NCBI RefSeq assembly: GCF_013166655.1
Contig: NZ_JABKCA010000021.1
Coordinates: 1 to 64,000 of the forward strand
Length of the DNA stretch: 64,000 bases
Direction of reading: 5' to 3'
From: Lentimicrobium sp. L6
GTDB lineage: Bacteria > Bacteroidota > Bacteroidia > Bacteroidales > UBA12170
This document shows, one piece after another, positions 1 through 64,000 of the stretch (position 1 is the first letter of the stretch; every line of letters starts with the position of its first letter). A program made the position numbers and the translations under genes. Below the pieces are notes generated by a model that had not been told where the DNA came from, did no database searches, and saw only the letters and a program-made list of their open reading frames with translations.

Positions 1-37
1 TTGAGTGGCACAGTTACATCGGTATAGGTGGCACAAC

Positions 38-268
38 ATGAGTCAGCCTATCCACTTTTACTATAAAGACAACATGTTCTGTTATTTATACAAGCAAAAG
101 AAAGGAAATCTACCCTATATTGGATTTGCAAAAGGAAATCTTATGGAAAATGAAATGCTTGAAAAAGGGAATAGAAAAAAGATGAAAGTTTTACCTATCG
201 ATCCTAGATTAGATATCCCTAAAGAACTCATTCTTGAAATTTTAGCAGAAGCTAAAAAGCTTTATTAA
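38..268 (+). CDS. DUF1801-like protein, N-terminally truncated (76 aa)
   Basis: The readable part (FYYKDNMFCYLY, then YIGFAKGN and a closing DIPKELILEILAEAKKLY helix) resembles the C-terminal half of small DUF1801 proteins of unknown function, which are usually about 110-140 aa. An in-frame TGA at 2-4 stands directly upstream, so the N-terminal half is not in this frame; the ATG at 38 is the first good start, with a GTG at 5 also possible. Either the gene has lost its first part or a frameshift separates it from sequence outside the window. Family assignment is from pattern memory only. Confidence 0.45.
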   Translation: MSQPIHFYYKDNMFCYLYKQKKGNLPYIGFAKGNLMENEMLEKGNRKKMKVLPIDPRLDIPKELILEILAEAKKLY

Positions 269-291
269 ATATTGATCATCAAGATCAATAA

Positions 292-330
292 AGCCACGAA
301 TTCTATGAGTAATTCTCAGAATTCGTGGCT
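292..330. terminator. Bidirectional hairpin between convergent genes
   Basis: A perfect 13-bp inverted repeat (AGCCACGAATTCT / AGAATTCGTGGCT) with a 13-nt loop sits between the convergent DUF1801-like and S9 peptidase genes. A second 8-bp inverted repeat (TATTGATC/GATCAATA, 270-290) lies beside it. Neither has a long T run, so this is probably a shared transcription end rather than a strong intrinsic terminator. Confidence 0.6.
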
Positions 331-356
331 CAATGTATTATAAAACGATAATTGTC

Positions 357-2282
357 TTATTTTTCTAATAATTGCTTATTTAAGAAAGCTTCCATAGCTC
401 TATAAAAATCAAAACGATTTTCTTCATTTCTAAAACCATGACCTTCATTATCTTTCACTAAATACTCAACAACGACTCCTTTTTCTTTCATGGCAGCAAC
501 CATTTGATCAGACTCATCCACATTCACTCTAGGGTCGTTTGCACCTTGAGCAATGAATAATGGAGCTTCTATTTTGTCTACATGGAATACTGGAGATACT
601 TCACGAAGCATCAAACTATCGGCCTCTAAATCACCAACCATTTCAAACATCATATCCAACATTGGTTTCCAATAAGGAGGAATAGTTTTCATAAAAGTGA
701 ACATATTAGAAACACCCACATAATCAACACCTGCAGCATATAATTCTGGCTCTTTAACTAATCCCATTAAAGTAGCATATCCACCATAAGAACCACCATA
801 AATAGCAATTCTTTCAGGATCTGCAATTCCATTATCAATTAACCAATTGGTTCCATCAGTGATGTCATCTTGCATTTCGCGTCCCCATTTTTTGAAAGAA
901 GCTTCCCAAAACTGACGACCATAACCTGTTGAACCACGGAAGTTCATTTGCAATACTGCATATCCCCTATTGGCTAAGAACTGAACTTCTGGATTGAATC
1001 CCCAACTATCTCTAGCCCAAGGACCACCATGAGGGTTAATCACCACAGGAAGGTTCTTAGCGTTTTCCATGGTATAGCCTTTTGGCAAAGTTAAATATCC
1101 ATGAATTTTTAAATCATCGCGCGAAGTATAACTGATGGGGAGCTGATTCGACATTTCGTTTTCATCTATCCAAGGACTCACTTCTACTATCTTCTCAATC
1201 TCATCATTATCAGTATTATAAATATAATACGAACCCAATGACTTGTCGCTATAAGTTCTGATGATATATGTGTTTTCATCATCGTTGCTTGCTGATATTG
1301 CAATCTCATATCCATAAAGATGCTTCTCTAATTTCTTGTACATTTCCTCCGATTTGGTATCGAAAAAATGACGTTCTCGTTTCCAACCTGTATATGATGC
1401 AGCAGTAATTACTTTTCTTTTCCTAGAATAGCTCACGCTTTCAACATCATAATCGTCATTCTTATATAAAACCTTAACTTCCTCACCTGTTGCAGGGTTA
1501 AACTCTACAATGGCTGACTTATCTCTTCCAATATTAGAACTTCCTATGATATTTTTATTATCGAAAGTAAAAAATTGAGGGCTAAAACCTTCTTTAAAAT
1601 TAGTCGTTAATATAGTTTTCCATTCGTCTTGCTCAGTGCTTCTATATAATACACTTTGACTGGTGCCATCAAGAGCCAATGCAATTCTTAATTTGCCGTT
1701 ATGGTCTAGCATCCAACCCTGAATGTTTCCAGGATTCTCAGCAATCATTTCCATTTCACCAGTTTTCAAGTTCAAACGATAGGGATCAAAAACTTGAGGA
1801 TTCCTCTTGTTTAAGCCAATAATCATGAAATCTTTTTGCTCTGGAAGATCATCAATAATTTGCGATCTAACACCTTCAAATTCAGTAAAGCTTATAAGAT
1901 TAGTTCCATCTATATTCACACCGTAAAGACGATAATTTTCATCTCCACCAGTATCTTTTAAGAACACAATTTGTTCATCATTTGGCCAGAAATATCCTGC
2001 GATATCTCTATCTACTTCTTTTGTTAACTGAATTGATTCAGCTTCGCCCCTCTTTTGAATGAAAATATTCATTCTACTTTCATAAGGAGCCATATAAGAA
2101 TAATAACTTCCATCAGGAGAGATTTGATAACTAGATTTCTCCGGGTTTTTAAAGAAGTTTTCTAAAGGAATTTGTTTGGCTTTCACTATTTCGGCTTTTT
2201 TGTCTTTGGCCTGATCACAGTCACAGGAATTCAATCCTCCCATTACTATAGCCAAAGTTAATAATACATAAATTCTTCTCAT
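357..2282 (-). CDS. S9 family (prolyl oligopeptidase-like) peptidase, lipoprotein
   Basis: This 641-aa protein starts with a lipoprotein signal (hydrophobic stretch then LNSC, Cys at residue 20), so it is probably membrane-anchored outside the cytoplasm. Residues about 40-370 form a WD40-like beta-propeller, and about 390-641 the alpha/beta-hydrolase peptidase S9 domain. The catalytic triad is visible: Ser498 in GGSYGG, Asp in GANDPRV and His in EGHGF. HGGPW, near the start of the hydrolase domain, is the usual oxyanion-side motif. S9 enzymes of this layout are dipeptidyl- or acylaminoacyl-peptidases that trim oligopeptides; the exact specificity cannot be read. It is transcribed alone, divergent from the aromatic hydroxylase gene across a 253-bp gap. 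Confidence 0.9.
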   Translation of the reverse strand: MRRIYVLLTLAIVMGGLNSCDCDQAKDKKAEIVKAKQIPLENFFKNPEKSSYQISPDGSYYSYMAPYESRMNIFIQKRGEAESIQLTKEVDRDIAGYFWPNDEQIVFLKDTGGDENYRLYGVNIDGTNLISFTEFEGVRSQIIDDLPEQKDFMIIGLNKRNPQVFDPYRLNLKTGEMEMIAENPGNIQGWMLDHNGKLRIALALDGTSQSVLYRSTEQDEWKTILTTNFKEGFSPQFFTFDNKNIIGSSNIGRDKSAIVEFNPATGEEVKVLYKNDDYDVESVSYSRKRKVITAASYTGWKRERHFFDTKSEEMYKKLEKHLYGYEIAISASNDDENTYIIRTYSDKSLGSYYIYNTDNDEIEKIVEVSPWIDENEMSNQLPISYTSRDDLKIHGYLTLPKGYTMENAKNLPVVINPHGGPWARDSWGFNPEVQFLANRGYAVLQMNFRGSTGYGRQFWEASFKKWGREMQDDITDGTNWLIDNGIADPERIAIYGGSYGGYATLMGLVKEPELYAAGVDYVGVSNMFTFMKTIPPYWKPMLDMMFEMVGDLEADSLMLREVSPVFHVDKIEAPLFIAQGANDPRVNVDESDQMVAAMKEKGVVVEYLVKDNEGHGFRNEENRFDFYRAMEAFLNKQLLEK

Positions 2283-2535
2283 TTTATCTGATTTTAAGAA
2301 CGATTTTTTGACGATGAACTGCTTCTATTGTTACATTAAAACTCAAAGATAATATTTAAATAGAAATGAATGAGCATTTTAACGGGTGTTAACATGATCT
2401 AATTGAATTCCCTTTTTGTACTTGACTTCGCTAGCTGTTAATCTTTTGCAAAAAAAACAAGCTTACTCATCTCAATGTCTAAAACATATTAAAATTTACT
2501 AATTTTACCATTCACCCATATTTCCAATATAATAT

Positions 2536-4239
2536 ATGAAGACCAATCCCATTATAGAAAGCTTACCTGAACATTTAAAAGATTTCATTATTGACCAAAA
2601 CTATCAACAATATACTGGAAGAAGCCAGGCTGTTTGGAGATATGTGATGCGAAGAAATTTAGATTATCTTGCTGATGTGGCGCATCATAGTTATCTAGAT
2701 GGATTAAAGAAAACAGGAATAAGTATTGATAGGATTCCTTCTTTGGAAGATATGAATGATATTTTATCCCAAATTGGCTGGGGAGCTGTTTGTGTGGATG
2801 GTTTTATTCCTCCAGCTGCCTTTATGGAATTCCAAAAACATAATGTTCTAGTTATTGCTGCTGATATTCGTTCTATTGATCAACTGGAATATACTCCTGC
2901 TCCCGACATTGTTCATGAAGCTGCGGGTCACGCGCCTATTATTGCTGATAAGGAATATGCAGAATATTTAAGAAAATTCGGAGATATTGGTTCAAAAGCC
3001 TTTAGTAGCACTTATGATTATGAACTCTATGAAGCCATTCGTCATCTTTCTATTTTAAAAGCAGATCCCAATACTAAAGCTAAAGATATTAAAACAGCAG
3101 AGGATGCCATCATTGAATTAGAAGCTAATCCGAGTCCTCCATCCGAAATGGCCTTCATTCGTAATTTGCATTGGTGGACTGTAGAATATGGTTTAATTGG
3201 GAGTGTACAAGACCCTAAAATATATGGGGCTGGATTATTATCCTCCATTGGTGAAAGTGTTTGGGCTATGAGTGAAAAGGTTGAGAAAATTCCATATAGT
3301 TTAGAAGCTATGGACTATTCTTTTGATATCACGAAACCTCAACCTCAGTTATTTGTGACACCTGATTTTAACCATTTGAATACTGTCTTAGATGAATTTA
3401 CTGCAACCATGTCATTAAAAATTGGAGGTATTCAAGGCATAAATAAAGCAATAGAATCAAAGGATTTAGCAACTGCTGTTTTAAGAAGCGGATTGCAAGT
3501 AAGCGGTGTTTTTACCAATCTCATTGCGGAAGGTGCTCATATTGTTTATATTCAAACCAATGGACCTAGCATGTTGAGCTATCAATATAAAGTACTCGAA
3601 GGCCATGGAAAAGAATACCATGAACATGGATATGGAACTGCCGTTGGAAAACTCAAAGGTGCATTAAAACCCATGAGATTATTAGAGGAGTCCGACTTGC
3701 GAAATATGGATATCATTATAGGAAAGGACTGCAGATTAGAATTTGATAGTGGATTAAAGGTTAATGGTCGTTTGATGAGTACCACAAGAAAAAATAACAA
3801 ACTCCTAATAATGAGTTTTGAGGATTGCACTGTGGAGTATAAAGAACAAGTGCTATTCCAACCAGATTGGGGCATTTACGATATGGGCATTGGGGAACAA
3901 ATTCCATCAGTTTTTGCAGGTGTAGCAGATGCTGCTGGTTATCAATTAAAATTAGAAACCCCTAGCGAAGTCACTCATAAAATCAATTATTCTGAGAAAG
4001 AGAAGTACCTATTTCAGCTTTATGATCAAATTAATAGCTTTAGCACTTCCTCTTCTCGTCCATCTGATATACTCATCGACGAAATCCTCCGAAAGTATCC
4101 CAAAGAATGGCTCCTACAATTAGAAGCTTTATACCAAATTGAAAAAGGAAGCTCCTCTGAGAAAAAGCTATTGGAATCTTTAAATAATGGGGATTATTCT
4201 GATGAAGAATCTAAGTTGATCGAGCTTGGATTGACTTAA
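2536..4239 (+). CDS. Aromatic amino acid hydroxylase (phenylalanine 4-monooxygenase family, long form)
   Basis: The 567-aa protein has the non-haem iron site of the pterin-dependent aromatic amino acid hydroxylases: His127 and His132 in DIVHEAAGHAP and the third ligand Glu217 in WWTVEYGL. The family adds a hydroxyl group to Phe, Tyr or Trp using O2 and tetrahydropterin. Typical proteobacterial PhhA enzymes are about 260-300 aa. Here residues 1-290 or so cover the catalytic core and roughly 280 further residues have no motif I recognise. Long forms like this are known in Bacteroidota. No N-terminal ACT regulatory domain is evident. Substrate choice cannot be decided from motifs, and no pterin recycling gene is adjacent. 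Confidence 0.88.
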   Translation: MKTNPIIESLPEHLKDFIIDQNYQQYTGRSQAVWRYVMRRNLDYLADVAHHSYLDGLKKTGISIDRIPSLEDMNDILSQIGWGAVCVDGFIPPAAFMEFQKHNVLVIAADIRSIDQLEYTPAPDIVHEAAGHAPIIADKEYAEYLRKFGDIGSKAFSSTYDYELYEAIRHLSILKADPNTKAKDIKTAEDAIIELEANPSPPSEMAFIRNLHWWTVEYGLIGSVQDPKIYGAGLLSSIGESVWAMSEKVEKIPYSLEAMDYSFDITKPQPQLFVTPDFNHLNTVLDEFTATMSLKIGGIQGINKAIESKDLATAVLRSGLQVSGVFTNLIAEGAHIVYIQTNGPSMLSYQYKVLEGHGKEYHEHGYGTAVGKLKGALKPMRLLEESDLRNMDIIIGKDCRLEFDSGLKVNGRLMSTTRKNNKLLIMSFEDCTVEYKEQVLFQPDWGIYDMGIGEQIPSVFAGVADAAGYQLKLETPSEVTHKINYSEKEKYLFQLYDQINSFSTSSSRPSDILIDEILRKYPKEWLLQLEALYQIEKGSSSEKKLLESLNNGDYSDEESKLIELGLT

Positions 4240-4570
4240 AATTCTTAATTCAATACTTTAGCTAATCACGCATAATCATATATATTTTAATATATAAGGT
4301 GTTTTTTACCCACATAAAACGCAAAGCTTTTTTATTTCATTTACAATTCTGTTCTTATCTTTAATTCTCCAAATTCCCCCTTTCCCCCTTTCCCCCTTTC
4401 CCCCTTTCTCCCAAGTCCCCAAGCCCCCAAGCCCCCAAGCCCCCTTATAAGTCTATTCCCTTAGGTATTTCACCGTTTGAACAATGAAAAACGATCGATT
4501 TCGTACAGTCACATTGTTGATTAGTCTCTTTTATGTACTTTTGATACCTATTTATCAAAATATTAAAAAC
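4240..4570. other. Intergenic region with low-complexity C/G tract
   Basis: This 331-bp gap between the hydroxylase and the M16 protease genes holds no convincing gene. Its first half is AT-rich; its second half is the C-run tract described separately. The reading frame of the M16 gene stays open back to 4484, but the signal peptide begins at 4571, so this part is likely leader. Confidence 0.6.
4376..4444 (-). repeat. Tandem C-run tract, G-quadruplex-capable on the minus strand
   Basis: Eight runs of four or five C occur in 69 bp. First come four perfect 8-bp units CCCCCTTT (C5 runs at 4376, 4384, 4392, 4400), then units of the form AAGCCCCC (runs at 4417, 4424, 4432, 4440). On the minus strand the first block reads (GGGGGAAA)n with 3-nt loops, a textbook G4 pattern. 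The tract ends about 125 bp before the M16 protease start. In such an AT-rich genome this composition is exceptional. Confidence 0.9.
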
Positions 4571-7390
4571 ATGAAGAAATTTATTTTCACTTTTTGGGTG
4601 GCTCTTCTTTTTCTGGGCTTCACTCAAAGCACAGTGGCACAAGACTTATCCGCTCAATTAACTGAAGAGATTCCATTCGATTCTCAAGTATTGACAGGTA
4701 AACTTGGCAATGGAATTACCTATTACATTCGCCCGAATGCAAAACCAGAAAACAAAGTAGAATTACGTTTAGTAGTTAATGCTGGTAGTATTTTAGAGGA
4801 TGATGATCAGCAAGGTTTAGCACACTTTTGTGAGCATATGTGTTTCAATGGAACTGAGCATTTTGAGAAGAATGAGTTGGTGAGTTATTTACAAAGCTTA
4901 GGTATTGAGTTTGGTGGGGATCTGAATGCTTATACCAGTTTCGACGAAACCGTGTATATGCTTCCAGTACCAACAGAAGATCCTGAAACTGTTGACAAAG
5001 GTCTTTTGGTTTTAGCTGATTGGGCTAATGGTGTTTCTTTTACCGATGAAGAAATTGACAAAGAAAGAGGAGTTATTTTAGAAGAACTCAGAATTGGACA
5101 AGGTGCTCAACAACGTATGCGCGATGAGTATTTCCCAATTATGTTTAAAAATTCTATGTATGCCGAAAGATTACCAATTGGTCTAAAAGACATTTTAGAA
5201 ACCTTTGAGTATGAAACTATCCGTCGTTTTTACAGAGAATGGTATCGTCCAGATTTAATGGCTGTTATTGCCATTGGTGATTTAGAACCACAAGAAATGT
5301 TGAGAAAGATAGAAGATAAGTTTGGTTCTATCGAAATGCCTAAAGAATATCGTGAAAGAAAAGAATTTGAAGTTCCTGACCATAAAGAAACTTATATTTC
5401 TGTTGTTAGCGATAAAGAAGCTCCCTATACCATGATTCAATTGATGTATAAAGATGATACTCAAGAAACAAAATTATGGAACGATTATCGTCGTGATTTA
5501 ACTCAAAGTATGTATAATGGAATGTTGGGCGCACGTTTGGGAGAATTAACTCAATCTGCTACTCCTCCATTTATGTTTGCAAGTACTAGCTATGGCGGAA
5601 TGGTAAGAAGTAAGAATAGCTATTCTTTTTTTGCTGTTGTTGGCCCTGATGGTATTGAGCATGGTTTAAAAACACTTTTAGAAGAAAACCAAAGAGTAAA
5701 ATTACATGGTTTCACTCAAAGTGAATTGGACAGATATAAAACAGAGTACATCACTCGTTTAGAAAAAGCATTTAAAGAAGCGGATAAAACAGAATCTGCA
5801 AGATATGTAAACGAATATGTAAACCATTTCCTAGAAGAAGTTCCTTCTCCAGGTATTGAAGCAGAATATGGAATGACACAAAAATTACTACCTACTATTA
5901 AATTAGAAGAAGTAAATGCTTTAGCTGCTGAATGGATTAAAGATTATAATCGCGTAGTAGTAATTATGGCTCCTGAGCAAGAAGGACTCGTTCTACCAAC
6001 TGAAAACGAAGTAAGTACTTGGTTAAGCGATGCGGATAAAAACAAAGTAGAAGCTTATGTGGATGCCGTATCTGATCGCCCATTGATGGAAGTTATTCCT
6101 GAAGCTGCAGCCATTACAAAAACAGAAACTATTGCCGAAGATGGTATTGAAATATTAGAATTTGCTAATGGTTTGAAAGTAGTTTTAAAGCCAACAGAAT
6201 TTAAAAACGATGAGATTCTAGTTTCAGCTTACAGCCTAGGTGGTTCTTCTTTATATAATGATGAAGAATTTAAGTCTGCTGAAATGGGAAGCCAATTGGT
6301 TAGTGAAAGCGGTGTTAATGGATTCTCAAACATTGAGTTGGAGAAATTATTAGCTGGAAAAAACATCAGAATCAATCCTTATATCTCTTCTCTAAAAGAG
6401 GGATTTAGTGGTAATGCCACACCAAAGGATTTTGAAACCATGTTACAACTCATCAACCTTTATTTTACTGCACCTAATTTTGATGAAGAAGCCTTTGCTT
6501 CAATTATTTCGAAGTCGGCCATGTATCTTCCCAACCTCCTCCAAGATCCAACCACCTATTATCGCGACCAAGTGAGCCATGTGGTAGCTGATAATCATAT
6601 TAGAGGAAACTATATTCCTTCTGTTGAAGAGTTAAAATCTTATGACTTTGAAATCGCTAAAAAAGCATACCAAGAGCGTTTTGCTAATGCTGGTGATTTT
6701 GTTTTCTTCTTTGTTGGAAACATCAATAAAGATACCGACATAGAATTGATTCAAAAATATTTAGGAAGCCTAAAAGGTGAAGGCACCAAAGAAAGCTTTG
6801 TAGACCATAAAGTAAATGCACCTAAAGGACCCATTGAAGTGGAAGTTAAAAAAGGACAAGACGAAAAATCTATGGTAACTATCTATTTCACTGCTGCTTG
6901 TAAATACGATGCTAAAGAAAAGTATTTATTAACTGCTTTAGGGGATGTTCTTTCTATTAAATTGATCGAAAACTTAAGAGAAGAGAAATCAGGTGTTTAT
7001 GGTGTTGGTGCCAGAGGAAGCATGAGTCAGTTCCCTTCTGGAAAATATCGTTTCTCTATCGGTTTCCCTTGTGGTCCTGAGAATGTTGACGAGTTAATAG
7101 CAGCTGCTATTTCTGAAGTAGAGAACCTAAAGAAAGATGGTCCTACACAAGAAGACATTGATAAAGTAAAAGAGACACAACGTTTAGATTTCAAAGAAAA
7201 TCTAGAGAAAAACCGTTTCTGGTTAAAATCAATGGAAGCAGCCTATTTCAATAATGGCAATATGGAAGACATCACTAAGAAACAAGAGATGATAGAAAAC
7301 CTAAATGCCAAAGAATTAAAGAAGATTGCAAAGAAATATCTAAAAGAAGATACTAGAATTGAAGTGGTATTGCTACCAGAAGATAAATAG
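4571..7390 (+). CDS. M16 family zinc metalloprotease (pitrilysin-like), secreted
   Basis: From the ATG at 4571 the protein is 939 aa. I chose this start because it opens a clean signal peptide (MKKFIFTFWVALLFLGF, cleavage near VAQ). The inverted zinc motif HFCEH is at residues 85-89, and the downstream Glu ligand is probably in GVILEELRIG. The four-lobed M16 layout is present: an active N-terminal half and a second, inactive M16 domain in the C-terminal half. M16B proteins in Bacteroidota act in the periplasm or at the outer membrane on oligopeptides. It is monocistronic, downstream of the unusual C-run tract. Confidence 0.92.
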   Translation: MKKFIFTFWVALLFLGFTQSTVAQDLSAQLTEEIPFDSQVLTGKLGNGITYYIRPNAKPENKVELRLVVNAGSILEDDDQQGLAHFCEHMCFNGTEHFEKNELVSYLQSLGIEFGGDLNAYTSFDETVYMLPVPTEDPETVDKGLLVLADWANGVSFTDEEIDKERGVILEELRIGQGAQQRMRDEYFPIMFKNSMYAERLPIGLKDILETFEYETIRRFYREWYRPDLMAVIAIGDLEPQEMLRKIEDKFGSIEMPKEYRERKEFEVPDHKETYISVVSDKEAPYTMIQLMYKDDTQETKLWNDYRRDLTQSMYNGMLGARLGELTQSATPPFMFASTSYGGMVRSKNSYSFFAVVGPDGIEHGLKTLLEENQRVKLHGFTQSELDRYKTEYITRLEKAFKEADKTESARYVNEYVNHFLEEVPSPGIEAEYGMTQKLLPTIKLEEVNALAAEWIKDYNRVVVIMAPEQEGLVLPTENEVSTWLSDADKNKVEAYVDAVSDRPLMEVIPEAAAITKTETIAEDGIEILEFANGLKVVLKPTEFKNDEILVSAYSLGGSSLYNDEEFKSAEMGSQLVSESGVNGFSNIELEKLLAGKNIRINPYISSLKEGFSGNATPKDFETMLQLINLYFTAPNFDEEAFASIISKSAMYLPNLLQDPTTYYRDQVSHVVADNHIRGNYIPSVEELKSYDFEIAKKAYQERFANAGDFVFFFVGNINKDTDIELIQKYLGSLKGEGTKESFVDHKVNAPKGPIEVEVKKGQDEKSMVTIYFTAACKYDAKEKYLLTALGDVLSIKLIENLREEKSGVYGVGARGSMSQFPSGKYRFSIGFPCGPENVDELIAAAISEVENLKKDGPTQEDIDKVKETQRLDFKENLEKNRFWLKSMEAAYFNNGNMEDITKKQEMIENLNAKELKKIAKKYLKEDTRIEVVLLPEDK

Positions 7391-7723
7391 TATCAATAAA
7401 TCTTTGCAAGAACCGAGTTTTCACGAGCTCAACGAAGTTAAAACTCCGATAACATCGTTATGCTCAACTTAATAGTCAGTCATCCCGACGTTTACTGTCT
7501 GGACCCCTGTTAATTAAGATTCACAAGCCTTGTTCTCGAAGATTTATTAACAAAGCTTTGGAATATCAATTCTTCTTGCAATAATTGTGAAGCAAGAATT
7601 ATCAATATTACAAACCCCAAATTGGAATATTCCAATTTGGGGTTTTGTTGTATAAGAAAAAAGACTATTTTTGGTTCCGTTAACGTATATATATTTATTT
7701 CTGCATTTAAAAATCTATTTCTT
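7391..7723. other. Intergenic region with inverted repeats
   Basis: This 333-bp gap follows the M16 gene. It contains a weak inverted repeat (GAGTTTT/AAAACTC around 7413-7455), an imperfect one around 7569-7600, and the 34-bp palindrome listed separately. I see no small gene with a credible start and no RNA family I recognise. Confidence 0.5.
7612..7645. terminator. 34-bp perfect palindrome, probable terminator
   Basis: Positions 7612-7645 are a perfect palindrome (arms AAACCCCAAATTGGAAT and its complement, centre between 7628 and 7629). In RNA it would fold to a strong hairpin ending in GGGGTTTT. It lies 222 bp after the M16 stop and 79 bp before the next start, so it may end M16 transcription. 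A dyad protein-binding site is an alternative. Confidence 0.55.
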
Positions 7724-10700
7724 ATGAAAAAAGTATTTCTATTTTTAAGCCTATTATTTATCTCTCATTCTTTGTTATTTTCTCAAACTACTATTTCTGG
7801 TGGAAATGTTGAAGGTGTATGAACTGCCTCTGGTTCTCCATATTTGGTCCAAAACTCAATTCTAATTACTGATGGAACCACATTAACAATTGAACCTGGG
7901 GTTGAAGTCAAATTTAATTATACAGCTAGATTACTTGTTTTAGGGCAATTAACTGCAATTGGTAATATTAATGATAGCATTAGTTTTACAGCAACTGACG
8001 AATCTCAAGGATGGTTAGGAATTGATTTTAATGATACTCCATTAACAAATGATTCCTCGAAGTTTATTTATTGTAAATTACAATACACTAAACAATATGA
8101 TGATCAAACAGCATCTGCATTTGAAATCTCACATTACTCAAAAATTAATATCAGCAATTGTTTTATTTCAAATCACATATCACAATCTCCTATTTTGGTT
8201 TTATACGGAGATATTATTATAAAAAACAATTTAATTTGTAATAATTACTCTGGTGTAGGCGGTGGAATCAATATAGCATATTCCGACGCTATTATTTCTG
8301 GTAATATTATAACTGAAAATAATGCCGACGTTGAAGCTGGAGGAATATCTATTAACCATGGAAATCCAATTGTAAAAAACAATATCATATCAAATAACTA
8401 TTGTCGATTTGGGGGAGGATTTTACATTACAAATTCTCAAGCCTCAATTTATAATAATATAATTACAAATAACTCTACAATTGCTGACGGTGAAAATGAT
8501 CATAATGGTGGTGGGATTTATACAGTATTAGGAACACCAAATATTCATAACAATACAATTTCAAATAATAAATCTAATTATGGAGGGGCGATTTATTTCG
8601 CTGAGATGGATGAAAGTTATACTATTCAAAATAATATAATATGGGGAAACGTTGCAACCGAAGACGGAAATCAAATTTACTTAGATACCGATGCGCTTTC
8701 TCCTAATTTTACTTATTGTGACATTGAAGGCGGACAAAATGATATCGGTATTGCACCAGGTTCATTTTTTCTAGGAGAATACGAAAACAATATTGATGAA
8801 AACCCATTATTTACTAATCCATCATCTGGAGCAGGGAATGAATACGATGGCACTTCAGCTGATTGGTCATTACAAAATAATTCCCCATGTATTGATGCAG
8901 GAAACCCAAGTGGTGATTATCCAGAATTAGATTTACTAGGAAATACTAGAATCCATAATGGAATCATCGATATGGGAGCCATTGAGCATCAGGGAGTTCC
9001 GCTTGAAATCTCTATTTCAGCTCAACCTACAGAAATATGCGCCAGTGAAAACTCACAATTAACAACAACAGCAACTGGTGGTTCTGAAAATTACACCTAC
9101 TCTTGGACCAGCACACCAGAAGGATTTACTTCTGATATTTCTAACCCCAGTGTATCGCCACTTATAACAACTACTTATCATGTAGAAGTTTCTGATGGAA
9201 CATCAACATTGCAAGAATCAGTAACCATCACTGTAAACCCTTTCCCTGCTGATGCTGTAGAAATTACAGGCTTAACTGAAGTTTGCCAAGGAGAAAGCGA
9301 ATTCTCCTACTCTATTGAAACTATTGAAAATGCCACCTCCTATTCTTGGTCACTACCTGAAGGTTTCAATATGCTTAGTGGTGAAAATACAAATTCCATC
9401 ACCGTTGAAGCCAGTGAAACAGCAGCTAGTGGAAATATTAGCGTTGTGGGTGTAAATGATTGTGGAGATGGTATTTCATCTAGTTTAGGAATTAGTGTAA
9501 ACCTATTAGAAATCTCAGCTGGTGAATACCAAAATATTTCTCATACTTCTTCTACAACTCTAAATGGAAGCGTAAGCCAAGGAAGTGGAGATTATAGCTG
9601 GCAATGGCAACCAGCAAGCTTATTGGAGGATGCTAATGTTCAAAATCCAGTCACCGTCATTTTAACTGAGGATACAGAATTCACATTGGAAGTAACAGAT
9701 AATACAACGGGTTGTACGAGCTCTGATATAGTAAATATAGTAGTTGGAGATGCTCTTGAAGTTGAAATCACTGTGAACCCAACCACCATTTGTTTTGGTG
9801 AAAGCTTAATCATAGAAAACACTGTAACAGGTGGTTCTGGAGAGTATTATTATAGCTGGACTAGTAATCCCGTAGGTTATACTTCAAGCGAAGCCACTCC
9901 TACTATTTCACCCAATGAAACAAAAGAATATATTGTTGAAGTAAACGATGGACTTACTTCTGTGACTTCCTCAATTACTATTACAGTAATACAATTAGTT
10001 GCTGATGCTGGAGTTATCATAGGTCCGCAAGATATTTGTTTAGGCACAAGTGACATTGAGTTTACAGTCCCCGTTATTGAACATGCAGATTCTCACCAAT
10101 GGACGCTACCAAATGGCTTCGTTATCACAAGTGGAGAAAACACAAATACCATCACTGTTTCAGTGGGGAATAATGCTGAAAATGGTTTAATCACCGTAAC
10201 AGGAATCAATGATTGTGGACAAGGAGCCTCAGCATCTTTGGAACTGAGTATTCATTCTATTTCTGCTTTTGCTGGTGAGGACCAAACTATTATTAATGGA
10301 ACATCAACTCAATTAGAAGGTAGTGCCACAGAAGGCAGCGGAGATTATTCTTGGTCTTGGGAACCTACAGACCTATTAGATAATCCGAGCATAAGTAACC
10401 CAATCACTACGGAACTCAATTCAACAAGCACTTTTGATTTAACCGTAACAGATAATACCTACGGTTGCTCCGATACAGACGATGTAGTTATTTTCGTTGA
10501 AAATGGTGAACTAGTTGTGGTAGCTACTGCTAGTCCAGATGAGATTGAAGATTGGGAAGACACTGAATTATTAGCTACTGTTACTGGAGGAACGGGAACA
10601 TATGAATATAATTGGACTACCTACCCTGTTGGCTTCCAATCTAATTTACCAAGTTTTATCACTAGCCCCAATTATACCACTATTTACACTGTAGAAGTTA

Positions 10701-11283
10701 CCGATGGTGAGACAAGCGCACAATCAGAAGTCACGGTTACTGTATTTGCTGCACCAGCCTTCCTAATCAACCTATTGGTTCTGATACCATAGAATTGGCC
10801 AATACCACAAACACTCCTTATACCGCAGCTTACATTCCTGGAGCTTTAAATTATGAATGGAGTTTGTCACCAGAAACAGCCGGGACCTTAACTAGCGATG
10901 CCAACGACGTGGATATAGAGTGGAATACTGAGTTTTCTGGTTACTGTTATCTTTCAGTAAAAGCCATTAATGAATATGGCGAAAGCGAATATTCAGAAAC
11001 TTTGGAAATCTATATTGACTACCTTATTGGTCTTGAAAATATAGATTTTGAGCAAATTTCAATTTATCCGAACCCAAGTCAGAACCATGTTCAGGTTAAT
11101 GGTGCAAGTGATGTTGAAAATTATTCTATTAAAGACATCTCAGGAAAAACGCTATTACAAGGCAGTAATAATGACCAGCAAGGTAAAATTCAAATAGACA
11201 TTTCCTCTTTACCAAATGGGCTTTACTTTATTATATTTGAGAATAATGAGGTTATTTCTTCTCAAAAATTGATAAAAATGTAA
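7724..11283 (+). pseudogene. Secreted beta-helix / PKD-like repeat protein with T9SS sorting domain, doubly disrupted
   Basis: The ATG at 7724 opens a signal peptide (MKKVFLFLSLLFISHSLLFSQ). After 32 codons there is an in-frame TGA at 7820-7822, where GGNVEGV*TASGSP suggests an original Trp codon. The same frame then runs to 10792. A 1-nt change around 10760-10775 shifts the frame: the downstream frame reads PNQPIGSDTIELAN and continues to 11283. The whole would be about 1,186 aa: a right-handed beta-helix (repeated NNxI turns, about residues 40-400), two copies of a roughly 240-residue PKD/Ig-like module, and a T9SS type A domain (IYPNPSQN to QKLIKM). It is probably a surface protein. Either it is decayed or the two lesions are assembly errors. 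Confidence 0.8.
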
Positions 11284-11301
11284 ATAAAATCTTGGTTACA
11301 A

Positions 11302-11342
11302 AATAAAGGCTGCGTGAATATAAAATTCAAGCAGCCTTTATT
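11302..11342. terminator. Bidirectional terminator
   Basis: A 12-bp inverted repeat (AATAAAGGCTGC/GCAGCCTTTATT) with an inner TGAAT/ATTCA stem lies between the convergent beta-helix gene and the M1 aminopeptidase gene. A and T runs on both sides suit termination from both directions. Confidence 0.75.
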
Positions 11343-11359
11343 GTTTATGGTTATACCTC

Positions 11360-13291
11360 CTAATCCAAGACAAGCATCTTCTTAGTTTTTTCAGCATTGC
11401 CTATCTTTAAGGTATAGAAATAAATTCCTGACTCTAGATTTTTACCATCTATATTTACTTGATAAACCCCTGTGTTTTCATCCTCATCCACAAGGCTTAA
11501 CACCTCTTTACCAACAAGGTTATAAACCTTCAATGAAACATAATTTGTATTTAGTATACTGTATTCAATTTGAGTAAAATCAGAAAATGGATTTGGGTAA
11601 TTTTGCTCTAATTTCACCACTGCTCCAGACTTGTCCAGCTCATTGAGAGAAACTGAAATAGTAGGATTCGCCATGAGTATCCATTTATCTGGGTCTATCT
11701 CTAAATCATCCTCTATCAGCATTTCTATGCTTCCTTGTCCATTTGTCATTTCAACGGTATATTCTTCACCATTGATGAGAATGGGGATGTTTATATCTAG
11801 AGGAATATTATTCTCTGTCTGCCACTGAAATACTGTTTGATTATATTCTCGTTCAACTATTAAGTCGGGATAACTTGCTTCACGCATAAAAACACTAAAG
11901 AAAGGATATAAATCTATTCCTGTGACCTCCTCAGCTTGATTTTTCATATCCTCTGTACTTAAAATTCGGCATAGTCTTCCATTGGTATTGTCAAAGTCAT
12001 TAGGGTCCGGATAAGCCCACCTTTTCATTAATTCAAAGAATAAATCATCTCCCAAATGATACCTTAAAGTATGCATGACGGCAGCACCACGACCATATGA
12101 ATTTAAATATCCAAAGGCTTGACCAGCTGTCATACTTTCGAGTGGTGCTAAAGGATATGAATGATTATCACCAGGACGATTCTGCCTCATAAATTGCAAA
12201 TAATCATCTAATCCTGACATATGTTCAACATATAAAGCTTCAGTATAGGTGGCTATTCCTTCATGTATCCAGATATCAGACCAATCTTTAGCGGTAATTA
12301 AATTCCCCCACCATTCATGGGCTAATTCATGATAATGGATATAATCGTAGCCCCAGTTATTCGTTGTGAAATTATGCCCATAGGCGATGATGCTTTGGTG
12401 TTCCATTCCCCAATAAGGCGCATGAGCCCAACCATGTTTATCAGTACCAAAAGGAAAAGGGCCACATATTTCCTCCAAGAAATTAAATTCCTGAAGAAAG
12501 ACATCCATATAGTCCAGCGCTTGTTCGTAACTTTCTGGCAATACCCAAAATCTAAACGGAATGGTATTTCCAATGGTGCTTTCATATTCATCTTCTATCA
12601 ACATGAACTCTGCAGCATAGAATGTCACATTATAATTATTAATAGGTGTGGATATAAACCACTTATAGGTTGATGTATTGTCTCCATTGTCATCTACTCC
12701 CATATACTGCCCATTTGAAACACACATCAATGGATTTGGCACAGTGAAATTGATATTCATAGAATCAGGTTCGTCTGACGGGTGATCTTTGCACGGCCAC
12801 CAAATATCTCCTCCTTCATCTTCACAGGCAACAGCTAACCAGGGGGCGCCATCGGGTGTAGTTTCCCAAACAAAACCAACTCCCCATGGAGGATTATCTG
12901 CTATTCGAGGAGCTCCACTATAGTATATTTCTACTGAAACCATATCATCTTCCATCACATCCTCTGGAATATCAATATTTAATAACTCATTGAAATGATT
13001 GAAACCTACCTCAGTAAATTCCCCATCATTTAAACTAAAATAAATGGCTGAAACCGTAAATACATCATCTAAATCTAATAATAAACTATCTATGGATTCT
13101 AATATATTTACGCGACACAACAGAGAAGCATCAATACTTTGAGTTTCTGGAATAATGCTAATATCCAAAAAGTAATAGTTTACATCGTAGGCTGCCTGCT
13201 CTGGTTTTAAGGGACCTCCAGATGCAGAATAACTAGAGTTTAAGGAACCCAACAAAAAAATGACTAAAAAAGAATAACAGATTAGTTTCAT
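11360..13291 (-). CDS. M1 family aminopeptidase, secreted, with T9SS sorting domain
   Basis: The 643-aa protein has a signal peptide (MKLICYSFLVIFLLGSL..., cleavage near SYSA) and the gluzincin zinc site: His321-Glu322 and His325 in HELAHEWWGN, plus Glu344 in HEGIATYTEA, giving HExxH-x18-E. An upstream GMEHQS replaces the usual GAMEN exopeptidase motif, so free N-terminus recognition may be altered. The last 75-80 residues (NYPNPFSDFTQIEYSI to KKMLVLD) are a T9SS type A sorting domain, which implies export and surface attachment or release. Its role is probably extracellular peptide breakdown. Confidence 0.9.
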   Translation of the reverse strand: MKLICYSFLVIFLLGSLNSSYSASGGPLKPEQAAYDVNYYFLDISIIPETQSIDASLLCRVNILESIDSLLLDLDDVFTVSAIYFSLNDGEFTEVGFNHFNELLNIDIPEDVMEDDMVSVEIYYSGAPRIADNPPWGVGFVWETTPDGAPWLAVACEDEGGDIWWPCKDHPSDEPDSMNINFTVPNPLMCVSNGQYMGVDDNGDNTSTYKWFISTPINNYNVTFYAAEFMLIEDEYESTIGNTIPFRFWVLPESYEQALDYMDVFLQEFNFLEEICGPFPFGTDKHGWAHAPYWGMEHQSIIAYGHNFTTNNWGYDYIHYHELAHEWWGNLITAKDWSDIWIHEGIATYTEALYVEHMSGLDDYLQFMRQNRPGDNHSYPLAPLESMTAGQAFGYLNSYGRGAAVMHTLRYHLGDDLFFELMKRWAYPDPNDFDNTNGRLCRILSTEDMKNQAEEVTGIDLYPFFSVFMREASYPDLIVEREYNQTVFQWQTENNIPLDINIPILINGEEYTVEMTNGQGSIEMLIEDDLEIDPDKWILMANPTISVSLNELDKSGAVVKLEQNYPNPFSDFTQIEYSILNTNYVSLKVYNLVGKEVLSLVDEDENTGVYQVNIDGKNLESGIYFYTLKIGNAEKTKKMLVLD

Positions 13292-13359
13292 GACCGATAT
13301 TTTTTAGGATATGACAAAGTATAAAAGTAAAGGAAATTATTAAATGCCTAAATTAAAGT

Positions 13360-13815
13360 CTATAGAATATTTTCAATACATATTTCGCGACCTTGAAAAA
13401 CCAGTTTATCTCCTACCCTTTTCTGTCTTATGACTTGTCCAATTGGGGATGCTAAAGAAATAGCATAATAATCCTTGCTATCAACGGTTACTTTCCCTAA
13501 TCCAAACGAAGCGAAATAATTTTCTTTATTGGTGATTATTAGGCTCCCAAACTCTACTTGCTTATAATGCTTTTCCAAATTGATAAGCTCTAGGTCTTGT
13601 AGCAGCTTGGCACTCCTACTCAAAGCTCTTTCCATCTTTTCCAACTCCATTTGAGCCATGGCCCTGCCTGTTTCAAATTTATCCCCAGCACTGCTTTTGG
13701 TATCGCTATTTCTTGATTCTCGTATGGAAGCTATTTCTAGAGAAGATGAATCAACCTTTTTCTGTAAATCGTTCTTCAGAGCTTTTAACACTTGTGATTT
13801 TATAGTTTCAGTCAT
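13360..13815 (-). CDS. GreA/GreB C-terminal-domain-like protein
   Basis: This 151-aa protein has an N-terminal helical, coiled-coil-like region (to about residue 75) followed by a beta-rich FKBP-like domain containing ASPIGQVIRQKRVGDKL, the pattern of the GreA/GreB C-terminal domain that binds RNA polymerase. It resembles Gre-like proteins found across Bacteroidota. Compared with GreA (about 158 aa) the helical hairpin is divergent, so transcript-cleavage activity cannot be assumed; a polymerase-binding modulator is more likely. It lies 28 bp downstream of the response regulator-kinase gene on the same strand and may share its transcript. Confidence 0.7.
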   Translation of the reverse strand: MTETIKSQVLKALKNDLQKKVDSSSLEIASIRESRNSDTKSSAGDKFETGRAMAQMELEKMERALSRSAKLLQDLELINLEKHYKQVEFGSLIITNKENYFASFGLGKVTVDSKDYYAISLASPIGQVIRQKRVGDKLVFQGREICIENIL

Positions 13816-13843
13816 AGATAATTAATACTATTACAAAATACTT

Positions 13844-15004
13844 TTAGCCAATTTCACTCTTTGGGATACTGATGGAAACATAAGCTCCTCCGTCTTTACT
13901 ATTCTCCGCTTTTATATTTCCACCATGGGCCTGTAATATTAAGCGAGCGGCAGCTAAATTCAAACCTTTTCCTTCTACATATTCTTCTGAGTCGGCATGG
14001 AATACTTCGAAGATATTTTCTAAAATATGCGATGGAAAACCAACACCATCATCGGAAATTTGAATCTGAATATCTTGATCTGATTTATTAATGTCTATAT
14101 GAATTTCTACGGATTCTTGATTAAACTTAATGCTATTGTGGATGATATCATTAATTACTTTTCTAATGAGTTTTTCATCTGCATCAATAAAAAAGCCCTT
14201 CTCATTGTCCTCATAATGAATATTGACTTTACTTTCATTGCTTAATTTTAGTATCCGCTCTTCTTTTACTTCTTGTAATACATCTGAAAGATCAATAATA
14301 TACTTACTCAGCTGATAAGTATCTATATTTAATTCTGTTATCAAAGTTGAAAGTTCAGAAAAAGTCAAAAGTCTTTCAGCCGATTCTGATATCATTTCTA
14401 TAATATCTTCACTATCATCATCTTTCAACATATCCCTGAGGATTTCTACGCTTCCGAATATCCCATTTAATGGAGTTCTAATTTCATGACTTATAATACC
14501 TAAGAAACTGCTTTTAGCAGAATCGAGCTGTTTTATTTTATCATTGGCTTTTTTGAGTTCTAATGTGCGATCCCTTACCTTTTGCTCTAGCTTGGAGTTT
14601 AGTCCTTCCAATGTTTCTCGATTTCTTTTTAGCTCCAAATGAGTTCTCACTCTAGCTAAGAGTTCTTTTGCATTAAATGGCTTAGTTACATAGTCTTTAG
14701 CTCCGGCATCAAACCCTTTAACAATACTGTCGAAATCGTTTTTTGCAGTTATAAAGATGATCGGAATTTGGGCTGTTTGGGGATTATTTAAAATGTGTTT
14801 ACAGGTTTCGTAACCATCCATTCCGGGCATCATTATATCTAATAAGATTAAATCGAAATCATTTTCAAGAGTTAAGTCAATTGCTTCTTGTCCGCTACGA
14901 GCATAGGCAATTTGATAATTTTCGCTCAGTAAATTATTACCCAAAACCATAATATTTTTTGGAACATCATCTACTATAAGTACTTTGTACTGACCAGTTT
15001 CCAT
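13844..15004 (-). CDS. Response regulator-histidine kinase fusion (REC-HisKA-HATPase)
   Basis: Residues 1-120 are a receiver domain (acidic pair in VDDVP, phospho-acceptor Asp56 in LLDIMMPGMDG, Lys in TKPF). A coiled coil (about 125-165) links it to a kinase core with His173 in SHEIRTPLNG and an ATPase domain with DDGVGFPS and GKGLNLAAARL. There is no signal peptide or membrane segment, so it is cytoplasmic. Its start lies 2 bp from the stop of the upstream propeller kinase, which indicates an operon with coupled translation. It probably receives phosphate on its REC domain from a partner kinase and modifies onward signalling. Confidence 0.92.
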   Translation of the reverse strand: METGQYKVLIVDDVPKNIMVLGNNLLSENYQIAYARSGQEAIDLTLENDFDLILLDIMMPGMDGYETCKHILNNPQTAQIPIIFITAKNDFDSIVKGFDAGAKDYVTKPFNAKELLARVRTHLELKRNRETLEGLNSKLEQKVRDRTLELKKANDKIKQLDSAKSSFLGIISHEIRTPLNGIFGSVEILRDMLKDDDSEDIIEMISESAERLLTFSELSTLITELNIDTYQLSKYIIDLSDVLQEVKEERILKLSNESKVNIHYEDNEKGFFIDADEKLIRKVINDIIHNSIKFNQESVEIHIDINKSDQDIQIQISDDGVGFPSHILENIFEVFHADSEEYVEGKGLNLAAARLILQAHGGNIKAENSKDGGAYVSISIPKSEIG

Positions 15005-15006
15005 AA

Positions 15007-18000
15007 TTAATCGTTTAAATAACTATTCAATTCTCCAACCATATCGACAAACTCATTCAAAGTTTTTTCCATTTTTTCTGTATCGAAACTCTCCGCATGC
15101 AAACTTAGTTTTTTACCATACAGAGTGATGGAATTAATACCATATGATACCCCTATTTCTTCAACTTCTTTACTAAAATCTAATACTGTGTTTATAAATC
15201 TATTTGATTTTGTAAATTCCCATTTACCCTTTAGCAGCTGCAACTCTTCCAAGGCAGCTTTTAAATCGATTATTCTAATATTTTCGTAACTGGCATAAGA
15301 CTCTTCTTCTACACTTGGTATCACAGACACTTTTGTATCAGCACTAACAGAAACATATTTAGATATCACATCTGCCATCTCATTCATTTGTACAGGCTTT
15401 AAAAGCACATCATCGAAACCTGCCGCCTTAAAGTTACTAGCACTTGCAAAAGAAACACTTGCCGTAAAAGCTACCAAAGGTATTTCAGCAGTTGGGAAAT
15501 AATCTCTTAGAGCTTTAGCTGTTTCTGGCCCGGTCATCACAGGCATACGGATATCTAAGAAAATGATATCAGGAAGATTCTCTTTTGCACTTTCGAAAGC
15601 TTCTTGTCCATTTCCTGCCTCAAAAATAGTAGCATTGGTTTCAATTAAGTATTCTTTTATAAGATCTCTGTTGGCCCAACTATCATCCACTACCAAAATG
15701 GAAATTCCATTTAGGTCCAATTCATTCAAAACGAAGTTTTCTTCTGTCTCAAAAACCTCTGGGTTTTCGGTAGATAGAGGTACATCGTTCAGGTATAGTG
15801 TAAAGGTAGAACCCACTCCGACTTCACTATTTAGGGCTATTTTCCCTCCCATTAATTCCATTAACCTCTTACTAATGGTAAGGCCCAAACCCGTTCCACC
15901 ATATTTATTAAACTCCTGACCCTCTTGTTGTTGAAATGCACTAAATATTTTGTTTTGTTGTTCCTTAGGAATCCCTACACCAGTATCTTGTATTTCAATT
16001 TTTAAATTTATATTATTGGTAGATACAGGTGCGGCAATCTGATAGACAGAAATACTAATTCTTCCTTTATCAGTAAACTTAATTGCATTACCCACAATAT
16101 TCACAAATATCTGTCGCAATCTGGTATCACTTAACTCTAAAGCCCTTGGAATTTTAGGATCTATATAAGTTTCAAATAAAAGATCCTTTTCATCACACTT
16201 AAGAGTAAATACCTGTTTAATATCTGCTATAAGATTCTGGATATTTACAGTCCTATATTCAATATCAAATTTTCCAGCTTCAATTTTTGATAAATCTAAT
16301 ATGTCATTTATCAAAACCAAAAGACTTCTACCACTGCTTCTGATGCTATCTAAATAATACTTTTGCTTTTCCTCTTTAACAAGAGAAGAAAGTAAATCAG
16401 TAAATCCTATAATGGAATTCATTGGAGTTCGGATTTCGTGACTCATATTAGCAAGGAACTCACTTTTGGTATGGTTAGCTTTATCAGCGTGCTCCTCTGC
16501 ATTTTTTCTTTCATCCACTTCTTTTTGGAGTCTCAAATTAGATTCTTTTAATTGTTGAGTTTTAATCTCTACTTTTTGGGCTAAAATTTTGGTGTTTTGA
16601 TTCACCAAATACAATCTAAAATAGACAAGAATAATGATGACAAAAGAAAAAAGAATTCCTAAAATGACCCAAAACCAAACTCTTTTGTAAAACTCTGTGA
16701 TAATACTAATATGGAAATGAATAGGGTTTGGGTTCCAGATCCCATCCTTGTTTGTAGAAGTAACTTCGAATAAATAATCACCTGGAGATAAATTAGAATA
16801 ACTTACATAATTCACATTCCTATTGACAATCCAATCCTCATCAACCCCAGATAGCTTATATTTGTATATGATTTGTTCGGGAAAATCTAAATCAAGAGCC
16901 ACAAATCCAAAGCCTATAAAATTCTGATGAGCTTCTAATACCAACATTGTATCATTGGAAATTAAAAAAGAATATATACTATCATTATTATAGATGGAAT
17001 GGTTAAATACATTAATGTCAGTGAAATCTATTTTAGGGAAATTTTTGCTTAAATTTATTTTTTGGGGATAAAAACTGATGATTCCATTTTGCGTACCAAA
17101 GAATAGTGCTTCAGAAGTATTTTTCACAACTGAATTTGAATTAAACATAACCAAAGGTAAACCTTGCTCATGAGTATAAAGTTTCATTTTCTTTGCATCA
17201 ATGTTCAATTCAGATATTCCTTTAGTGGAAGTTATCCATAAACTTTCACTGTTGTATTCGATCATTGAGTAAACAGATGTTAAGCTTTCTTGTTTATTTG
17301 TCTTAAGCTTTCTAAATTGTTTTGAATTTCTATCAAAATAGCAGAGACCACCATCTAATGTTCCTACCCACATTACACCGGTATTATCTTCCAACAAACA
17401 ACTGATTTTGTTTCCTACTAATTGATGTTTGGAATTTGGGAAATACTCCATTCTTTGCTTCTTTTTTAAAGATGTAGAATAAAGAATCAACCCATTATTT
17501 TCAGTACCAAACCAAATATTTTTCCTATAATCCTCTAGAACAACTGATATGGGACTATTGGAATTAATAGTATCAATCAAACCCCCTTTATCAATTAGAA
17601 ATGCGCCATTATCATCATAAATCCAAAAACTATTATCCTGATTATAATATACACCTCTGATGTCTTTAATTTGAGATCTTATTTTCTTAGGGAGGGTCAA
17701 TCTTGAAATTTCATTATCTTTCTCAGTGTTTATTTGTAATATTTTTTTTTGATCCCCAATGAGTATTATGTTCTCGTTAGAAGACAGAAACAATGCTCTC
17801 TTTTCCCATTTATTAAACTTATTATTAATGGTTGAACTAAGTTTTGATAGATATTTTCCATTGGATTTAAAAACCATTACACCTTGTTCGGCAGTTATAG
17901 TCCATAATCTATTTTCTTTTGTAATTATTAAATCTTTAATAGAGAACTCGAACAAATCTTTTTTATCAGGTTGAAAATCTGAATTATTAAATCTCTCCTC

Positions 18001-19059
18001 TCTATTAATGAGTATACTTATTCCACCTCCCTTAGTGGCAATCCAAATATTCCCAGATTTGGAATGTGTAAAATCATTAATTTGGTGCCAATTACTGAAA
18101 GTACTTACCAATGGGTAACTATTCAAATCATTTACTAATTCATTACTTATATCTATTTTATAGACATCATTTAGGCTCGAAAACCATAAATGATTTTTCT
18201 CATCTAAATAAAGATTATCCACATTCGCTGGCAAATTATCAGATCCAACAGAATGAGATATCACCTCATCAGAAATAACATTATAGCGAAACAAACCATG
18301 TTCTCTGGTACCAAACCAAACATAACCAGCTAAATCAATAATTACACTTTTGGTACAATAGGAAAGTTTATCAGAAACTAATTTAGGTGTTTGGTTTTCT
18401 TCAAAAGCATAATTCCAAAGAGAAGAAGTTGAGATAAGGCCAGCTCGGGTGGCTAGCCAAAACAGCTCTGAATCATCCTCGCAAATATCAAATACACAAT
18501 TAGAAGGAAGCCAAGAGCAATTAGCTTTATTAAAAATCTTTTGTTCTCCAGTTTTGGTATCAAAAATTAAAACTCCTATATTTTTCTGACCCAACCACAG
18601 CCTTTTTTTAGAATCCAAATAAATGAATGTATATGCTACTCGTCTTTGAGAATTTATAAATTGAGGATTTAATTCGAACAACTCAAAATCACCACTTTCC
18701 ATGTTAAAGCAATACAGTTGTCCCTTAGAGCCTGTAAACCAAATTTTTTGACTATCAACTATCAATTTCTGAACGCTAGCATCTTCTATGGTATCATTAG
18801 GGAAATAGGTTTTAAAAGTTTTTCCATTATACTTTATTAATCCTTCTGAACTAGCAATCCAAGCATAGCCTGCTTGGTCAAACTCTATATCATATACATA
18901 ATCTGAAGGTAAACCATTGATAGAAGTAATTTGTTTGGAAATGGAATAATTATTCTGAGAGAAGGCAAAAGAAACAAACAACAACAAGAAAAACAAAGAG
19001 AGATTCCTCAATATTATCCGTGCAATTTGGGCTTTTTCGATAAGGAAAGAATAGCTCAT
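15007..19059 (-). CDS. Propeller-type hybrid sensor kinase (Reg_prop-Y_Y_Y-HisKA-HATPase-REC)
   Basis: The 1,350-aa protein has an N-terminal membrane/signal segment (about 12-35), a long periplasmic double beta-propeller of Reg_prop repeats (for example GYAWIASSEGLIKYNG, NIWIATKGGGIS), a Y_Y_Y domain, a transmembrane helix near residues 800-825 (VWFWVILGILFSFVIIILVY), a kinase core with His874 in SHEIRTPMNS, an ATPase domain (GGTGLGLTISKRL) and a receiver with Asp1169. The last 120 residues or so are helical and Hpt-like in position but lack a clear phospho-His motif. Classical Bacteroidota hybrids of this type end in an AraC-type DNA-binding domain; that is absent here. Output may pass to the neighbouring sigma54-type regulator. 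Confidence 0.93.
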   Translation of the reverse strand: MSYSFLIEKAQIARIILRNLSLFFLLLFVSFAFSQNNYSISKQITSINGLPSDYVYDIEFDQAGYAWIASSEGLIKYNGKTFKTYFPNDTIEDASVQKLIVDSQKIWFTGSKGQLYCFNMESGDFELFELNPQFINSQRRVAYTFIYLDSKKRLWLGQKNIGVLIFDTKTGEQKIFNKANCSWLPSNCVFDICEDDSELFWLATRAGLISTSSLWNYAFEENQTPKLVSDKLSYCTKSVIIDLAGYVWFGTREHGLFRYNVISDEVISHSVGSDNLPANVDNLYLDEKNHLWFSSLNDVYKIDISNELVNDLNSYPLVSTFSNWHQINDFTHSKSGNIWIATKGGGISILINREERFNNSDFQPDKKDLFEFSIKDLIITKENRLWTITAEQGVMVFKSNGKYLSKLSSTINNKFNKWEKRALFLSSNENIILIGDQKKILQINTEKDNEISRLTLPKKIRSQIKDIRGVYYNQDNSFWIYDDNGAFLIDKGGLIDTINSNSPISVVLEDYRKNIWFGTENNGLILYSTSLKKKQRMEYFPNSKHQLVGNKISCLLEDNTGVMWVGTLDGGLCYFDRNSKQFRKLKTNKQESLTSVYSMIEYNSESLWITSTKGISELNIDAKKMKLYTHEQGLPLVMFNSNSVVKNTSEALFFGTQNGIISFYPQKINLSKNFPKIDFTDINVFNHSIYNNDSIYSFLISNDTMLVLEAHQNFIGFGFVALDLDFPEQIIYKYKLSGVDEDWIVNRNVNYVSYSNLSPGDYLFEVTSTNKDGIWNPNPIHFHISIITEFYKRVWFWVILGILFSFVIIILVYFRLYLVNQNTKILAQKVEIKTQQLKESNLRLQKEVDERKNAEEHADKANHTKSEFLANMSHEIRTPMNSIIGFTDLLSSLVKEEKQKYYLDSIRSSGRSLLVLINDILDLSKIEAGKFDIEYRTVNIQNLIADIKQVFTLKCDEKDLLFETYIDPKIPRALELSDTRLRQIFVNIVGNAIKFTDKGRISISVYQIAAPVSTNNINLKIEIQDTGVGIPKEQQNKIFSAFQQQEGQEFNKYGGTGLGLTISKRLMELMGGKIALNSEVGVGSTFTLYLNDVPLSTENPEVFETEENFVLNELDLNGISILVVDDSWANRDLIKEYLIETNATIFEAGNGQEAFESAKENLPDIIFLDIRMPVMTGPETAKALRDYFPTAEIPLVAFTASVSFASASNFKAAGFDDVLLKPVQMNEMADVISKYVSVSADTKVSVIPSVEEESYASYENIRIIDLKAALEELQLLKGKWEFTKSNRFINTVLDFSKEVEEIGVSYGINSITLYGKKLSLHAESFDTEKMEKTLNEFVDMVGELNSYLND

Positions 19060-19176
19060 TTTGACAATGCATTTGATTTTAAGGGTATTCTAAAGAATAT
19101 GAACCTAACAAAGATAGTATTTTATTCTATTGAAATGAAAATACAGAATTGGAAAAACAAGCGAGGAAATAATGTA

Positions 19177-20520
19177 TTAAGAATATTGTTCTTCTTCTTC
19201 TTTTATCATATTGTAGATACTTGATTTACCAATATCCAATTTTTTGGCGACCAGTCTAACCTTATTATCATATTTCTTGAGGAAATACTTAATGATTTTT
19301 TGATGGTATTCTTTCATAGATAATTCTTCGGAGAATATGTCTTCCACAGAACCTAAAGAACTGAAATTAATATCTGATGCTTCTATCATATCTTCATTGG
19401 ACATCACAACAGCTAATTCACTTATCGATTTCAATTCTCTTACATTGCCAGGGAAGTGATAACTTTTTAGTTTTTCTTGAGCAGAGAGCCCTAATTTTTT
19501 ATCCGTCATGCCATTATTAGCGCAAAATTCGCCAATAAAATGTTTGGCTAATAAAAGTACATCACCTTCCCTAGCTCTCAATGGTGGGATTTGAATGGGT
19601 AATCCAAGTAACCTATAGTATAAATCTTCTCTAAACTCCCCTTTTCTAACTAAATCGGATAAATTTTTATGGGTAGCTACTATAAGACGAACATTCAATC
19701 GAATAGTAGTATTCCCACCTATTCTTGTTAACTCGTTTTCTTGTAAAACCCTTAAAATCTTACTCTGCATTCCCCAATCCATGTCACCTATTTCATCTAA
19801 AAATAGAGTTCCATTATTGGCCTCCTCAAATTTACCATATTTACGACTATTGGCACCCGTAAAAGCCCCTTTCTCGTAACCGAATAACTCACTTTCAATT
19901 AGTTCGTTTGGAATAGCAGACACATTCACGGCAATAAAACCTTCTTTGCTTCTTGAAGAATTATAATGAATAGCTTTGGCAACCAATTCTTTTCCAGTTC
20001 CAGTTTCTCCAGAAATACTCACATTAATATTGGTTTTGGTTGCTTTTTCAATAAGGTTATAAATGCTTTTGATGGGTTTGCTATTTCCTCTAATTAGTTT
20101 ATTATAGGCGTATTTATTCTCAACTTCTGCTTCTAGTAATTCAATCTTTTTCTCGTAGCCACTTAACCTACTTATCTTCTCCATCGACATCCAAAGTCGA
20201 TCTTTTAAATCCGTGTCTTTTACGTAGTAATCAAATGCACCATCGCGCATTAAGTTAACAGCAACCTTTATATCGCTCTGAGACGACATGATAATGATAA
20301 ATGTTTTGGGATTGAACTTATGAAAGGCTTTCATAATTTCATTTCCATTCATTCCAGGCAAGTGATAATCTAAAATAATAAGCTCTGGATTCTTATATTT
20401 ATTAGCTAAAGCTTCTTTACCATTGGTATAGTGCTCTACTTCATTATCTGGATTTAGCCCAAGGTAGTATTTGATACTTTTGGCAAATACTAAATCATCT
20501 TCTACTACAAATATTTTCAA
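19177..20520 (-). CDS. NtrC-family sigma54-dependent response regulator
   Basis: The 447-aa protein has a receiver domain (Asp51 in IILDYHLPGMNG), an AAA+ domain with Walker A GETGTGKE (171-178), the sigma54-contacting GAFTGA loop (218-223) and Walker B LFLDEIGDM, and a C-terminal Fis-type helix-turn-helix (RLVAKKLDIGKSSIYNMI). It would activate sigma54 promoters when phosphorylated. It precedes the propeller hybrid kinase by 117 bp on the same strand, so the two plus the REC-kinase gene form a likely signalling unit. Its target promoters could not be found by eye in this window. Confidence 0.93.
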   Translation of the reverse strand: MKIFVVEDDLVFAKSIKYYLGLNPDNEVEHYTNGKEALANKYKNPELIILDYHLPGMNGNEIMKAFHKFNPKTFIIIMSSQSDIKVAVNLMRDGAFDYYVKDTDLKDRLWMSMEKISRLSGYEKKIELLEAEVENKYAYNKLIRGNSKPIKSIYNLIEKATKTNINVSISGETGTGKELVAKAIHYNSSRSKEGFIAVNVSAIPNELIESELFGYEKGAFTGANSRKYGKFEEANNGTLFLDEIGDMDWGMQSKILRVLQENELTRIGGNTTIRLNVRLIVATHKNLSDLVRKGEFREDLYYRLLGLPIQIPPLRAREGDVLLLAKHFIGEFCANNGMTDKKLGLSAQEKLKSYHFPGNVRELKSISELAVVMSNEDMIEASDINFSSLGSVEDIFSEELSMKEYHQKIIKYFLKKYDNKVRLVAKKLDIGKSSIYNMIKEEEEQYS

Positions 20521-20636
20521 TGGTCTGACTTTTGGTTATAAACAAATATAACAATCATTTTGGGAAAATCAAAGCCTTATTTCCAATATTTGGAATTATT
20601 TTCCATAAAAATAAAAATCATGGTTAAACTAGGCAT

Positions 20637-20685
20637 AAAAAAACTGTCTAAAAAAGCTAAATATGCATTTAGTTTATTAGACAGT
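20637..20685 (-). terminator. Intrinsic terminator of the trans-sulfuration enzyme gene
   Basis: An inverted repeat ACTGTCTAA/TTAGACAGT (20643-20651, 20677-20685) with an inner CTAAAT/ATTTAG stem is followed, on the minus strand, by a T run. It lies 27 bp beyond the stop of the lyase gene. Confidence 0.85.
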
Positions 20686-20711
20686 CCTTTCAAATATTTT
20701 TTAAAAGATAT

Positions 20712-21893
20712 TTAAATAGCAGCTAAAGCTTGATCTAAATCTTTAATAATATCTTCTACATCTTCAATACCAATAGCTAAACGAATTAATCCTTTAGTAA
20801 TTCCTCCAGCCAATTGTTTTTCGTCACTTAGTTTACTATGTGTCATGCTTGCAGGATGTTGAATAAGAGTTTCTACTCCGCCTAAAGAAACAGCTAAAAG
20901 AGCTAATTTCACACTATCCATAACTACTTTACCTGCTTTTACACCACCTTTAACTTCGAAGGAAATCATAGAGCCAGGACCGCTCATTTGGCTTTTTCCT
21001 AAATGGTATTGCGGGTGAGACTTAAGCCCAGGATATTTTACCCATTCTACTTTAGGATGGGCTTCTAAATATTCTGCAACTTTTTGTGCACTTTCTTGAG
21101 CACGATCTATTCTAATTCCTAAAGTCTTTAAACCACGACGAGTTAACCAAGCTTGATGTGGATCCATATTACAACCAATATTCACCATTACACCTCTAAG
21201 GTTTTTATAATCCTCCTCAGTTTTTGTAATAACCATACCAGCAACGATATCAGCGTGCCCATTGATAAACTTTGTCATGGAATGAAGTACGATATCAGCA
21301 CCTAAATCTAAAGGTTTTTGTAAATAAGGAGAACAAAAAGTATTATCAACAACCAATTTGATGTTAAACTCCTTTGCAATTTCTGCCATTGCTTTCAAAT
21401 CAGTAATGCCAATAGTTGGATTAGCTGGCGTTTCAACATATAAAACCTTAGTATTTTCTTGGATGGCATCTCTAACGCTTTGTACATTTGTTGCATCTAC
21501 ATAAGTTGATTCAACCTTGAATTTAGGATAAAGAGTTTCCATGATTCCTCTGGAAGGTCCATAAACAGCATTATGACTAACTATATGATCACCAGATCCT
21601 AAAAGGCCTAAATAAACCACATTAACGGCAGCCATCCCTGATGAAGTAGCAATACCATCGAAACCATTTTCTAAGTCTGCAACAGCCTTTTCTAACTCTC
21701 TAGTATTAGGGTTAGCAATACGAGTATATATATAACCTGGATCTTCTCCAGAAAAACAAGCAGCTCCATGATTTGCATCTTTAAAAGCAAATGTGGAAGT
21801 TTGATAAATTGGGCTTACGGCACTCATCTTTTCATCATGAATAGCACCACTATGGATCAATTTTGAATTGAAACCTGCATTTTTAGTATCCAT
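20712..21893 (-). CDS. Trans-sulfuration family PLP enzyme (methionine gamma-lyase / cystathionine lyase-like)
   Basis: This 393-aa protein belongs to the Cys/Met metabolism PLP enzymes. PLP-binding Lys208 is in HSMTKFINGH, and the PLP-phosphate and substrate motifs (YTRIANPN, TSSGMAAV, ETPANPT) are all visible. Members make or break C-S bonds in cystathionine, homocysteine or methionine. The Cys found in the active site of well-studied methionine gamma-lyases (in YGCT) is replaced here (YGPSRG), so the name methionine gamma-lyase is uncertain and cystathionine gamma-lyase or synthase is possible. It is a single gene with its own terminator. Confidence 0.88.
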   Translation of the reverse strand: MDTKNAGFNSKLIHSGAIHDEKMSAVSPIYQTSTFAFKDANHGAACFSGEDPGYIYTRIANPNTRELEKAVADLENGFDGIATSSGMAAVNVVYLGLLGSGDHIVSHNAVYGPSRGIMETLYPKFKVESTYVDATNVQSVRDAIQENTKVLYVETPANPTIGITDLKAMAEIAKEFNIKLVVDNTFCSPYLQKPLDLGADIVLHSMTKFINGHADIVAGMVITKTEEDYKNLRGVMVNIGCNMDPHQAWLTRRGLKTLGIRIDRAQESAQKVAEYLEAHPKVEWVKYPGLKSHPQYHLGKSQMSGPGSMISFEVKGGVKAGKVVMDSVKLALLAVSLGGVETLIQHPASMTHSKLSDEKQLAGGITKGLIRLAIGIEDVEDIIKDLDQALAAI

Positions 21894-21916
21894 TATTTTC
21901 TATTTTTTTATGGTTG

Positions 21917-21924
21917 CAAAAGTA
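21917..21924 (-). promoter_or_regulatory. Putative Bacteroidota -7 element for the lyase gene
   Basis: On the minus strand TACTTTTG matches TAnnTTTG, 23 bp upstream of the lyase ATG. No -33 element at the usual spacing is obvious. No SAM riboswitch-like structure was seen. Confidence 0.5.
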
Positions 21925-22039
21925 AAAATTAAAATGAAACAAATATCTTGATTTCCAATGGATTCAATCTAAATAGATGATAAATATGAAAGCTAAATTT
22001 CGAATCATCAGATTTTTACTTTTTAATTTATGTCTTTTA

Positions 22040-22378
22040 TTAATGAGAACAATGATTCCCACCAGAACTTAAAGTATTATTAATCAAATCATTGACCAAT
22101 TCAGCTGGTGCCTTTGGAGATACACCAACAAATACATTAATATTGTGTTGTAGAAATATTTGAATGGCTTGCTGTCCCATTCCTCCTGTGATTACATCTG
22201 TTGCTCCAACTTCTTTTAACCATCGTGGCAATACGCCTGGTTCATGTGCTGGAGGCGTTAACTTTTGTTCGGCAATTATTTTTCCATCTTCTACTTCTAT
22301 CAATGCAAATATTTTTGCATGACCAAAATGAGTGCTCATATTTCCATTTTCCACTGGAATCGCAACTTTTTTATTCAT
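22040..22378 (-). CDS. NifB/NifX-type iron-molybdenum cofactor-binding family protein
   Basis: The 112-aa protein has the pattern of the dinitrogenase Fe-Mo cofactor family (VAIPVENGNMSTHFGHAKIFALIEV, then GATDVITGGMGQQAI). Stand-alone members occur in many anaerobes and non-diazotrophs and are thought to bind or carry metal-sulfur clusters. The tail SSGGNHCSH ends in Cys and His residues that could bind metal. Its start overlaps the stop of the next upstream gene by 4 bp (22375-22378), so the two are translationally coupled. No nitrogenase gene is nearby. Confidence 0.82.
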   Translation of the reverse strand: MNKKVAIPVENGNMSTHFGHAKIFALIEVEDGKIIAEQKLTPPAHEPGVLPRWLKEVGATDVITGGMGQQAIQIFLQHNINVFVGVSPKAPAELVNDLINNTLSSGGNHCSH

Positions 22379-22698
22379 CGTATTTTATTTTTATTAATAT
22401 TTGATATCACATTTTCAGCTGAATCATAATCAATACTACTCGAATATCTGATGAGCAAATCATTGAGATATGACTTGGCTTTTGGCCCTAAATCCCTTGC
22501 AAATACAATCTCAACAAGATGGTCTTTTAAATATTTAGAGAAGCATATTGCTTTCATTAGTTGAGGCTCACATATAGGAAGAGGTATTATTTGTTTTATT
22601 TTCTTATCTGAGTCATAGATAAGAAACACCGATGCATCTGATAAACAATCTCCTACAGTCATCTTTAATTGATTCTCAATCACTATTGCAATTATCAT
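22375..22698 (-). CDS. Small NifX-like fold protein, partner of the downstream gene
   Basis: This 107-aa protein is a weaker match to the same fold: a first beta strand (MIIAIVIEN), a central FLIYDSDKKI strand and a late IVFARDLGPKAKSYL segment, which parallels TDVITGGMGQQAI in its neighbour. It lacks the GHA motif. It shares an ATGA-type overlap with the downstream Fe-Mo cofactor family gene, so both are made from one mRNA. Function is unknown; metal-cluster handling is inferred from the neighbour only. Confidence 0.55.
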   Translation of the reverse strand: MIIAIVIENQLKMTVGDCLSDASVFLIYDSDKKIKQIIPLPICEPQLMKAICFSKYLKDHLVEIVFARDLGPKAKSYLNDLLIRYSSSIDYDSAENVISNINKNKIR

Positions 22699-22715
22699 AA
22701 TTCAATTTTATTTTG

Positions 22716-22723
22716 CAAATATA
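22716..22723 (-). promoter_or_regulatory. Putative -7 element for the NifX-like pair
   Basis: The minus strand reads TATATTTG (matching TAnnTTTG) 17 bp upstream of the ATG. An upstream TTG lies about 22 bp further, slightly beyond the usual spacing. Confidence 0.5.
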
Positions 22724-22865
22724 ATGAACATATTCTCATTATAAACAATTTCTTTTTAATTATTGAAATAAATTCCTTTAATTTGATTGCATAAATTTGA
22801 TAACCATATTTTTCAATTTTATCATTTTTCACAGGGGGGGAAAGACTAATTCGGAACATCTAATC

Positions 22866-24446
22866 ATGAATAATAATTATAAAAAAGAAACATTTGTAAT
22901 AGCCATTGATGCTGGTACACAATCTATTCGTGCAGCACTAATAAATTTAAAGGGTGAGGTTTGTAAAATTGAAAAAACAGAAATTGAACCATATACCTCT
23001 TCTGAACCGGGATTTGCCGAACAAGATGCTGACTATTTATGGAATAAACTTTGTGAAACCACACAAGGTTTAATGAAAAATATTTCAATTCCTATAAAAA
23101 ATATTAAAGGAATCTCCATTACTACACAAAGAGGTAGCGTAGTAAATTTGGATAGGGATGGGAAACCATTACGTCCTGCAATTATCTGGCTAGATCAAAG
23201 AAAGGCCAAACTTGATAGATTCCCAACAGGAATGATAAAAAAAGGATTATTGATGATTAATCTATATGGTTCTATTACGCATGCTATTAAAGATGGGGAA
23301 TCGAATTGGCTCAAACAAAATCAGCCAGAGATATGGAATAAAACATATAAATATCTTTTCTTATCAGGCTATTTTAATTATAAATTAACTGGCAAATATA
23401 TTGACTCTATAGGGAGTACAGTAGGTTATATGCCATTTAATTATAAAAAACAACAATGGTGTAAGCCTGGAGAGTTTAATTCCAAAATGTTTCCCATTTC
23501 TTCGTCTAAACTTGCTGAATTAGTTAAACCTTCGGAGTTGCTAGGCCATATTAGTAAACAAGCTATGAAGGAGACAGGCCTTCCAGAAGGTCTTCCTGTC
23601 ATTGCAGCCGCCGCGGATAAAGCCTGCGAAGTTTTAGGCAGTGGATGCATGACCCCTGATATTGCCTGTTTAAGTTTTGGCACTACAGCAACAGTCGAAA
23701 CTGTCCACCCTAAGTATAGAGAAGTCATTCGCTTTTTCCCCTCCTATCCTTCTGCCATCCCTAACCATTTCAATACTGAATTTATGATTTACAGAGGTTA
23801 TTGGATGATTAACTGGTTTAAGAATGAATTTGGATATAGAGAGATTGAGAAATCAAAAGAAACAGGAATACCAGCTGAAAGGCAATTCGACGAAATGATA
23901 AAAGACATACCACCTGGTTCCATGGGATTAACCTTACAACCTTATTGGTCACCAGGCATAAGAATCCCAGGCGTAGAAGCTAAAGGAGCCATTATTGGTT
24001 TTGGAGATGTGCATACCCGTGCGCATATTTATAAGGCCATACTTGAAGGACTCACTTACAGCCTCAAACAAGGAGCAAGAAGAACCGAGAAAAAAACAGG
24101 AGTAAAGATTAAGAAACTTAGAGTATCGGGAGGAGGTTCTCAAAGTGAAATCGCTATGCAAATGACAGCAGATATTTTTGGTCTCACAGTGGAAAAGCCA
24201 CATACTTTTGAAACCTCAGCTTTAGGCGCTGCTATCAATTGTGCAGTTGGTTTGGGATTATATCCCACCTTTGAATCAGCTATTGAACAAATGTGCCATA
24301 TAGAAAAAACATTTGAGCCCAATCCTGCAAATGTAGAAATCTACCGTAGATTATATAAAAAGGTATATCGAAAACTATATCGTAGACTAAAACCATTATA
24401 TAATCACATCAGACATATCATAGATTACCCAAAAATAGAAAAATAG
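22866..24446 (+). CDS. FGGY family carbohydrate kinase
   Basis: Starting at the ATG at 22866 (the open frame extends upstream to 22797, but the conserved first strand VIAIDAGTQSIRAALIN begins just after this Met), the protein is 526 aa, normal for the family. The N-terminal phosphate-binding loop DAGTQS, the substrate-side IWLDQRK and the C-terminal RVSGGGSQSE ATP motif are clear. FGGY enzymes phosphorylate sugars or polyols such as xylulose, glycerol or ribulose; the substrate is not evident. A basic tail (KVYRKLYRRLKPLYNHIR) follows the domain. No sugar transporter or isomerase gene is adjacent. Confidence 0.9.
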   Translation: MNNNYKKETFVIAIDAGTQSIRAALINLKGEVCKIEKTEIEPYTSSEPGFAEQDADYLWNKLCETTQGLMKNISIPIKNIKGISITTQRGSVVNLDRDGKPLRPAIIWLDQRKAKLDRFPTGMIKKGLLMINLYGSITHAIKDGESNWLKQNQPEIWNKTYKYLFLSGYFNYKLTGKYIDSIGSTVGYMPFNYKKQQWCKPGEFNSKMFPISSSKLAELVKPSELLGHISKQAMKETGLPEGLPVIAAAADKACEVLGSGCMTPDIACLSFGTTATVETVHPKYREVIRFFPSYPSAIPNHFNTEFMIYRGYWMINWFKNEFGYREIEKSKETGIPAERQFDEMIKDIPPGSMGLTLQPYWSPGIRIPGVEAKGAIIGFGDVHTRAHIYKAILEGLTYSLKQGARRTEKKTGVKIKKLRVSGGGSQSEIAMQMTADIFGLTVEKPHTFETSALGAAINCAVGLGLYPTFESAIEQMCHIEKTFEPNPANVEIYRRLYKKVYRKLYRRLKPLYNHIRHIIDYPKIEK

Positions 24447-24575
24447 TCATTTTTTTGTGTCCGATATTGTACAGTTCTGCACTACAGCGAACAGATATTA
24501 TTTCGTGTTTTTATTCTGTTTTTTCTATATATTTGATTGCTTGTAATTTATAAATAGTGGCACACTTTATGAAAA

Positions 24576-24650
24576 GAGATAATTGGTTTTACAAAAATTA
24601 TCTCATATTAGAATGCTTACAGGCCTTTAGTGATTAAAGGCCTGTAATTT
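24576..24650 (+). terminator. Terminator and upstream inverted repeat before the tricorn-like gene
   Basis: ACAGGCCTTTA/TAAAGGCCTGT (24619-24629, 24635-24645) forms an 11-bp stem with a 5-nt loop and is followed by AATTTTT; it probably ends the FGGY kinase transcript 170 bp after the stop. Just before it GAGATAATT/AATTATCTC (24576-24584, 24596-24604) is a second 9-bp inverted repeat that could be part of the terminator or an operator. Confidence 0.65.
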
Positions 24651-24696
24651 TTAAACTAATTTGTAACCATCGTTATTTTCAAAAAAAATAAAATCA

Positions 24697-27600
24697 ATGA
24701 AAAAATTCTTAGCATTTTTCCTAAGTATTCTGTTTGTAAGCAGCTTTGCTCAGGAAAGTAAAATGATGAGATTTCCTACTATGCATGGAAATCAAGTAGT
24801 ATTCACCTATGCTGGTGATTTATACACGGTAGCCAAAACAGGCGGAATTGCTCGTAAAATGACCAATGATGAAGGCTTCGAAATGTTCGCCAAATTTTCT
24901 CCTGATGGAAAAAGCATCGCTTTCACTGGACAAATGGATGGAAATACAGAAGTTTACACAATGGCTGCTCAAGGTGGCCAACCAGAAAGACTCACTTATA
25001 CAGCCACTCTAGGTCGTGATGATGTGAGTGATCGCATGGGTCCTAATAATATAGTAATGACTTGGAAAGACAATGAAAACATTGTTTTCAGAAGTAGAAA
25101 ACAGACTTTCAATTCTTTTAAAGGAAGTCTTTTTATGGTCAATATCGATGGAGAACTCGACGAACAACTTCCTTTCTCCTATGGAGGATTCTGTTCGTAT
25201 TCACCTGACACAAAAAAAATAGCTTATAATAGAGTTTTTCGTGAATTTAGAACTTGGAAATACTACCAAGGGGGTATGGCTGATGATGTCTGGATCTATG
25301 ATTTTACTTCTGAAGAAACGATCAATATCACAGATAATGTACATCAAGATATCTTCCCTATGTGGCATGAAGATAAAGTATACTATATTTCCGATAGAGA
25401 TAGAGTCATGAACTTGTTTGAGTATGATATAAATACCAAACAAACTAAGAAAGTCACTAAATTTGATCGATATGATATTAAATTTCCAAGTTTAGGTGAT
25501 AACGGGATCATCTTTGAAAATGGTGGAGAATTGCATTATTATGATTTTGCAAGCTCGACTACTGAGAAAGTTGAAGTTACTATTCTAAACGATTTTCCAG
25601 AAACTAGAGCACAATTAAAAGATGCTTCTAAAAGCATCAGTTCGTGGGCAGTATCTCCTGATGGGAATAGAGTGGTTTTTGGCGCAAGAGGTGATGTTTT
25701 CACCCTTCCTGCTAAAAGTGGAATCACACGTAACTTAACTGAAACATCTGGTGTTCATGAAAGAAATGTAGAATGGTCACCAAAAGGGAAATACATTAGC
25801 TATATCTCTGATGTTTCTGGTGAGGATGAAATCTATATTGTTAATCAAAACGGACAAGAAGAAGCCATCCAACTAACAAAAGACTCTGACACTTATAAAT
25901 TCAATCCTATTTGGTCTCCTGATGGAAAATATCTTTTATGGGGTGATAAGAAACTTCGTTTGCAAATGATAAATGTAGAAACTAAAACGGTATCTATTGT
26001 AGCGCAAGCGGAATCATGGGAAATGAGAGATTATGCTTGGTCACCTGATAGCAAATGGATCACCTATACCCTTCCACAGAGTGGAACAGTTAGTAAAGTA
26101 ATGGTCTATAATATTGATGATAAATCAACAAATGCAATTACCAACGATTGGTATGATGCAAATTCTCCATCTTTTAGCAGTGATGGGAAATACCTCTTCT
26201 TTGTTTCAGGAAGAGATTTTAATCCTATCTATAGCAGAACAGAATGGAACCATGCCTACCAAGAAATGGATAAAATATACTTTGTTAGTTTAGAAAAATC
26301 AACTCCTTCCCCATTTGCACCTGAAAATGATGAGGTAAAAATTGAGGAGACTGATAAAAAAGAAGCTGACAAAAAAGAGGAAGAATCTGAATTAAGTGTA
26401 AGAATTGACTTCGATGGTATTTATGATCGTACGATCGCCATGCCTGTGGACGTAGCTAATTATTGGAATGTTTCGGCCATTGATGACAATGTATATTTTG
26501 CAAAATGGAGTCGTGGTGCTAAAGGTGTCGAACTTCATAAATACAATTTGAAGAGCCAAAGCGACGATGTGATTGGTAGTTCTGGAAGTTATGTGATAAC
26601 AGCAGACCATAAAAAAATGTTTATTTCCGATCAAGGCAAATACGCCGTTATCCCTTTACCACAATCGAAAATAAATGTTAAGGATTGGATCTCAACCAAA
26701 AACATGAAAGTCATGGTGGAACCAAAAGACGAATGGAATCAAATCTACAATGATGCATGGAGACAAATGAGAGATTTCTTTTATGATGAAAAAATGCATG
26801 GTGTAGATTGGAAAAACATTCAAAGCAAATATTCAAGCCTAGTTCCTTATGTAAACAACCGCTACGATCTCACCTATATAATGGGTGAAATGATTGGTGA
26901 ACTCAGTGTCGGACATGCCTATATCAATGGTGGTGATGTGATTAAACCTGAAAGAGTAAAAATGGGTCTTTTAGGTGCTCAGCTTACTCAAGATAAGAAT
27001 GGTTATTATAAAATTGAAAGAATCCTCCGTGGACAAAATTGGAACAAATCGGTTCGATCGCCATTAAGCGATGTGGGAGTAAATATTAGCGAAGGAGATT
27101 ATATCCTTGCTGTAGATGGAAAATCAGTGAAAGAAGTGAAGAATATCTTCGAATTATTAGTGAATAAAGCAGATATCGAAGTCATTTTAACGGTAAATAG
27201 CAAATCTAGCACTGAGGGAGGTCATGATGAAATCATTATCCCTATTAAAGATGAAGCCAGTTTATACTATTACGATTGGGTTCAATCTAATATTGACAAG
27301 GTAAATAAAGCTACTAATGGCCAAGTTGGATATATTCATATTCCAGATATGGGACCAGAAGGTTTAAATGAATTTGTTAAGCATTTTTATCCACAATTAA
27401 ATAAGAAAGCTTTAATTATTGATGATAGAGGAAATGGTGGTGGAAACGTTTCTCCAATGATTATCGAAAGGTTAAATAGAGAATTAACCATGTATGGAAT
27501 GGCTCGAAATACTGGTATCACAACTAAACCAGCTCAAATTCTAAATGGTCCAAAAGTTCTACTTCTCGACAACTATTCCGCATCTGATGGAGATTTATTC

Positions 27601-27924
27601 CCATATCAATTCAAGAAATTAGGAATTGGAACCACCATTGGTGTTCGTTCTTGGGGTGGTGTTGTTGGAATTAGAGGAAGCTTACCATTTATTGATGGTG
27701 CTGACTTAAGAAAGCCTGAGTTTGCACCTTTTGATGTAGAAGGTGAAAAATGGGTAATTGAAGGATATGGAGTTGATCCTGACATTGAAATTAGAAACGA
27801 TCCAGCTAAAGAATTCAAGGGTATAGACCAACAATTAGACAAGGCGATAGAAGTTATTCTTGAGCAGATGAAAGCTTATCCTGAAACACCTCAAATACCA
27901 ACCAAACCAAACAAGAGTAAATAA
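24697..27924 (+). CDS. Tricorn-like protease (S41 family) with beta-propellers and PDZ domain
   Basis: The 1,075-aa protein has a signal peptide (MKKFLAFFLSILFVSSFAQ), two PD40/WD40-like propellers (about 25-540), a charged linker (about 545-570), the tricorn core domain, a PDZ domain (about 760-840) and a C-terminal S41 serine protease domain. Catalytic residues align with tricorn: His740 in SVGHAYI and Ser963 in NYSASDGD. RGNGGGNVSP is the S41 signature. Archaeal tricorn degrades proteasome products in the cytosol; this bacterial form is exported and probably degrades peptides in the periplasm. It is monocistronic with its own terminator. Confidence 0.92.
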   Translation: MKKFLAFFLSILFVSSFAQESKMMRFPTMHGNQVVFTYAGDLYTVAKTGGIARKMTNDEGFEMFAKFSPDGKSIAFTGQMDGNTEVYTMAAQGGQPERLTYTATLGRDDVSDRMGPNNIVMTWKDNENIVFRSRKQTFNSFKGSLFMVNIDGELDEQLPFSYGGFCSYSPDTKKIAYNRVFREFRTWKYYQGGMADDVWIYDFTSEETINITDNVHQDIFPMWHEDKVYYISDRDRVMNLFEYDINTKQTKKVTKFDRYDIKFPSLGDNGIIFENGGELHYYDFASSTTEKVEVTILNDFPETRAQLKDASKSISSWAVSPDGNRVVFGARGDVFTLPAKSGITRNLTETSGVHERNVEWSPKGKYISYISDVSGEDEIYIVNQNGQEEAIQLTKDSDTYKFNPIWSPDGKYLLWGDKKLRLQMINVETKTVSIVAQAESWEMRDYAWSPDSKWITYTLPQSGTVSKVMVYNIDDKSTNAITNDWYDANSPSFSSDGKYLFFVSGRDFNPIYSRTEWNHAYQEMDKIYFVSLEKSTPSPFAPENDEVKIEETDKKEADKKEEESELSVRIDFDGIYDRTIAMPVDVANYWNVSAIDDNVYFAKWSRGAKGVELHKYNLKSQSDDVIGSSGSYVITADHKKMFISDQGKYAVIPLPQSKINVKDWISTKNMKVMVEPKDEWNQIYNDAWRQMRDFFYDEKMHGVDWKNIQSKYSSLVPYVNNRYDLTYIMGEMIGELSVGHAYINGGDVIKPERVKMGLLGAQLTQDKNGYYKIERILRGQNWNKSVRSPLSDVGVNISEGDYILAVDGKSVKEVKNIFELLVNKADIEVILTVNSKSSTEGGHDEIIIPIKDEASLYYYDWVQSNIDKVNKATNGQVGYIHIPDMGPEGLNEFVKHFYPQLNKKALIIDDRGNGGGNVSPMIIERLNRELTMYGMARNTGITTKPAQILNGPKVLLLDNYSASDGDLFPYQFKKLGIGTTIGVRSWGGVVGIRGSLPFIDGADLRKPEFAPFDVEGEKWVIEGYGVDPDIEIRNDPAKEFKGIDQQLDKAIEVILEQMKAYPETPQIPTKPNKSK

Positions 27925-27972
27925 ATCAAGTAAAATAGAGTATCAATTTTATCTCTAATCAAAAACAAAAGT

Positions 27973-28007
27973 AGCCGAAGTGTATTTTTACATTTCGGCT
28001 TTTTTTA
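27973..28007 (+). terminator. Intrinsic terminator of the tricorn-like gene
   Basis: AGCCGAAGTGTA/TACATTTCGGCT makes a 12-bp stem (one G-U pair) with a TTTT loop and an eight-T run, 48 bp after the stop codon. Confidence 0.92.
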
Positions 28008-28039
28008 TTTAATATGTACGGTGCTTATAACCAAATATG

Positions 28040-28047
28040 TATATTTG
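28040..28047 (+). promoter_or_regulatory. Putative -7 element for the SBP-domain hybrid kinase
   Basis: TATATTTG matches the Bacteroidota TAnnTTTG form 30 bp upstream of the ATG at 28077. Confidence 0.5.
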
Positions 28048-28076
28048 TAAAATCAAAATTTCTTCATTAAACGAAA

Positions 28077-30584
28077 ATGTATACGCATTCAAAACTTCAA
28101 TTCACCACTATTCTGCTATTGATTTTTTTATCTTTCACTTTGATATCAAAGGCAGAGGAAAATAAACGAGTTATTAAAGTTGGTGCCGATTACGCCTACT
28201 ACCCTTATGAATTTATCAATGAATTCAACCAAGCCGATGGCTTCGATATTGATATTGTAAAAGCGATATGCAAAGAAATTGACGTGGACATAGAATTCCA
28301 AACAGGAAATTGGTTAAGTATTAAAAAAGACATCGAAGCTGGAAATATTGATTTGGTAGCTGGAATGTATTACCTTCCTGATAGAGCTGAAAAAGTTCAT
28401 TTCAGTATGCCGTATATAATCATTACCCACAGCATTTTTGTTAAGGATGGTGATTATTGGCAAAGTTTAAAAGATGTAAGAGATCAGAATAACTTAAAAG
28501 TAGTTGTGGAGAATAGTAGCATACTTCATAAGTACCTTACAACAGCTGGTATTTCAACCGACAGAATTCTGCCTGTAGAAAATCAGTTAGATGCTTTAAA
28601 GATAGTATCAGAAACTCCAAACACTTGTGCGCTTCTCCCCGATCTTCAAGGCAAATACATAGCCAAAAAAAATGGTTTCAAAGACATTACCACAGTAGGC
28701 TTACCTATTCTTCCTCGTGAATATTCTGTTGCTGTGAATCTAAAAGATACCGCTCTTCTAAATCAAGTAAATGATGCCATCACCAAAATCCAATATGATG
28801 GTACTTATCAGAAGATCTACAGCAAATGGTTTGGAGATTACCAAGCTGACAAACAAAGCTTTATAAACTTGAGCCTTTTGGAAATCATTCTTATCTCCCT
28901 GCTTTTTCTAATCTGTATCACCTATTTTTATCACTTTATTCAGTGGCAAAAAGTTTTAAATAAAAGAGAAGATCAATTGCATTTAGAAGAGTATGAAAGG
29001 CAAAAGATAATTACTAGCTTAAATAAAAAAGAAAATCTTCTAAGAAAAATAACCGAGAATACACCTTATGCTATTGCCATATTAAATGCGGAAGAGCAAT
29101 TTACTTTTGTCAATAGAATGTTTGAAATTGAATTTGGTTATACTAGAAAAGAAATAAGCAATATCAAGCAACTCTTTTTTTCACTCATTTCAAATAAAGA
29201 ATACAGAGCAGAAGTTATATCTAAGTTTGAGTATAACAAGTTAAAGCACATTGGTAACCAAAACCATAAAAATAGATTCCTCCAAATAATTAAAACATTA
29301 GATATAAATAAGAGAGAAAAAAGTATTCAAATTCAAATGATTAATTTAGGAGAAAACCAATCATTACTGCTATTTGAGAATATTTCAGAACAATTAGGTC
29401 ATCAAAACAAACTTGAGGAAGCTAAATTAAAAGCTGAGTCGGCTGATCAATTAAAATCTTCTTTCTTAGCCAATATCAGCCATGAAATCCGTACACCAAT
29501 GAACGCCATCATTGGTTTCTCTTCACTACTCTCTCAAGAAGAAGTCTATAAAGAAGATAAACAAGTATATAGTTCATTAATTAAGAAAAATGGTAATGTG
29601 TTAATGCTATTGATCCAAGATATTATTGATTTCAGTAAAATAGAAGCTGGAAAACTAAATATATATCCCCAATTAGTAGAGCTCAATCAGATCATTACGG
29701 ATGCATATAATGTGACAAAGGAGGATTTCAGTGTCAAGATTCCAAAGCCCATCCAATTTAAATTGTCCATGCCTGAGGATTCAGAACATACACAATACTA
29801 TGTTAGAGTTGATCCTAACAGATTAGCACAAGTACTATCGAATATACTGACTAATGCCTTTAAATATACTGATAAAGGAAGTATTGAGATTGGCTTTAAG
29901 GAAATTAACAATAGACATCTGAGAATTTATATTGAAGATACTGGCATTGGCATAAAGAAAGAAGATCATACTTTAATTTTCAATCGTTTTTCAAGGGTAG
30001 AAAGTGAAGCCATGCAATCAAGAGGTGGCACAGGATTAGGTTTGGCTATTTCATATCAAATTTTAAAACTATTTGGCTCTGAACTAAAATTTGAAAGTGA
30101 ATCTGGAAAAGGTTCTAAATTTTATTTCGACCTCCCTTTCTACGAAAGCTTTGGCGAAAAAACAGATTCCAAACTCTCAGGATTTAGCTCCTCAAAAAAA
30201 ATTGATTATAATTGGATGAATAAAACCATTCTTATTGTGGAAGACAATATGGAAAATTGCAAATACCTTAATACGATTCTTTTAAATACTCATGCTCACG
30301 TCATCACTTGTAAAACAGGAAATGAAGCCATTGAAACCATTAAGAATAACAAGAAAATTGATATCGTTTTATTAGATTGGTTATTACCAGATATTAAAGC
30401 AGAAGAAGTGGTAAGAATAAGCAAAAAAAAATTAAAAAAAGCCCCTATCATTGTACTAACAGCTTTGGCGCTAATTGAAGACAAAACCTATATTGAGTCG
30501 AAAAATATTGATGAATATATGTCGAAACCATTCGATAAAGAATACCTATTATTTAGGATGAATCATTTTCTGTTTGGAATATAA
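28077..30584 (+). CDS. Hybrid sensor kinase with periplasmic solute-binding (SBP_bac_3) domain
   Basis: The 835-aa protein has a signal/anchor (about 5-23), an extracellular-type family 3 solute-binding domain (about 30-260; DYAYYPYEFINE, GFDIDIVKAI, IDLVAGMYYLPDRAEKV), a transmembrane helix (LLEIILISLLFLICITYFY), a PAS domain, a kinase core with His469 in SHEIRTPMNA, an ATPase domain (GGTGLGLAISYQI) and a receiver with Asp767. SBP_bac_3 domains bind amino acids or similar small ligands, so this BvgS/EvgS-like architecture suggests nutrient sensing. It has no DNA-binding output and no cognate regulator next to it, so its partner is elsewhere. Confidence 0.92.
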   Translation: MYTHSKLQFTTILLLIFLSFTLISKAEENKRVIKVGADYAYYPYEFINEFNQADGFDIDIVKAICKEIDVDIEFQTGNWLSIKKDIEAGNIDLVAGMYYLPDRAEKVHFSMPYIIITHSIFVKDGDYWQSLKDVRDQNNLKVVVENSSILHKYLTTAGISTDRILPVENQLDALKIVSETPNTCALLPDLQGKYIAKKNGFKDITTVGLPILPREYSVAVNLKDTALLNQVNDAITKIQYDGTYQKIYSKWFGDYQADKQSFINLSLLEIILISLLFLICITYFYHFIQWQKVLNKREDQLHLEEYERQKIITSLNKKENLLRKITENTPYAIAILNAEEQFTFVNRMFEIEFGYTRKEISNIKQLFFSLISNKEYRAEVISKFEYNKLKHIGNQNHKNRFLQIIKTLDINKREKSIQIQMINLGENQSLLLFENISEQLGHQNKLEEAKLKAESADQLKSSFLANISHEIRTPMNAIIGFSSLLSQEEVYKEDKQVYSSLIKKNGNVLMLLIQDIIDFSKIEAGKLNIYPQLVELNQIITDAYNVTKEDFSVKIPKPIQFKLSMPEDSEHTQYYVRVDPNRLAQVLSNILTNAFKYTDKGSIEIGFKEINNRHLRIYIEDTGIGIKKEDHTLIFNRFSRVESEAMQSRGGTGLGLAISYQILKLFGSELKFESESGKGSKFYFDLPFYESFGEKTDSKLSGFSSSKKIDYNWMNKTILIVEDNMENCKYLNTILLNTHAHVITCKTGNEAIETIKNNKKIDIVLLDWLLPDIKAEEVVRISKKKLKKAPIIVLTALALIEDKTYIESKNIDEYMSKPFDKEYLLFRMNHFLFGI

Positions 30585-30627
30585 CTACACATTAACTATC
30601 GACACCCTATTTTCAATGAACAGTGAA

Positions 30628-30879
30628 TTAGTCTGAACCAAAAATGGTAAGCTGTTTATAATCTTCTGGTTTTGGCTCTCTAAAAAGACTGAGTTGCATC
30701 TCATCAATCTCCCTTTTTCCTATTTTCTCATCTGTAAACTCATCTGTATAGGATTTTAAAAGACCTTTAATGAGTTTATTTGGTGTGATTTTCTCTATTC
30801 CACAATAATTTTGCAAACTAGAGTATTGTCTATTACTCAGTTTAAAACTCATCTGCTTAAATCGTCTTCGCTTGGCCAT
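30628..30879 (-). CDS. Small basic protein, ribbon-helix-helix-like, with two QLxLF-type motifs
   Basis: This 83-aa protein starts with a basic stretch (MAKRRRFKQ) then a strand-helix-helix pattern (MSFKLSNRQYSSLQNYC, then TPNKLIKGLLKSYTDEF) reminiscent of RHH/CopG DNA-binding proteins. The C-terminal 23 residues contain QLSLF and, 10 residues later, QLTIF. QLSLF is the canonical bacterial sliding-clamp-binding peptide (QL[SD]LF) and QLTIF is close to it. Similar small proteins occur in Bacteroidota as hypotheticals. Both the DNA-binding and clamp-binding roles are inferred; no replication gene is adjacent. Confidence 0.6.
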   Translation of the reverse strand: MAKRRRFKQMSFKLSNRQYSSLQNYCGIEKITPNKLIKGLLKSYTDEFTDEKIGKREIDEMQLSLFREPKPEDYKQLTIFGSD

Positions 30880-31030
30880 GATACATAGCTTGATTATGAA
30901 GATAAAATTATAAGAAATATGAGCTAAGAAAAAATGATTTTCAAATACTTATTCACTATAAAGACCTGAATAACTATTAGTATCAAAAAAAATTGCAAAA
31001 GGCTAGTTTAGTGAAAAATACAACAAATAG

Positions 31031-31486
31031 TTAGTAGACAAAAGGTATAATCTTTTTAGTTTTTTTTTGGTATATTTTATATTCTGGAAACTGATGGAGG
31101 AGGTTTTTCTCTTCAAAATTAATCTTAAAAATGAGTGTAAGGTATAAAATCAAGACGACGGAAAGTCGCCATAAGTTATATGAGTTAACAAGCTCTGGTA
31201 GAGTAAATAAAAAAATAGAAGTATACATGGGATGGCGTATCATGGCATAAGGACCAGACTTTCTCAACTCACCATTTATTACAGGAGTTGGGGTGATATT
31301 AAAATTACCAATTCGCATCACCCAGATAGCCCAAAGACCTACAAAAACTCCTAAAACCTGTACCATTAACAAAACCAAATGATTCGCCAATACTGGAGCA
31401 GTAAACATAACTATAAAAAGGCTGGAGAATTGCAGGAAGACCAAAAGATAGGCGTAGGTTGGCTTACTTTCCTTCTTTCTTTGCAT
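31031..31486 (-). CDS. Isoprenylcysteine methyltransferase / PEMT-like membrane methyltransferase
   Basis: This 151-aa membrane protein has four or so hydrophobic helices and the family motifs GPYAMIRHPMYTS and, near the end, EEKNLLHQFPEYKIYQ, typical of the ICMT/phospholipid N-methyltransferase superfamily, which uses S-adenosylmethionine. The bacterial substrate is generally unknown. Its start lies inside the 3' end of the upstream coiled-coil gene (23-bp overlap in another frame), suggesting coupled translation. Confidence 0.82.
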   Translation of the reverse strand: MQRKKESKPTYAYLLVFLQFSSLFIVMFTAPVLANHLVLLMVQVLGVFVGLWAIWVMRIGNFNITPTPVINGELRKSGPYAMIRHPMYTSIFLFTLPELVNSYNLWRLSVVLILYLTLIFKINFEEKNLLHQFPEYKIYQKKTKKIIPFVY

Positions 31487-32024
31487 TCAAAGCTTTTTCA
31501 GCATCTTCATATGCATCCTCATAAGTCTTCAATTTCTTGGAGAGTAAATCTAATTTTTTATCGGCTTTATCCATCATTCTGACCGCTGTTGACATATCTT
31601 TATCACCAGCCTTTATCTCGTTTTGAGCTAGCTTTAAATCGGCTTTATACTTCGTAGTCAATTCACGAAGTTCAACTTTTGCAGCTGCTACTTCTGCTCT
31701 ATCTTTACTTTTAGCGGCCTTGTTTAATGGTTTACTATCTGTTTTATATTGTTTTTCAATGGCTTTAACCTGATCGCGCGCTGCCATTTTACGAAGTTTA
31801 CCTGCATCATCTAATTGTTCACCTGCAACAAACAAACTATCAGCTGATTCTATTTGCCTCTTAACAGTCACTAATTTTACTCTGTTTGCTTCTACTTTGT
31901 CTTCTGCTTTCTGTAGTGCAATTTCTTCTCTACTCATTTCAGTCTGAGCCATAGAAGATAAACCTGAAAATACAATAATAACAATAAGAATAAGTTTTGT
32001 GGAAAGTAGATAAATATTTTTCAT
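31464..32024 (-). CDS. Secreted coiled-coil protein of unknown function
   Basis: The 186-aa protein starts with a signal peptide (LILIVIIVFSGLSSMAQ) and the rest is almost wholly charged helix with heptad-like spacing (EEIALQKAEDKVEANRVKL, later MMDKADKKLDLLSKKL), rich in Lys, Glu, Asp and Ala. It contains no enzyme motif. A periplasmic structural or chaperone-like helical protein is plausible but unproven. It overlaps the downstream methyltransferase gene by 23 bp. Confidence 0.75.
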   Translation of the reverse strand: MKNIYLLSTKLILIVIIVFSGLSSMAQTEMSREEIALQKAEDKVEANRVKLVTVKRQIESADSLFVAGEQLDDAGKLRKMAARDQVKAIEKQYKTDSKPLNKAAKSKDRAEVAAAKVELRELTTKYKADLKLAQNEIKAGDKDMSTAVRMMDKADKKLDLLSKKLKTYEDAYEDAEKALNAKKEGK

Positions 32025-32097
32025 AGTATGATATTTTGTTTGAGCTGACTAAATTACATTAATTGTGATTATTATTCAAATGGAAATGAATATGATT

Positions 32098-33468
32098 TTA
32101 TTTTCTTGATTTACGCACCATTAATTGTGCATTTTCATAACCTACCACTTCAACTTCGTCCCCTTTTTCTATAAAATTACTTAATGAAACAGCATCATAC
32201 ATTTGCCCATCCACCATTACTTTGCCAGAAGGACGTAATACAGTGAAGGCTTGCCCTATTTCACCTATGGAATTCTTATAAGATTCTAAATCAATACCAA
32301 AGCCTTCCTCTCTTTCTTGGGTGGTAGCCAAAGCCAGATTAAACATGGATTGGGTTGAAAATAATTTCTTACTCAAGTAATAAGAACCAATAAGGCCTAA
32401 AAGAGAGGAAAAAGAAACAACGATTAGCGCATTAATTATTGCCGTAACATTTGGAAGTGTAAATTTAAATCCATCATTATCAACCATGGCCAATGCCAAG
32501 GATGTCACAATAAGTACGATTCCTGAAATGCCAAAGAATCCAAAACCAGGCACCACAAACAGCTCAATGGCCAGAAGAATAACACCAACAAAAAATATAA
32601 TAACCTCCCAATTTTCTACCAATCCTTCCAAATACAGTGGAGCAAAATAAAGCACAGCTGCAAAAATAGAAGCCGCTAAAGGAAAACCAATACCAGGAGA
32701 TTGCAATTCAAAGTATAAGCCTCCAACTATTAGCATAATTAGAATACCGCTAACCATAGGATTCACCAACAACCTGATAATTTTATCACTTGCTTTGAGT
32801 TCCTGATGGTATATCTCGTAATTCTCCACTCCTGCTCTAGTTAAAAGTTCAGCAAGGGATTCCACTTGTGCTTCACAAAAACCATTTGCTATAGCCTCTG
32901 AAGTTGTAAAAGTTAATACCATACTGGAGTCAATAACATCCTCTATTTTTATTCTGGGATCGACCATAGCTTGAGCAATTTGAGGATCTCTACCTGTAGC
33001 TTCTGCAGTACTTCGCATCATAGAACGCATATAGCTTTGATATTTATCAGGCATGGCTTCTCCAGTTTGATTCACCACAGTTGCTGCACCAATATTTGCT
33101 CCTGCTACCATATATATACTATCACAAGCTATGGAAATTAAAGCCCCAGCACTTGCAGCATTATTATCTATCAAAACATAAACTGGAATATCAGAATTTA
33201 AAATCGCCGTTCTAATGGAATCAGCTGCATCCACCATCCCCCCATAAGTATTCATATGTATGAGCATCAAATCATATTCTTTTTCATGAGCCTCCTCAAA
33301 TGCTTTCTGGGTAAGATGCCAAACAGGAGGAGCTATCTCTTCCATGATATCGAGTTGATATACTTTAAACAGGGTTGAATCAGAAGAAACTGACTCAGCA
33401 TTACTATTTATTGTAAGGACCAGAAAAAAGGCAAAACATAAAGCAAATCTTAAAAAAGAATCATTCAT
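32098..33468 (-). CDS. NfeD family membrane protease (ClpP/SppA-like domain plus NfeD)
   Basis: I prefer the internal Met at 33468 (open frame to 33540) because it directly precedes the signal peptide FLRFALCFAFFLVLTINSNA; this gives 456 aa. The N-terminal domain is ClpP/SppA-like: HMNTYGGMVDAADSI and NNAASAGALIS, with catalytic Ser106 in this numbering (Ser130 from the longer start). Then follow five or so membrane helices and a C-terminal OB-fold NfeD domain (GEIGQAFTVLRPSGKVMVDG). Long NfeD proteins pair with stomatin-like partners for membrane protein quality control; no stomatin gene is next to it here. Confidence 0.9.
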   Translation of the reverse strand: MNDSFLRFALCFAFFLVLTINSNAESVSSDSTLFKVYQLDIMEEIAPPVWHLTQKAFEEAHEKEYDLMLIHMNTYGGMVDAADSIRTAILNSDIPVYVLIDNNAASAGALISIACDSIYMVAGANIGAATVVNQTGEAMPDKYQSYMRSMMRSTAEATGRDPQIAQAMVDPRIKIEDVIDSSMVLTFTTSEAIANGFCEAQVESLAELLTRAGVENYEIYHQELKASDKIIRLLVNPMVSGILIMLIVGGLYFELQSPGIGFPLAASIFAAVLYFAPLYLEGLVENWEVIIFFVGVILLAIELFVVPGFGFFGISGIVLIVTSLALAMVDNDGFKFTLPNVTAIINALIVVSFSSLLGLIGSYYLSKKLFSTQSMFNLALATTQEREEGFGIDLESYKNSIGEIGQAFTVLRPSGKVMVDGQMYDAVSLSNFIEKGDEVEVVGYENAQLMVRKSRK

Positions 33469-33562
33469 TCGAGTGCTTTTTCTCTTTATCATTTCTTGAA
33501 TTTTCATCATTTCTGAACTTATATGTTTTATTGCTTTCATAATATCCGTATTAAAATGGGCC

Positions 33563-34366
33563 TTATTTATTAAAATGATGCTTAATCTGTTTTAAAAATG
33601 GGTCTGCTATATTCGAATTGACACTTAGAATTTCCTTACCAAAAACGAAATCCTTTCCGCCTGAAAAGTCCATATTAACACCACCAGCATTCCGAACTAT
33701 TATGCTTCCTGCAGCCACATCCCAAGGCTTTAAACCATATTCATAAAAGCCATCGTATCTGCCACATGCCACATAAGCCAAATCCATAGCAGCAGTTCCC
33801 AGCCTTCTGATTCCTCTACTATTACGCATTAAATACTCAAAAAAACTCATGTATTCTTTCATCAGACTATAATCATAATAAGGAAAACCTGTGGCAAATA
33901 AAGCTTTATCAATAGTGAGGGTTTCAGAAACCTTAATAATTTTACCATTTAAATAAGAGCCTCCCCCTTTCCAACTATAAAAACATTCATTTAGATTGGG
34001 CTCGTAAATAACACCTAAGATAATTTCATTTCGAAATTTGAGCGCTAAGCTTACTGAATATAGTGGAACCCCATGGATATAGTTTGTAGTTCCATCTAAA
34101 GGATCTATAATCCAATTATAATCCTCTCCAACTTTATTATTTGTACCCTCTTCTGCGATAAAACCGGCCTCAGGTAATATATCATTCAATGAATAAACCA
34201 GCATTCGCTCGGCAGTTTTATCTACATAGGTCACCAAATCATGAAGGCCTTTCTCTTCAACATCTTTTGACTTAAGCTTGCTTATTTCTTGTTTTAAAAA
34301 AGATCCAGCTTCCTTACTAGCCAAAATCACTTTCTGAGTCAGCACCTTTAAATCTGTAGAATCCAT
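33563..34366 (-). CDS. Inositol monophosphatase family protein (SuhB-like)
   Basis: The 267-aa protein has both signature motifs of the Mg-dependent inositol monophosphatase family: WIIDPLDGTTNYIHG (metal-binding Asp residues) and KPWDVAAGSIIVRNAGG, with the earlier FIAEEG glutamate. Family members dephosphorylate inositol phosphates, other sugar phosphates or PAP, and E. coli SuhB also acts with ribosomal antitermination factors. It is on the same strand as and upstream of the NfeD gene. Confidence 0.92.
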   Translation of the reverse strand: MDSTDLKVLTQKVILASKEAGSFLKQEISKLKSKDVEEKGLHDLVTYVDKTAERMLVYSLNDILPEAGFIAEEGTNNKVGEDYNWIIDPLDGTTNYIHGVPLYSVSLALKFRNEIILGVIYEPNLNECFYSWKGGGSYLNGKIIKVSETLTIDKALFATGFPYYDYSLMKEYMSFFEYLMRNSRGIRRLGTAAMDLAYVACGRYDGFYEYGLKPWDVAAGSIIVRNAGGVNMDFSGGKDFVFGKEILSVNSNIADPFLKQIKHHFNK

Positions 34367-34540
34367 AATAAAAATAATTAGAGAGTAAAAATACTAAAGC
34401 TATAGCAATAATGCTATTCATTTTTTATTTAAAACTTTTATCAACCACAATTAGATTTATTTTTTGCATTTTTTTAATCAAAATCGAAACCATATCTACA
34501 TTAACACGTTAAAGATACCGAGTTTATAAAATGAGTTGAT

Positions 34541-34996
34541 ATGCTAACAATAAGAAATTACATTACAGGAGTATTGGTTGCTGGAGTATTGATCCATGTT
34601 CCTCTTCTAAAAAAATGGAGGATGTTTAACCAAGAAAACGATAAGAACAGTGATAAGGTCACAGAGAATAATTTTACTAGTTCATTGAAAACAATAGATT
34701 TTAATCAGGCAAAAATAGAAAACAAAAGAACTCTATTTAATAGTAGCCTATTTGGCAAGGAAGTTTTATTTCATCAAATTACCAGCAATATGGAGTTCAA
34801 GTTTCAAAACTATGCCTTTGCAGGAAATATTGTAAATGTATATAAAGACAAAGATGAAATTATAAAGTTCGACGTAAAATTATTTATGAGCAATACAGAC
34901 ATCTGTTTCTCAGAAATATCAAAAATCACTAGAAAAGAAATTACAAAAGACCTAATTTTAAAGGGCTTCGTGAGAAGCGAATTAATGTTAGCTTAG
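34541..34996 (+). CDS. Hypothetical membrane-anchored protein
   Basis: This 151-aa protein has an N-terminal hydrophobic segment (ITGVLVAGVLIHVPLL) followed by a basic stretch, then a soluble domain with alternating strands (VLFHQITSNMEFKFQNYAFAG, IIKFDVKLFMS). I recognise no family. It stands alone between the inositol-phosphatase gene (divergent) and a terminator. It is probably real, as the frame is long for this AT content and the gene has a clear start and following terminator. Confidence 0.6.
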   Translation: MLTIRNYITGVLVAGVLIHVPLLKKWRMFNQENDKNSDKVTENNFTSSLKTIDFNQAKIENKRTLFNSSLFGKEVLFHQITSNMEFKFQNYAFAGNIVNVYKDKDEIIKFDVKLFMSNTDICFSEISKITRKEITKDLILKGFVRSELMLA

Positions 34997-35014
34997 ACTC
35001 AATTAACTCAATTA

Positions 35015-35047
35015 AATGTCCTTCTCTTCCTGGGGAGGGCATTTTTT
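35015..35047 (+). terminator. Terminator after the hypothetical membrane protein
   Basis: AATGTCC/GGGCATT (one G-U pair) with a 15-nt loop and a six-T run, 19 bp after the stop codon. Confidence 0.7.
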
Positions 35048-35148
35048 ATTGCCTAGTATTTTCCTGTTCACATTTACAGTTCAAGCCCTATCCCACTGAT
35101 TACACATTATAATTTAAAGGCCTAATCATTAAGCATGTCTACTAATAA

Positions 35149-35181
35149 AAAACCCGAAGCCATGTTCTGACTTCGGGTTTT
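35149..35181 (-). terminator. Terminator of the SusCD operon
   Basis: AAAACCCGAAG/CTTCGGGTTTT, an 11-bp perfect stem with an 11-nt loop and A/T runs on both sides, 22 bp beyond the stop of the PNGase-like gene. It marks the operon end. Confidence 0.88.
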
Positions 35182-35202
35182 GTATATATCTAAATTCTTT
35201 TC

Positions 35203-37398
35203 TTAGTTAGACTTCACAGTTTTAAGAACAGTAGTATGATTTTCAGATTGTACTTTAATCATATAGATTCCATTTGGCATATCACTTAAATCCAATTGAA
35301 ACTCTTGGTCTCCATTTAACTGATAACTAGCCACCAACTGGCTGTTTAATTGATAAACATCGATTGTCTTGATATTATCATTTACCATTTTAATGTTATA
35401 TAAACCAGTTGTAGGGTTAGGATAAGCTTGAATATGATCCATAACTACTGATTGATCACTAATTCCAACGATATCCTCAGTTGAATACTGCACAAAATAA
35501 GTATGACAGCGATAATGAGGCTCAGTGTGAGAACCGCCATTATAACCCGTATTTAAAAGATTAGTGTAATCATATAAAACATAATCTAAATTTACCATTT
35601 CACCAGGAGTAAAATGACCATCCATATCCCATTCCCATGGCTGTACATCTTGTCCAGGACACCAGCCAGCACGAGAATACAAATAGGTTCCACTTTGAGG
35701 AGCACATGAATTCACATCACAATCATCCTTCCACAGATGTTGCTCAAAAGTCTCTTCTCCATCTACCCAAATATGATGAGTGAAATCAGAAAACTCTGCA
35801 GCATTACTAGTATTTGCCTGTCCGTGGCCTGTCATAGTCATTCTAATTTTAGCGGCCTCTGTTTCTGGATGAATCATCACATCCATTTCTGGGAAATCAT
35901 CATTGACATCTGGGTCACCATAGACCCAATTGTCTTCCGACCAAAGTTTCTCAATTTTCACAAATGGATATTCTGGACTTCCTTCAATTAACTCTAGTTC
36001 CACATCAACTAACCATCCTGAGGCTCCCCAAACTTGTACATAACTTACCCAATCTACTTCATCAACTAACAAGGAACGGAAATCGGTAATATCCCAAGTC
36101 CAACCACCACAAGCCACACCATAAGGTGTGATATAACGAGCTATTTCATAGTTTTCACCATCTTTATTGATCATAAGTTTGGCAGGTTGATCCCAAGGAT
36201 CACAACCACCTGTTGGGCATTCTAGGTCAATATGAATATATATTTCACTAAAGTCCTCTAAGCTTTCTGGCATGTATAAGGTCTTGGTATGAGTTTGTCC
36301 ATATCCACCATAATTATGACGTTCTTCATCAAAAATCATAAAATTAAGAGTGGGTTCAATCATTTCTGTTAATACATCATTTGCTGCATTATCATCTCCA
36401 TCTAAACTTACACTTCCAGTAATTTCAATTTCTGTTTCACCAGAAAGATCTACTAAATCTTCAAAAGTATAAATATAAGTTTCAAAAGGAGGAATGGTCA
36501 CTACTACTGTTTCTGTTATAGCATCACTACCTGTAATTTGATAAGTAATTTCAAATTCAGTAATAGGCTCAGTAGCATAATTTTTAACCTCTAATCTAAT
36601 TTTCTCATCAGCAGCAAAACCACTACCGATATAAGATGGAGAAGCAATACCCATTACTCCAATATCAGCAGTTACAGGAACAAAACCATCTACCCAATTG
36701 TCTTCTGACATATTAATAAGCTGACCATCATTACCATTACTAGTCGCATCAGCAATAGTCATACCTGTTCCTTCATTCATAGGATAATAAGCTACTAAAC
36801 CCGCTTCGCTTCCTGTTAATTCAGTGCTCATACTGGCTTGTATTTCTGCATCAGTTCTAGCGACTTCCCAAATTCTAACCTCATCAATCATTCCATTGAA
36901 ATAACGACCGGTCCATGTTGGATTTTCTCCAATATTTACAACAACACCCTCACCAGGAGTTAAACTACCTATTGCATCTTCGGCACCTATCAAAACACCA
37001 TTAATATATACTTTTACTTGGGTTCCAGTATAAACACCAGCCACATGATACCAGGCATTGGTTCCTAATAGCTGGGGAGTAGCAACCGATTTCCATCCTT
37101 CATCTACGGAAACAGTAAATTCTAACCTACCGTTTTCTCCAGCTGAAAGACACCAACCTTTATCAGGCCCCGAACCTTGTTTACTAATGATTACACCTGC
37201 CCAAATACTACTTTGCCATGCTTCTGCATTAATCCAAGCTTCTAAAGTCATAGCTGCAGTTGGATTTAGTTCTGGACTATCAAGAATACCTACCTTATTA
37301 CTACTGCCATCAAAATCTAAGGCATGATTTTGTGCCATTATCATCGTTCCTGAAAAGGAAAGACACATGACCAATAAAAATGTAAAGACTTTTTTCAT
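35203..37398 (-). CDS. LamG / peptide-N-glycosidase F-like secreted protein with T9SS domain
   Basis: The 731-aa protein has a signal peptide (cleavage near MIMAQ), an N-terminal LamG/concanavalin-like domain (LDFDGSSNKVGI to VAYYPMNEG, about 25-215), a linking beta domain and a region from about residue 350 resembling the two jelly-roll domains of PNGase F: DLECPTGGCDPWDQPAKL, YEIARYITPYG, TGHGQANTSNAAEF and AGWCPGQD. It ends in a T9SS type A domain (AYPNPTTGLYN to VLKTVKSN). PNGase F cleaves N-glycans from asparagine. The conserved acidic residues suggest activity, but this could be a binding protein. It is last in the SusCD operon. Confidence 0.8.
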   Translation of the reverse strand: MKKVFTFLLVMCLSFSGTMIMAQNHALDFDGSSNKVGILDSPELNPTAAMTLEAWINAEAWQSSIWAGVIISKQGSGPDKGWCLSAGENGRLEFTVSVDEGWKSVATPQLLGTNAWYHVAGVYTGTQVKVYINGVLIGAEDAIGSLTPGEGVVVNIGENPTWTGRYFNGMIDEVRIWEVARTDAEIQASMSTELTGSEAGLVAYYPMNEGTGMTIADATSNGNDGQLINMSEDNWVDGFVPVTADIGVMGIASPSYIGSGFAADEKIRLEVKNYATEPITEFEITYQITGSDAITETVVVTIPPFETYIYTFEDLVDLSGETEIEITGSVSLDGDDNAANDVLTEMIEPTLNFMIFDEERHNYGGYGQTHTKTLYMPESLEDFSEIYIHIDLECPTGGCDPWDQPAKLMINKDGENYEIARYITPYGVACGGWTWDITDFRSLLVDEVDWVSYVQVWGASGWLVDVELELIEGSPEYPFVKIEKLWSEDNWVYGDPDVNDDFPEMDVMIHPETEAAKIRMTMTGHGQANTSNAAEFSDFTHHIWVDGEETFEQHLWKDDCDVNSCAPQSGTYLYSRAGWCPGQDVQPWEWDMDGHFTPGEMVNLDYVLYDYTNLLNTGYNGGSHTEPHYRCHTYFVQYSTEDIVGISDQSVVMDHIQAYPNPTTGLYNIKMVNDNIKTIDVYQLNSQLVASYQLNGDQEFQLDLSDMPNGIYMIKVQSENHTTVLKTVKSN

Positions 37399-37409
37399 GA
37401 TATTAAATT

Positions 37410-38918
37410 TTAGTTTTTAATTAATTTTCTTGTTGTTTTAATTCCATCAATTTCAAACTCTAGGAAATAAATTCCTGAATTTAAATCTGATAGATCAATG
37501 ATTTCTTGATTTTGAATTGCTTTTACTTGTTTTACTAAGGAACCACTGATTTGATAAATGGAAAGGTTTGTGTTTAAAGGTGCACCATCGATAAATAGTT
37601 GGTTATTTACTGGATTTGGAGCTAAAATCAAATTTGAGAATTTTATATCTGAAATCGCATCAAATCCTTGAATTGGAAATTCCTCTGAGGAGTGCCCGAT
37701 AGCATAAAAACCATCTTTAAATTCATAGTCATTAATAATGAATATGCCAGATAGCAATTTAGTTGGACGAGCAATAGCTCTGAAGTCCTTGCTCTCATCT
37801 GCGCGATATAGCAATGCATATTGATTATCGTCATCATCCATAGGAAAGTCATCCCCAACCATAGCATCCTCTAGGTTAAAAGTCATACTTCCACTTACAT
37901 CACTGGCACAATTGAAATACCATTGTCTATTGCTTCTTTTATAATCTGCTGGTGGGTTTTCTGGAGCTAAATCTGTTGCTATACCATCCTCACTATTCAT
38001 TCCAGCTACCACATACTTTCTGAATTCTAAAGGGTTGATTAATGTGGTGATGATTAATCCGTTATCAGTAACTATTTTATGGTAGTTTTCAGCACTTCTA
38101 TACCAAGCAGCTGCAATATCTTGCATATTAGACATGGTCAAATCTCCTACTGGAGCTGAAGATACCATCCATTGGGTACTCTCATGAGTTGAATGACTCA
38201 AATTACCATCGAAACCATTTGGTCCTGAATCTGGAACGGTAGAATCCGCAGCAGCATTAAAATTATAATAAGCCACTAATTCTGTCTCGTCACCCATTAA
38301 TTGAGTATGCATACGGCTTTGAATCTCCTCTTGGCTTAAGGCTTTATTCCATACTCTCACTTCATCTAAATCACCATAAAATTGATATGATAATAAATCC
38401 CAAGGTGCATTTCCAATGATAAAGGGACGATCATTATCTACAAGTGCTGTTGAAGGAAACATGGTTGTTTCTCCTGAAAGTATTCCATTGACATAACTCT
38501 GGATCTTACCAGAACTCACTGAGTAAGTAGTTACCAAATGCGTAAAAGCAGAATCGGGAGCCATTGGGCCATCACCAGGGCGAGGCACCACTTGTATAGA
38601 TGGATTAAAATACTCAGCATAAACATGTAGGTTTTCAAATCCCAAAACATATCCATTATCTATGGGTTCATTATATTCTATTTTCCCCATTATTTTTCTG
38701 TTTTCAGCAAAAGTGTATGCCCTTGCCCAAACTTCCAAGGTGAGCTCTTCCCCACCATTAAAGGCCTCATCGTTACCACAATCGATATATAAACTTGGAG
38801 TCCCAGTGGTATTCCAAGTTTCATAATCAATGGACCAGCATCTATTATCGAGAGATTGGGCTTGAATGAATCCACCCAAAAACACGAATATGGCCAATGC
38901 TAATAATTTTCTAGTCAT
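37410..38918 (-). CDS. LamG domain secreted protein with T9SS sorting domain
   Basis: The 502-aa protein has a signal peptide (LLALAIFVFLGGFIQAQ), a LamG-type jelly roll (about 25-230; LTLEVWARAYTF, DLDEVRVWNKALSQEEI, LVAYYNFNA), an unassigned middle region and a C-terminal T9SS type A domain (LILAPNPVNNQLFIDG to TTRKLIKN). LamG domains bind carbohydrate or protein ligands. It follows SusD by 20 bp and precedes the PNGase-like gene by 12 bp, so it is part of the same operon and probably a surface binding protein. Confidence 0.85.
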   Translation of the reverse strand: MTRKLLALAIFVFLGGFIQAQSLDNRCWSIDYETWNTTGTPSLYIDCGNDEAFNGGEELTLEVWARAYTFAENRKIMGKIEYNEPIDNGYVLGFENLHVYAEYFNPSIQVVPRPGDGPMAPDSAFTHLVTTYSVSSGKIQSYVNGILSGETTMFPSTALVDNDRPFIIGNAPWDLLSYQFYGDLDEVRVWNKALSQEEIQSRMHTQLMGDETELVAYYNFNAAADSTVPDSGPNGFDGNLSHSTHESTQWMVSSAPVGDLTMSNMQDIAAAWYRSAENYHKIVTDNGLIITTLINPLEFRKYVVAGMNSEDGIATDLAPENPPADYKRSNRQWYFNCASDVSGSMTFNLEDAMVGDDFPMDDDDNQYALLYRADESKDFRAIARPTKLLSGIFIINDYEFKDGFYAIGHSSEEFPIQGFDAISDIKFSNLILAPNPVNNQLFIDGAPLNTNLSIYQISGSLVKQVKAIQNQEIIDLSDLNSGIYFLEFEIDGIKTTRKLIKN

Positions 38919-38937
38919 ATCTATAATTTTTAATTAT

Positions 38938-40467
38938 TTATCTTTCTATATCCCACCAAACTCTCGTCAACTGCGTATCACTTCCTTGATTTTCCACAGC
39001 TTGCAAATAGTTATCTCTATTCAAAGTATATTCTGAATAAGGATACCTTAATCTTCTCGGAAAAATATCTAAATTGATACCCTCCTCAAAATAATCTAAT
39101 AAAACAGGATATCCTGTTCTTCGATAATCGGCATAAGCTTCAAAAACATTTTCATAGGTAAATAAAATATATTTTTGAGTAATCACATCTGCTAAATCAA
39201 TATCTTGAAATTGATTACTATAATTTAATATTTCAATATCTGTAATATTTACTTCTGTTGAATACTCGTTCATATAAGCAATATGAGAAGCAATACCTTC
39301 TTTAAATAAATCACCAGCATCCGCTGTCCACCATCCCTTTAGGGCAGCTTCTGCTTTTAAGAAACACATTTCACTATAGCCTAGAAGCTGAACGGGCCTG
39401 TCATTATTTAAAAACCATTGACCTACTCTAGAAACATCTCCCCACTCTCCTAAAGGATCACCCAAAGCAGCATCTAAATTATAGTTTTCCCATTCTTCAC
39501 TATTATATGGAAGAAGATTGGGGACTCCCCTATACTCATCAATAAATGGATAAGTATCAGACAATGTGGTTTTCTTGAGGATGTTTTTTATTCTAGGATC
39601 ATTTGTATTTACCAATAAATCTACTAGAAATTTACTGGGGTTAATATACTGAGCACCTTCTTGATAACGAATGACTGTAGCTTCATAAAGCGGTTTATTA
39701 TAAACGCTATTATAGAGGAAGCTGGCCGTTTGACTTTCGTTTTCTATTAATATTTCCGACTGAAGTTCACGAATAGTAGATTCAGACAAAGAAGCATTGA
39801 TAGAAGAAATCCGCATAGCAAGCCTAAATCTTAAGGCATTAGCAAATCTTTTCCAGTTTTCTATTTCTCCACCATAAATTAAATCAGCACTTTCTGAAAC
39901 AAATGGTTTAGAAGCATCAATACTATTTACGGCAGTCTCCAATTGACTTAACATTTGACTATATATAGCTTCTTGGGTATCATAAGTTGGAGTAAACTCA
40001 ATATCTGGATTCCCTTGCAAAGCTTCAGAATAAGGAGTATCACCCCAAAGGTCAGTAATTCTATGCATGATAAAAACCTTCCATATAAGAGCGGCCGCAT
40101 TTAAATTCGACAATTCAGAATCTCCGTCGGTTAATCGAATAACTACTTGGGCATTATTCATGGCATCAATATAAGAACTGTTCCAGAATCCGTCTCCTCC
40201 AGCTGGGGAAGGATATTCATTTCCGGATTCTACTCCTCCTCTGGTGGCCATATACATCACCCATTGCTGCAATCCATTATATTCTAAATGAGAGGAGGTT
40301 AAATAATCACCATTGCCTCTTTTTACCGCATATTTAAATAATAATTCAGTATCGACTTCTGTTGAATTATTAGGGTCTTTATTAAGCTCTGTCAAATCTT
40401 TAATGCAAGATGTTTGCAGAAAAACCAAACTTAATATCAAGTATATATAAATATTCTTTCTGTTCAT
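38938..40467 (-). CDS. susD: SusD/RagB-like nutrient-binding outer membrane lipoprotein
   Basis: The 509-aa protein has a lipobox LQTSC (Cys21) and the SusD-like (SusD_2 type) pattern: ELNKDPNNSTEVDTELLF, LQQWVMYMATRGG, ALIWKVFIMHRITDLWGDTPYSEAL and ADYRRTGYP. SusD proteins cap the SusC transporter and catch oligosaccharides or peptides at the cell surface. It starts 4 bp after susC, a standard pair. The symbol marks family only; the ligand is not starch by implication. Confidence 0.93.
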   Translation of the reverse strand: MNRKNIYIYLILSLVFLQTSCIKDLTELNKDPNNSTEVDTELLFKYAVKRGNGDYLTSSHLEYNGLQQWVMYMATRGGVESGNEYPSPAGGDGFWNSSYIDAMNNAQVVIRLTDGDSELSNLNAAALIWKVFIMHRITDLWGDTPYSEALQGNPDIEFTPTYDTQEAIYSQMLSQLETAVNSIDASKPFVSESADLIYGGEIENWKRFANALRFRLAMRISSINASLSESTIRELQSEILIENESQTASFLYNSVYNKPLYEATVIRYQEGAQYINPSKFLVDLLVNTNDPRIKNILKKTTLSDTYPFIDEYRGVPNLLPYNSEEWENYNLDAALGDPLGEWGDVSRVGQWFLNNDRPVQLLGYSEMCFLKAEAALKGWWTADAGDLFKEGIASHIAYMNEYSTEVNITDIEILNYSNQFQDIDLADVITQKYILFTYENVFEAYADYRRTGYPVLLDYFEEGINLDIFPRRLRYPYSEYTLNRDNYLQAVENQGSDTQLTRVWWDIER

Positions 40468-40470
40468 TTC

Positions 40471-43400
40471 TTAAAAATTTACTGAGATGGATACACCAAT
40501 ACTTCTTTTATTTGGATAAGAGTATAATTCATATCCTTGTCCATTTCCATTGGTTAACATGGATTCTGGATCCACATTTGGCACTTCGCTATAAATCAAC
40601 CAAACATTATTAGCAAAAACGCCAGCGGTTAATCCCTTTATCCAAACTTTCTCTAGTTTATCCTTTGGAATAGAATAGCTAATGCTCAGCTCTCTAAGTT
40701 TCACAAAGCTGGCATCATAAATAAATGACTCATGGATTTCCTCTTGCCACATGCTTACTTTTTGATAATATTGATAGGGATCGATATAGGTAGAATTAGT
40801 TTTACCACTCATATCTTCTCCATTGATAATGGTTCCTGGCTCGTAAACTCCTTCTACTAAATATCCTCCTGTTGCTGTCCAATCTTCAGAAGAAACTCCA
40901 GCTTCTTCTCTAGCAGCCTCCGATTGATACCAAGCCTCTCTCCCCTCTAAAGTCTCCTCAAAGTTTCCTGAGTAACCATATCCATACATGTTGGTACCTG
41001 AGAACATATCACCACCAATCTGGCTATCAATTAAGAAAGATAAACTCCAATTTTGAAAACGAAAAGTACTGCTTAAAGAAAGCCCAAAGTCAGGAGTAAA
41101 ATTCCCCAATACCTTAGGTGTTTCATCTCTAACTACCATACCATTCTTATCTATTAAAACAATACCGCTTTCATCTCTTTTGTAACCATAGCCAACAATA
41201 TCTCCATAAGGGTTATCGGGCCTGGCTTCAACTGTTAATCTCCAATGCTCATATAAGGTAGCTCTTTCCACATTTGGAGCTAATTCAATGATTTGTGAAT
41301 TATTTTTTGAGTAAGCAAAATTCAAATCCCACTGAAACTTATTATTTTTAACTGGGGAGGCATTTAATTGAACTTCCCAGCCTTTGTTTTCAATAATTCC
41401 TGAATTTACAATTGCAGTATAGTAACCAGAAGCAGCCGATACTGGCATGTTAGTGATTTGGTTGTGGGAACGAGTATTATAGTAAGTAGCATCTAAACCC
41501 AATCTGTTCATGAAGAATTTCAGTTCTAAACCTGCTTCTAAAGAGTTTACAAGCTCAGGCAAAAGACCAAGATTAGGAACAGTACGGTCAATAAAAGCCA
41601 TATCGTCATATCCTTCATTGTCAATAATTTCATAGGTAGTTTCCAATTGATAAGGATCTGCATCATTTCCTACACCAGCATAACTTGCTCTTAGCTTACC
41701 GAAGCTAAAAATATCCTTATTGATTTTGTCTTCATTCAATAATTCAGAGAATACAAAACCAAGACTTATAGATGGGTAAAAGAATGAATTGTCGTTCTTT
41801 GGTAAGGTAGAAGACCAATCATTACGAGCTGTAATATCTAAATACAAAAAGTGTTTATAGTTTATTTGAGCAAAAGCATAAAGGGAGTTTTTTGCTGCCT
41901 CGGTGAGGTAATTTCTATAATAAATAGGGTTCAAACTATTTTCTAAAGTATAAACATAAGCTTCGACCAAACCACCTTCGGTATTTGCTGATTCATTTTC
42001 AGCTTTATAATACATAGCGTTACCACCAATATTCACTGAATACATAATGGTTTCTTTCCAATCGTTGGAATAAGTGGCTAAGAAGTCGCTATTGATTAAA
42101 TATTGGTCATTATTAGATTCACTATATCTTCCCAAACCATATATTAAACCTTTTTGTGCATCAATAGAAGAATATTTCGTTTTGGAAACATCAGGTGCTG
42201 CACGGACCATCAGTTTTAAGTTTTCATTAAAATCATATTGCAATGAAATATGACCAAAATAACGATTTCTAACATCTTCATTTTTCTGATATTGCTTATT
42301 CCAATATGGGTTGGTCATCCAAGACCAATTTTGATACCAAGTATTTTCAGTACCATCCGGATTAATATAATGATCACTCAAAGATGAAGAACTAATATGT
42401 CGAGGCATATGAATATAGTTCCTATTTGGATTGTCGTGGGCATCTGATAAACCTGGCCTATCATTCACTTTACTGTTTACATAATTGAAATAACTATTCA
42501 ATTTGATTTTCTTGAGGATGCTAGCTGAAATATTCAGTCCCACATTGGTTCTATTATAAGTTAAACCAGGAATAATATCTTTTGTGGCGATATTTGCTAC
42601 AGAAAAACGATAAGTCATATTTTTAAATCCACCATCAATCCCAATTGAATTATTAGTAGTCACACCGGGTTCAAAATAATTTTTGTAATTATCCTCTTGG
42701 GGCGAGAAAGATTTTTCATTACCATCCCAATCTACAATGGTTTGACCTTCCATTTTGGGTCCCCAGCTACCTTTGCTAAAATCGTAGCTTGGATTAAATA
42801 CAGGAGTACCATTGGCATTAATATCCCAAGCACCTTCGAATTTCCCATTTCTACCAGCACCGTAAGTGTTTTGCAAATCGTAAAGAATATAAGCTTGGTC
42901 TATTGAAGTGTTACTACTAAAGCTCACTCCTATTTTTTTGCCTGCTTTTCCTTTTTTAGTGGTAATCAAAATCACACCATCCATGGCTTGTGAACCATAG
43001 AGTGCTGAAGCACTAGCTCCTTTTAATACAGAAATGCTTTCAATATCATCGGCATTAATATCTGAAACTCCGTTTCCATAATCTCGACCTCCCCATTCTG
43101 CTCCTGAATTACTATTGGTACTATTATTAATAGGTACACCGTCCACTACAATTAATGCTTGATTATCACCAGTAATAGAATTATTTCCACGAAGTATAAT
43201 ACGACTTGAAGTTCCTGCTCCACCATTTGTTGATGTAATTTTAAGCCCAGCTACTTTTCCACTTAACTTATTAATCACACTCACATCATTGGATTTTACC
43301 AAATCTTCTCCTTTTACTTCTGTCATGGCATAGCCCAAGGATTTCTTTTCTCTTTTAATACCTAGTGCTGTAACTACCACTTCATCTAAATTCAAGGACA

Positions 43401-43686
43401 TGGAATGAAGACTAATATTCATTGGACTAGCAGTAAGGATTATGGTATCTTGCTGAAAACCTATGGCAGAAAATATAAGATGGGTTTCTGAATCACTTAC
43501 GCTTATAGAGAATTGACCATCCATATCAGAACTGCCTCCTAATCGAGATTGCAGACCAATAATATTCACAAATGGTACTGGTTTTTGATCCTCATCAGAA
43601 ATGACGATACCAGATACTTCTACTTGAGCATTTGCCAGAAAGCTCCAAAGAAATAGGGTGATAATGAATACTCTTTTAAACATCAT
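40471..43686 (-). CDS. susC: SusC/RagA family TonB-linked outer membrane transporter
   Basis: The 1,071-aa protein has a signal peptide, a carboxypeptidase-like N-terminal domain (VEVSGIVISDEDQKPVPFVNI), the SusC plug signature (SGKVAGLKITSTNGGAGTSS, LRGNNSITGDNQALIVVDGV) and a long beta-barrel ending in a strand with terminal Phe (SIGVSISVNF). It imports glycans or peptides across the outer membrane with TonB energy. It lies 4 bp downstream of the LacI regulator gene and 3 bp before susD. Confidence 0.95.
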   Translation of the reverse strand: MMFKRVFIITLFLWSFLANAQVEVSGIVISDEDQKPVPFVNIIGLQSRLGGSSDMDGQFSISVSDSETHLIFSAIGFQQDTIILTASPMNISLHSMSLNLDEVVVTALGIKREKKSLGYAMTEVKGEDLVKSNDVSVINKLSGKVAGLKITSTNGGAGTSSRIILRGNNSITGDNQALIVVDGVPINNSTNSNSGAEWGGRDYGNGVSDINADDIESISVLKGASASALYGSQAMDGVILITTKKGKAGKKIGVSFSSNTSIDQAYILYDLQNTYGAGRNGKFEGAWDINANGTPVFNPSYDFSKGSWGPKMEGQTIVDWDGNEKSFSPQEDNYKNYFEPGVTTNNSIGIDGGFKNMTYRFSVANIATKDIIPGLTYNRTNVGLNISASILKKIKLNSYFNYVNSKVNDRPGLSDAHDNPNRNYIHMPRHISSSSLSDHYINPDGTENTWYQNWSWMTNPYWNKQYQKNEDVRNRYFGHISLQYDFNENLKLMVRAAPDVSKTKYSSIDAQKGLIYGLGRYSESNNDQYLINSDFLATYSNDWKETIMYSVNIGGNAMYYKAENESANTEGGLVEAYVYTLENSLNPIYYRNYLTEAAKNSLYAFAQINYKHFLYLDITARNDWSSTLPKNDNSFFYPSISLGFVFSELLNEDKINKDIFSFGKLRASYAGVGNDADPYQLETTYEIIDNEGYDDMAFIDRTVPNLGLLPELVNSLEAGLELKFFMNRLGLDATYYNTRSHNQITNMPVSAASGYYTAIVNSGIIENKGWEVQLNASPVKNNKFQWDLNFAYSKNNSQIIELAPNVERATLYEHWRLTVEARPDNPYGDIVGYGYKRDESGIVLIDKNGMVVRDETPKVLGNFTPDFGLSLSSTFRFQNWSLSFLIDSQIGGDMFSGTNMYGYGYSGNFEETLEGREAWYQSEAAREEAGVSSEDWTATGGYLVEGVYEPGTIINGEDMSGKTNSTYIDPYQYYQKVSMWQEEIHESFIYDASFVKLRELSISYSIPKDKLEKVWIKGLTAGVFANNVWLIYSEVPNVDPESMLTNGNGQGYELYSYPNKRSIGVSISVNF

Positions 43687-43690
43687 ATTA

Positions 43691-44707
43691 TTAAGATTCT
43701 CGTATGATTAATTTGGTTTGTAATATTTCTGTCCTTTGGCTTACAGAGGAGTCTTTAATTTCATTCATCAATATGGAAACAGCTTGATGACCAATATCAG
43801 CCAATGGTTGTGCTATGGTCGATAAAGCTGGTGAAGTATATTGAAACAATTCAACATCATCAAAAGTTATTATCGAAATATCCTCTGGAATTTTCAAATC
43901 CAATTCTTTAATGGCCTCTAGACAAGCAACGGCTAAATGGTTATTGGTAGTAAAAATAGCCGTAATTTCTCTATTCCTGTTAACGAAGTCTTTAATCTGA
44001 GCATATTCTTTGGCTTTGATTAAATTATAATCTATTTCAATGATATAATCTTCATTAATTCCAATATGATTTTCTTTTAATGCCTCAATATAACCAGCTC
44101 TTCTATCGCGAAGCGTACTAATATAACTAGGTGTAAGAGTGAGGAATCCAATGTTTTGATGGCCATTATTAATAAAATGATTGATGGCCTCTTTGCTAGC
44201 AGATATATTATCAACACCTACAAAATTCTTATTGGAATCATCTAAATATCTATCCAATAAAACTAAAGGATATTGATTCGGAAAAAGAGAATCTAATTCA
44301 TCTTCTTGACTTAATGTAGTGGTCATGATGATACCATCGACCTGTCTGTCTAACAACATCCTTACTAACCTCTTCTCGCGTTCTTGTTCTTCATCGGAAC
44401 TACAAACAATTAGACTATAACCTTCCTCTTCGGCATAATGCTCAATGGTGCGAGTAATTCGTGCATAAAATGGATTTGAAATGTCCGCAACAAGAAGTCC
44501 TATGGTTTTTGTTGTTCCCATCCGAAGCCCACGAGCCACTTGATTGGGTTTATAATTCAATTCTCGTGCTTTGCTAATTACCTTCTCTTGGGTGGCTTTA
44601 TTGATAGCAGAGGCATCTCCTTTACCATTCAAAACCAAGGATACCAGAGTTTTAGAAACCTTTAGTTCCTCAGCAATCACAGATAATGTTATTTTTTTCT
44701 TTTTCAC
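43691..44707 (-). CDS. LacI family transcriptional regulator of the SusCD operon
   Basis: A LacI-type helix-turn-helix (ITLSVIAEELKVSKTLVSLVLNG) is followed by a hinge (KPNQVARGLRMG) and a periplasmic-binding-protein-like effector domain (TIGLLVADISNPFYARI). The open frame reaches a TTG at 44743, but that TTG and the next 12 codons coincide with a promoter and operator-like dyad, so I place the start at the GTG at 44707 (about 338 aa). A stop codon stands directly before the TTG. It is first in the operon, just ahead of susC, and is probably autoregulated. Bacteroidota LacI regulators of this kind respond to sugars. Confidence 0.85.
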   Translation of the reverse strand: MKKKKITLSVIAEELKVSKTLVSLVLNGKGDASAINKATQEKVISKARELNYKPNQVARGLRMGTTKTIGLLVADISNPFYARITRTIEHYAEEEGYSLIVCSSDEEQEREKRLVRMLLDRQVDGIIMTTTLSQEDELDSLFPNQYPLVLLDRYLDDSNKNFVGVDNISASKEAINHFINNGHQNIGFLTLTPSYISTLRDRRAGYIEALKENHIGINEDYIIEIDYNLIKAKEYAQIKDFVNRNREITAIFTTNNHLAVACLEAIKELDLKIPEDISIITFDDVELFQYTSPALSTIAQPLADIGHQAVSILMNEIKDSSVSQRTEILQTKLIIRES

Positions 44708-44712
44708 CTTGA

Positions 44713-44743
44713 CAAAACTAAATCGTTTTAGTGAATTATGCAA
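44713..44743 (-). promoter_or_regulatory. Promoter and LacI-type operator for the regulator-SusCD operon
   Basis: On the minus strand a -33 TTG (44741-44743) is followed after 20 nt by TAGTTTTG (44713-44720), a full TAnnTTTG -7 element. Overlapping it, CTAAATCGTTTTAG (plus strand 44718-44731) is a 14-bp near-perfect dyad with central CG, the usual shape of a LacI-family operator. The overlap implies repression by blocking polymerase. Confidence 0.65.
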
Positions 44744-44813
44744 TCATTATTTTTTGTTTAACATTTTAGCTAATTCGCAAGGCATAACACGAAATAACCA
44801 TCACCATTTTACA

Positions 44814-44821
44814 TATATTTG
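44814..44821 (+). promoter_or_regulatory. Putative -7 element for the DUF3108 gene
   Basis: TATATTTG, matching TAnnTTTG, ends 16 bp before the ATG at 44838. No clear -33 element is visible. Confidence 0.45.
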
Positions 44822-44837
44822 CCGCAATAATTCTATA

Positions 44838-45620
44838 ATGAAGCAAATCCTGATTTTTATTTTCTGTCTTCTTTTAAATCCTATTTTCTCACAGATAACT
44901 TTGTTAGAAGAATATCCTTATGCTGAGGGTGAAATAGGAACTTATATAGCTATTTATGAGTTAGGCTTTCTAGAGATACAAGGTGGAGAAGTAAAATTTG
45001 AAGTATTAGCTTCAAAAAATAATAAAGAAGATATTTTCCATTTTAAAAGCTATGGTAATAGTCTCCCCAAATACGATTGGATTTATAAAATTAGAGATAC
45101 TTTCCAAAGTAACGTTCTGAAAGAAAACTTTCAGCCTATCTATTATAAAAGAAATACCAGTGAAGGTTCTTATTCTGTATTTAATGAAACCTATTTCCAA
45201 GCTGAGGAGGGTAAAATCATAATGGAATTGAGTAATACCGAGCAAGAGTCTAGAGAAAAAACAATGGACTGGCAAGCGGATGTCTTCGATTTGCAAACGG
45301 CTTGCTATTATGCTCGTCTACTCAATTTCGAAAATGCCATGATGGGTGAAGGCTATGAGTTTAAAATAATTATTGATGGCCAACTGTATACCATCCCCAT
45401 TAGATATGAAGGCAAAGAGTTTATTGAGTTGAATGAGCAATTGAGTTTTAATTGTTATAGAATCAGTACAAAAGTGATTGAGGGAACCATCTTCAAAAGC
45501 AATCAAACCATTAAAATTTGGGTAAGCGATGATGGTAGGAATATTCCCGTTAAGGTTGAAGCCCCAATAAAGGTTGGACAAGTAAAAGCTGAGTTAATAG
45601 ATTATATTGAAGGCAAATAA
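44838..45620 (+). CDS. DUF3108 domain protein, exported
   Basis: From the ATG at 44838 the protein is 260 aa with a signal peptide (MKQILIFIFCLLLNPIFSQ). I reject the upstream frame extension to 44571, which overlaps the LacI gene on the other strand and gives no domain. The mature part begins YAEGEIGTYIAIYELGFLEI, the DUF3108 opening pattern, and ends with the expected IWVSDDGRNIPVKVEAPIKVG strands. Function is unknown; these are beta-rich periplasmic proteins. Confidence 0.82.
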   Translation: MKQILIFIFCLLLNPIFSQITLLEEYPYAEGEIGTYIAIYELGFLEIQGGEVKFEVLASKNNKEDIFHFKSYGNSLPKYDWIYKIRDTFQSNVLKENFQPIYYKRNTSEGSYSVFNETYFQAEEGKIIMELSNTEQESREKTMDWQADVFDLQTACYYARLLNFENAMMGEGYEFKIIIDGQLYTIPIRYEGKEFIELNEQLSFNCYRISTKVIEGTIFKSNQTIKIWVSDDGRNIPVKVEAPIKVGQVKAELIDYIEGK

Positions 45621-45726
45621 GAGATTATTATAGTATAAGTAACATTTTCTTAGTCAGAATATTGGATTTTCGAATATGTCATTATCAATTTCTAAACAGA
45701 GAAAGCCCTAATTCCAATTTTTTCCC

Positions 45727-45734
45727 TACTTTTG
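45727..45734 (+). promoter_or_regulatory. Putative -7 element for the AMP-dependent ligase gene
   Basis: TACTTTTG (TAnnTTTG form) ends 21 bp before the ATG at 45756. Confidence 0.5.
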
Positions 45735-45755
45735 GCGCTTCACAAAACTAATTAC

Positions 45756-47351
45756 ATGAAGGAATCATTACTCCACATTGCTAATACGGCTGATTATAAT
45801 GTCATGCCTGATACTTCCAAAAACATTCTCGAGAACTTTATTACTGAATTCAGTAAAAACCCAAATGAATATTTCGCTTGGGATGCTAATTCAGGAACTA
45901 GTACTAGAAAAGAATTCTTTTTAAAAGCTGCTGTGGTATCCCAATTACTCAAAGCGAGGATTAAAGGAAAGTACGTGGGGATTCTTTTACCTGCTCTTCA
46001 GTCTACTACATTACTTACCATAGCCTCATATATGGCAGGAAAAGTCCCAGTAATGTTGAATTGGACCGTTGGACACAAAGTATTAAGTTATTGTGCTCAG
46101 CTTACGGAATTAGAAGTTATTGTTACAGCAACTGCCTTTAATGATAAAATTAAAGATCAACTTCCAGCAGACATCACCAGTAAATTAATGTTGTTGGATA
46201 AAGAAGTAAGTAATATCAGTTTGGGAATGAAATTAAAAGGGGCTTTAATGGCCAAACTTCCAAAGCTGATGATCAATACGAAAATTGATAAAATTGCGGT
46301 TGTATTATTTACTTCTGGTAGTGAGACTTTGCCTAAAGCAGTTCAACTTTCCCATGAGAATGTGATAACTGATTTATGGGGAGCCCTACAATTATTCGAT
46401 ATTAGAGTAAATGGTATTTTCTTGAGCTTCCTCCCTCCTTTTCATAGCTTTGGATTTACGGTATTATCAGTACTTCCATTGATAACAGGAGTAAAAGCAG
46501 CCTATACCCCAAACCCGACCAATATTAAAGAAGTAATTGAGGTTTTAAAACATACTCATGCCAATAATATTATGGTGACTCCTACGCTGTTAAAGATGAT
46601 CATGTCACGTTCTTCAAAAGAAGACTTAGCATCTGTAGAACTGGTCATTTCTGGTGCCGAAAGTTTACATAAAGATGTAAAAGCCAATTTCGAAAGACTC
46701 ACCGAAGGTAAATCATTGATTATAGAAGGTTATGGAGTTACGGAATGTGGCCCTATAGTATGTTTAAACCCTAAAGACGCACAGAAGCTCAATAGCGTTG
46801 GGAAATTCATTGTGGGGTTAGATGCCCATATTATGGATTTAGAGACAGAACAACCAATAGAAGTTGGAAAAGAAGGAATGATAGTAGTCAATGGCCCAAG
46901 TATTTTTGGCGGATATATGGATAGTAAAATTGAAAGTCCATTTGTGGAAATTGAGGGTAAGAAATACTATAAAACTGGTGATTTAGGACATATTGATGAG
47001 GATGGATTTGTATTTATTACCGGACGATTGAAACGATTTATCAAAATTGGTGGTGAGATGATCAGCATGCCATTTATTGAGAAAATTTTAGAGGAGGAAT
47101 ATGGAGAAGAAGGCGCTCATGTTATTGCTGTAGAAGGATGCGACAGAGCAAAAGACCCTGTGGTCACTTTATTTTCAGTGAAAGATCTAAAGTTAACTGA
47201 GGTAAACAAGTATTTGAGAAGTCGTGGTGTTGCTTCTATAGCTCGCATTAGAAATATAGAAAAGGTGGAAGAAATTCCTATGCTAGGAAGTGGAAAAACC
47301 AATTACCGTGAATTAAAAGAAACAGTGCGCGCTATGCTTCCTCCCGAATAA
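45756..47351 (+). CDS. AMP-dependent acyl-CoA/acyl-ACP synthetase
   Basis: The protein is 531 aa from the ATG at 45756; the open frame extends only to a TTG at 45732 that overlaps the promoter. Adenylation motifs are in order: LFTSGSETLPKAVQLSH (P-loop), GYGVTECGP, and YKTGDLGHIDEDGFVFITGR with the catalytic Lys in GSGKTNYRELK. The layout resembles the ligase half of Aas (acyl-ACP synthetase/2-acyl-GPE acyltransferase) without an acyltransferase domain. It probably activates fatty acids for lipid reuse. It is convergent with the PAS kinase gene with only 10 bp between them. Confidence 0.87.
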   Translation: MKESLLHIANTADYNVMPDTSKNILENFITEFSKNPNEYFAWDANSGTSTRKEFFLKAAVVSQLLKARIKGKYVGILLPALQSTTLLTIASYMAGKVPVMLNWTVGHKVLSYCAQLTELEVIVTATAFNDKIKDQLPADITSKLMLLDKEVSNISLGMKLKGALMAKLPKLMINTKIDKIAVVLFTSGSETLPKAVQLSHENVITDLWGALQLFDIRVNGIFLSFLPPFHSFGFTVLSVLPLITGVKAAYTPNPTNIKEVIEVLKHTHANNIMVTPTLLKMIMSRSSKEDLASVELVISGAESLHKDVKANFERLTEGKSLIIEGYGVTECGPIVCLNPKDAQKLNSVGKFIVGLDAHIMDLETEQPIEVGKEGMIVVNGPSIFGGYMDSKIESPFVEIEGKKYYKTGDLGHIDEDGFVFITGRLKRFIKIGGEMISMPFIEKILEEEYGEEGAHVIAVEGCDRAKDPVVTLFSVKDLKLTEVNKYLRSRGVASIARIRNIEKVEEIPMLGSGKTNYRELKETVRAMLPPE

Positions 47352-47361
47352 GTTAAGAATA

Positions 47362-49281
47362 TTAGATTTGAAAAGGCAAGGTGAAATAGAATACTGTTTT
47401 ATCTGTTTGTATATCATCGAGCCATATTTTTCCTCCTAACATTTCAACATAAGCTTTAGAAATGGGTAAGCCTAATCCTGTGCCTTCTATAGTTCTATTA
47501 TTCTCCATTTCGGCCTGAATAAAACGATCGAAAATAGCTTCACGCTTATCATCTGGAACTCCACTACCGGTATCTTTTACAAAAAACTCCATAAAGCTCG
47601 ACTCCCCTATTTCTTTCCTGACATAGCCAAATTCTATACTTCCTTCTTGAGTATGTTTAATAGCATTTTTAACTAAGTTTGTTAGAATACCGATTACTTT
47701 CTCTTTATCCGTAGGAATTATGACCTCACTGTCATGTAAAGGTTTATAAAGTTCTAAAGCAACATTCTTTCGTTCCGTTTCTGGTTTGAAGAAATCATAA
47801 ATAAATTGAACAATTTCGTTAATATTTACCTCTTCTAGATATACCTTCATCAGGCCAGATTCTATTTTCGAGATGTCCACAATATAATTAATAATATTGA
47901 GCATTCTCATACCACTTCTTTCAATAACACTGATATACTCTTTACGCTCAAGCTCTTCTAGATCTGGTTCTTTCAACAATTCGGAAAAGCCTAAAATTCC
48001 ATTCATGGGAGTTCTTATTTCATGACTCATATTGGCTAAGAATGCGGACTTCAAACGATCACTTTCTTGGGCTTTTTCTTTGAGTAGAATTTGCTCCTTT
48101 TCATATTGTTTAAGTTTTGTGATATTCGTTATGGTTCCTATATAACCAATCTTATTATTATCTGCATCTAACTCAGGTACCGCCTGTCCTAATACCCAAA
48201 CTACAGAACCATCCTCATGAATAAATCGGTATTCAATATGTGAATTCACATTTAAATCCTGAGCAGCGTTCCAATTGTCATTAATCATTCCAATATCTGC
48301 AGGATGTACTGTTTTCAACCAACCATCCCCCAATGCATCTTCTTCAAGTATACCAGATATTGAACACCATTTGGGATTAACGTATACCGTTTTACCTTCG
48401 ATATCACTTAAGAATATTCCAACAGGCGAAATTCTAGCTAAAGTCTCATATCTCACCTTACTCATCCTTATAGCTTGTTCTGCATTCTTTTTGATATTAT
48501 CTTTTTGTGTTTTTTCAATTTCAAACTTCTGCCTATAGCTTAATGTATGAAAGATATCATTAAATTTATAATCAGGATTATCATCAACTCCTCTTTCTAT
48601 ATAGAATAAATACACAGAAAATATAATGCTATAGAATAAAGTTGCCACACTCTTGGATATCAAGTTTGAATAAATGATGCTGCTTAAATATTCCGAACTC
48701 CCAAATGCTAATAAAGAAAAACAAATAGTATCAAAAGATGCAACTATTAAAGTCGTGAGAAGAACTTTAAAAAAAATCCATTTTACTCTTTTAGATATGA
48801 ATTCATATAAAATGATTAATAAAATAGAATCCACAAATAGGGTCACGGTTCCAACTAATAAAACTAAAATATTGGTATCGAATAGCTGTGTACTCACTTT
48901 GAATAATTGTTCACCACTTTCACTATCTACACTCCACTTAAAAGACTGCAACAGAATAACCATAGCAATATTCGTAGCCAAAAGCGCATAAATAATTTTA
49001 CGGGTTTCTGCAGCGTCTTCTTTAATATAAATCAAGAGAATGGCAAAAAGGCTCACCATAAATAATACAGTGGAGCCCGGAGAAACAATGATACTATCAG
49101 TAATATTAATTTGTACTGTACTAGCTAAATATACCTGCAAAAATTGAAACATTCCAATAGCAGCATATAGAAAACCGATACCTAAAACGGAACGCATCCT
49201 AAATAAAAAAAGAATCAATGTTGAGACCAATAGCCCTTGTACAGCTAAAACAGCCACCTGATATATATTGACGATATCCAT
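47362..49281 (-). CDS. Membrane histidine kinase with PAS domain
   Basis: The 639-aa protein has seven or so N-terminal membrane helices (about 5-230), a PAS/PAC module (about 275-390; ARISPVGIFLSDIEGKTVYVN, GYIGTITNITKLK), a kinase core with His420 in SHEIRTPMNG, and an ATPase domain with GTGLGLPISKAYV. It lacks a receiver, so it phosphorylates a separate regulator not encoded nearby. The 7TM-like sensor region is a generic membrane sensor, and the signal is unknown. Confidence 0.92.
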   Translation of the reverse strand: MDIVNIYQVAVLAVQGLLVSTLILFLFRMRSVLGIGFLYAAIGMFQFLQVYLASTVQINITDSIIVSPGSTVLFMVSLFAILLIYIKEDAAETRKIIYALLATNIAMVILLQSFKWSVDSESGEQLFKVSTQLFDTNILVLLVGTVTLFVDSILLIILYEFISKRVKWIFFKVLLTTLIVASFDTICFSLLAFGSSEYLSSIIYSNLISKSVATLFYSIIFSVYLFYIERGVDDNPDYKFNDIFHTLSYRQKFEIEKTQKDNIKKNAEQAIRMSKVRYETLARISPVGIFLSDIEGKTVYVNPKWCSISGILEEDALGDGWLKTVHPADIGMINDNWNAAQDLNVNSHIEYRFIHEDGSVVWVLGQAVPELDADNNKIGYIGTITNITKLKQYEKEQILLKEKAQESDRLKSAFLANMSHEIRTPMNGILGFSELLKEPDLEELERKEYISVIERSGMRMLNIINYIVDISKIESGLMKVYLEEVNINEIVQFIYDFFKPETERKNVALELYKPLHDSEVIIPTDKEKVIGILTNLVKNAIKHTQEGSIEFGYVRKEIGESSFMEFFVKDTGSGVPDDKREAIFDRFIQAEMENNRTIEGTGLGLPISKAYVEMLGGKIWLDDIQTDKTVFYFTLPFQI

Positions 49282-49430
49282 ATTATTGTTTTAATGAGAG
49301 CGCTAAAAGGGCATTAATAAGAAGAAACGAGACTATAAATCATTTCATTAAAAACAGAATAGCTCTTTATCAAATATAATTAAAATCATTAGGAATTACT
49401 ACTATTTGAGAAATTATAACAAGTAATAAT

Positions 49431-50225
49431 TTACATTTTCTTTAAGATATTGGCTTTCAAATTAGAATAAGCATCAAAAATAAACCGATTAGAGAAAAGG
49501 ATGCTCAAAAACAAATTGATGGTACAACCCACAAAAATAGCGATCATAATCATGATCTGGTATTTAATAGCTGTCACTGGTGAACTTCCTCCAAGAATCT
49601 GCCCAGTCATCATACCTGGTAAAGATATGAGTCCAATAACAGACATGGTCGCTATCATTGGATTCAATCCTTGTTTAATAGCATCATTTATAAATGGTCT
49701 TAATGCCAATTTCTTACTCCCTGTATTGGATAGTAAAAACATATACAAGTCAGATTTATCAGTTAAACCTTTAAAATAAGTAGTTAATCCCACTATATTA
49801 TGATTCAATGCATTACCTAAGACCATACCTGTAATAGGAATAAAATATCTGGCTTCGAAAAAATAATCGAGTTTTAATACCCAACCTAAAAAGAATAAGT
49901 CAACAATGAATACTGAGGTTAAACTGGCCAGCAGAAGTGGTAATAAAAACATCCTCCAATTTAAGGCGACTCTCCTGATGGTGGTGAAGATTCCGACCAT
50001 AATCATGACCATCACCCAAAGGCTATTTAACCATGCATTATTGAGTTCGAATATCCATTCTAGGTATAAAGCCACCAAAGAAAGTTGAATAAGCATTCGA
50101 ATAAGACCAATAAGGACATCTTTGATAATCCAAATTTTATAGATATAGAATAAAGTGATGGGGATGATAAATAGTAATAAACCGCTGGCTAATTCCCAAA
50201 TACTAATATCTGTGGCTGAATTCAT
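49431..50225 (-). CDS. fetB: FetB-like ABC permease (UPF0014 family)
   Basis: The 264-aa protein has seven or so hydrophobic helices and the family signature around GMVLGNALNHNIVGL and GLISLPGMMTGQILGGSSPVTAIKYQIMI, split in order. E. coli FetAB exports iron and protects against oxidative stress. Its start overlaps the stop of the ATPase gene by 4 bp, so the pair is coupled. Substrate in this organism is inferred from family only. Confidence 0.85.
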   Translation of the reverse strand: MNSATDISIWELASGLLLFIIPITLFYIYKIWIIKDVLIGLIRMLIQLSLVALYLEWIFELNNAWLNSLWVMVMIMVGIFTTIRRVALNWRMFLLPLLLASLTSVFIVDLFFLGWVLKLDYFFEARYFIPITGMVLGNALNHNIVGLTTYFKGLTDKSDLYMFLLSNTGSKKLALRPFINDAIKQGLNPMIATMSVIGLISLPGMMTGQILGGSSPVTAIKYQIMIMIAIFVGCTINLFLSILFSNRFIFDAYSNLKANILKKM

Positions 50226-50815
50226 AAGGCTATATTTTTATCCCAACTATTTATCCACTTTGAGTGGTGAGAAGCAGACACCATAGTTTTATTCTCAAAT
50301 TTGGATAAACAAGATATGAGTTGGTCTATAGAATCCTCATCAAGAGATGCTGTGGGTTCATCCATTAAAATGATGTCTTTATCCATACTTAAACATATGG
50401 CTATGATGATTCTTTGCTTTTGTCCACCACTGATTTTAGAAAAGTCTGAGCTCAGTATTGATACTGCTAGGCCTAATTCTAATAGTAATTCCTCTACCTT
50501 ATTTTTTTGTCCTGACCATTCCATCAAATCCATTAGTTCTAAGCCATTATTTACCGGCAAATTAATGTTTTGAGGAATCCATATCATCTGATTACGAATA
50601 ACCTTAATATTTTCTGGATTTATTTGAAGCTTATTGATTTCTATTGTTCCTAGATTGGGAATCACATAAGCCATCAGCATCTTCAAAATGGTGGATTTTC
50701 CTTTTCCTGAAGCTCCACTAATACAAACTTTTTCTCCTGGTTCAATGGAAAAGGATAAATCCTTAAATATTAGTTTCTCAGCAAAACTGAGCTCTAGATG
50801 ATTGACTTTAATCAT
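50222..50815 (-). CDS. fetA: FetA-like ABC transporter ATPase
   Basis: The 197-aa ATPase has Walker A GASGKGKST, the Q-loop in WIPQNINLP, the signature ISGGQKQRI, Walker B DIILMDEPTASLD and a switch His in SASHHSKW. It is short (no C-terminal extension), as expected for FetA/YbbL. It is directly upstream of, and overlaps by 4 bp, the FetB-like permease gene. Confidence 0.87.
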   Translation of the reverse strand: MIKVNHLELSFAEKLIFKDLSFSIEPGEKVCISGASGKGKSTILKMLMAYVIPNLGTIEINKLQINPENIKVIRNQMIWIPQNINLPVNNGLELMDLMEWSGQKNKVEELLLELGLAVSILSSDFSKISGGQKQRIIIAICLSMDKDIILMDEPTASLDEDSIDQLISCLSKFENKTMVSASHHSKWINSWDKNIAL

Positions 50816-50907
50816 GAAATAAATGCATCTTTTTATTAATCATTCAAAGATATAGTTAAATTTTAATCTAAAAAACGGGTTCTCATTGAAATAAAAGCTA
50901 ATATTTC

Positions 50908-52329
50908 TCAACCGGCCAAGGCTTCAATTTCATCCAATAATAATTCAAAATTCTTCGTAGTCGTTTTAGGATTCATGATGGTAGTTCTCATAAAAACCTC
51001 ACCTTTCAAACTAGTCTGTACAATATAAAACTTCCCCTGCTCCAATAATTGCTGACGAAGTTGTGCGTTTATACTATTAAGCTCCTCTTTAGATTTCCCT
51101 TGAGGATGATAGCGGAAACAAACGATATTGGTATCTGGTTCGATTGCCAATTCAAAATTTAATCGTGTTGATATTATACCAGCTAATTCTTTACCCAAAT
51201 CGTATAAGGTGGTCACATATTCATCGAATATTTCTTCACCATAGAATTTGAACAAAATATAAAACTGAATGCTCATCATCCTTTTGGTGCATTCAAAGGA
51301 TTTAATGGCTATATTATACCATTGTTCTTCTTCTTTCTTACTTAATAAATACACTGCCTTCTGACTAAAAGTAGCATAGGAATGGTTTTTATTTTTAAAT
51401 AAAAGAAAAGTCATAATAGTAGGCGTCATCAGCATTTTATGCCCATCTATCACCACCGAATCAGCACGGTGGATTCCTTTTAGATAATGCTTATATTTTT
51501 TTGAGAATATAGCTGCTCCTCCATGGGCTCCATCCACATGAAACCAAAGCTTCTTGGCTTCACAAAAGTCGGCGATAGCTTCCAAATCGTCATACATACC
51601 TGTGGAAGTAGAAGGAGCGCTTCCCACTACTGCCATCACCCTTATGCCATCTGACTTGGCTTTCTGGTAATGCTCCTCCAACAATTCTGTTTTCATGGCA
51701 TAATTCTTATCCACAGGAATCTTTATCATTCCAGCAGCACCCATACCCATGATTCTCACAGCTCTATCCACACAATAATGGGCTTCAGAAGAAACCATAA
51801 TTCCTAATTTTTCTGAGCTTCCTTCTTCCCAAACATCTTTTTCAACCATGGCTTTTCTAGCTGAAAGTAAAGCAGTAAGATTAGCTAATGTTCCGCCATG
51901 AGTAATATATCCATCGGAATTGTCATCATAGCCTATTCTTTGATTTAAATCATCTATCACTACTTTTTCTATGGCGGTACCAGCGGCTCCCATTTCATAA
52001 ATGGCCATTCCATTATTGAGCAAGGAACTCGTAAAACTAGCCAAGGCTCCTAAAGGTGCAGGTGGCGATACCTGATGCCCCATATAATTGGCATGGTGAA
52101 TATTTACCGAACCCTCTAAAATATCCTGAAAGAATGCCTTTGGTGAATTCTTGTCCATCTCATATTGCTGCCAAAACTCTAATCTTTCGGCTGGAGATTT
52201 CCAATGCTGTACTAGTGTTTCTTCTTTATTAGCCTCCTCTAAATGTTCACTTAAGAGATCTACTAATTCGTGACCAAATTCTTTAAATTTCTGGGCGTCG
52301 TATACCGTGGATAGTTTTTTGCTCTTCAT
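50908..52329 (-). CDS. PLP-dependent group II amino acid decarboxylase
   Basis: The 473-aa protein has the group II decarboxylase pattern: HVDGAHGGAAIFS and the PLP-binding Lys298 in VIDGHKMLMTP. Family members decarboxylate aromatic amino acids, glutamate or 2,4-diaminobutyrate. The N-terminal HHANYMGHQVSPPAPLGALA resembles the diaminobutyrate/aromatic branch. Substrate cannot be assigned. It is a single gene. Confidence 0.87.
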   Translation of the reverse strand: MKSKKLSTVYDAQKFKEFGHELVDLLSEHLEEANKEETLVQHWKSPAERLEFWQQYEMDKNSPKAFFQDILEGSVNIHHANYMGHQVSPPAPLGALASFTSSLLNNGMAIYEMGAAGTAIEKVVIDDLNQRIGYDDNSDGYITHGGTLANLTALLSARKAMVEKDVWEEGSSEKLGIMVSSEAHYCVDRAVRIMGMGAAGMIKIPVDKNYAMKTELLEEHYQKAKSDGIRVMAVVGSAPSTSTGMYDDLEAIADFCEAKKLWFHVDGAHGGAAIFSKKYKHYLKGIHRADSVVIDGHKMLMTPTIMTFLLFKNKNHSYATFSQKAVYLLSKKEEEQWYNIAIKSFECTKRMMSIQFYILFKFYGEEIFDEYVTTLYDLGKELAGIISTRLNFELAIEPDTNIVCFRYHPQGKSKEELNSINAQLRQQLLEQGKFYIVQTSLKGEVFMRTTIMNPKTTTKNFELLLDEIEALAG

Positions 52330-52424
52330 GTTGATTTAAGGATAAAAATTAATGCCACTAAGGTAAATTAAATTACAAATATTTCAGCTTCTTTTCATCC
52401 CATTTTTATTTAAAAAAAATCAAA

Positions 52425-52853
52425 TTAAAACAAGTCCACAAGATTAATTACTAACTCCATGTCTCCATTAATTTCAAAACAAGCATCTTCAAAATCTGGA
52501 GGACCCATTTTAGCTTTGGCATTATTAGAAAATCCAAATAATTCTTTGGGCATTCCAATCCAATTGGTGTCCAAATCTCCGTCTTCATCTTCGTCATGAA
52601 ATAATGATATGGCATATTTACCATAAGGCAGATCGTAGAAAACAAACTCAAACTTCATAGATTCCACAGGTATACTTTCTCCAATAAAATAATCTTTACT
52701 CTTATCATAATTCTCTGCGTTATCATAAACAGCAAAGTTCATGGTTCCTTTTGCATTTTGAATGCCGTTTACTATAATGGTGAGGTTAGCTGATTGACTA
52801 TACAGTGATGCAATAGACAATGTAAATAATAGTGAGATTAATATACTTTTCAT
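52425..52853 (-). CDS. DUF2141 domain secreted protein
   Basis: The 142-aa protein has a signal peptide (SILISLLFTLSIASLYSQ) and the DUF2141 pattern: LTIIVNGIQNAKGTMNFAVYD, the FYDLPYGKYAISLFHDEDEDG turn with an acidic, possibly calcium-binding loop (DEDEDGDLD), and GFSNNAKAKMGPPDFEDA. Function unknown; such proteins are common in Bacteroidota. Confidence 0.9.
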   Translation of the reverse strand: MKSILISLLFTLSIASLYSQSANLTIIVNGIQNAKGTMNFAVYDNAENYDKSKDYFIGESIPVESMKFEFVFYDLPYGKYAISLFHDEDEDGDLDTNWIGMPKELFGFSNNAKAKMGPPDFEDACFEINGDMELVINLVDLF

Positions 52854-52899
52854 TCAAAGGTTTTTAATATAATAATTGAGTATCTTAAAACTGACAAAA

Positions 52900-53361
52900 T
52901 TAATTATTATCTAATATCTCACCATTTTCATTATGAATTAATGTGGTTTCAATAAAACCATCCTCCGATAGCACCTCTGGCAATATTTCTCTAATAAAGC
53001 CTATAAGATTGATTTTATAAACATCAGAAGTCTTTACCCAATGCAATTCACCTTCGTCACAAGAAATCTCCTGTCCATTAAAATCACTACAAGTATAAAC
53101 GAATAAAATCCAAGAGGAATTTTTGCCTTGAAGTAAGGTTTTAACTACTCCTTTGAGCTGCAAGTTATTTGCTCGATATCCTGTTTCTTCTTTAATTTCT
53201 CTGATGCATGATTCTTTGATATCCTCCTCAAAATGAGTCTTCCCACCAACTCCAGTATACATAGATTTCATGGGCTCTCTAGAACGCTCCAAAAGCAATA
53301 TGCTATCTTTTACTTGATCAATTAGGAAACATACCGTTCCAATGGTTATTTTCTTTTCCAT
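52900..53361 (-). CDS. NUDIX hydrolase
   Basis: From the Met at 53361 the protein is 153 aa; the 22-residue extension up to 53427 looks unlike coding sequence and lacks conservation expected before the first strand KITIGTVCFLID. The Nudix box is complete: GKTHFEEDIKESCIREIKEE followed by TGY. These enzymes hydrolyse nucleoside diphosphate derivatives; the short form is like MutT/8-oxo-dGTP enzymes, but specificity is not readable. Confidence 0.88.
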   Translation of the reverse strand: MEKKITIGTVCFLIDQVKDSILLLERSREPMKSMYTGVGGKTHFEEDIKESCIREIKEETGYRANNLQLKGVVKTLLQGKNSSWILFVYTCSDFNGQEISCDEGELHWVKTSDVYKINLIGFIREILPEVLSEDGFIETTLIHNENGEILDNN

Positions 53362-53966
53362 ATTCAAAGATAAATAAAGAATTAGCTTTCGAGCATTGAA
53401 ACCCTTAACTTCTTTGGGCACACACATTCAAGCTTTTTTTTAATTCCAACCAACTGAAATACTGATCTTTAAAAATTTGTATTTAGCAATTAGTATCTAT
53501 TCCTCTTACGTGAACCTAAAAATGAATTTCATGGAATTTTCAAACTTTTCTAAGCAAACATGCCCTAGTTTTACCACTAAGGGCTTAAAAGTCAACTCAA
53601 AGAACACGAAATCAAGCTCTTACTTTTATTAACTTTTAGCTACCCGTATTTACCTTTATGCTTGAGTTTTAAGATCAAATTTTGTTGTTTTTCTATATAT
53701 GCAACCTTGGTTTATCTGATGGGCTTGCTCTGCTTATTTTCTTAGAGAAGACTAATCCTCAATTCGTCCATCCTTTGTTTTTCGTAAATATAATATTTTG
53801 CAAACTTAGCTTGGGATAATCCATAGGGCTTTATTATTTACCTCTAAAAATCAGGAATTAAATCAACTCACCATCCAATTGTTTAAAAAACTCCAAATAT
53901 TCCTTAAAAAATAAAGCCTTCCAATAAAAATTGGTACTTTTGCAAAAATGCTAATTTAGAATTATT
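53362..53966. other. Long intergenic region upstream of lpdA
   Basis: These 605 bp are AT-rich and hold no gene I can support. There is a small hairpin near 53562-53584 (GCCCTAG/CTAAGGGC with one bulge) and the lpdA promoter element at the right end. The distance suggests regulatory sequence or decayed DNA. Confidence 0.5.
53935..53942 (+). promoter_or_regulatory. Putative -7 element for lpdA
   Basis: TACTTTTG (TAnnTTTG form) ends 24 bp before the lpdA ATG. Confidence 0.55.
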
Positions 53967-55358
53967 ATGAATTACGATATTATAGTTTTAGGTAGTGGTC
54001 CTGGCGGATACGTTGCTGCCATCAGAGCTACTCAATTAGGAAAAAAAGTAGCTGTTATTGAAAAAGCCGAATTAGGTGGAATATGCCTCAACTGGGGATG
54101 TATTCCAACTAAAGCCTTATTAAAAAGTGCTGAGGTTTATAATTATGCCAAGCATGCTGGTGATTATGGCGTAAAGGTTTCAGGTGAGATTGAAGCTGAT
54201 TTTGATGCCATAGTAAAAAGAAGCCGTGGCGTTGCTGAAGGCATGAGTAAGGGAATTCAATTTCTTTTCAAAAAGAATAAAGTAGATTTAATTTCTGGTT
54301 TTGGAAAACTAAAACCAGGTAAAAAAATAGAAGTAACCGATGCGGATGGAAAAGTCACTGAATACAGTGCCGAAAACATCATCATTGCCACTGGTGCTCG
54401 TTCACGCGAATTACCAAACCTTCCTCAAGATGGAAATAAGATTATCGGTTATAGAAAAGCCATGACTTTAGACAAAAAACCAGAATCTATGGTTGTTGTG
54501 GGTTCTGGAGCCATTGGTTCTGAATTTGCTCATTTTTATAATAGCATAGGTACCAAGGTTACTTTAGTTGAGTTTATGGACAATATCGTTCCAGTGGAAG
54601 ATATAGACGTGAGTAAGCAATTGGGCAGAAGCTTCAAAAAAGCCGGTATTAAAGTGATGGTGAAAAGTGAAGTTTTAAGCGTAGATACTACTGGTGACAA
54701 ATGCCAGGTTTTAATTAAGACCAAAAAAGGTGAAGAAACTGTTGAAGCTGATATCGTTCTTTCTGCTGTTGGAATTCAAACCAATATTGAAGGAATCGGA
54801 TTAGAGGAGGTTGGAATTGATGTAGATCGCGGTAAAGTATTGGTTGACGAGTTTTACAAGACCAATGTAGAAGGATATTATGCCATTGGCGATATCGTTC
54901 CTGGTCCTGCTTTGGCTCATACTGCAAGTCACGAAGGAATCATCTGCGTTGAAAAAATCGCAGGTCATCATCCCACACCATTAGATTATGGAAATAATCC
55001 AGGTTGTACCTATACTCAGCCAGAAATCGCCAGTGTTGGTTTAACAGAAGCACAAGCCAAAGAAGCCGGACACGAAATCAAAGTGGGTAAATTCCCATTC
55101 TCTGCTAGTGGAAAAGCCAGTGCTGCTGGACATAAAGACGGTTTTGTAAAAGTAATCTTCGATGCCAAATATGGTGAGTGGTTAGGTTGCCACATGATTG
55201 GTGATCACGTTACTGAGATGATTGCGGAAGCTGTAGTAGCTCGTAAACTAGAAACTACAGGACGTGAAATCATTGAAGCAGTTCACCCCCATCCTACTAT
55301 GTCAGAAGCTATTATGGAAGCGGTTGCGGATGCTTATGGTGAAGTGATTCATATATAG
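53967..55358 (+). CDS. lpdA: Dihydrolipoamide dehydrogenase (E3), chimeric 3' end
   Basis: The 463-aa protein has the FAD motif GSGPGGYVAAIRA, the redox disulfide GGICLNWGCIPTKAL, the NAD-binding GSGAIGSEFAHFY and the interface His-Glu dyad in HPHPTMSEAIME. It re-oxidises lipoyl groups of 2-oxoacid dehydrogenases or the glycine cleavage system. No partner E1/E2 genes are adjacent. The last 59 codons occur again 4,484 bp downstream; because an integrase gene follows directly, the present 3' end is probably element-derived and the distant one is the original. The protein sequence is unaffected. Confidence 0.95.
   Translation: MNYDIIVLGSGPGGYVAAIRATQLGKKVAVIEKAELGGICLNWGCIPTKALLKSAEVYNYAKHAGDYGVKVSGEIEADFDAIVKRSRGVAEGMSKGIQFLFKKNKVDLISGFGKLKPGKKIEVTDADGKVTEYSAENIIIATGARSRELPNLPQDGNKIIGYRKAMTLDKKPESMVVVGSGAIGSEFAHFYNSIGTKVTLVEFMDNIVPVEDIDVSKQLGRSFKKAGIKVMVKSEVLSVDTTGDKCQVLIKTKKGEETVEADIVLSAVGIQTNIEGIGLEEVGIDVDRGKVLVDEFYKTNVEGYYAIGDIVPGPALAHTASHEGIICVEKIAGHHPTPLDYGNNPGCTYTQPEIASVGLTEAQAKEAGHEIKVGKFPFSASGKASAAGHKDGFVKVIFDAKYGEWLGCHMIGDHVTEMIAEAVVARKLETTGREIIEAVHPHPTMSEAIMEAVADAYGEVIHI
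55178..55358 (+). repeat. Left attachment repeat (attL), 3' end of lpdA
   Basis: This is the left copy of the 181-bp direct repeat. It starts at GTGGTTAGGTTG and ends at the lpdA stop (TAG here, TAA in the far copy). It encodes the E3 dimer-interface segment with the catalytic His-Glu dyad. Confidence 0.9.
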
Positions 55359-55384
55359 ATAGCCGATATAAAAAGATTAATCAG

Positions 55385-55420
55385 AGAGTGAATGTTTGCG
55401 AAAATGTTTGCTCTTTTTTT
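55385..55420 (+). terminator. Element-borne terminator behind lpdA
   Basis: A 13-bp stem (AGAGTGAATGTTT with AAATGTTTGCTCT, four G-U pairs) closes on a GCGA tetraloop of the GNRA class and runs into seven Ts. It lies 26 bp after the lpdA stop and ahead of the integrase gene, so it ends lpdA transcription and isolates the integrase from it. Confidence 0.8.
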
Positions 55421-55430
55421 GTGCATTTAT

Positions 55431-55459
55431 TTTTCAATCGAAAGCTATCCGCTTATAAT
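55431..55459 (+). promoter_or_regulatory. Putative sigma70-like promoter of the integrase gene
   Basis: TATAAT (55454-55459) lies 17 bp after TTTTCA (55431-55436) and ends 8 bp before the ATG. The leader would be extremely short. It differs from the TAnnTTTG elements seen elsewhere in the window. Confidence 0.45.
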
Positions 55460-55467
55460 ACCTAATT

Positions 55468-56637
55468 ATGAGTGTAAGTTTAAAAATTGTACTTAGAAAA
55501 AAGAATACGAAAGACCAAACCCATCCTGTAAAGCTAAGAGTTACAAACCTTAGAAAATCAAATTATATTGCTTTAGGTATTCATTTAAGCGATAAGGATT
55601 TTAATAAGTTAATCAAGGGCAAAAAGTTACCAGAGGACATAAAGAAACTAAGAGCAAAAGTTATTAATGCTGAAAACAAAGCTCAGAAGATAATTGAAGA
55701 ATTACCAGAGTATTCCTTTAAAGAGTTTAAAAGCCTTTTTCAAGGCATACCAATCCAGAAGGTCAATAAGAGCTTAGTACATCTATTCAATAGTTATATT
55801 GCTAGATTAGAAGCAGAACATAGAAAAGTTAGTGCTAATAATTACAAATCTACACTAAAGCACATTAAAGATTTTATTGTTGATATTGAAATAAATAAAA
55901 TTGATAAAAAACTCCTTGGAGGTTTTAAAAACTATCTATTAGGTACTGGACTAAGTTCTACGACTGCAAGAATTTATCTAATTACTTTCAAAGCTGTTAT
56001 CAATGCAAATAATGAATTAATAGACACAAACCCATTTATTGGATTCCAATTACCCAAATCAAGGGATAATAAGCGAGCAATACCCATGCAAGACTTAAAA
56101 AAACTCCTTGAGTATAATTTTCAGAATCAAAAGCATCAATTATATATTGACTTATTCAGGTTTAGTTTTTACTGTGCAGGTATTAATATTAAAGATATTC
56201 TGTTACTAAAAGAATCTAATATCAATGGTGATTATATTGAATTTATTAGAGAAAAGACTAAACACAAATCGCCAAAACTTATTAGAGTTTTTATCTTAGA
56301 CGAAGCTCGAAATATCATAAGGAAGTATAATTCAGAAAGTTCAGCTTATCTATTTCCTGTACTCTCCAATGAAGATTCTGATTATTTATTTAAAACTGTA
56401 AACAATACTGTATTAAATGTAAATAGAAGGCTTAAAAAAGCTTGTAATGACATTGGAATACAAAGAGTAATGACATACCATGCACGACATACCTATGCAA
56501 CAACATTAATGAATAAAGGCATTAGCATTGCTTTCATTAGTTCTAGTCTTGGCCATGCGAACATAGCAACTACGCAACACTATTTAGGCAACTTTACAGA
56601 TAAACAAATGGAAGCAAACATGAAGAAACTTATATAG
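55468..56637 (+). CDS. Tyrosine recombinase / integrase (Bacteroidota type)
   Basis: The 389-aa protein has an N-terminal arm-binding domain (SLKIVLRKKNTKDQTHPVKL; YIALGIHLSDKDFNKL), a SAM-like core-binding domain (about 105-205) and a C-terminal catalytic domain. Visible catalytic residues are Arg340 in YHARHTYAT, His363 in SLGHANI and nucleophile Tyr372 in TTQHYLG. The first catalytic Arg is replaced by Asn (CAGINIKDIL), and the box II His position is Tyr337; both are seen in Bacteroidota integrases such as the IntDOT type. It sits just inside attL, the standard place for an integrase acting on the adjacent site. Confidence 0.93.
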   Translation: MSVSLKIVLRKKNTKDQTHPVKLRVTNLRKSNYIALGIHLSDKDFNKLIKGKKLPEDIKKLRAKVINAENKAQKIIEELPEYSFKEFKSLFQGIPIQKVNKSLVHLFNSYIARLEAEHRKVSANNYKSTLKHIKDFIVDIEINKIDKKLLGGFKNYLLGTGLSSTTARIYLITFKAVINANNELIDTNPFIGFQLPKSRDNKRAIPMQDLKKLLEYNFQNQKHQLYIDLFRFSFYCAGINIKDILLLKESNINGDYIEFIREKTKHKSPKLIRVFILDEARNIIRKYNSESSAYLFPVLSNEDSDYLFKTVNNTVLNVNRRLKKACNDIGIQRVMTYHARHTYATTLMNKGISIAFISSSLGHANIATTQHYLGNFTDKQMEANMKKLI

Positions 56638-57207
56638 CCCATAGCAGGCTTTTTAAGCACCCTAGAGGCTCTTTTTTACACCAAATAAACACGTTTTAAA
56701 ACAGCATGAAAGACCTTTAAAAACAGTTCTTTGAAATCATGAAATTAATAGATTGTAAAATATTTTAATGCAATTAGCTTGCTTATATTTTAATTCAGAA
56801 AAGCCGATATAAAGAAGTTAATTGGTTTAATCTTGAGTATGTTTTACATAAAAATACAGTCTGTTTTGAAAAATAATTCAAAAAAACACTTGACAAACCT
56901 CCTTTTATGTCGTATATTGCCATAACAGTGTAGTTCAACTATCCTTCCAAAGTAAAATAAATAAAGAAGAATTAAGAGAGAATAAAGAGATTACAGCAAA
57001 GCAAAAAGAAAGTCAGGATAGTATAACTTGGATATCATCAAGAGACTATAGATTTTCTGCTATATCGGCTTCTTTAAAAGCACTTCAAAGCACCATTCTA
57101 AAAGTTTCAATAATATTCAAGTTTCTGAGTACACTAGAGTTCATTATTTTGAATTCTAAAGATTTAGGGAGTGTATTTTACCTCCCTTTGATTAAAAACT
57201 AAAATAT
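56638..57207. other. Non-coding region with promoter and long leader in the element
   Basis: These 570 bp separate the integrase from the next gene. They hold two AGCCGATATA copies (56802 plus, 57061 minus), a strong sigma70-like promoter (56889-56917), and in the predicted leader an 8-bp inverted repeat ACTATCCT/AGGATAGT (56937-56944, 57015-57022) enclosing 70 nt. No short gene with a good start was seen. Confidence 0.6.
56889..56917 (+). promoter_or_regulatory. Strong sigma70-consensus promoter in the element
   Basis: TTGACA (56889-56894), a 17-bp spacer and TATATT (56912-56917). This is a near-perfect match to the E. coli-type consensus, unusual for Bacteroidota. Transcription would start near 56925, leaving a leader of about 280 nt before the ATG at 57208. 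Confidence 0.6.
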
Positions 57208-58245
57208 ATGGTACACAATGAAGAAATTAGAGAAGAGTTTTTGCAAGAAGTCAACAAATCAAATCAATACTCTAGTAATTATGAATTTGAGGGGATAATA
57301 GATGAAGAAACATATAAAGGTTTAAATTGGATTTATAATGTTAGAATAGACTTAAACACTAAGTCATCAAATATTAAATATGAGATGAATTTACAAGATG
57401 AAATAAACAACCTAGAATCTGAAACCCAAACAAGCTTTTATCAGTCTGTTTTTAGAAAGTATAAAGGCAATATTGATAGCAATATAGAATACATAATATA
57501 TAGATTAAAGCATCCATACAAAACATTTCAGCTGCAATTTGATTTGCGTAGATTTAACGAAAAGAATGCTTTAGGACTTTTAAGAGGTCATCTGGTAAGA
57601 TTTATATTACTCAATCCCAAATTGAGAAATTGGGAGATTTTATACAAGGTTTTTCATCTGGCTGTTTCAAGGATTAATAAGTACTCAGAAGCATCAATAG
57701 GCAGACCCGATATAGTTCGAACCTCACTTGTAGAACAAGCCTTAAATGATACCCAATGGTTAGGAGACGAATTGGATATTGTAAATGAACAGATTAAAAT
57801 TGAAATGGAGAAACACCAAAAAAAAGTGGATAGTCAATGGGTTAGTACCTTTGATGAAATTGAATATACAGTTGATATAACAGCAGATTATTACAGAAGA
57901 CTAAGCTTTGCAAACGACAATTACTGGTACACTGGTTTATATGGTCCAACAAATAGAGAGATATGTTTCAATGTTGAAAACAAATATAAGAGCATAACAA
58001 AATATGATGATATCAATGAGTCTGTTGATTCCTTAATTAATGATGGTGTATTCGTAAGCTATGAAACAATTAAGGAGAAGCTTAATGGCAGAGGGGAAAG
58101 ACAAATAAGAGAAGTTATTCATGACAGGAAGAAAGAAATTGTTATGCATAACAGAAACAAATTTGGAATTGTACAATACAAGACATATTTGAAGAGAAAT
58201 GCAGAACATCTGATGAATGATGAAATTTTTACCTCACCTGCTTAA
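57208..58245 (+). CDS. Unrecognised 345-aa element protein, possible C-terminal DNA-binding region
   Basis: I do not recognise this protein. It has no signal peptide or membrane segment and is probably cytoplasmic. The N-terminal 110 residues are charged and helical/strand mixed; the middle (LRGHLVRFILLNPKLRNWEI, RPDIVRTSLVEQALNDTQWL) is helical; the C-terminal part (GVFVSYETIKEKLNGRGERQ, IREVIHDRKKEIVMHNRNK) looks like a winged or helix-turn-helix DNA-binding segment. It is the largest cargo gene and might be a replication initiator, excision factor or regulator. It has its own promoter upstream and an arm-type motif on both sides. Confidence 0.7.
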   Translation: MVHNEEIREEFLQEVNKSNQYSSNYEFEGIIDEETYKGLNWIYNVRIDLNTKSSNIKYEMNLQDEINNLESETQTSFYQSVFRKYKGNIDSNIEYIIYRLKHPYKTFQLQFDLRRFNEKNALGLLRGHLVRFILLNPKLRNWEILYKVFHLAVSRINKYSEASIGRPDIVRTSLVEQALNDTQWLGDELDIVNEQIKIEMEKHQKKVDSQWVSTFDEIEYTVDITADYYRRLSFANDNYWYTGLYGPTNREICFNVENKYKSITKYDDINESVDSLINDGVFVSYETIKEKLNGRGERQIREVIHDRKKEIVMHNRNKFGIVQYKTYLKRNAEHLMNDEIFTSPA

Positions 58246-58589
58246 CAGAACTGTTTGTCTAGGAGGGGTAAAAACTTTCTGTCTTCATTGATTAAGATTC
58301 AGTTACAAAATATTTATTTGTAAGATAAATGTCAAAAGTAACCAAAAAAACATTGTTAATTTTTCATCTATATCGGCTTTTAAAATGTTCTTAATGAATA
58401 TCAATACAAAATATTAAAAGTCATTTAAGAATTGAGAAATTAAACTATGGTTTAGAAAAAGCCGCTAGAAAAGAAAGTTTGCGTTTTGGTAATATCGTTG
58501 CACCAGCAATAGCAACAATTAAATACAACTAATAATTAATGATTAGAGCATCTTATTTTAGCAATATTATAGGTTTTTAAGGGAAATTA
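58246..58589. other. Non-coding region between convergent element genes
   Basis: This 344-bp gap lies between the convergent 345-aa and 164-aa genes. It contains one AGCCGATATA copy (minus, 58369-58378) and the short open fragment described separately. No clear terminator hairpin was seen. Confidence 0.5.
58398..58532 (+). pseudogene. Possible remnant of a small protein (C-terminal fragment)
   Basis: Between a TGA at 58395 and a TAA at 58530 one frame reads ...EKLNYGLEKAARKESLRFG and then NIVAPAIATIKYN, with a protein-like composition that its AT-rich surroundings lack. There is no ATG, so it looks like the tail of a lost gene. I cannot assign the parent family. Confidence 0.3.
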
Positions 58590-59084
58590 CTACACGTAAA
58601 ACAAAAGTCTTTTGTATAAAACTCTTTCGTAAATATCGTAAAGGTTAGGTTTTAGTATAGTATCCTTAGAGTTGTAATATGTATCTTTATCGATAGAAAA
58701 ATCAAGCTTATAACTCATTTTAATATTACCACCATCATATACATTTATACTAAGTTCATTATTACAATAATCATACACATCAGATACGGAGTCATTATAA
58801 TAAGAAAGATCTCTATCGATTATTAACTCCTCTCCATTAATAGGAATAAATAAAATGCAAATATATTCAACTTCAGAATCATTAAAGCTTCTCAATTTGG
58901 GATAATTTGGTCCAAAAACATTATTTTCTTTCTCGGTTAAATTTTTGTTATCTATTGGATATATTGTACTATACATTGCATTACTTTTGTGAAGAAACAT
59001 TTTTCTCAGAATCGTTGTGTTAAATTTATTATTCAATCGATTTTCAAAATTATCAAGCAAAGCTTTTATTACATCGTTCTCCAT
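58590..59084 (-). CDS. Unrecognised 164-aa element protein
   Basis: I do not recognise this protein. It begins with a helix (VIKALLDNFENRLNNKF) followed by mixed strands with many Tyr, Asn and Asp residues (EVEYICILFIPING, YNDSVSDVYDYCNNELSINV, MSYKLDFSIDKDTYY) and ends YKRLLFYV. It has no signal peptide, membrane helix or catalytic motif I can see. It faces the 345-aa gene and lies on the attR side, where small elements often carry accessory cargo such as defence or regulatory genes; that role is a guess from position only. Confidence 0.55.
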   Translation of the reverse strand: MENDVIKALLDNFENRLNNKFNTTILRKMFLHKSNAMYSTIYPIDNKNLTEKENNVFGPNYPKLRSFNDSEVEYICILFIPINGEELIIDRDLSYYNDSVSDVYDYCNNELSINVYDGGNIKMSYKLDFSIDKDTYYNSKDTILKPNLYDIYERVLYKRLLFYV

Positions 59085-59661
59085 TTTCTTTATTTTACTA
59101 ATAGTTCAGATAACTAAATTCGATAAACATTATTGCTAAAATAATAATAATCCTTCACATAACGTCTATAGATTTTATACTTTTCTTATAAAAAGGTTTT
59201 CTTTTTAGGATAAATAAATATTCAAGCTTCTAAAACTAATGATAAATGTAATAGACAGCCACTCATTCCCCCTATAGCGGCCTTTATCAACATAAACCAA
59301 TAACCATTCTTATATATATAATGACATTTTTTCAAAATATTTTCAATTTTTTTATATGAGAATCATAGGCTTAGCCACCCAATAACAACGCCCCCCATTG
59401 GGTATTTCCTTCGAATACCCCCGTCGTAAAGCATGATTATATCTTTCCATATACTGTTATCAAAACACTTAAAAAAGGGCTTAAACATTAGTTAACAAAC
59501 CCTTACTCCTACTACAATTACATAGATATATCTTTGGTAAAGTGAAGGATATTTTGTATCTTTATTCTTTAATAACCAAGCGGTTAAAAGTTCTTTTGTT
59601 TGTCAAATTGTTTGCACTTAGAAATTCAAACATTTACTAAACACCTGATTTTATATTAGTT
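59085..59661. other. Non-coding region at the right end of the element
   Basis: This 577-bp stretch lies between the 164-aa gene and attR. It is AT-rich apart from a GC island with two small overlapping stems, CCCAAT/ATTGGG (59378-59383, 59397-59402) and GGGTATT/AATACCC (59400-59406, 59414-59420). No gene is supported. It would be next to the crossover site in the circular form and may hold integrase or excision-factor sites. Confidence 0.5.
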
Positions 59662-59842
59662 GTGGTTAGGTTGTCACATGATTGGTGATCACGTTACTGA
59701 GATGATTGCGGAAGCTGTAGTAGCTCGTAAACTAGAAACTACAGGACGTGAAATCATTGAAGCAGTTCACCCCCATCCTACTATGTCAGAAGCTATTATG
59801 GAAGCGGTTGCGGATGCTTATGGTGAAGTGATTCATATTTAA
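59662..59842 (+). pseudogene. lpdA: Displaced original 3' end of lpdA (attR)
   Basis: The last 59 codons of lpdA are repeated here without a promoter, start or upstream domains. It differs from the functional 3' end by one synonymous base (59674) and two bases around the final codon and stop (59839, 59842). It is followed by a good terminator, which supports it being the original gene end cut off by insertion. Confidence 0.88.
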
Positions 59843-59867
59843 GCCTTAAGCTTTTAAAAATATTTTG

Positions 59868-59900
59868 GAGGATGTCATTAATTTGATATCCTCTTTTTTT
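59868..59900 (+). terminator. Original lpdA terminator, now stranded
   Basis: GAGGATGTCA/TGATATCCTC (one G-U pair), 10-bp stem with a 6-nt loop and seven Ts, 26 bp after the displaced lpdA stop. Confidence 0.85.
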
Positions 59901-59986
59901 ATTCTAAAAAATCTACCCCTGACGTAAAAGAAAAACTATTTTCAATATATTTACGGTTTAAATCCCAAATAAAAATTGCCTCATTC

Positions 59987-60625
59987 ATGAAATACTTTAA
60001 CTACCTTTATTTTATATCATTGTTCGTCTTGTTCTCTTGTGATCCATGTGAAAAAGCCGAGTGCCCCAATCCATTTGCCGATAGAGATATACAGTGGCTT
60101 CCCTATTCTGAAGGTGATAAGATTAATATGGTTGAAGTGAATTCTTCTTCTACTACCACTTATAATATAAGTTATGCTAAGAATGGAAAAAGTACAATCT
60201 CAGACGATTCTTCTCCCTATTGCGAAAGTTCATGTTTTTATATGTTTAATGTTCGTACGCGCGGTGAATTTCCTGATGAAGAGAATGAATTCACTTTCGA
60301 GATGGTTAAAACCATGAATGGATTTGATTTTAATATCTTTTTTGGTTCAGTTTGTTATTACTTCTTAGGAACGGGAAGTAATACAGATAGAATATTTAAT
60401 TTAGAAGAAGCAATTCATCTAGATTCATTGTCTATAAATGGTCAATATATAAAAGATGTATATAAATACACCACATATCCAATGCAAGAAACAGTAGCTG
60501 AAACCTATATGCATCGAGGCTTAGGCTTGGTTAAAATAAAATATAGAAATGGTCAAGATTTTGAATTGGTGGAACATATAAAATCGAATAAATTGTTCTA
60601 TGGGCAGACCGACCCGAATATCTAA
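59987..60625 (+). CDS. Hypothetical lipoprotein with an altered C-terminus
   Basis: The 212-aa protein has a lipoprotein signal (YFISLFVLFSC, Cys19) followed by CDPCEKAECPNPF, a Cys-rich start, and a beta-rich domain. No family is recognised. The last seven codons (GQTDPNI) come from a menD fragment read out of frame, so the original 3' end was probably lost when that fragment joined at about 60604. It may still be expressed. Confidence 0.65.
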   Translation: MKYFNYLYFISLFVLFSCDPCEKAECPNPFADRDIQWLPYSEGDKINMVEVNSSSTTTYNISYAKNGKSTISDDSSPYCESSCFYMFNVRTRGEFPDEENEFTFEMVKTMNGFDFNIFFGSVCYYFLGTGSNTDRIFNLEEAIHLDSLSINGQYIKDVYKYTTYPMQETVAETYMHRGLGLVKIKYRNGQDFELVEHIKSNKLFYGQTDPNI

Positions 60626-61029
60626 TAGATCAAGGAGATGGCCAAGCTATTGTTCAGCAAAACGTTTATCAAAATTTCATTAGAAAATCTGTACAACTAC
60701 CTGAAGATATTCAATCTAAAAAGGATGAAAAAAACTATCAAAGATTAGTTTTTGAAACCATGAAGCGGGTCAAAACCCAGTTCAAGGGCCTGTACATATT
60801 AACGTTCCTCCTGATTAACTCATTTACGATTTAAAAGAAAAAGAGAAGCATGCTCTTATCCCATTTAAGAAATCAAAGATAGATTCAGCATTATCAAAAG
60901 AGAAAAAACTAGATCTTCTCAACAAATGGAATCAAGCTGAAAAAAATTAATCATTATCGGACAACACCTCCCTGATCCAGAGTTCAAGCAACTACTAAAG
61001 AAACTATCTATAGAAAAAACAAGAAATAT
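60604..61029 (+). pseudogene. menD: Internal fragment of menD
   Basis: The frame starting at 60604 reads ADRPEYLIDQGDGQAIVQQ, the thiamine-diphosphate-domain motif of MenD (SEPHCHC synthase of menaquinone synthesis). After a 1-nt loss near 60770 it continues in the next frame as VQGPVHINVPPD, meets an in-frame TAA, then LIYDLKEKEKHALIPF to EFKQLLKKLSIEK. About 140 of roughly 550 codons remain, with neither end. The order matches MenD from the end of its first domain into the central domain. Confidence 0.8.
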
Positions 61030-61261
61030 ATGGACTCAAAATTAATTACAGTATTTGAAGGAAAACCAATGGAGGCAGAACTGGTAAACCAGATTTTTAT
61101 CGATAATGGAATTATCGCTAATTTAAAAGATCAATTGATGGGAACGATTGCTCCTTGGCAAGTTTCTTCCGGCGGCTTTGCCACATTAAAAGTTAAAAAA
61201 CTTAGAATCAGATAAAGAAAAAGCTTTTAAATTAATCGATGGGTTTAATCAAAGTGCATAA
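61030..61261 (+). pseudogene. DUF2007 (putative signal-transducing protein) gene, frameshifted
   Basis: The ATG at 61030 starts LITVFEGKPMEAELVNQIFI, then LKDQLMGTIAPWQVSSGG, the DUF2007 pattern. Within an A6 run at 61195-61200 the frame breaks; removing one base gives NLESDKEKAFKLIDGFNQSA with a stop at 61259-61261, the expected domain end (about 76 aa). As it stands, translation ends at 61215. Either a real lesion or a homopolymer error. Confidence 0.75.
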
Positions 61262-61270
61262 GGCAGGCTA

Positions 61271-61475
61271 ATTAGCAGGGCAAACGCATACTTTTAATTT
61301 GTCCACAGATTTCCGCAAATTAACACAGATTGCAAACAAAGTTCAGCTTTGCTATACTCTCTTTGTAGAAATAATCCGTGAAAACTTGTGGAATTAGTGG
61401 ACAGCTTTTTCTTTTTTTAATTTAATCGTTGATTTTTTAATTAAAACTGAAAGTATGAGTTTGCCCTGGGCTAAT
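61271..61475. repeat. MITE-like inverted-repeat element, 205 bp
   Basis: Terminal inverted repeats (61271-61294 and 61450-61475; 23 of 24 bases match with one 2-nt gap) share ATTAGC and AGGGCAAAC plus CATACTTT. Inside are nested inverted repeats: TGTCCAC/GTGGACA (61300-61306, 61397-61403) leading into diverged CCACAGATT-type arms, and ACAAAG/CTTTGT. The whole would fold into one long hairpin. No coding frame. No target-site duplication is clear. Confidence 0.65.
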
Positions 61476-61563
61476 GAGTAGCTGTTCAAAGCAATTCAAT
61501 AGAATTTCTTACTGACATGTTACATTACAAGCCTAAAAAGATTATTTCATATATTTGCCAGCT

Positions 61564-64000
61564 ATGAGAATACTTAAAATTATTTTAATCCTACTAGTTA
61601 TTTTCATTTACCAACCTATCAAAGCCCAACTTACCATTAATGAATTAATGGCGGCGAATTCTTCTATTATTTATGACCCTGACTTTGACGAAAGTTCCGA
61701 TTGGGTAGAAATCTATAACAACTCATCTGGCGAAGTGAACCTTTCCAATTATTCACTTACAGATAACCTAGATGAACCCGGCAAATGGTCTTTTCCATCA
61801 GGAACTACTATTCCCGCTCACGGATTTTTGATAATTTGGGCAGATGGCCAAGACACAGGCCTTCATACTTCATTTAAATTAAGTAGCGATGGAGAAGAAA
61901 TTGGCTTATTCGACGAAAATCAAAACATGGTAGACAGCCTTGTTTTTCCAGCCCAAAAAACAAATATCAGTTATGGCCGTCATATAGATGGTGCTTCTTC
62001 TTTATATTGGTTTAGTAGTCCTAGTCCTGCTTCTTCAAATAATGCCTCCACTCCATTTATTGGCATCACCTATTACGAGCCCAAGTTCTCCATTAAGGGT
62101 GGATTTTACCAGACCGAACAATGGGTAGAGTTAAGTAGTATCAGCGGGGAAATCCATTATACCACTGACGGCTCCACTCCTGCTATCGACGACCCATTAT
62201 ATTCTCAAGCCATCCCCATTAGCCATACTACTTTTCTTCGTGCTCGGGTATTCCAATCGCAGCACATTCCGGGGCCTATTATCACCCATTCCTACTTCTT
62301 CGACGATAGCTTACTGGATAGAGAACTACCCATAGTGTCTTTGGTTTGTGATGATGAATATTTTTGGGATGATGATAATGGTATTTATGTCCAAGACTTC
62401 AAACCTGAATGGGAATATCCGATAAACATAGAACTCTTTGAAAACAATGATAACAACCGCTCTGTCTTTAATGAAATAGCAGGCGTTAAAGTAAATGGGA
62501 AGTTTAGTTGGCAACTGCCCCAGAAAATGCTGGGCATCTATTTTAGAAAAGAATATGGAAATAATAGTTTAGACTATCCTGTTTTTGATGATAGAGAAAG
62601 GAATTCATATAATGAAATCATACTACGCGCAAGTGGTAGCGATTGGTCCGAAACGATATTTAGAGATGGATTAGCACAGGAGATGGCCCAAGAAAACACC
62701 CATATTCCTCACCAAGGTTTTAGGCCTAGTATAGTTTTTATAAATGGAGAATATTTAGGAATCCATAATATTCGTTCAAGAATTGATGATGGTTTTATTG
62801 AAACCACCTATGATATGGAATCCGGTAGCTATGATTTAATTAAAAATGAAGGAGAAATTGAGGAAGGCAGTGATGAACAATACTTAGAAATGGAGACATT
62901 ATTTAATAATGACCTTAGCATAGAAAGTAATTTTCAATCCCTATCAAATAAAGTAGATCTGGAAAATTTCACCAATTATTGGATCACTCAAATATGGTCA
63001 GCCAATTACAGCTGGGGACATAATATTAATTATTGGAAACCTAAAGAAGGAGGGAAATGGCAGTTTATATTTGCTGATTTAGATCGTGCATTTATTGAAT
63101 CGAATTACTCCATTACTGAGTTTGCAGTTCCTTCGGAAGACAATTATTATGACTTTGCCCAATATTGGTTCGAGAGCATCTTTCAAAATGAGGAATATGC
63201 TCAATTCTTTGTACAAAGATTTAACGACCATATTTTCACCTCCTACCATCCTCAACGCTTATTGCCTCTTATTGATGAATTTGCAGCCACTATAGACCAA
63301 GAAATCCCTTATCATGTGGATAAATATTCTGGAACTACTTCTGTTTATGGGGATGGCATTGAAAGTGTAGAATTCTGGGAAGAAGAAGTAGAAGTTATTA
63401 AAGAATTTGCCCAAGAGAGGCACGAGTTTATCATGGAAGACTTGCAAGAGTTTTTTGGGATGGGTCCTATTCACCAGCTCCAAACCAACTGCATTCCTAA
63501 TAATGCTGGAAATATTTACATCGACGACTTCACAATCCCTTCTCAACCTTGGCAAGGCCCATATTTTCAGGATATGACTTTTCAACTTAAAGCAGAAACA
63601 AATCCAGGATTTGAATTTCAAGGATGGAATGCCATATTTAATACTTCCCTAATTAATTTGGAAGACGATTGGAAATATCACGATTTAGGTGAAGACTTAG
63701 GAAGCACCTGGAAGGAAAGCGATTTTGATGACTCGTCTTGGTCTATAGGTCAAGCAGAATTAGGTTACGGTGATGAAGACGAAAACACAATAATTTCCTA
63801 TGGTGGTGATGAAGATGACAAATATATTACCAGCTATTTCCGAAAATCATTTGAATATCAAGAAATTGCTGAATCCATCACCGGTCATATAAAACTAAGA
63901 AGAGACGATGGGATTATTGTATACCTCAATGGAACGGAAATCATTAGAAACAATATGCCCGAAGGCGATATTAATTACAGAACCAGAGCTCTGGAAAACA
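61564..64000 (+). CDS. CotH-like secreted protein with lamin-tail domain (3' end outside window)
   Basis: An uninterrupted frame runs from the ATG at 61564 to the window edge (812 codons). It begins with a signal peptide (ILKIILILLVIFIYQPIKAQ), a lamin-tail domain (LTINELMAANSSI, DWVEIYNNSSGEVNLSNYSL), a chitobiase/hexosaminidase C-terminal-like domain (GEIHYTTDGSTPA) and a CotH-like region (about 260-620; INIELFENN, VKVNGKFSW, FADLDRAF with the kinase-like Asp). CotH proteins are atypical protein kinases in spores; the role in Bacteroidota surface proteins is unclear. A T9SS domain is expected beyond the edge but not seen. Confidence 0.85.
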   Translation, partial: MRILKIILILLVIFIYQPIKAQLTINELMAANSSIIYDPDFDESSDWVEIYNNSSGEVNLSNYSLTDNLDEPGKWSFPSGTTIPAHGFLIIWADGQDTGLHTSFKLSSDGEEIGLFDENQNMVDSLVFPAQKTNISYGRHIDGASSLYWFSSPSPASSNNASTPFIGITYYEPKFSIKGGFYQTEQWVELSSISGEIHYTTDGSTPAIDDPLYSQAIPISHTTFLRARVFQSQHIPGPIITHSYFFDDSLLDRELPIVSLVCDDEYFWDDDNGIYVQDFKPEWEYPINIELFENNDNNRSVFNEIAGVKVNGKFSWQLPQKMLGIYFRKEYGNNSLDYPVFDDRERNSYNEIILRASGSDWSETIFRDGLAQEMAQENTHIPHQGFRPSIVFINGEYLGIHNIRSRIDDGFIETTYDMESGSYDLIKNEGEIEEGSDEQYLEMETLFNNDLSIESNFQSLSNKVDLENFTNYWITQIWSANYSWGHNINYWKPKEGGKWQFIFADLDRAFIESNYSITEFAVPSEDNYYDFAQYWFESIFQNEEYAQFFVQRFNDHIFTSYHPQRLLPLIDEFAATIDQEIPYHVDKYSGTTSVYGDGIESVEFWEEEVEVIKEFAQERHEFIMEDLQEFFGMGPIHQLQTNCIPNNAGNIYIDDFTIPSQPWQGPYFQDMTFQLKAETNPGFEFQGWNAIFNTSLINLEDDWKYHDLGEDLGSTWKESDFDDSSWSIGQAELGYGDEDENTIISYGGDEDDKYITSYFRKSFEYQEIAESITGHIKLRRDDGIIVYLNGTEIIRNNMPEGDINYRTRALEN

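Follow-up and report, generated by a model that had tools for sequence, protein, structure and literature searches.

Why does the genome of Lentimicrobium sp. L6 carry the 3' end of lpdA twice, and how does this relate to the tyrosine recombinase gene that lies between the two copies? The questions are raised by contig NZ_JABKCA010000021.1 (assembly GCF_013166655.1), of which positions 1 to 64,000 of the forward strand, hereafter the window, were analysed. A sequence-only reading of this DNA had proposed a small integrative element that inserts in lpdA and rebuilds the gene.

Duplication of the lpdA 3' end

The lpdA open reading frame (53967-55358, +) encodes a full-length dihydrolipoyl dehydrogenase of 463 amino acids (TIGR01350, 559 bits; cut-off 409). 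The left copy of a repeat (attL block, 55178-55358, +) contains the final 59 codons with the stop; it completes the gene and recurs as a right copy (attR block, 59662-59842, +) at an offset of 4,484 bp. Direct comparison gave 178 identical positions out of 181, with left/right mismatches at 55190 (C/T), 55355 (A/T) and 55358 (G/A), and a repeat finder returned 180 nt at 99% with a spacing of 4484. A match of this length and identity is not due to chance, and the direct repeat with three mismatches around a recombinase gene is as first described. The block begins at the third base of codon 404 and contains codons 405-463, with His442 and Glu447 of the HPTMSE motif, which we take to be the catalytic His-Glu dyad of E3; the earlier count of 59 codons carrying this dyad was correct.

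No ATG opens the right copy, which is the orphan 3' end of the original lpdA. It is followed by the native lpdA terminator, displaced by the insertion (59867-59894, +; terminator scan, z -6.2, equalled by 0 of 200 shuffles). In the genome as a whole (5.14 Mb in 195 contigs) there is a single complete lpdA besides this one tail, the remaining four LpdA matches being 29-33% identical. It had also been claimed that each integration replaces active-site sequence of a central enzyme. Formally this is true, but the present LpdA protein is identical to the pre-insertion form built from the right copy.

An empty site in a close relative

Our genus sample consisted of 11 genomes from the one genus returned by the family search. 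The lpdA tail was found at E <= 1e-12 in nine of them and occurred twice in a single genome, the one studied here. The closest of the 11, G002, is 89.5% identical over 1,463 bp and has a single lpdA, followed ~160 bp past the stop by 47 bp (91% identical) that cover the native terminator. By this alignment the G002 lpdA is an empty site, so that the arrangement is not one fixed in all relatives, and an empty site of the kind that the earlier reading had proposed to compare does exist. One observation goes against the main reading, namely the extra stretch of ~160 bp that separates lpdA from the terminator in G002. Further downstream, G002 carries an IS91-type transposase gene and a tyrosine recombinase gene.

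The sampling was widened to 393 genomes of the order, and per-genome counts placed the tail in 269 of them and twice in two, this genome and G139; the query was 60 amino acids long and much shorter duplicates could escape detection. By its coordinates, the second match in G139 lies in an open frame running to the contig end.

Gene content of the element

An intact gene for a tyrosine recombinase lies between the repeat copies, together with two orphan open reading frames. The unit measures 4,484 bp, and its G+C content of 28.6% is below that of the flanks (34.3% and 35.1%). The earlier count of only three genes is borne out. The recombinase gene, int (55468-56637, +; 389 amino acids), starts 110 bp past the lpdA stop and is read in the same direction. 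Its product reaches or exceeds the Pfam cut-offs for PF17293, PF13102 and PF00589, that is, the Bacteroidota-type arm-binding, core-binding and catalytic domains. In the alignment His338, Arg340, His363 and Tyr372 are present, presumably the expected catalytic residues of a tyrosine recombinase, and Asn240 occupies the expected place of the first catalytic Arg, a position assigned by eye. According to the part of PMC8138268 consulted, some integrases of the IntCTnDOT subgroup are also without this Arg. On its domains and residues we classify the protein as IntCTnDOT-like.

The other two genes, orf2 (57208-58245, +; 345 amino acids) and orf3 (58590-59084, -; 164 amino acids), have no assigned function. 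Neither reached a curated cut-off in Pfam or NCBIfam. In PHROGs, int matched only integrase families, orf2 matched nothing and orf3 matched two weak unknown families; phage records contained no match to orf2 or orf3. A defence or phage function was sought for both, with nothing convincing, and the orf2 structure modelled on two sequences was of poor quality (mean pLDDT 41). No phage structural, packaging or replication gene was found among the three genes of the element, no relaxase, transfer or mobilisation gene was matched there by Pfam or NCBIfam, and no excisionase gene was recognised. Rfam gave no family at gathering score over 53500-61000. The interval 56781-57207, considered as a structured origin, was rejected, as its DNA folds like shuffled sequence (z -0.45; 33 of 100 shuffles fold as well).

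No orf2 was found beyond this genome among 393 order and 365 phylum genomes (the samples may overlap), nor in phage, plasmid or viral-contig records, and orf3 occurred in one of 395 phylum genomes, the present one. Plasmid records yielded no element DNA, and six of them carried integrases at most 32% identical; viral contigs yielded no lpdA tail and one integrase (26%). A scan of genome contigs with the integrase gave five loci at no more than 35% identity, and no lpdA was near the four considered (L034 excluded).

A sister element at a transporter gene

A second element was uncovered in the same genome, at locus L027 on contig C40. In alignments with the lpdA element, identity is 41% for the integrase and 37% for orf2. 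A 132-bp direct repeat, 100% identical and 5,175 bp from start to start, flanks the sister; it covers the opening 22 bp of the gene for a POT-family transporter and the 110 bp upstream of that gene. The upstream part holds TTG-N19-TATTTTTG, which we assume to fit the Bacteroidota promoter consensus. As the repeat spans the promoter and first codons of the POT gene, the sister would restore a 5' end with its promoter, whereas the lpdA element restores a 3' end. The sister site is empty in G010, where the two neighbouring genes adjoin, and G002 has a different element there, with an integrase beside the same gene and other open reading frames.

Target sites were inspected at 14 of the 17 loci of integrase relatives (L028, L034 and L045 were excluded). 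A clear repeat leading from the integrase side to 5-6 kb downstream was seen at three of the 14: the POT gene repeat of L027, a 112-bp repeat at tRNA-Ala in L047 (90%) and a 46-bp repeat at tRNA-Val in L032 (100%). L049 has a 52-bp repeat on the opposite side, L026 and L046 each have, close to int, a tRNA or tRNA-like sequence for which no partner was resolved, and L031 and L051 have local tandem-like repeats only; inspection of L025, L030, L033, L048, L050 and L052 revealed nothing clear.

Element ends and candidate crossover core

Just inside the two ends of the lpdA element lie doubled TGTTTG motifs with 12-bp spacing, in the same orientation (55393-55410, + and 59597-59614, +). A search of both strands for TGTTTG-N(5-8)-TGTTTG found exactly these two in the window, although the motif was picked after inspecting the ends and its rarity is not an independent test. 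We infer that they are putative arm-binding sites of the integrase. A further motif, AGCCGATATA, is confined within the window to the element, where four copies surround int and orf2 (55361-55370, +; 56802, +; 57061, -; 58369, -), compared with at most one per sequence in 2,000 simulated sequences.

The edges of the two repeats that lie inside the genes resemble each other when compared by eye: lpdA has TTAGGTTGTC, its left copy carrying C at 55190, and the POT gene has TTAGGGTGTC. In lpdA the candidate crossover core is TTAGGTTG[C/T]C (55182-55191, +), and TTAGG[T/G]TGTC is likely the core common to both targets. From this candidate core the rescue segments extend to a functional limit, which is the stop codon in lpdA and the promoter in the POT gene.

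The right ends of the two elements are also alike. Aligned over the 260 bp that precede the right repeat, they score 64, and none of 300 simple shuffles exceeds 35 (59528-59608, + in the lpdA element), and among nine end-versus-end comparisons this right-right pair alone beat all 300 shuffles. The aligned stretch contains TTTG-N20-TATCTTTA (59533-59564), directed outward in both elements. Patterns of the TTTG-N20 kind are found 25 times in the window, so only the same-place occurrence in both elements is telling. The right-end pattern was present at only these two places among the 11 genus genomes, and viral contigs gave no match. The left ends align no better than chance (48 of 300 shuffles reach the score), and this goes against the main reading.

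Possible regulation of int

The leader of int contains a stem-loop followed by a T-run (55383-55416, +; -13.4 kcal/mol, z -2.4, equalled by 5 of 200 shuffles), possibly a weak terminator or attenuator; the terminator scan rejected it. A sigma-70 scan gave 39 hits, close to the shuffle level of 30.4 +/- 4.5, and was not used. In ICEKp1, according to the part of PMC13023037 consulted, it was established by experiment that the terminator is displaced, that int is served by a host promoter when integrated and preceded by an attenuating leader, and that a promoter at the 3' end takes over once the element is excised. By analogy, int may be switched between promoters in the integrated and circular states. 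When integrated, lpdA would be followed by int, with the weak stem-loop standing between the two genes and the native terminator moved away, and in the circle the promoter-like sequence of the right end would face int. Only the circle half of this model would apply to the sister, as its host gene is directed away from int.

Origin and present state of the element

The duplicated block, the intact lpdA and int, the empty site in G002 and the sister element with its own rescue segment are all directly seen. They are very probably explained by a small integrative element in lpdA that brings a substitute 3' end of the gene in its attP. Under this model the IntCTnDOT-like recombinase, its arm domains bound to the doubled TGTTTG motifs, would cross attP with lpdA near codons 404-409, the presumed crossover point. 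The attP would bring in the remaining 59 codons and the stop, which would make lpdA whole again next to int and shift the old tail, terminator included, to the far end of the element. The insertion is argued for by the empty site in G002, the arm-like motifs at both ends and a sister built on the same logic, and on these grounds we retain the original proposal that an integrase splits lpdA and the element's copy restores it. The absence of the first catalytic Arg speaks against this model, even if it is common in the subgroup of the integrase, and so does the lack of a recognised excisionase.

A possible, if on balance unlikely, variant is that the element was once mobile and is now stuck, having truly integrated, lost excision and entered decay. 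It shares its origin with the replacement model and differs in present activity only. The lack of a recognised excisionase and the absence of assigned functions for orf2 and orf3 would favor such a state, whereas the intact integrase frame, the four expected residues and a free right copy that has hardly decayed do not. It is very improbable that a circle with an lpdA fragment recombined homologously through the shared 181 bp in a Campbell-type event, with the integrase as a passenger: near-identical copies could indeed serve homologous recombination, but one edge of the repeat falls on the stop codon and on arm-like motifs next to int, and the sister has the same layout and a similar core string at another gene. 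An artefact of a draft assembly fragmented into 195 contigs is hardly credible, as the copies differ at three bases, the flanks obey the logic of the empty site with the native terminator behind the right copy, and the sister lies on another contig.

Age and source of the rescue segments

Compared with G002, the left copy is identical at 164 of 181 positions and the right copy at 163 of 181; the divergence of the left segment is similar to that of the rest of lpdA (1,082 of 1,211). Since the copies are closer to each other than to G002, either the segment originated in this lineage or the two copies have been homogenised by gene conversion. As for the POT site, G000 and G002 are identical at 131 of the 132 positions of the sister repeat, as counted from mismatches. 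The whole alignment of this site (1,861 bp) is 88.8% identical, varying from 76 to 97% in 66-bp steps from 9674 on, and the high identity continues ~130 bp into the gene, so there is no clean sign of a rescue segment crossing species.

The two integrases are 41% identical, yet within each site the rescue segment and the other copy are 98-100% identical. The type of rescue also matches the need of the target, a coding tail with stop for lpdA and a promoter with start for the POT gene. One reading, which we regard as rather doubtful, is that a small element family switches target genes by capturing fresh host DNA. If so, the integrases would be much older than the rescue segments, and the two elements would show retargeting under way. 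Gene conversion between the copies is the chief alternative to fresh capture.

Relation to known integrative elements

The sequence-only reading had treated a protein-coding metabolic gene as an unusual target, which was overstated. In the part of PMC11148124 and PMC6379469 consulted, e14 is inserted after codon 362 of E. coli icd, with a duplication of 165 bp (also given as 163 bp), 12 exchanges and 54 residues supplied by the element. The lpdA element is like e14 as excerpted in being integrase-borne, lying within the 3' part of a central-metabolism gene, supplying the C-terminus and leaving an orphan tail at the far end; it differs in its size of 4.5 kb against the 15.2 kb of that cryptic prophage of a proteobacterium, in having no phage genes found, in the gene used and in the 3 rather than 12 nucleotide differences between copies. 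The consulted sections of PMC10111431 state that att identity blocks reach up to ~250 bp if the site lies deep in a gene, the attP then supplying the replacement, and TIGER/Islander placed 43.4% of 1,757,053 islands in coding sequences (PMC12424338). With the e14/icd precedent, these reports make the kind of element already known.

Other systems share single traits. As far as the material consulted describes them, CTnDOT and NBU1, of the IntCTnDOT subgroup, likewise have a Bacteroidota-type recombinase with an Arm-DNA-bind_5 domain, the first catalytic Arg being missing in part of that subgroup; unlike them, the lpdA element has no recognised conjugation or mobilisation gene. As described in the consulted part of PMC13023037, ICEKp1 and ICEclc resemble it in the displaced terminator, the codirectional int after the target gene, the leader stem-loop and a far-end promoter facing int in the circle; they differ in that switching is experimental there and inferred here, in their tRNA target, and in that no conjugation genes are recognised here. 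In helper-embedded PICIs, doubled co-oriented motifs flank attP as in our element, with arm binding by the integrase as one proposal, but motif and hosts differ, and PICIs disrupt prophage genes without replacement sequence (PMC10111431, in the sections consulted). Among the papers searched, none described lpdA as an integration site; such sites may be listed in the TIGER island table.

As far as we have searched, what is new is the lpdA target, the orphan element family, its small size and the pair of 3' and 5' rescues in one genome. lpdA, encoding E3 of the 2-oxoacid dehydrogenases, joins the list of integration-site genes, and a very small, so far orphan, element family is documented. The pair within one genome, rescuing a 3' end in one case and a promoter with 5' end in the other, could be used to test how an integrase moves to a new target and how a rescue segment enters attP.

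Related elements at the POT transporter gene

The sister element at the POT transporter gene of Lentimicrobium sp. L6 (G000, contig C40, locus L027, 4248-9554) carries an ORF on the minus strand (4695-5195) that matches SHOCT as well as the "Superinfection immunity protein" family PF14373 (E 9.1e-12), and a second ORF (5277-5645) with a SHOCT match. The 132-bp segment that flanks this element as a direct repeat, comprising the POT gene promoter and first codons, is identical at 131 of 132 positions between G000 and the POT locus of G002 (L025), its closest relative among the genus genomes examined. At that locus (contig C194, 5116-8029), the same POT gene is likewise adjoined by a related integrase, accompanied by different ORFs that encode 1060 and 230 aa. 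At the lpdA locus of G002 (L024, contig C49), an IS91-type transposase gene (PF04986, PF14319) lies 3' of lpdA and is adjoined by a small tyrosine recombinase gene, the two at 2643-4670.

Repeats in and near the lpdA element and beside an integrase relative

Tandem-like repeats of ~395 bp, 96-99% identical across long stretches, were observed immediately upstream of the gene for an integrase relative in G225 (contig C13, L051). Downstream of the lpdA element, a 25-nt inverted repeat was found at 61276-61300 and 61444-61468 of the window, its arms being 88% complementary and separated by 143 nt. Within the element, the motif AGCCGATATA occurs four times (55361, 56802, 57061 and 58369), twice per strand, around int and orf2 and nowhere else in the window. 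These motifs could possibly be binding sites of orf2 or of a regulator.
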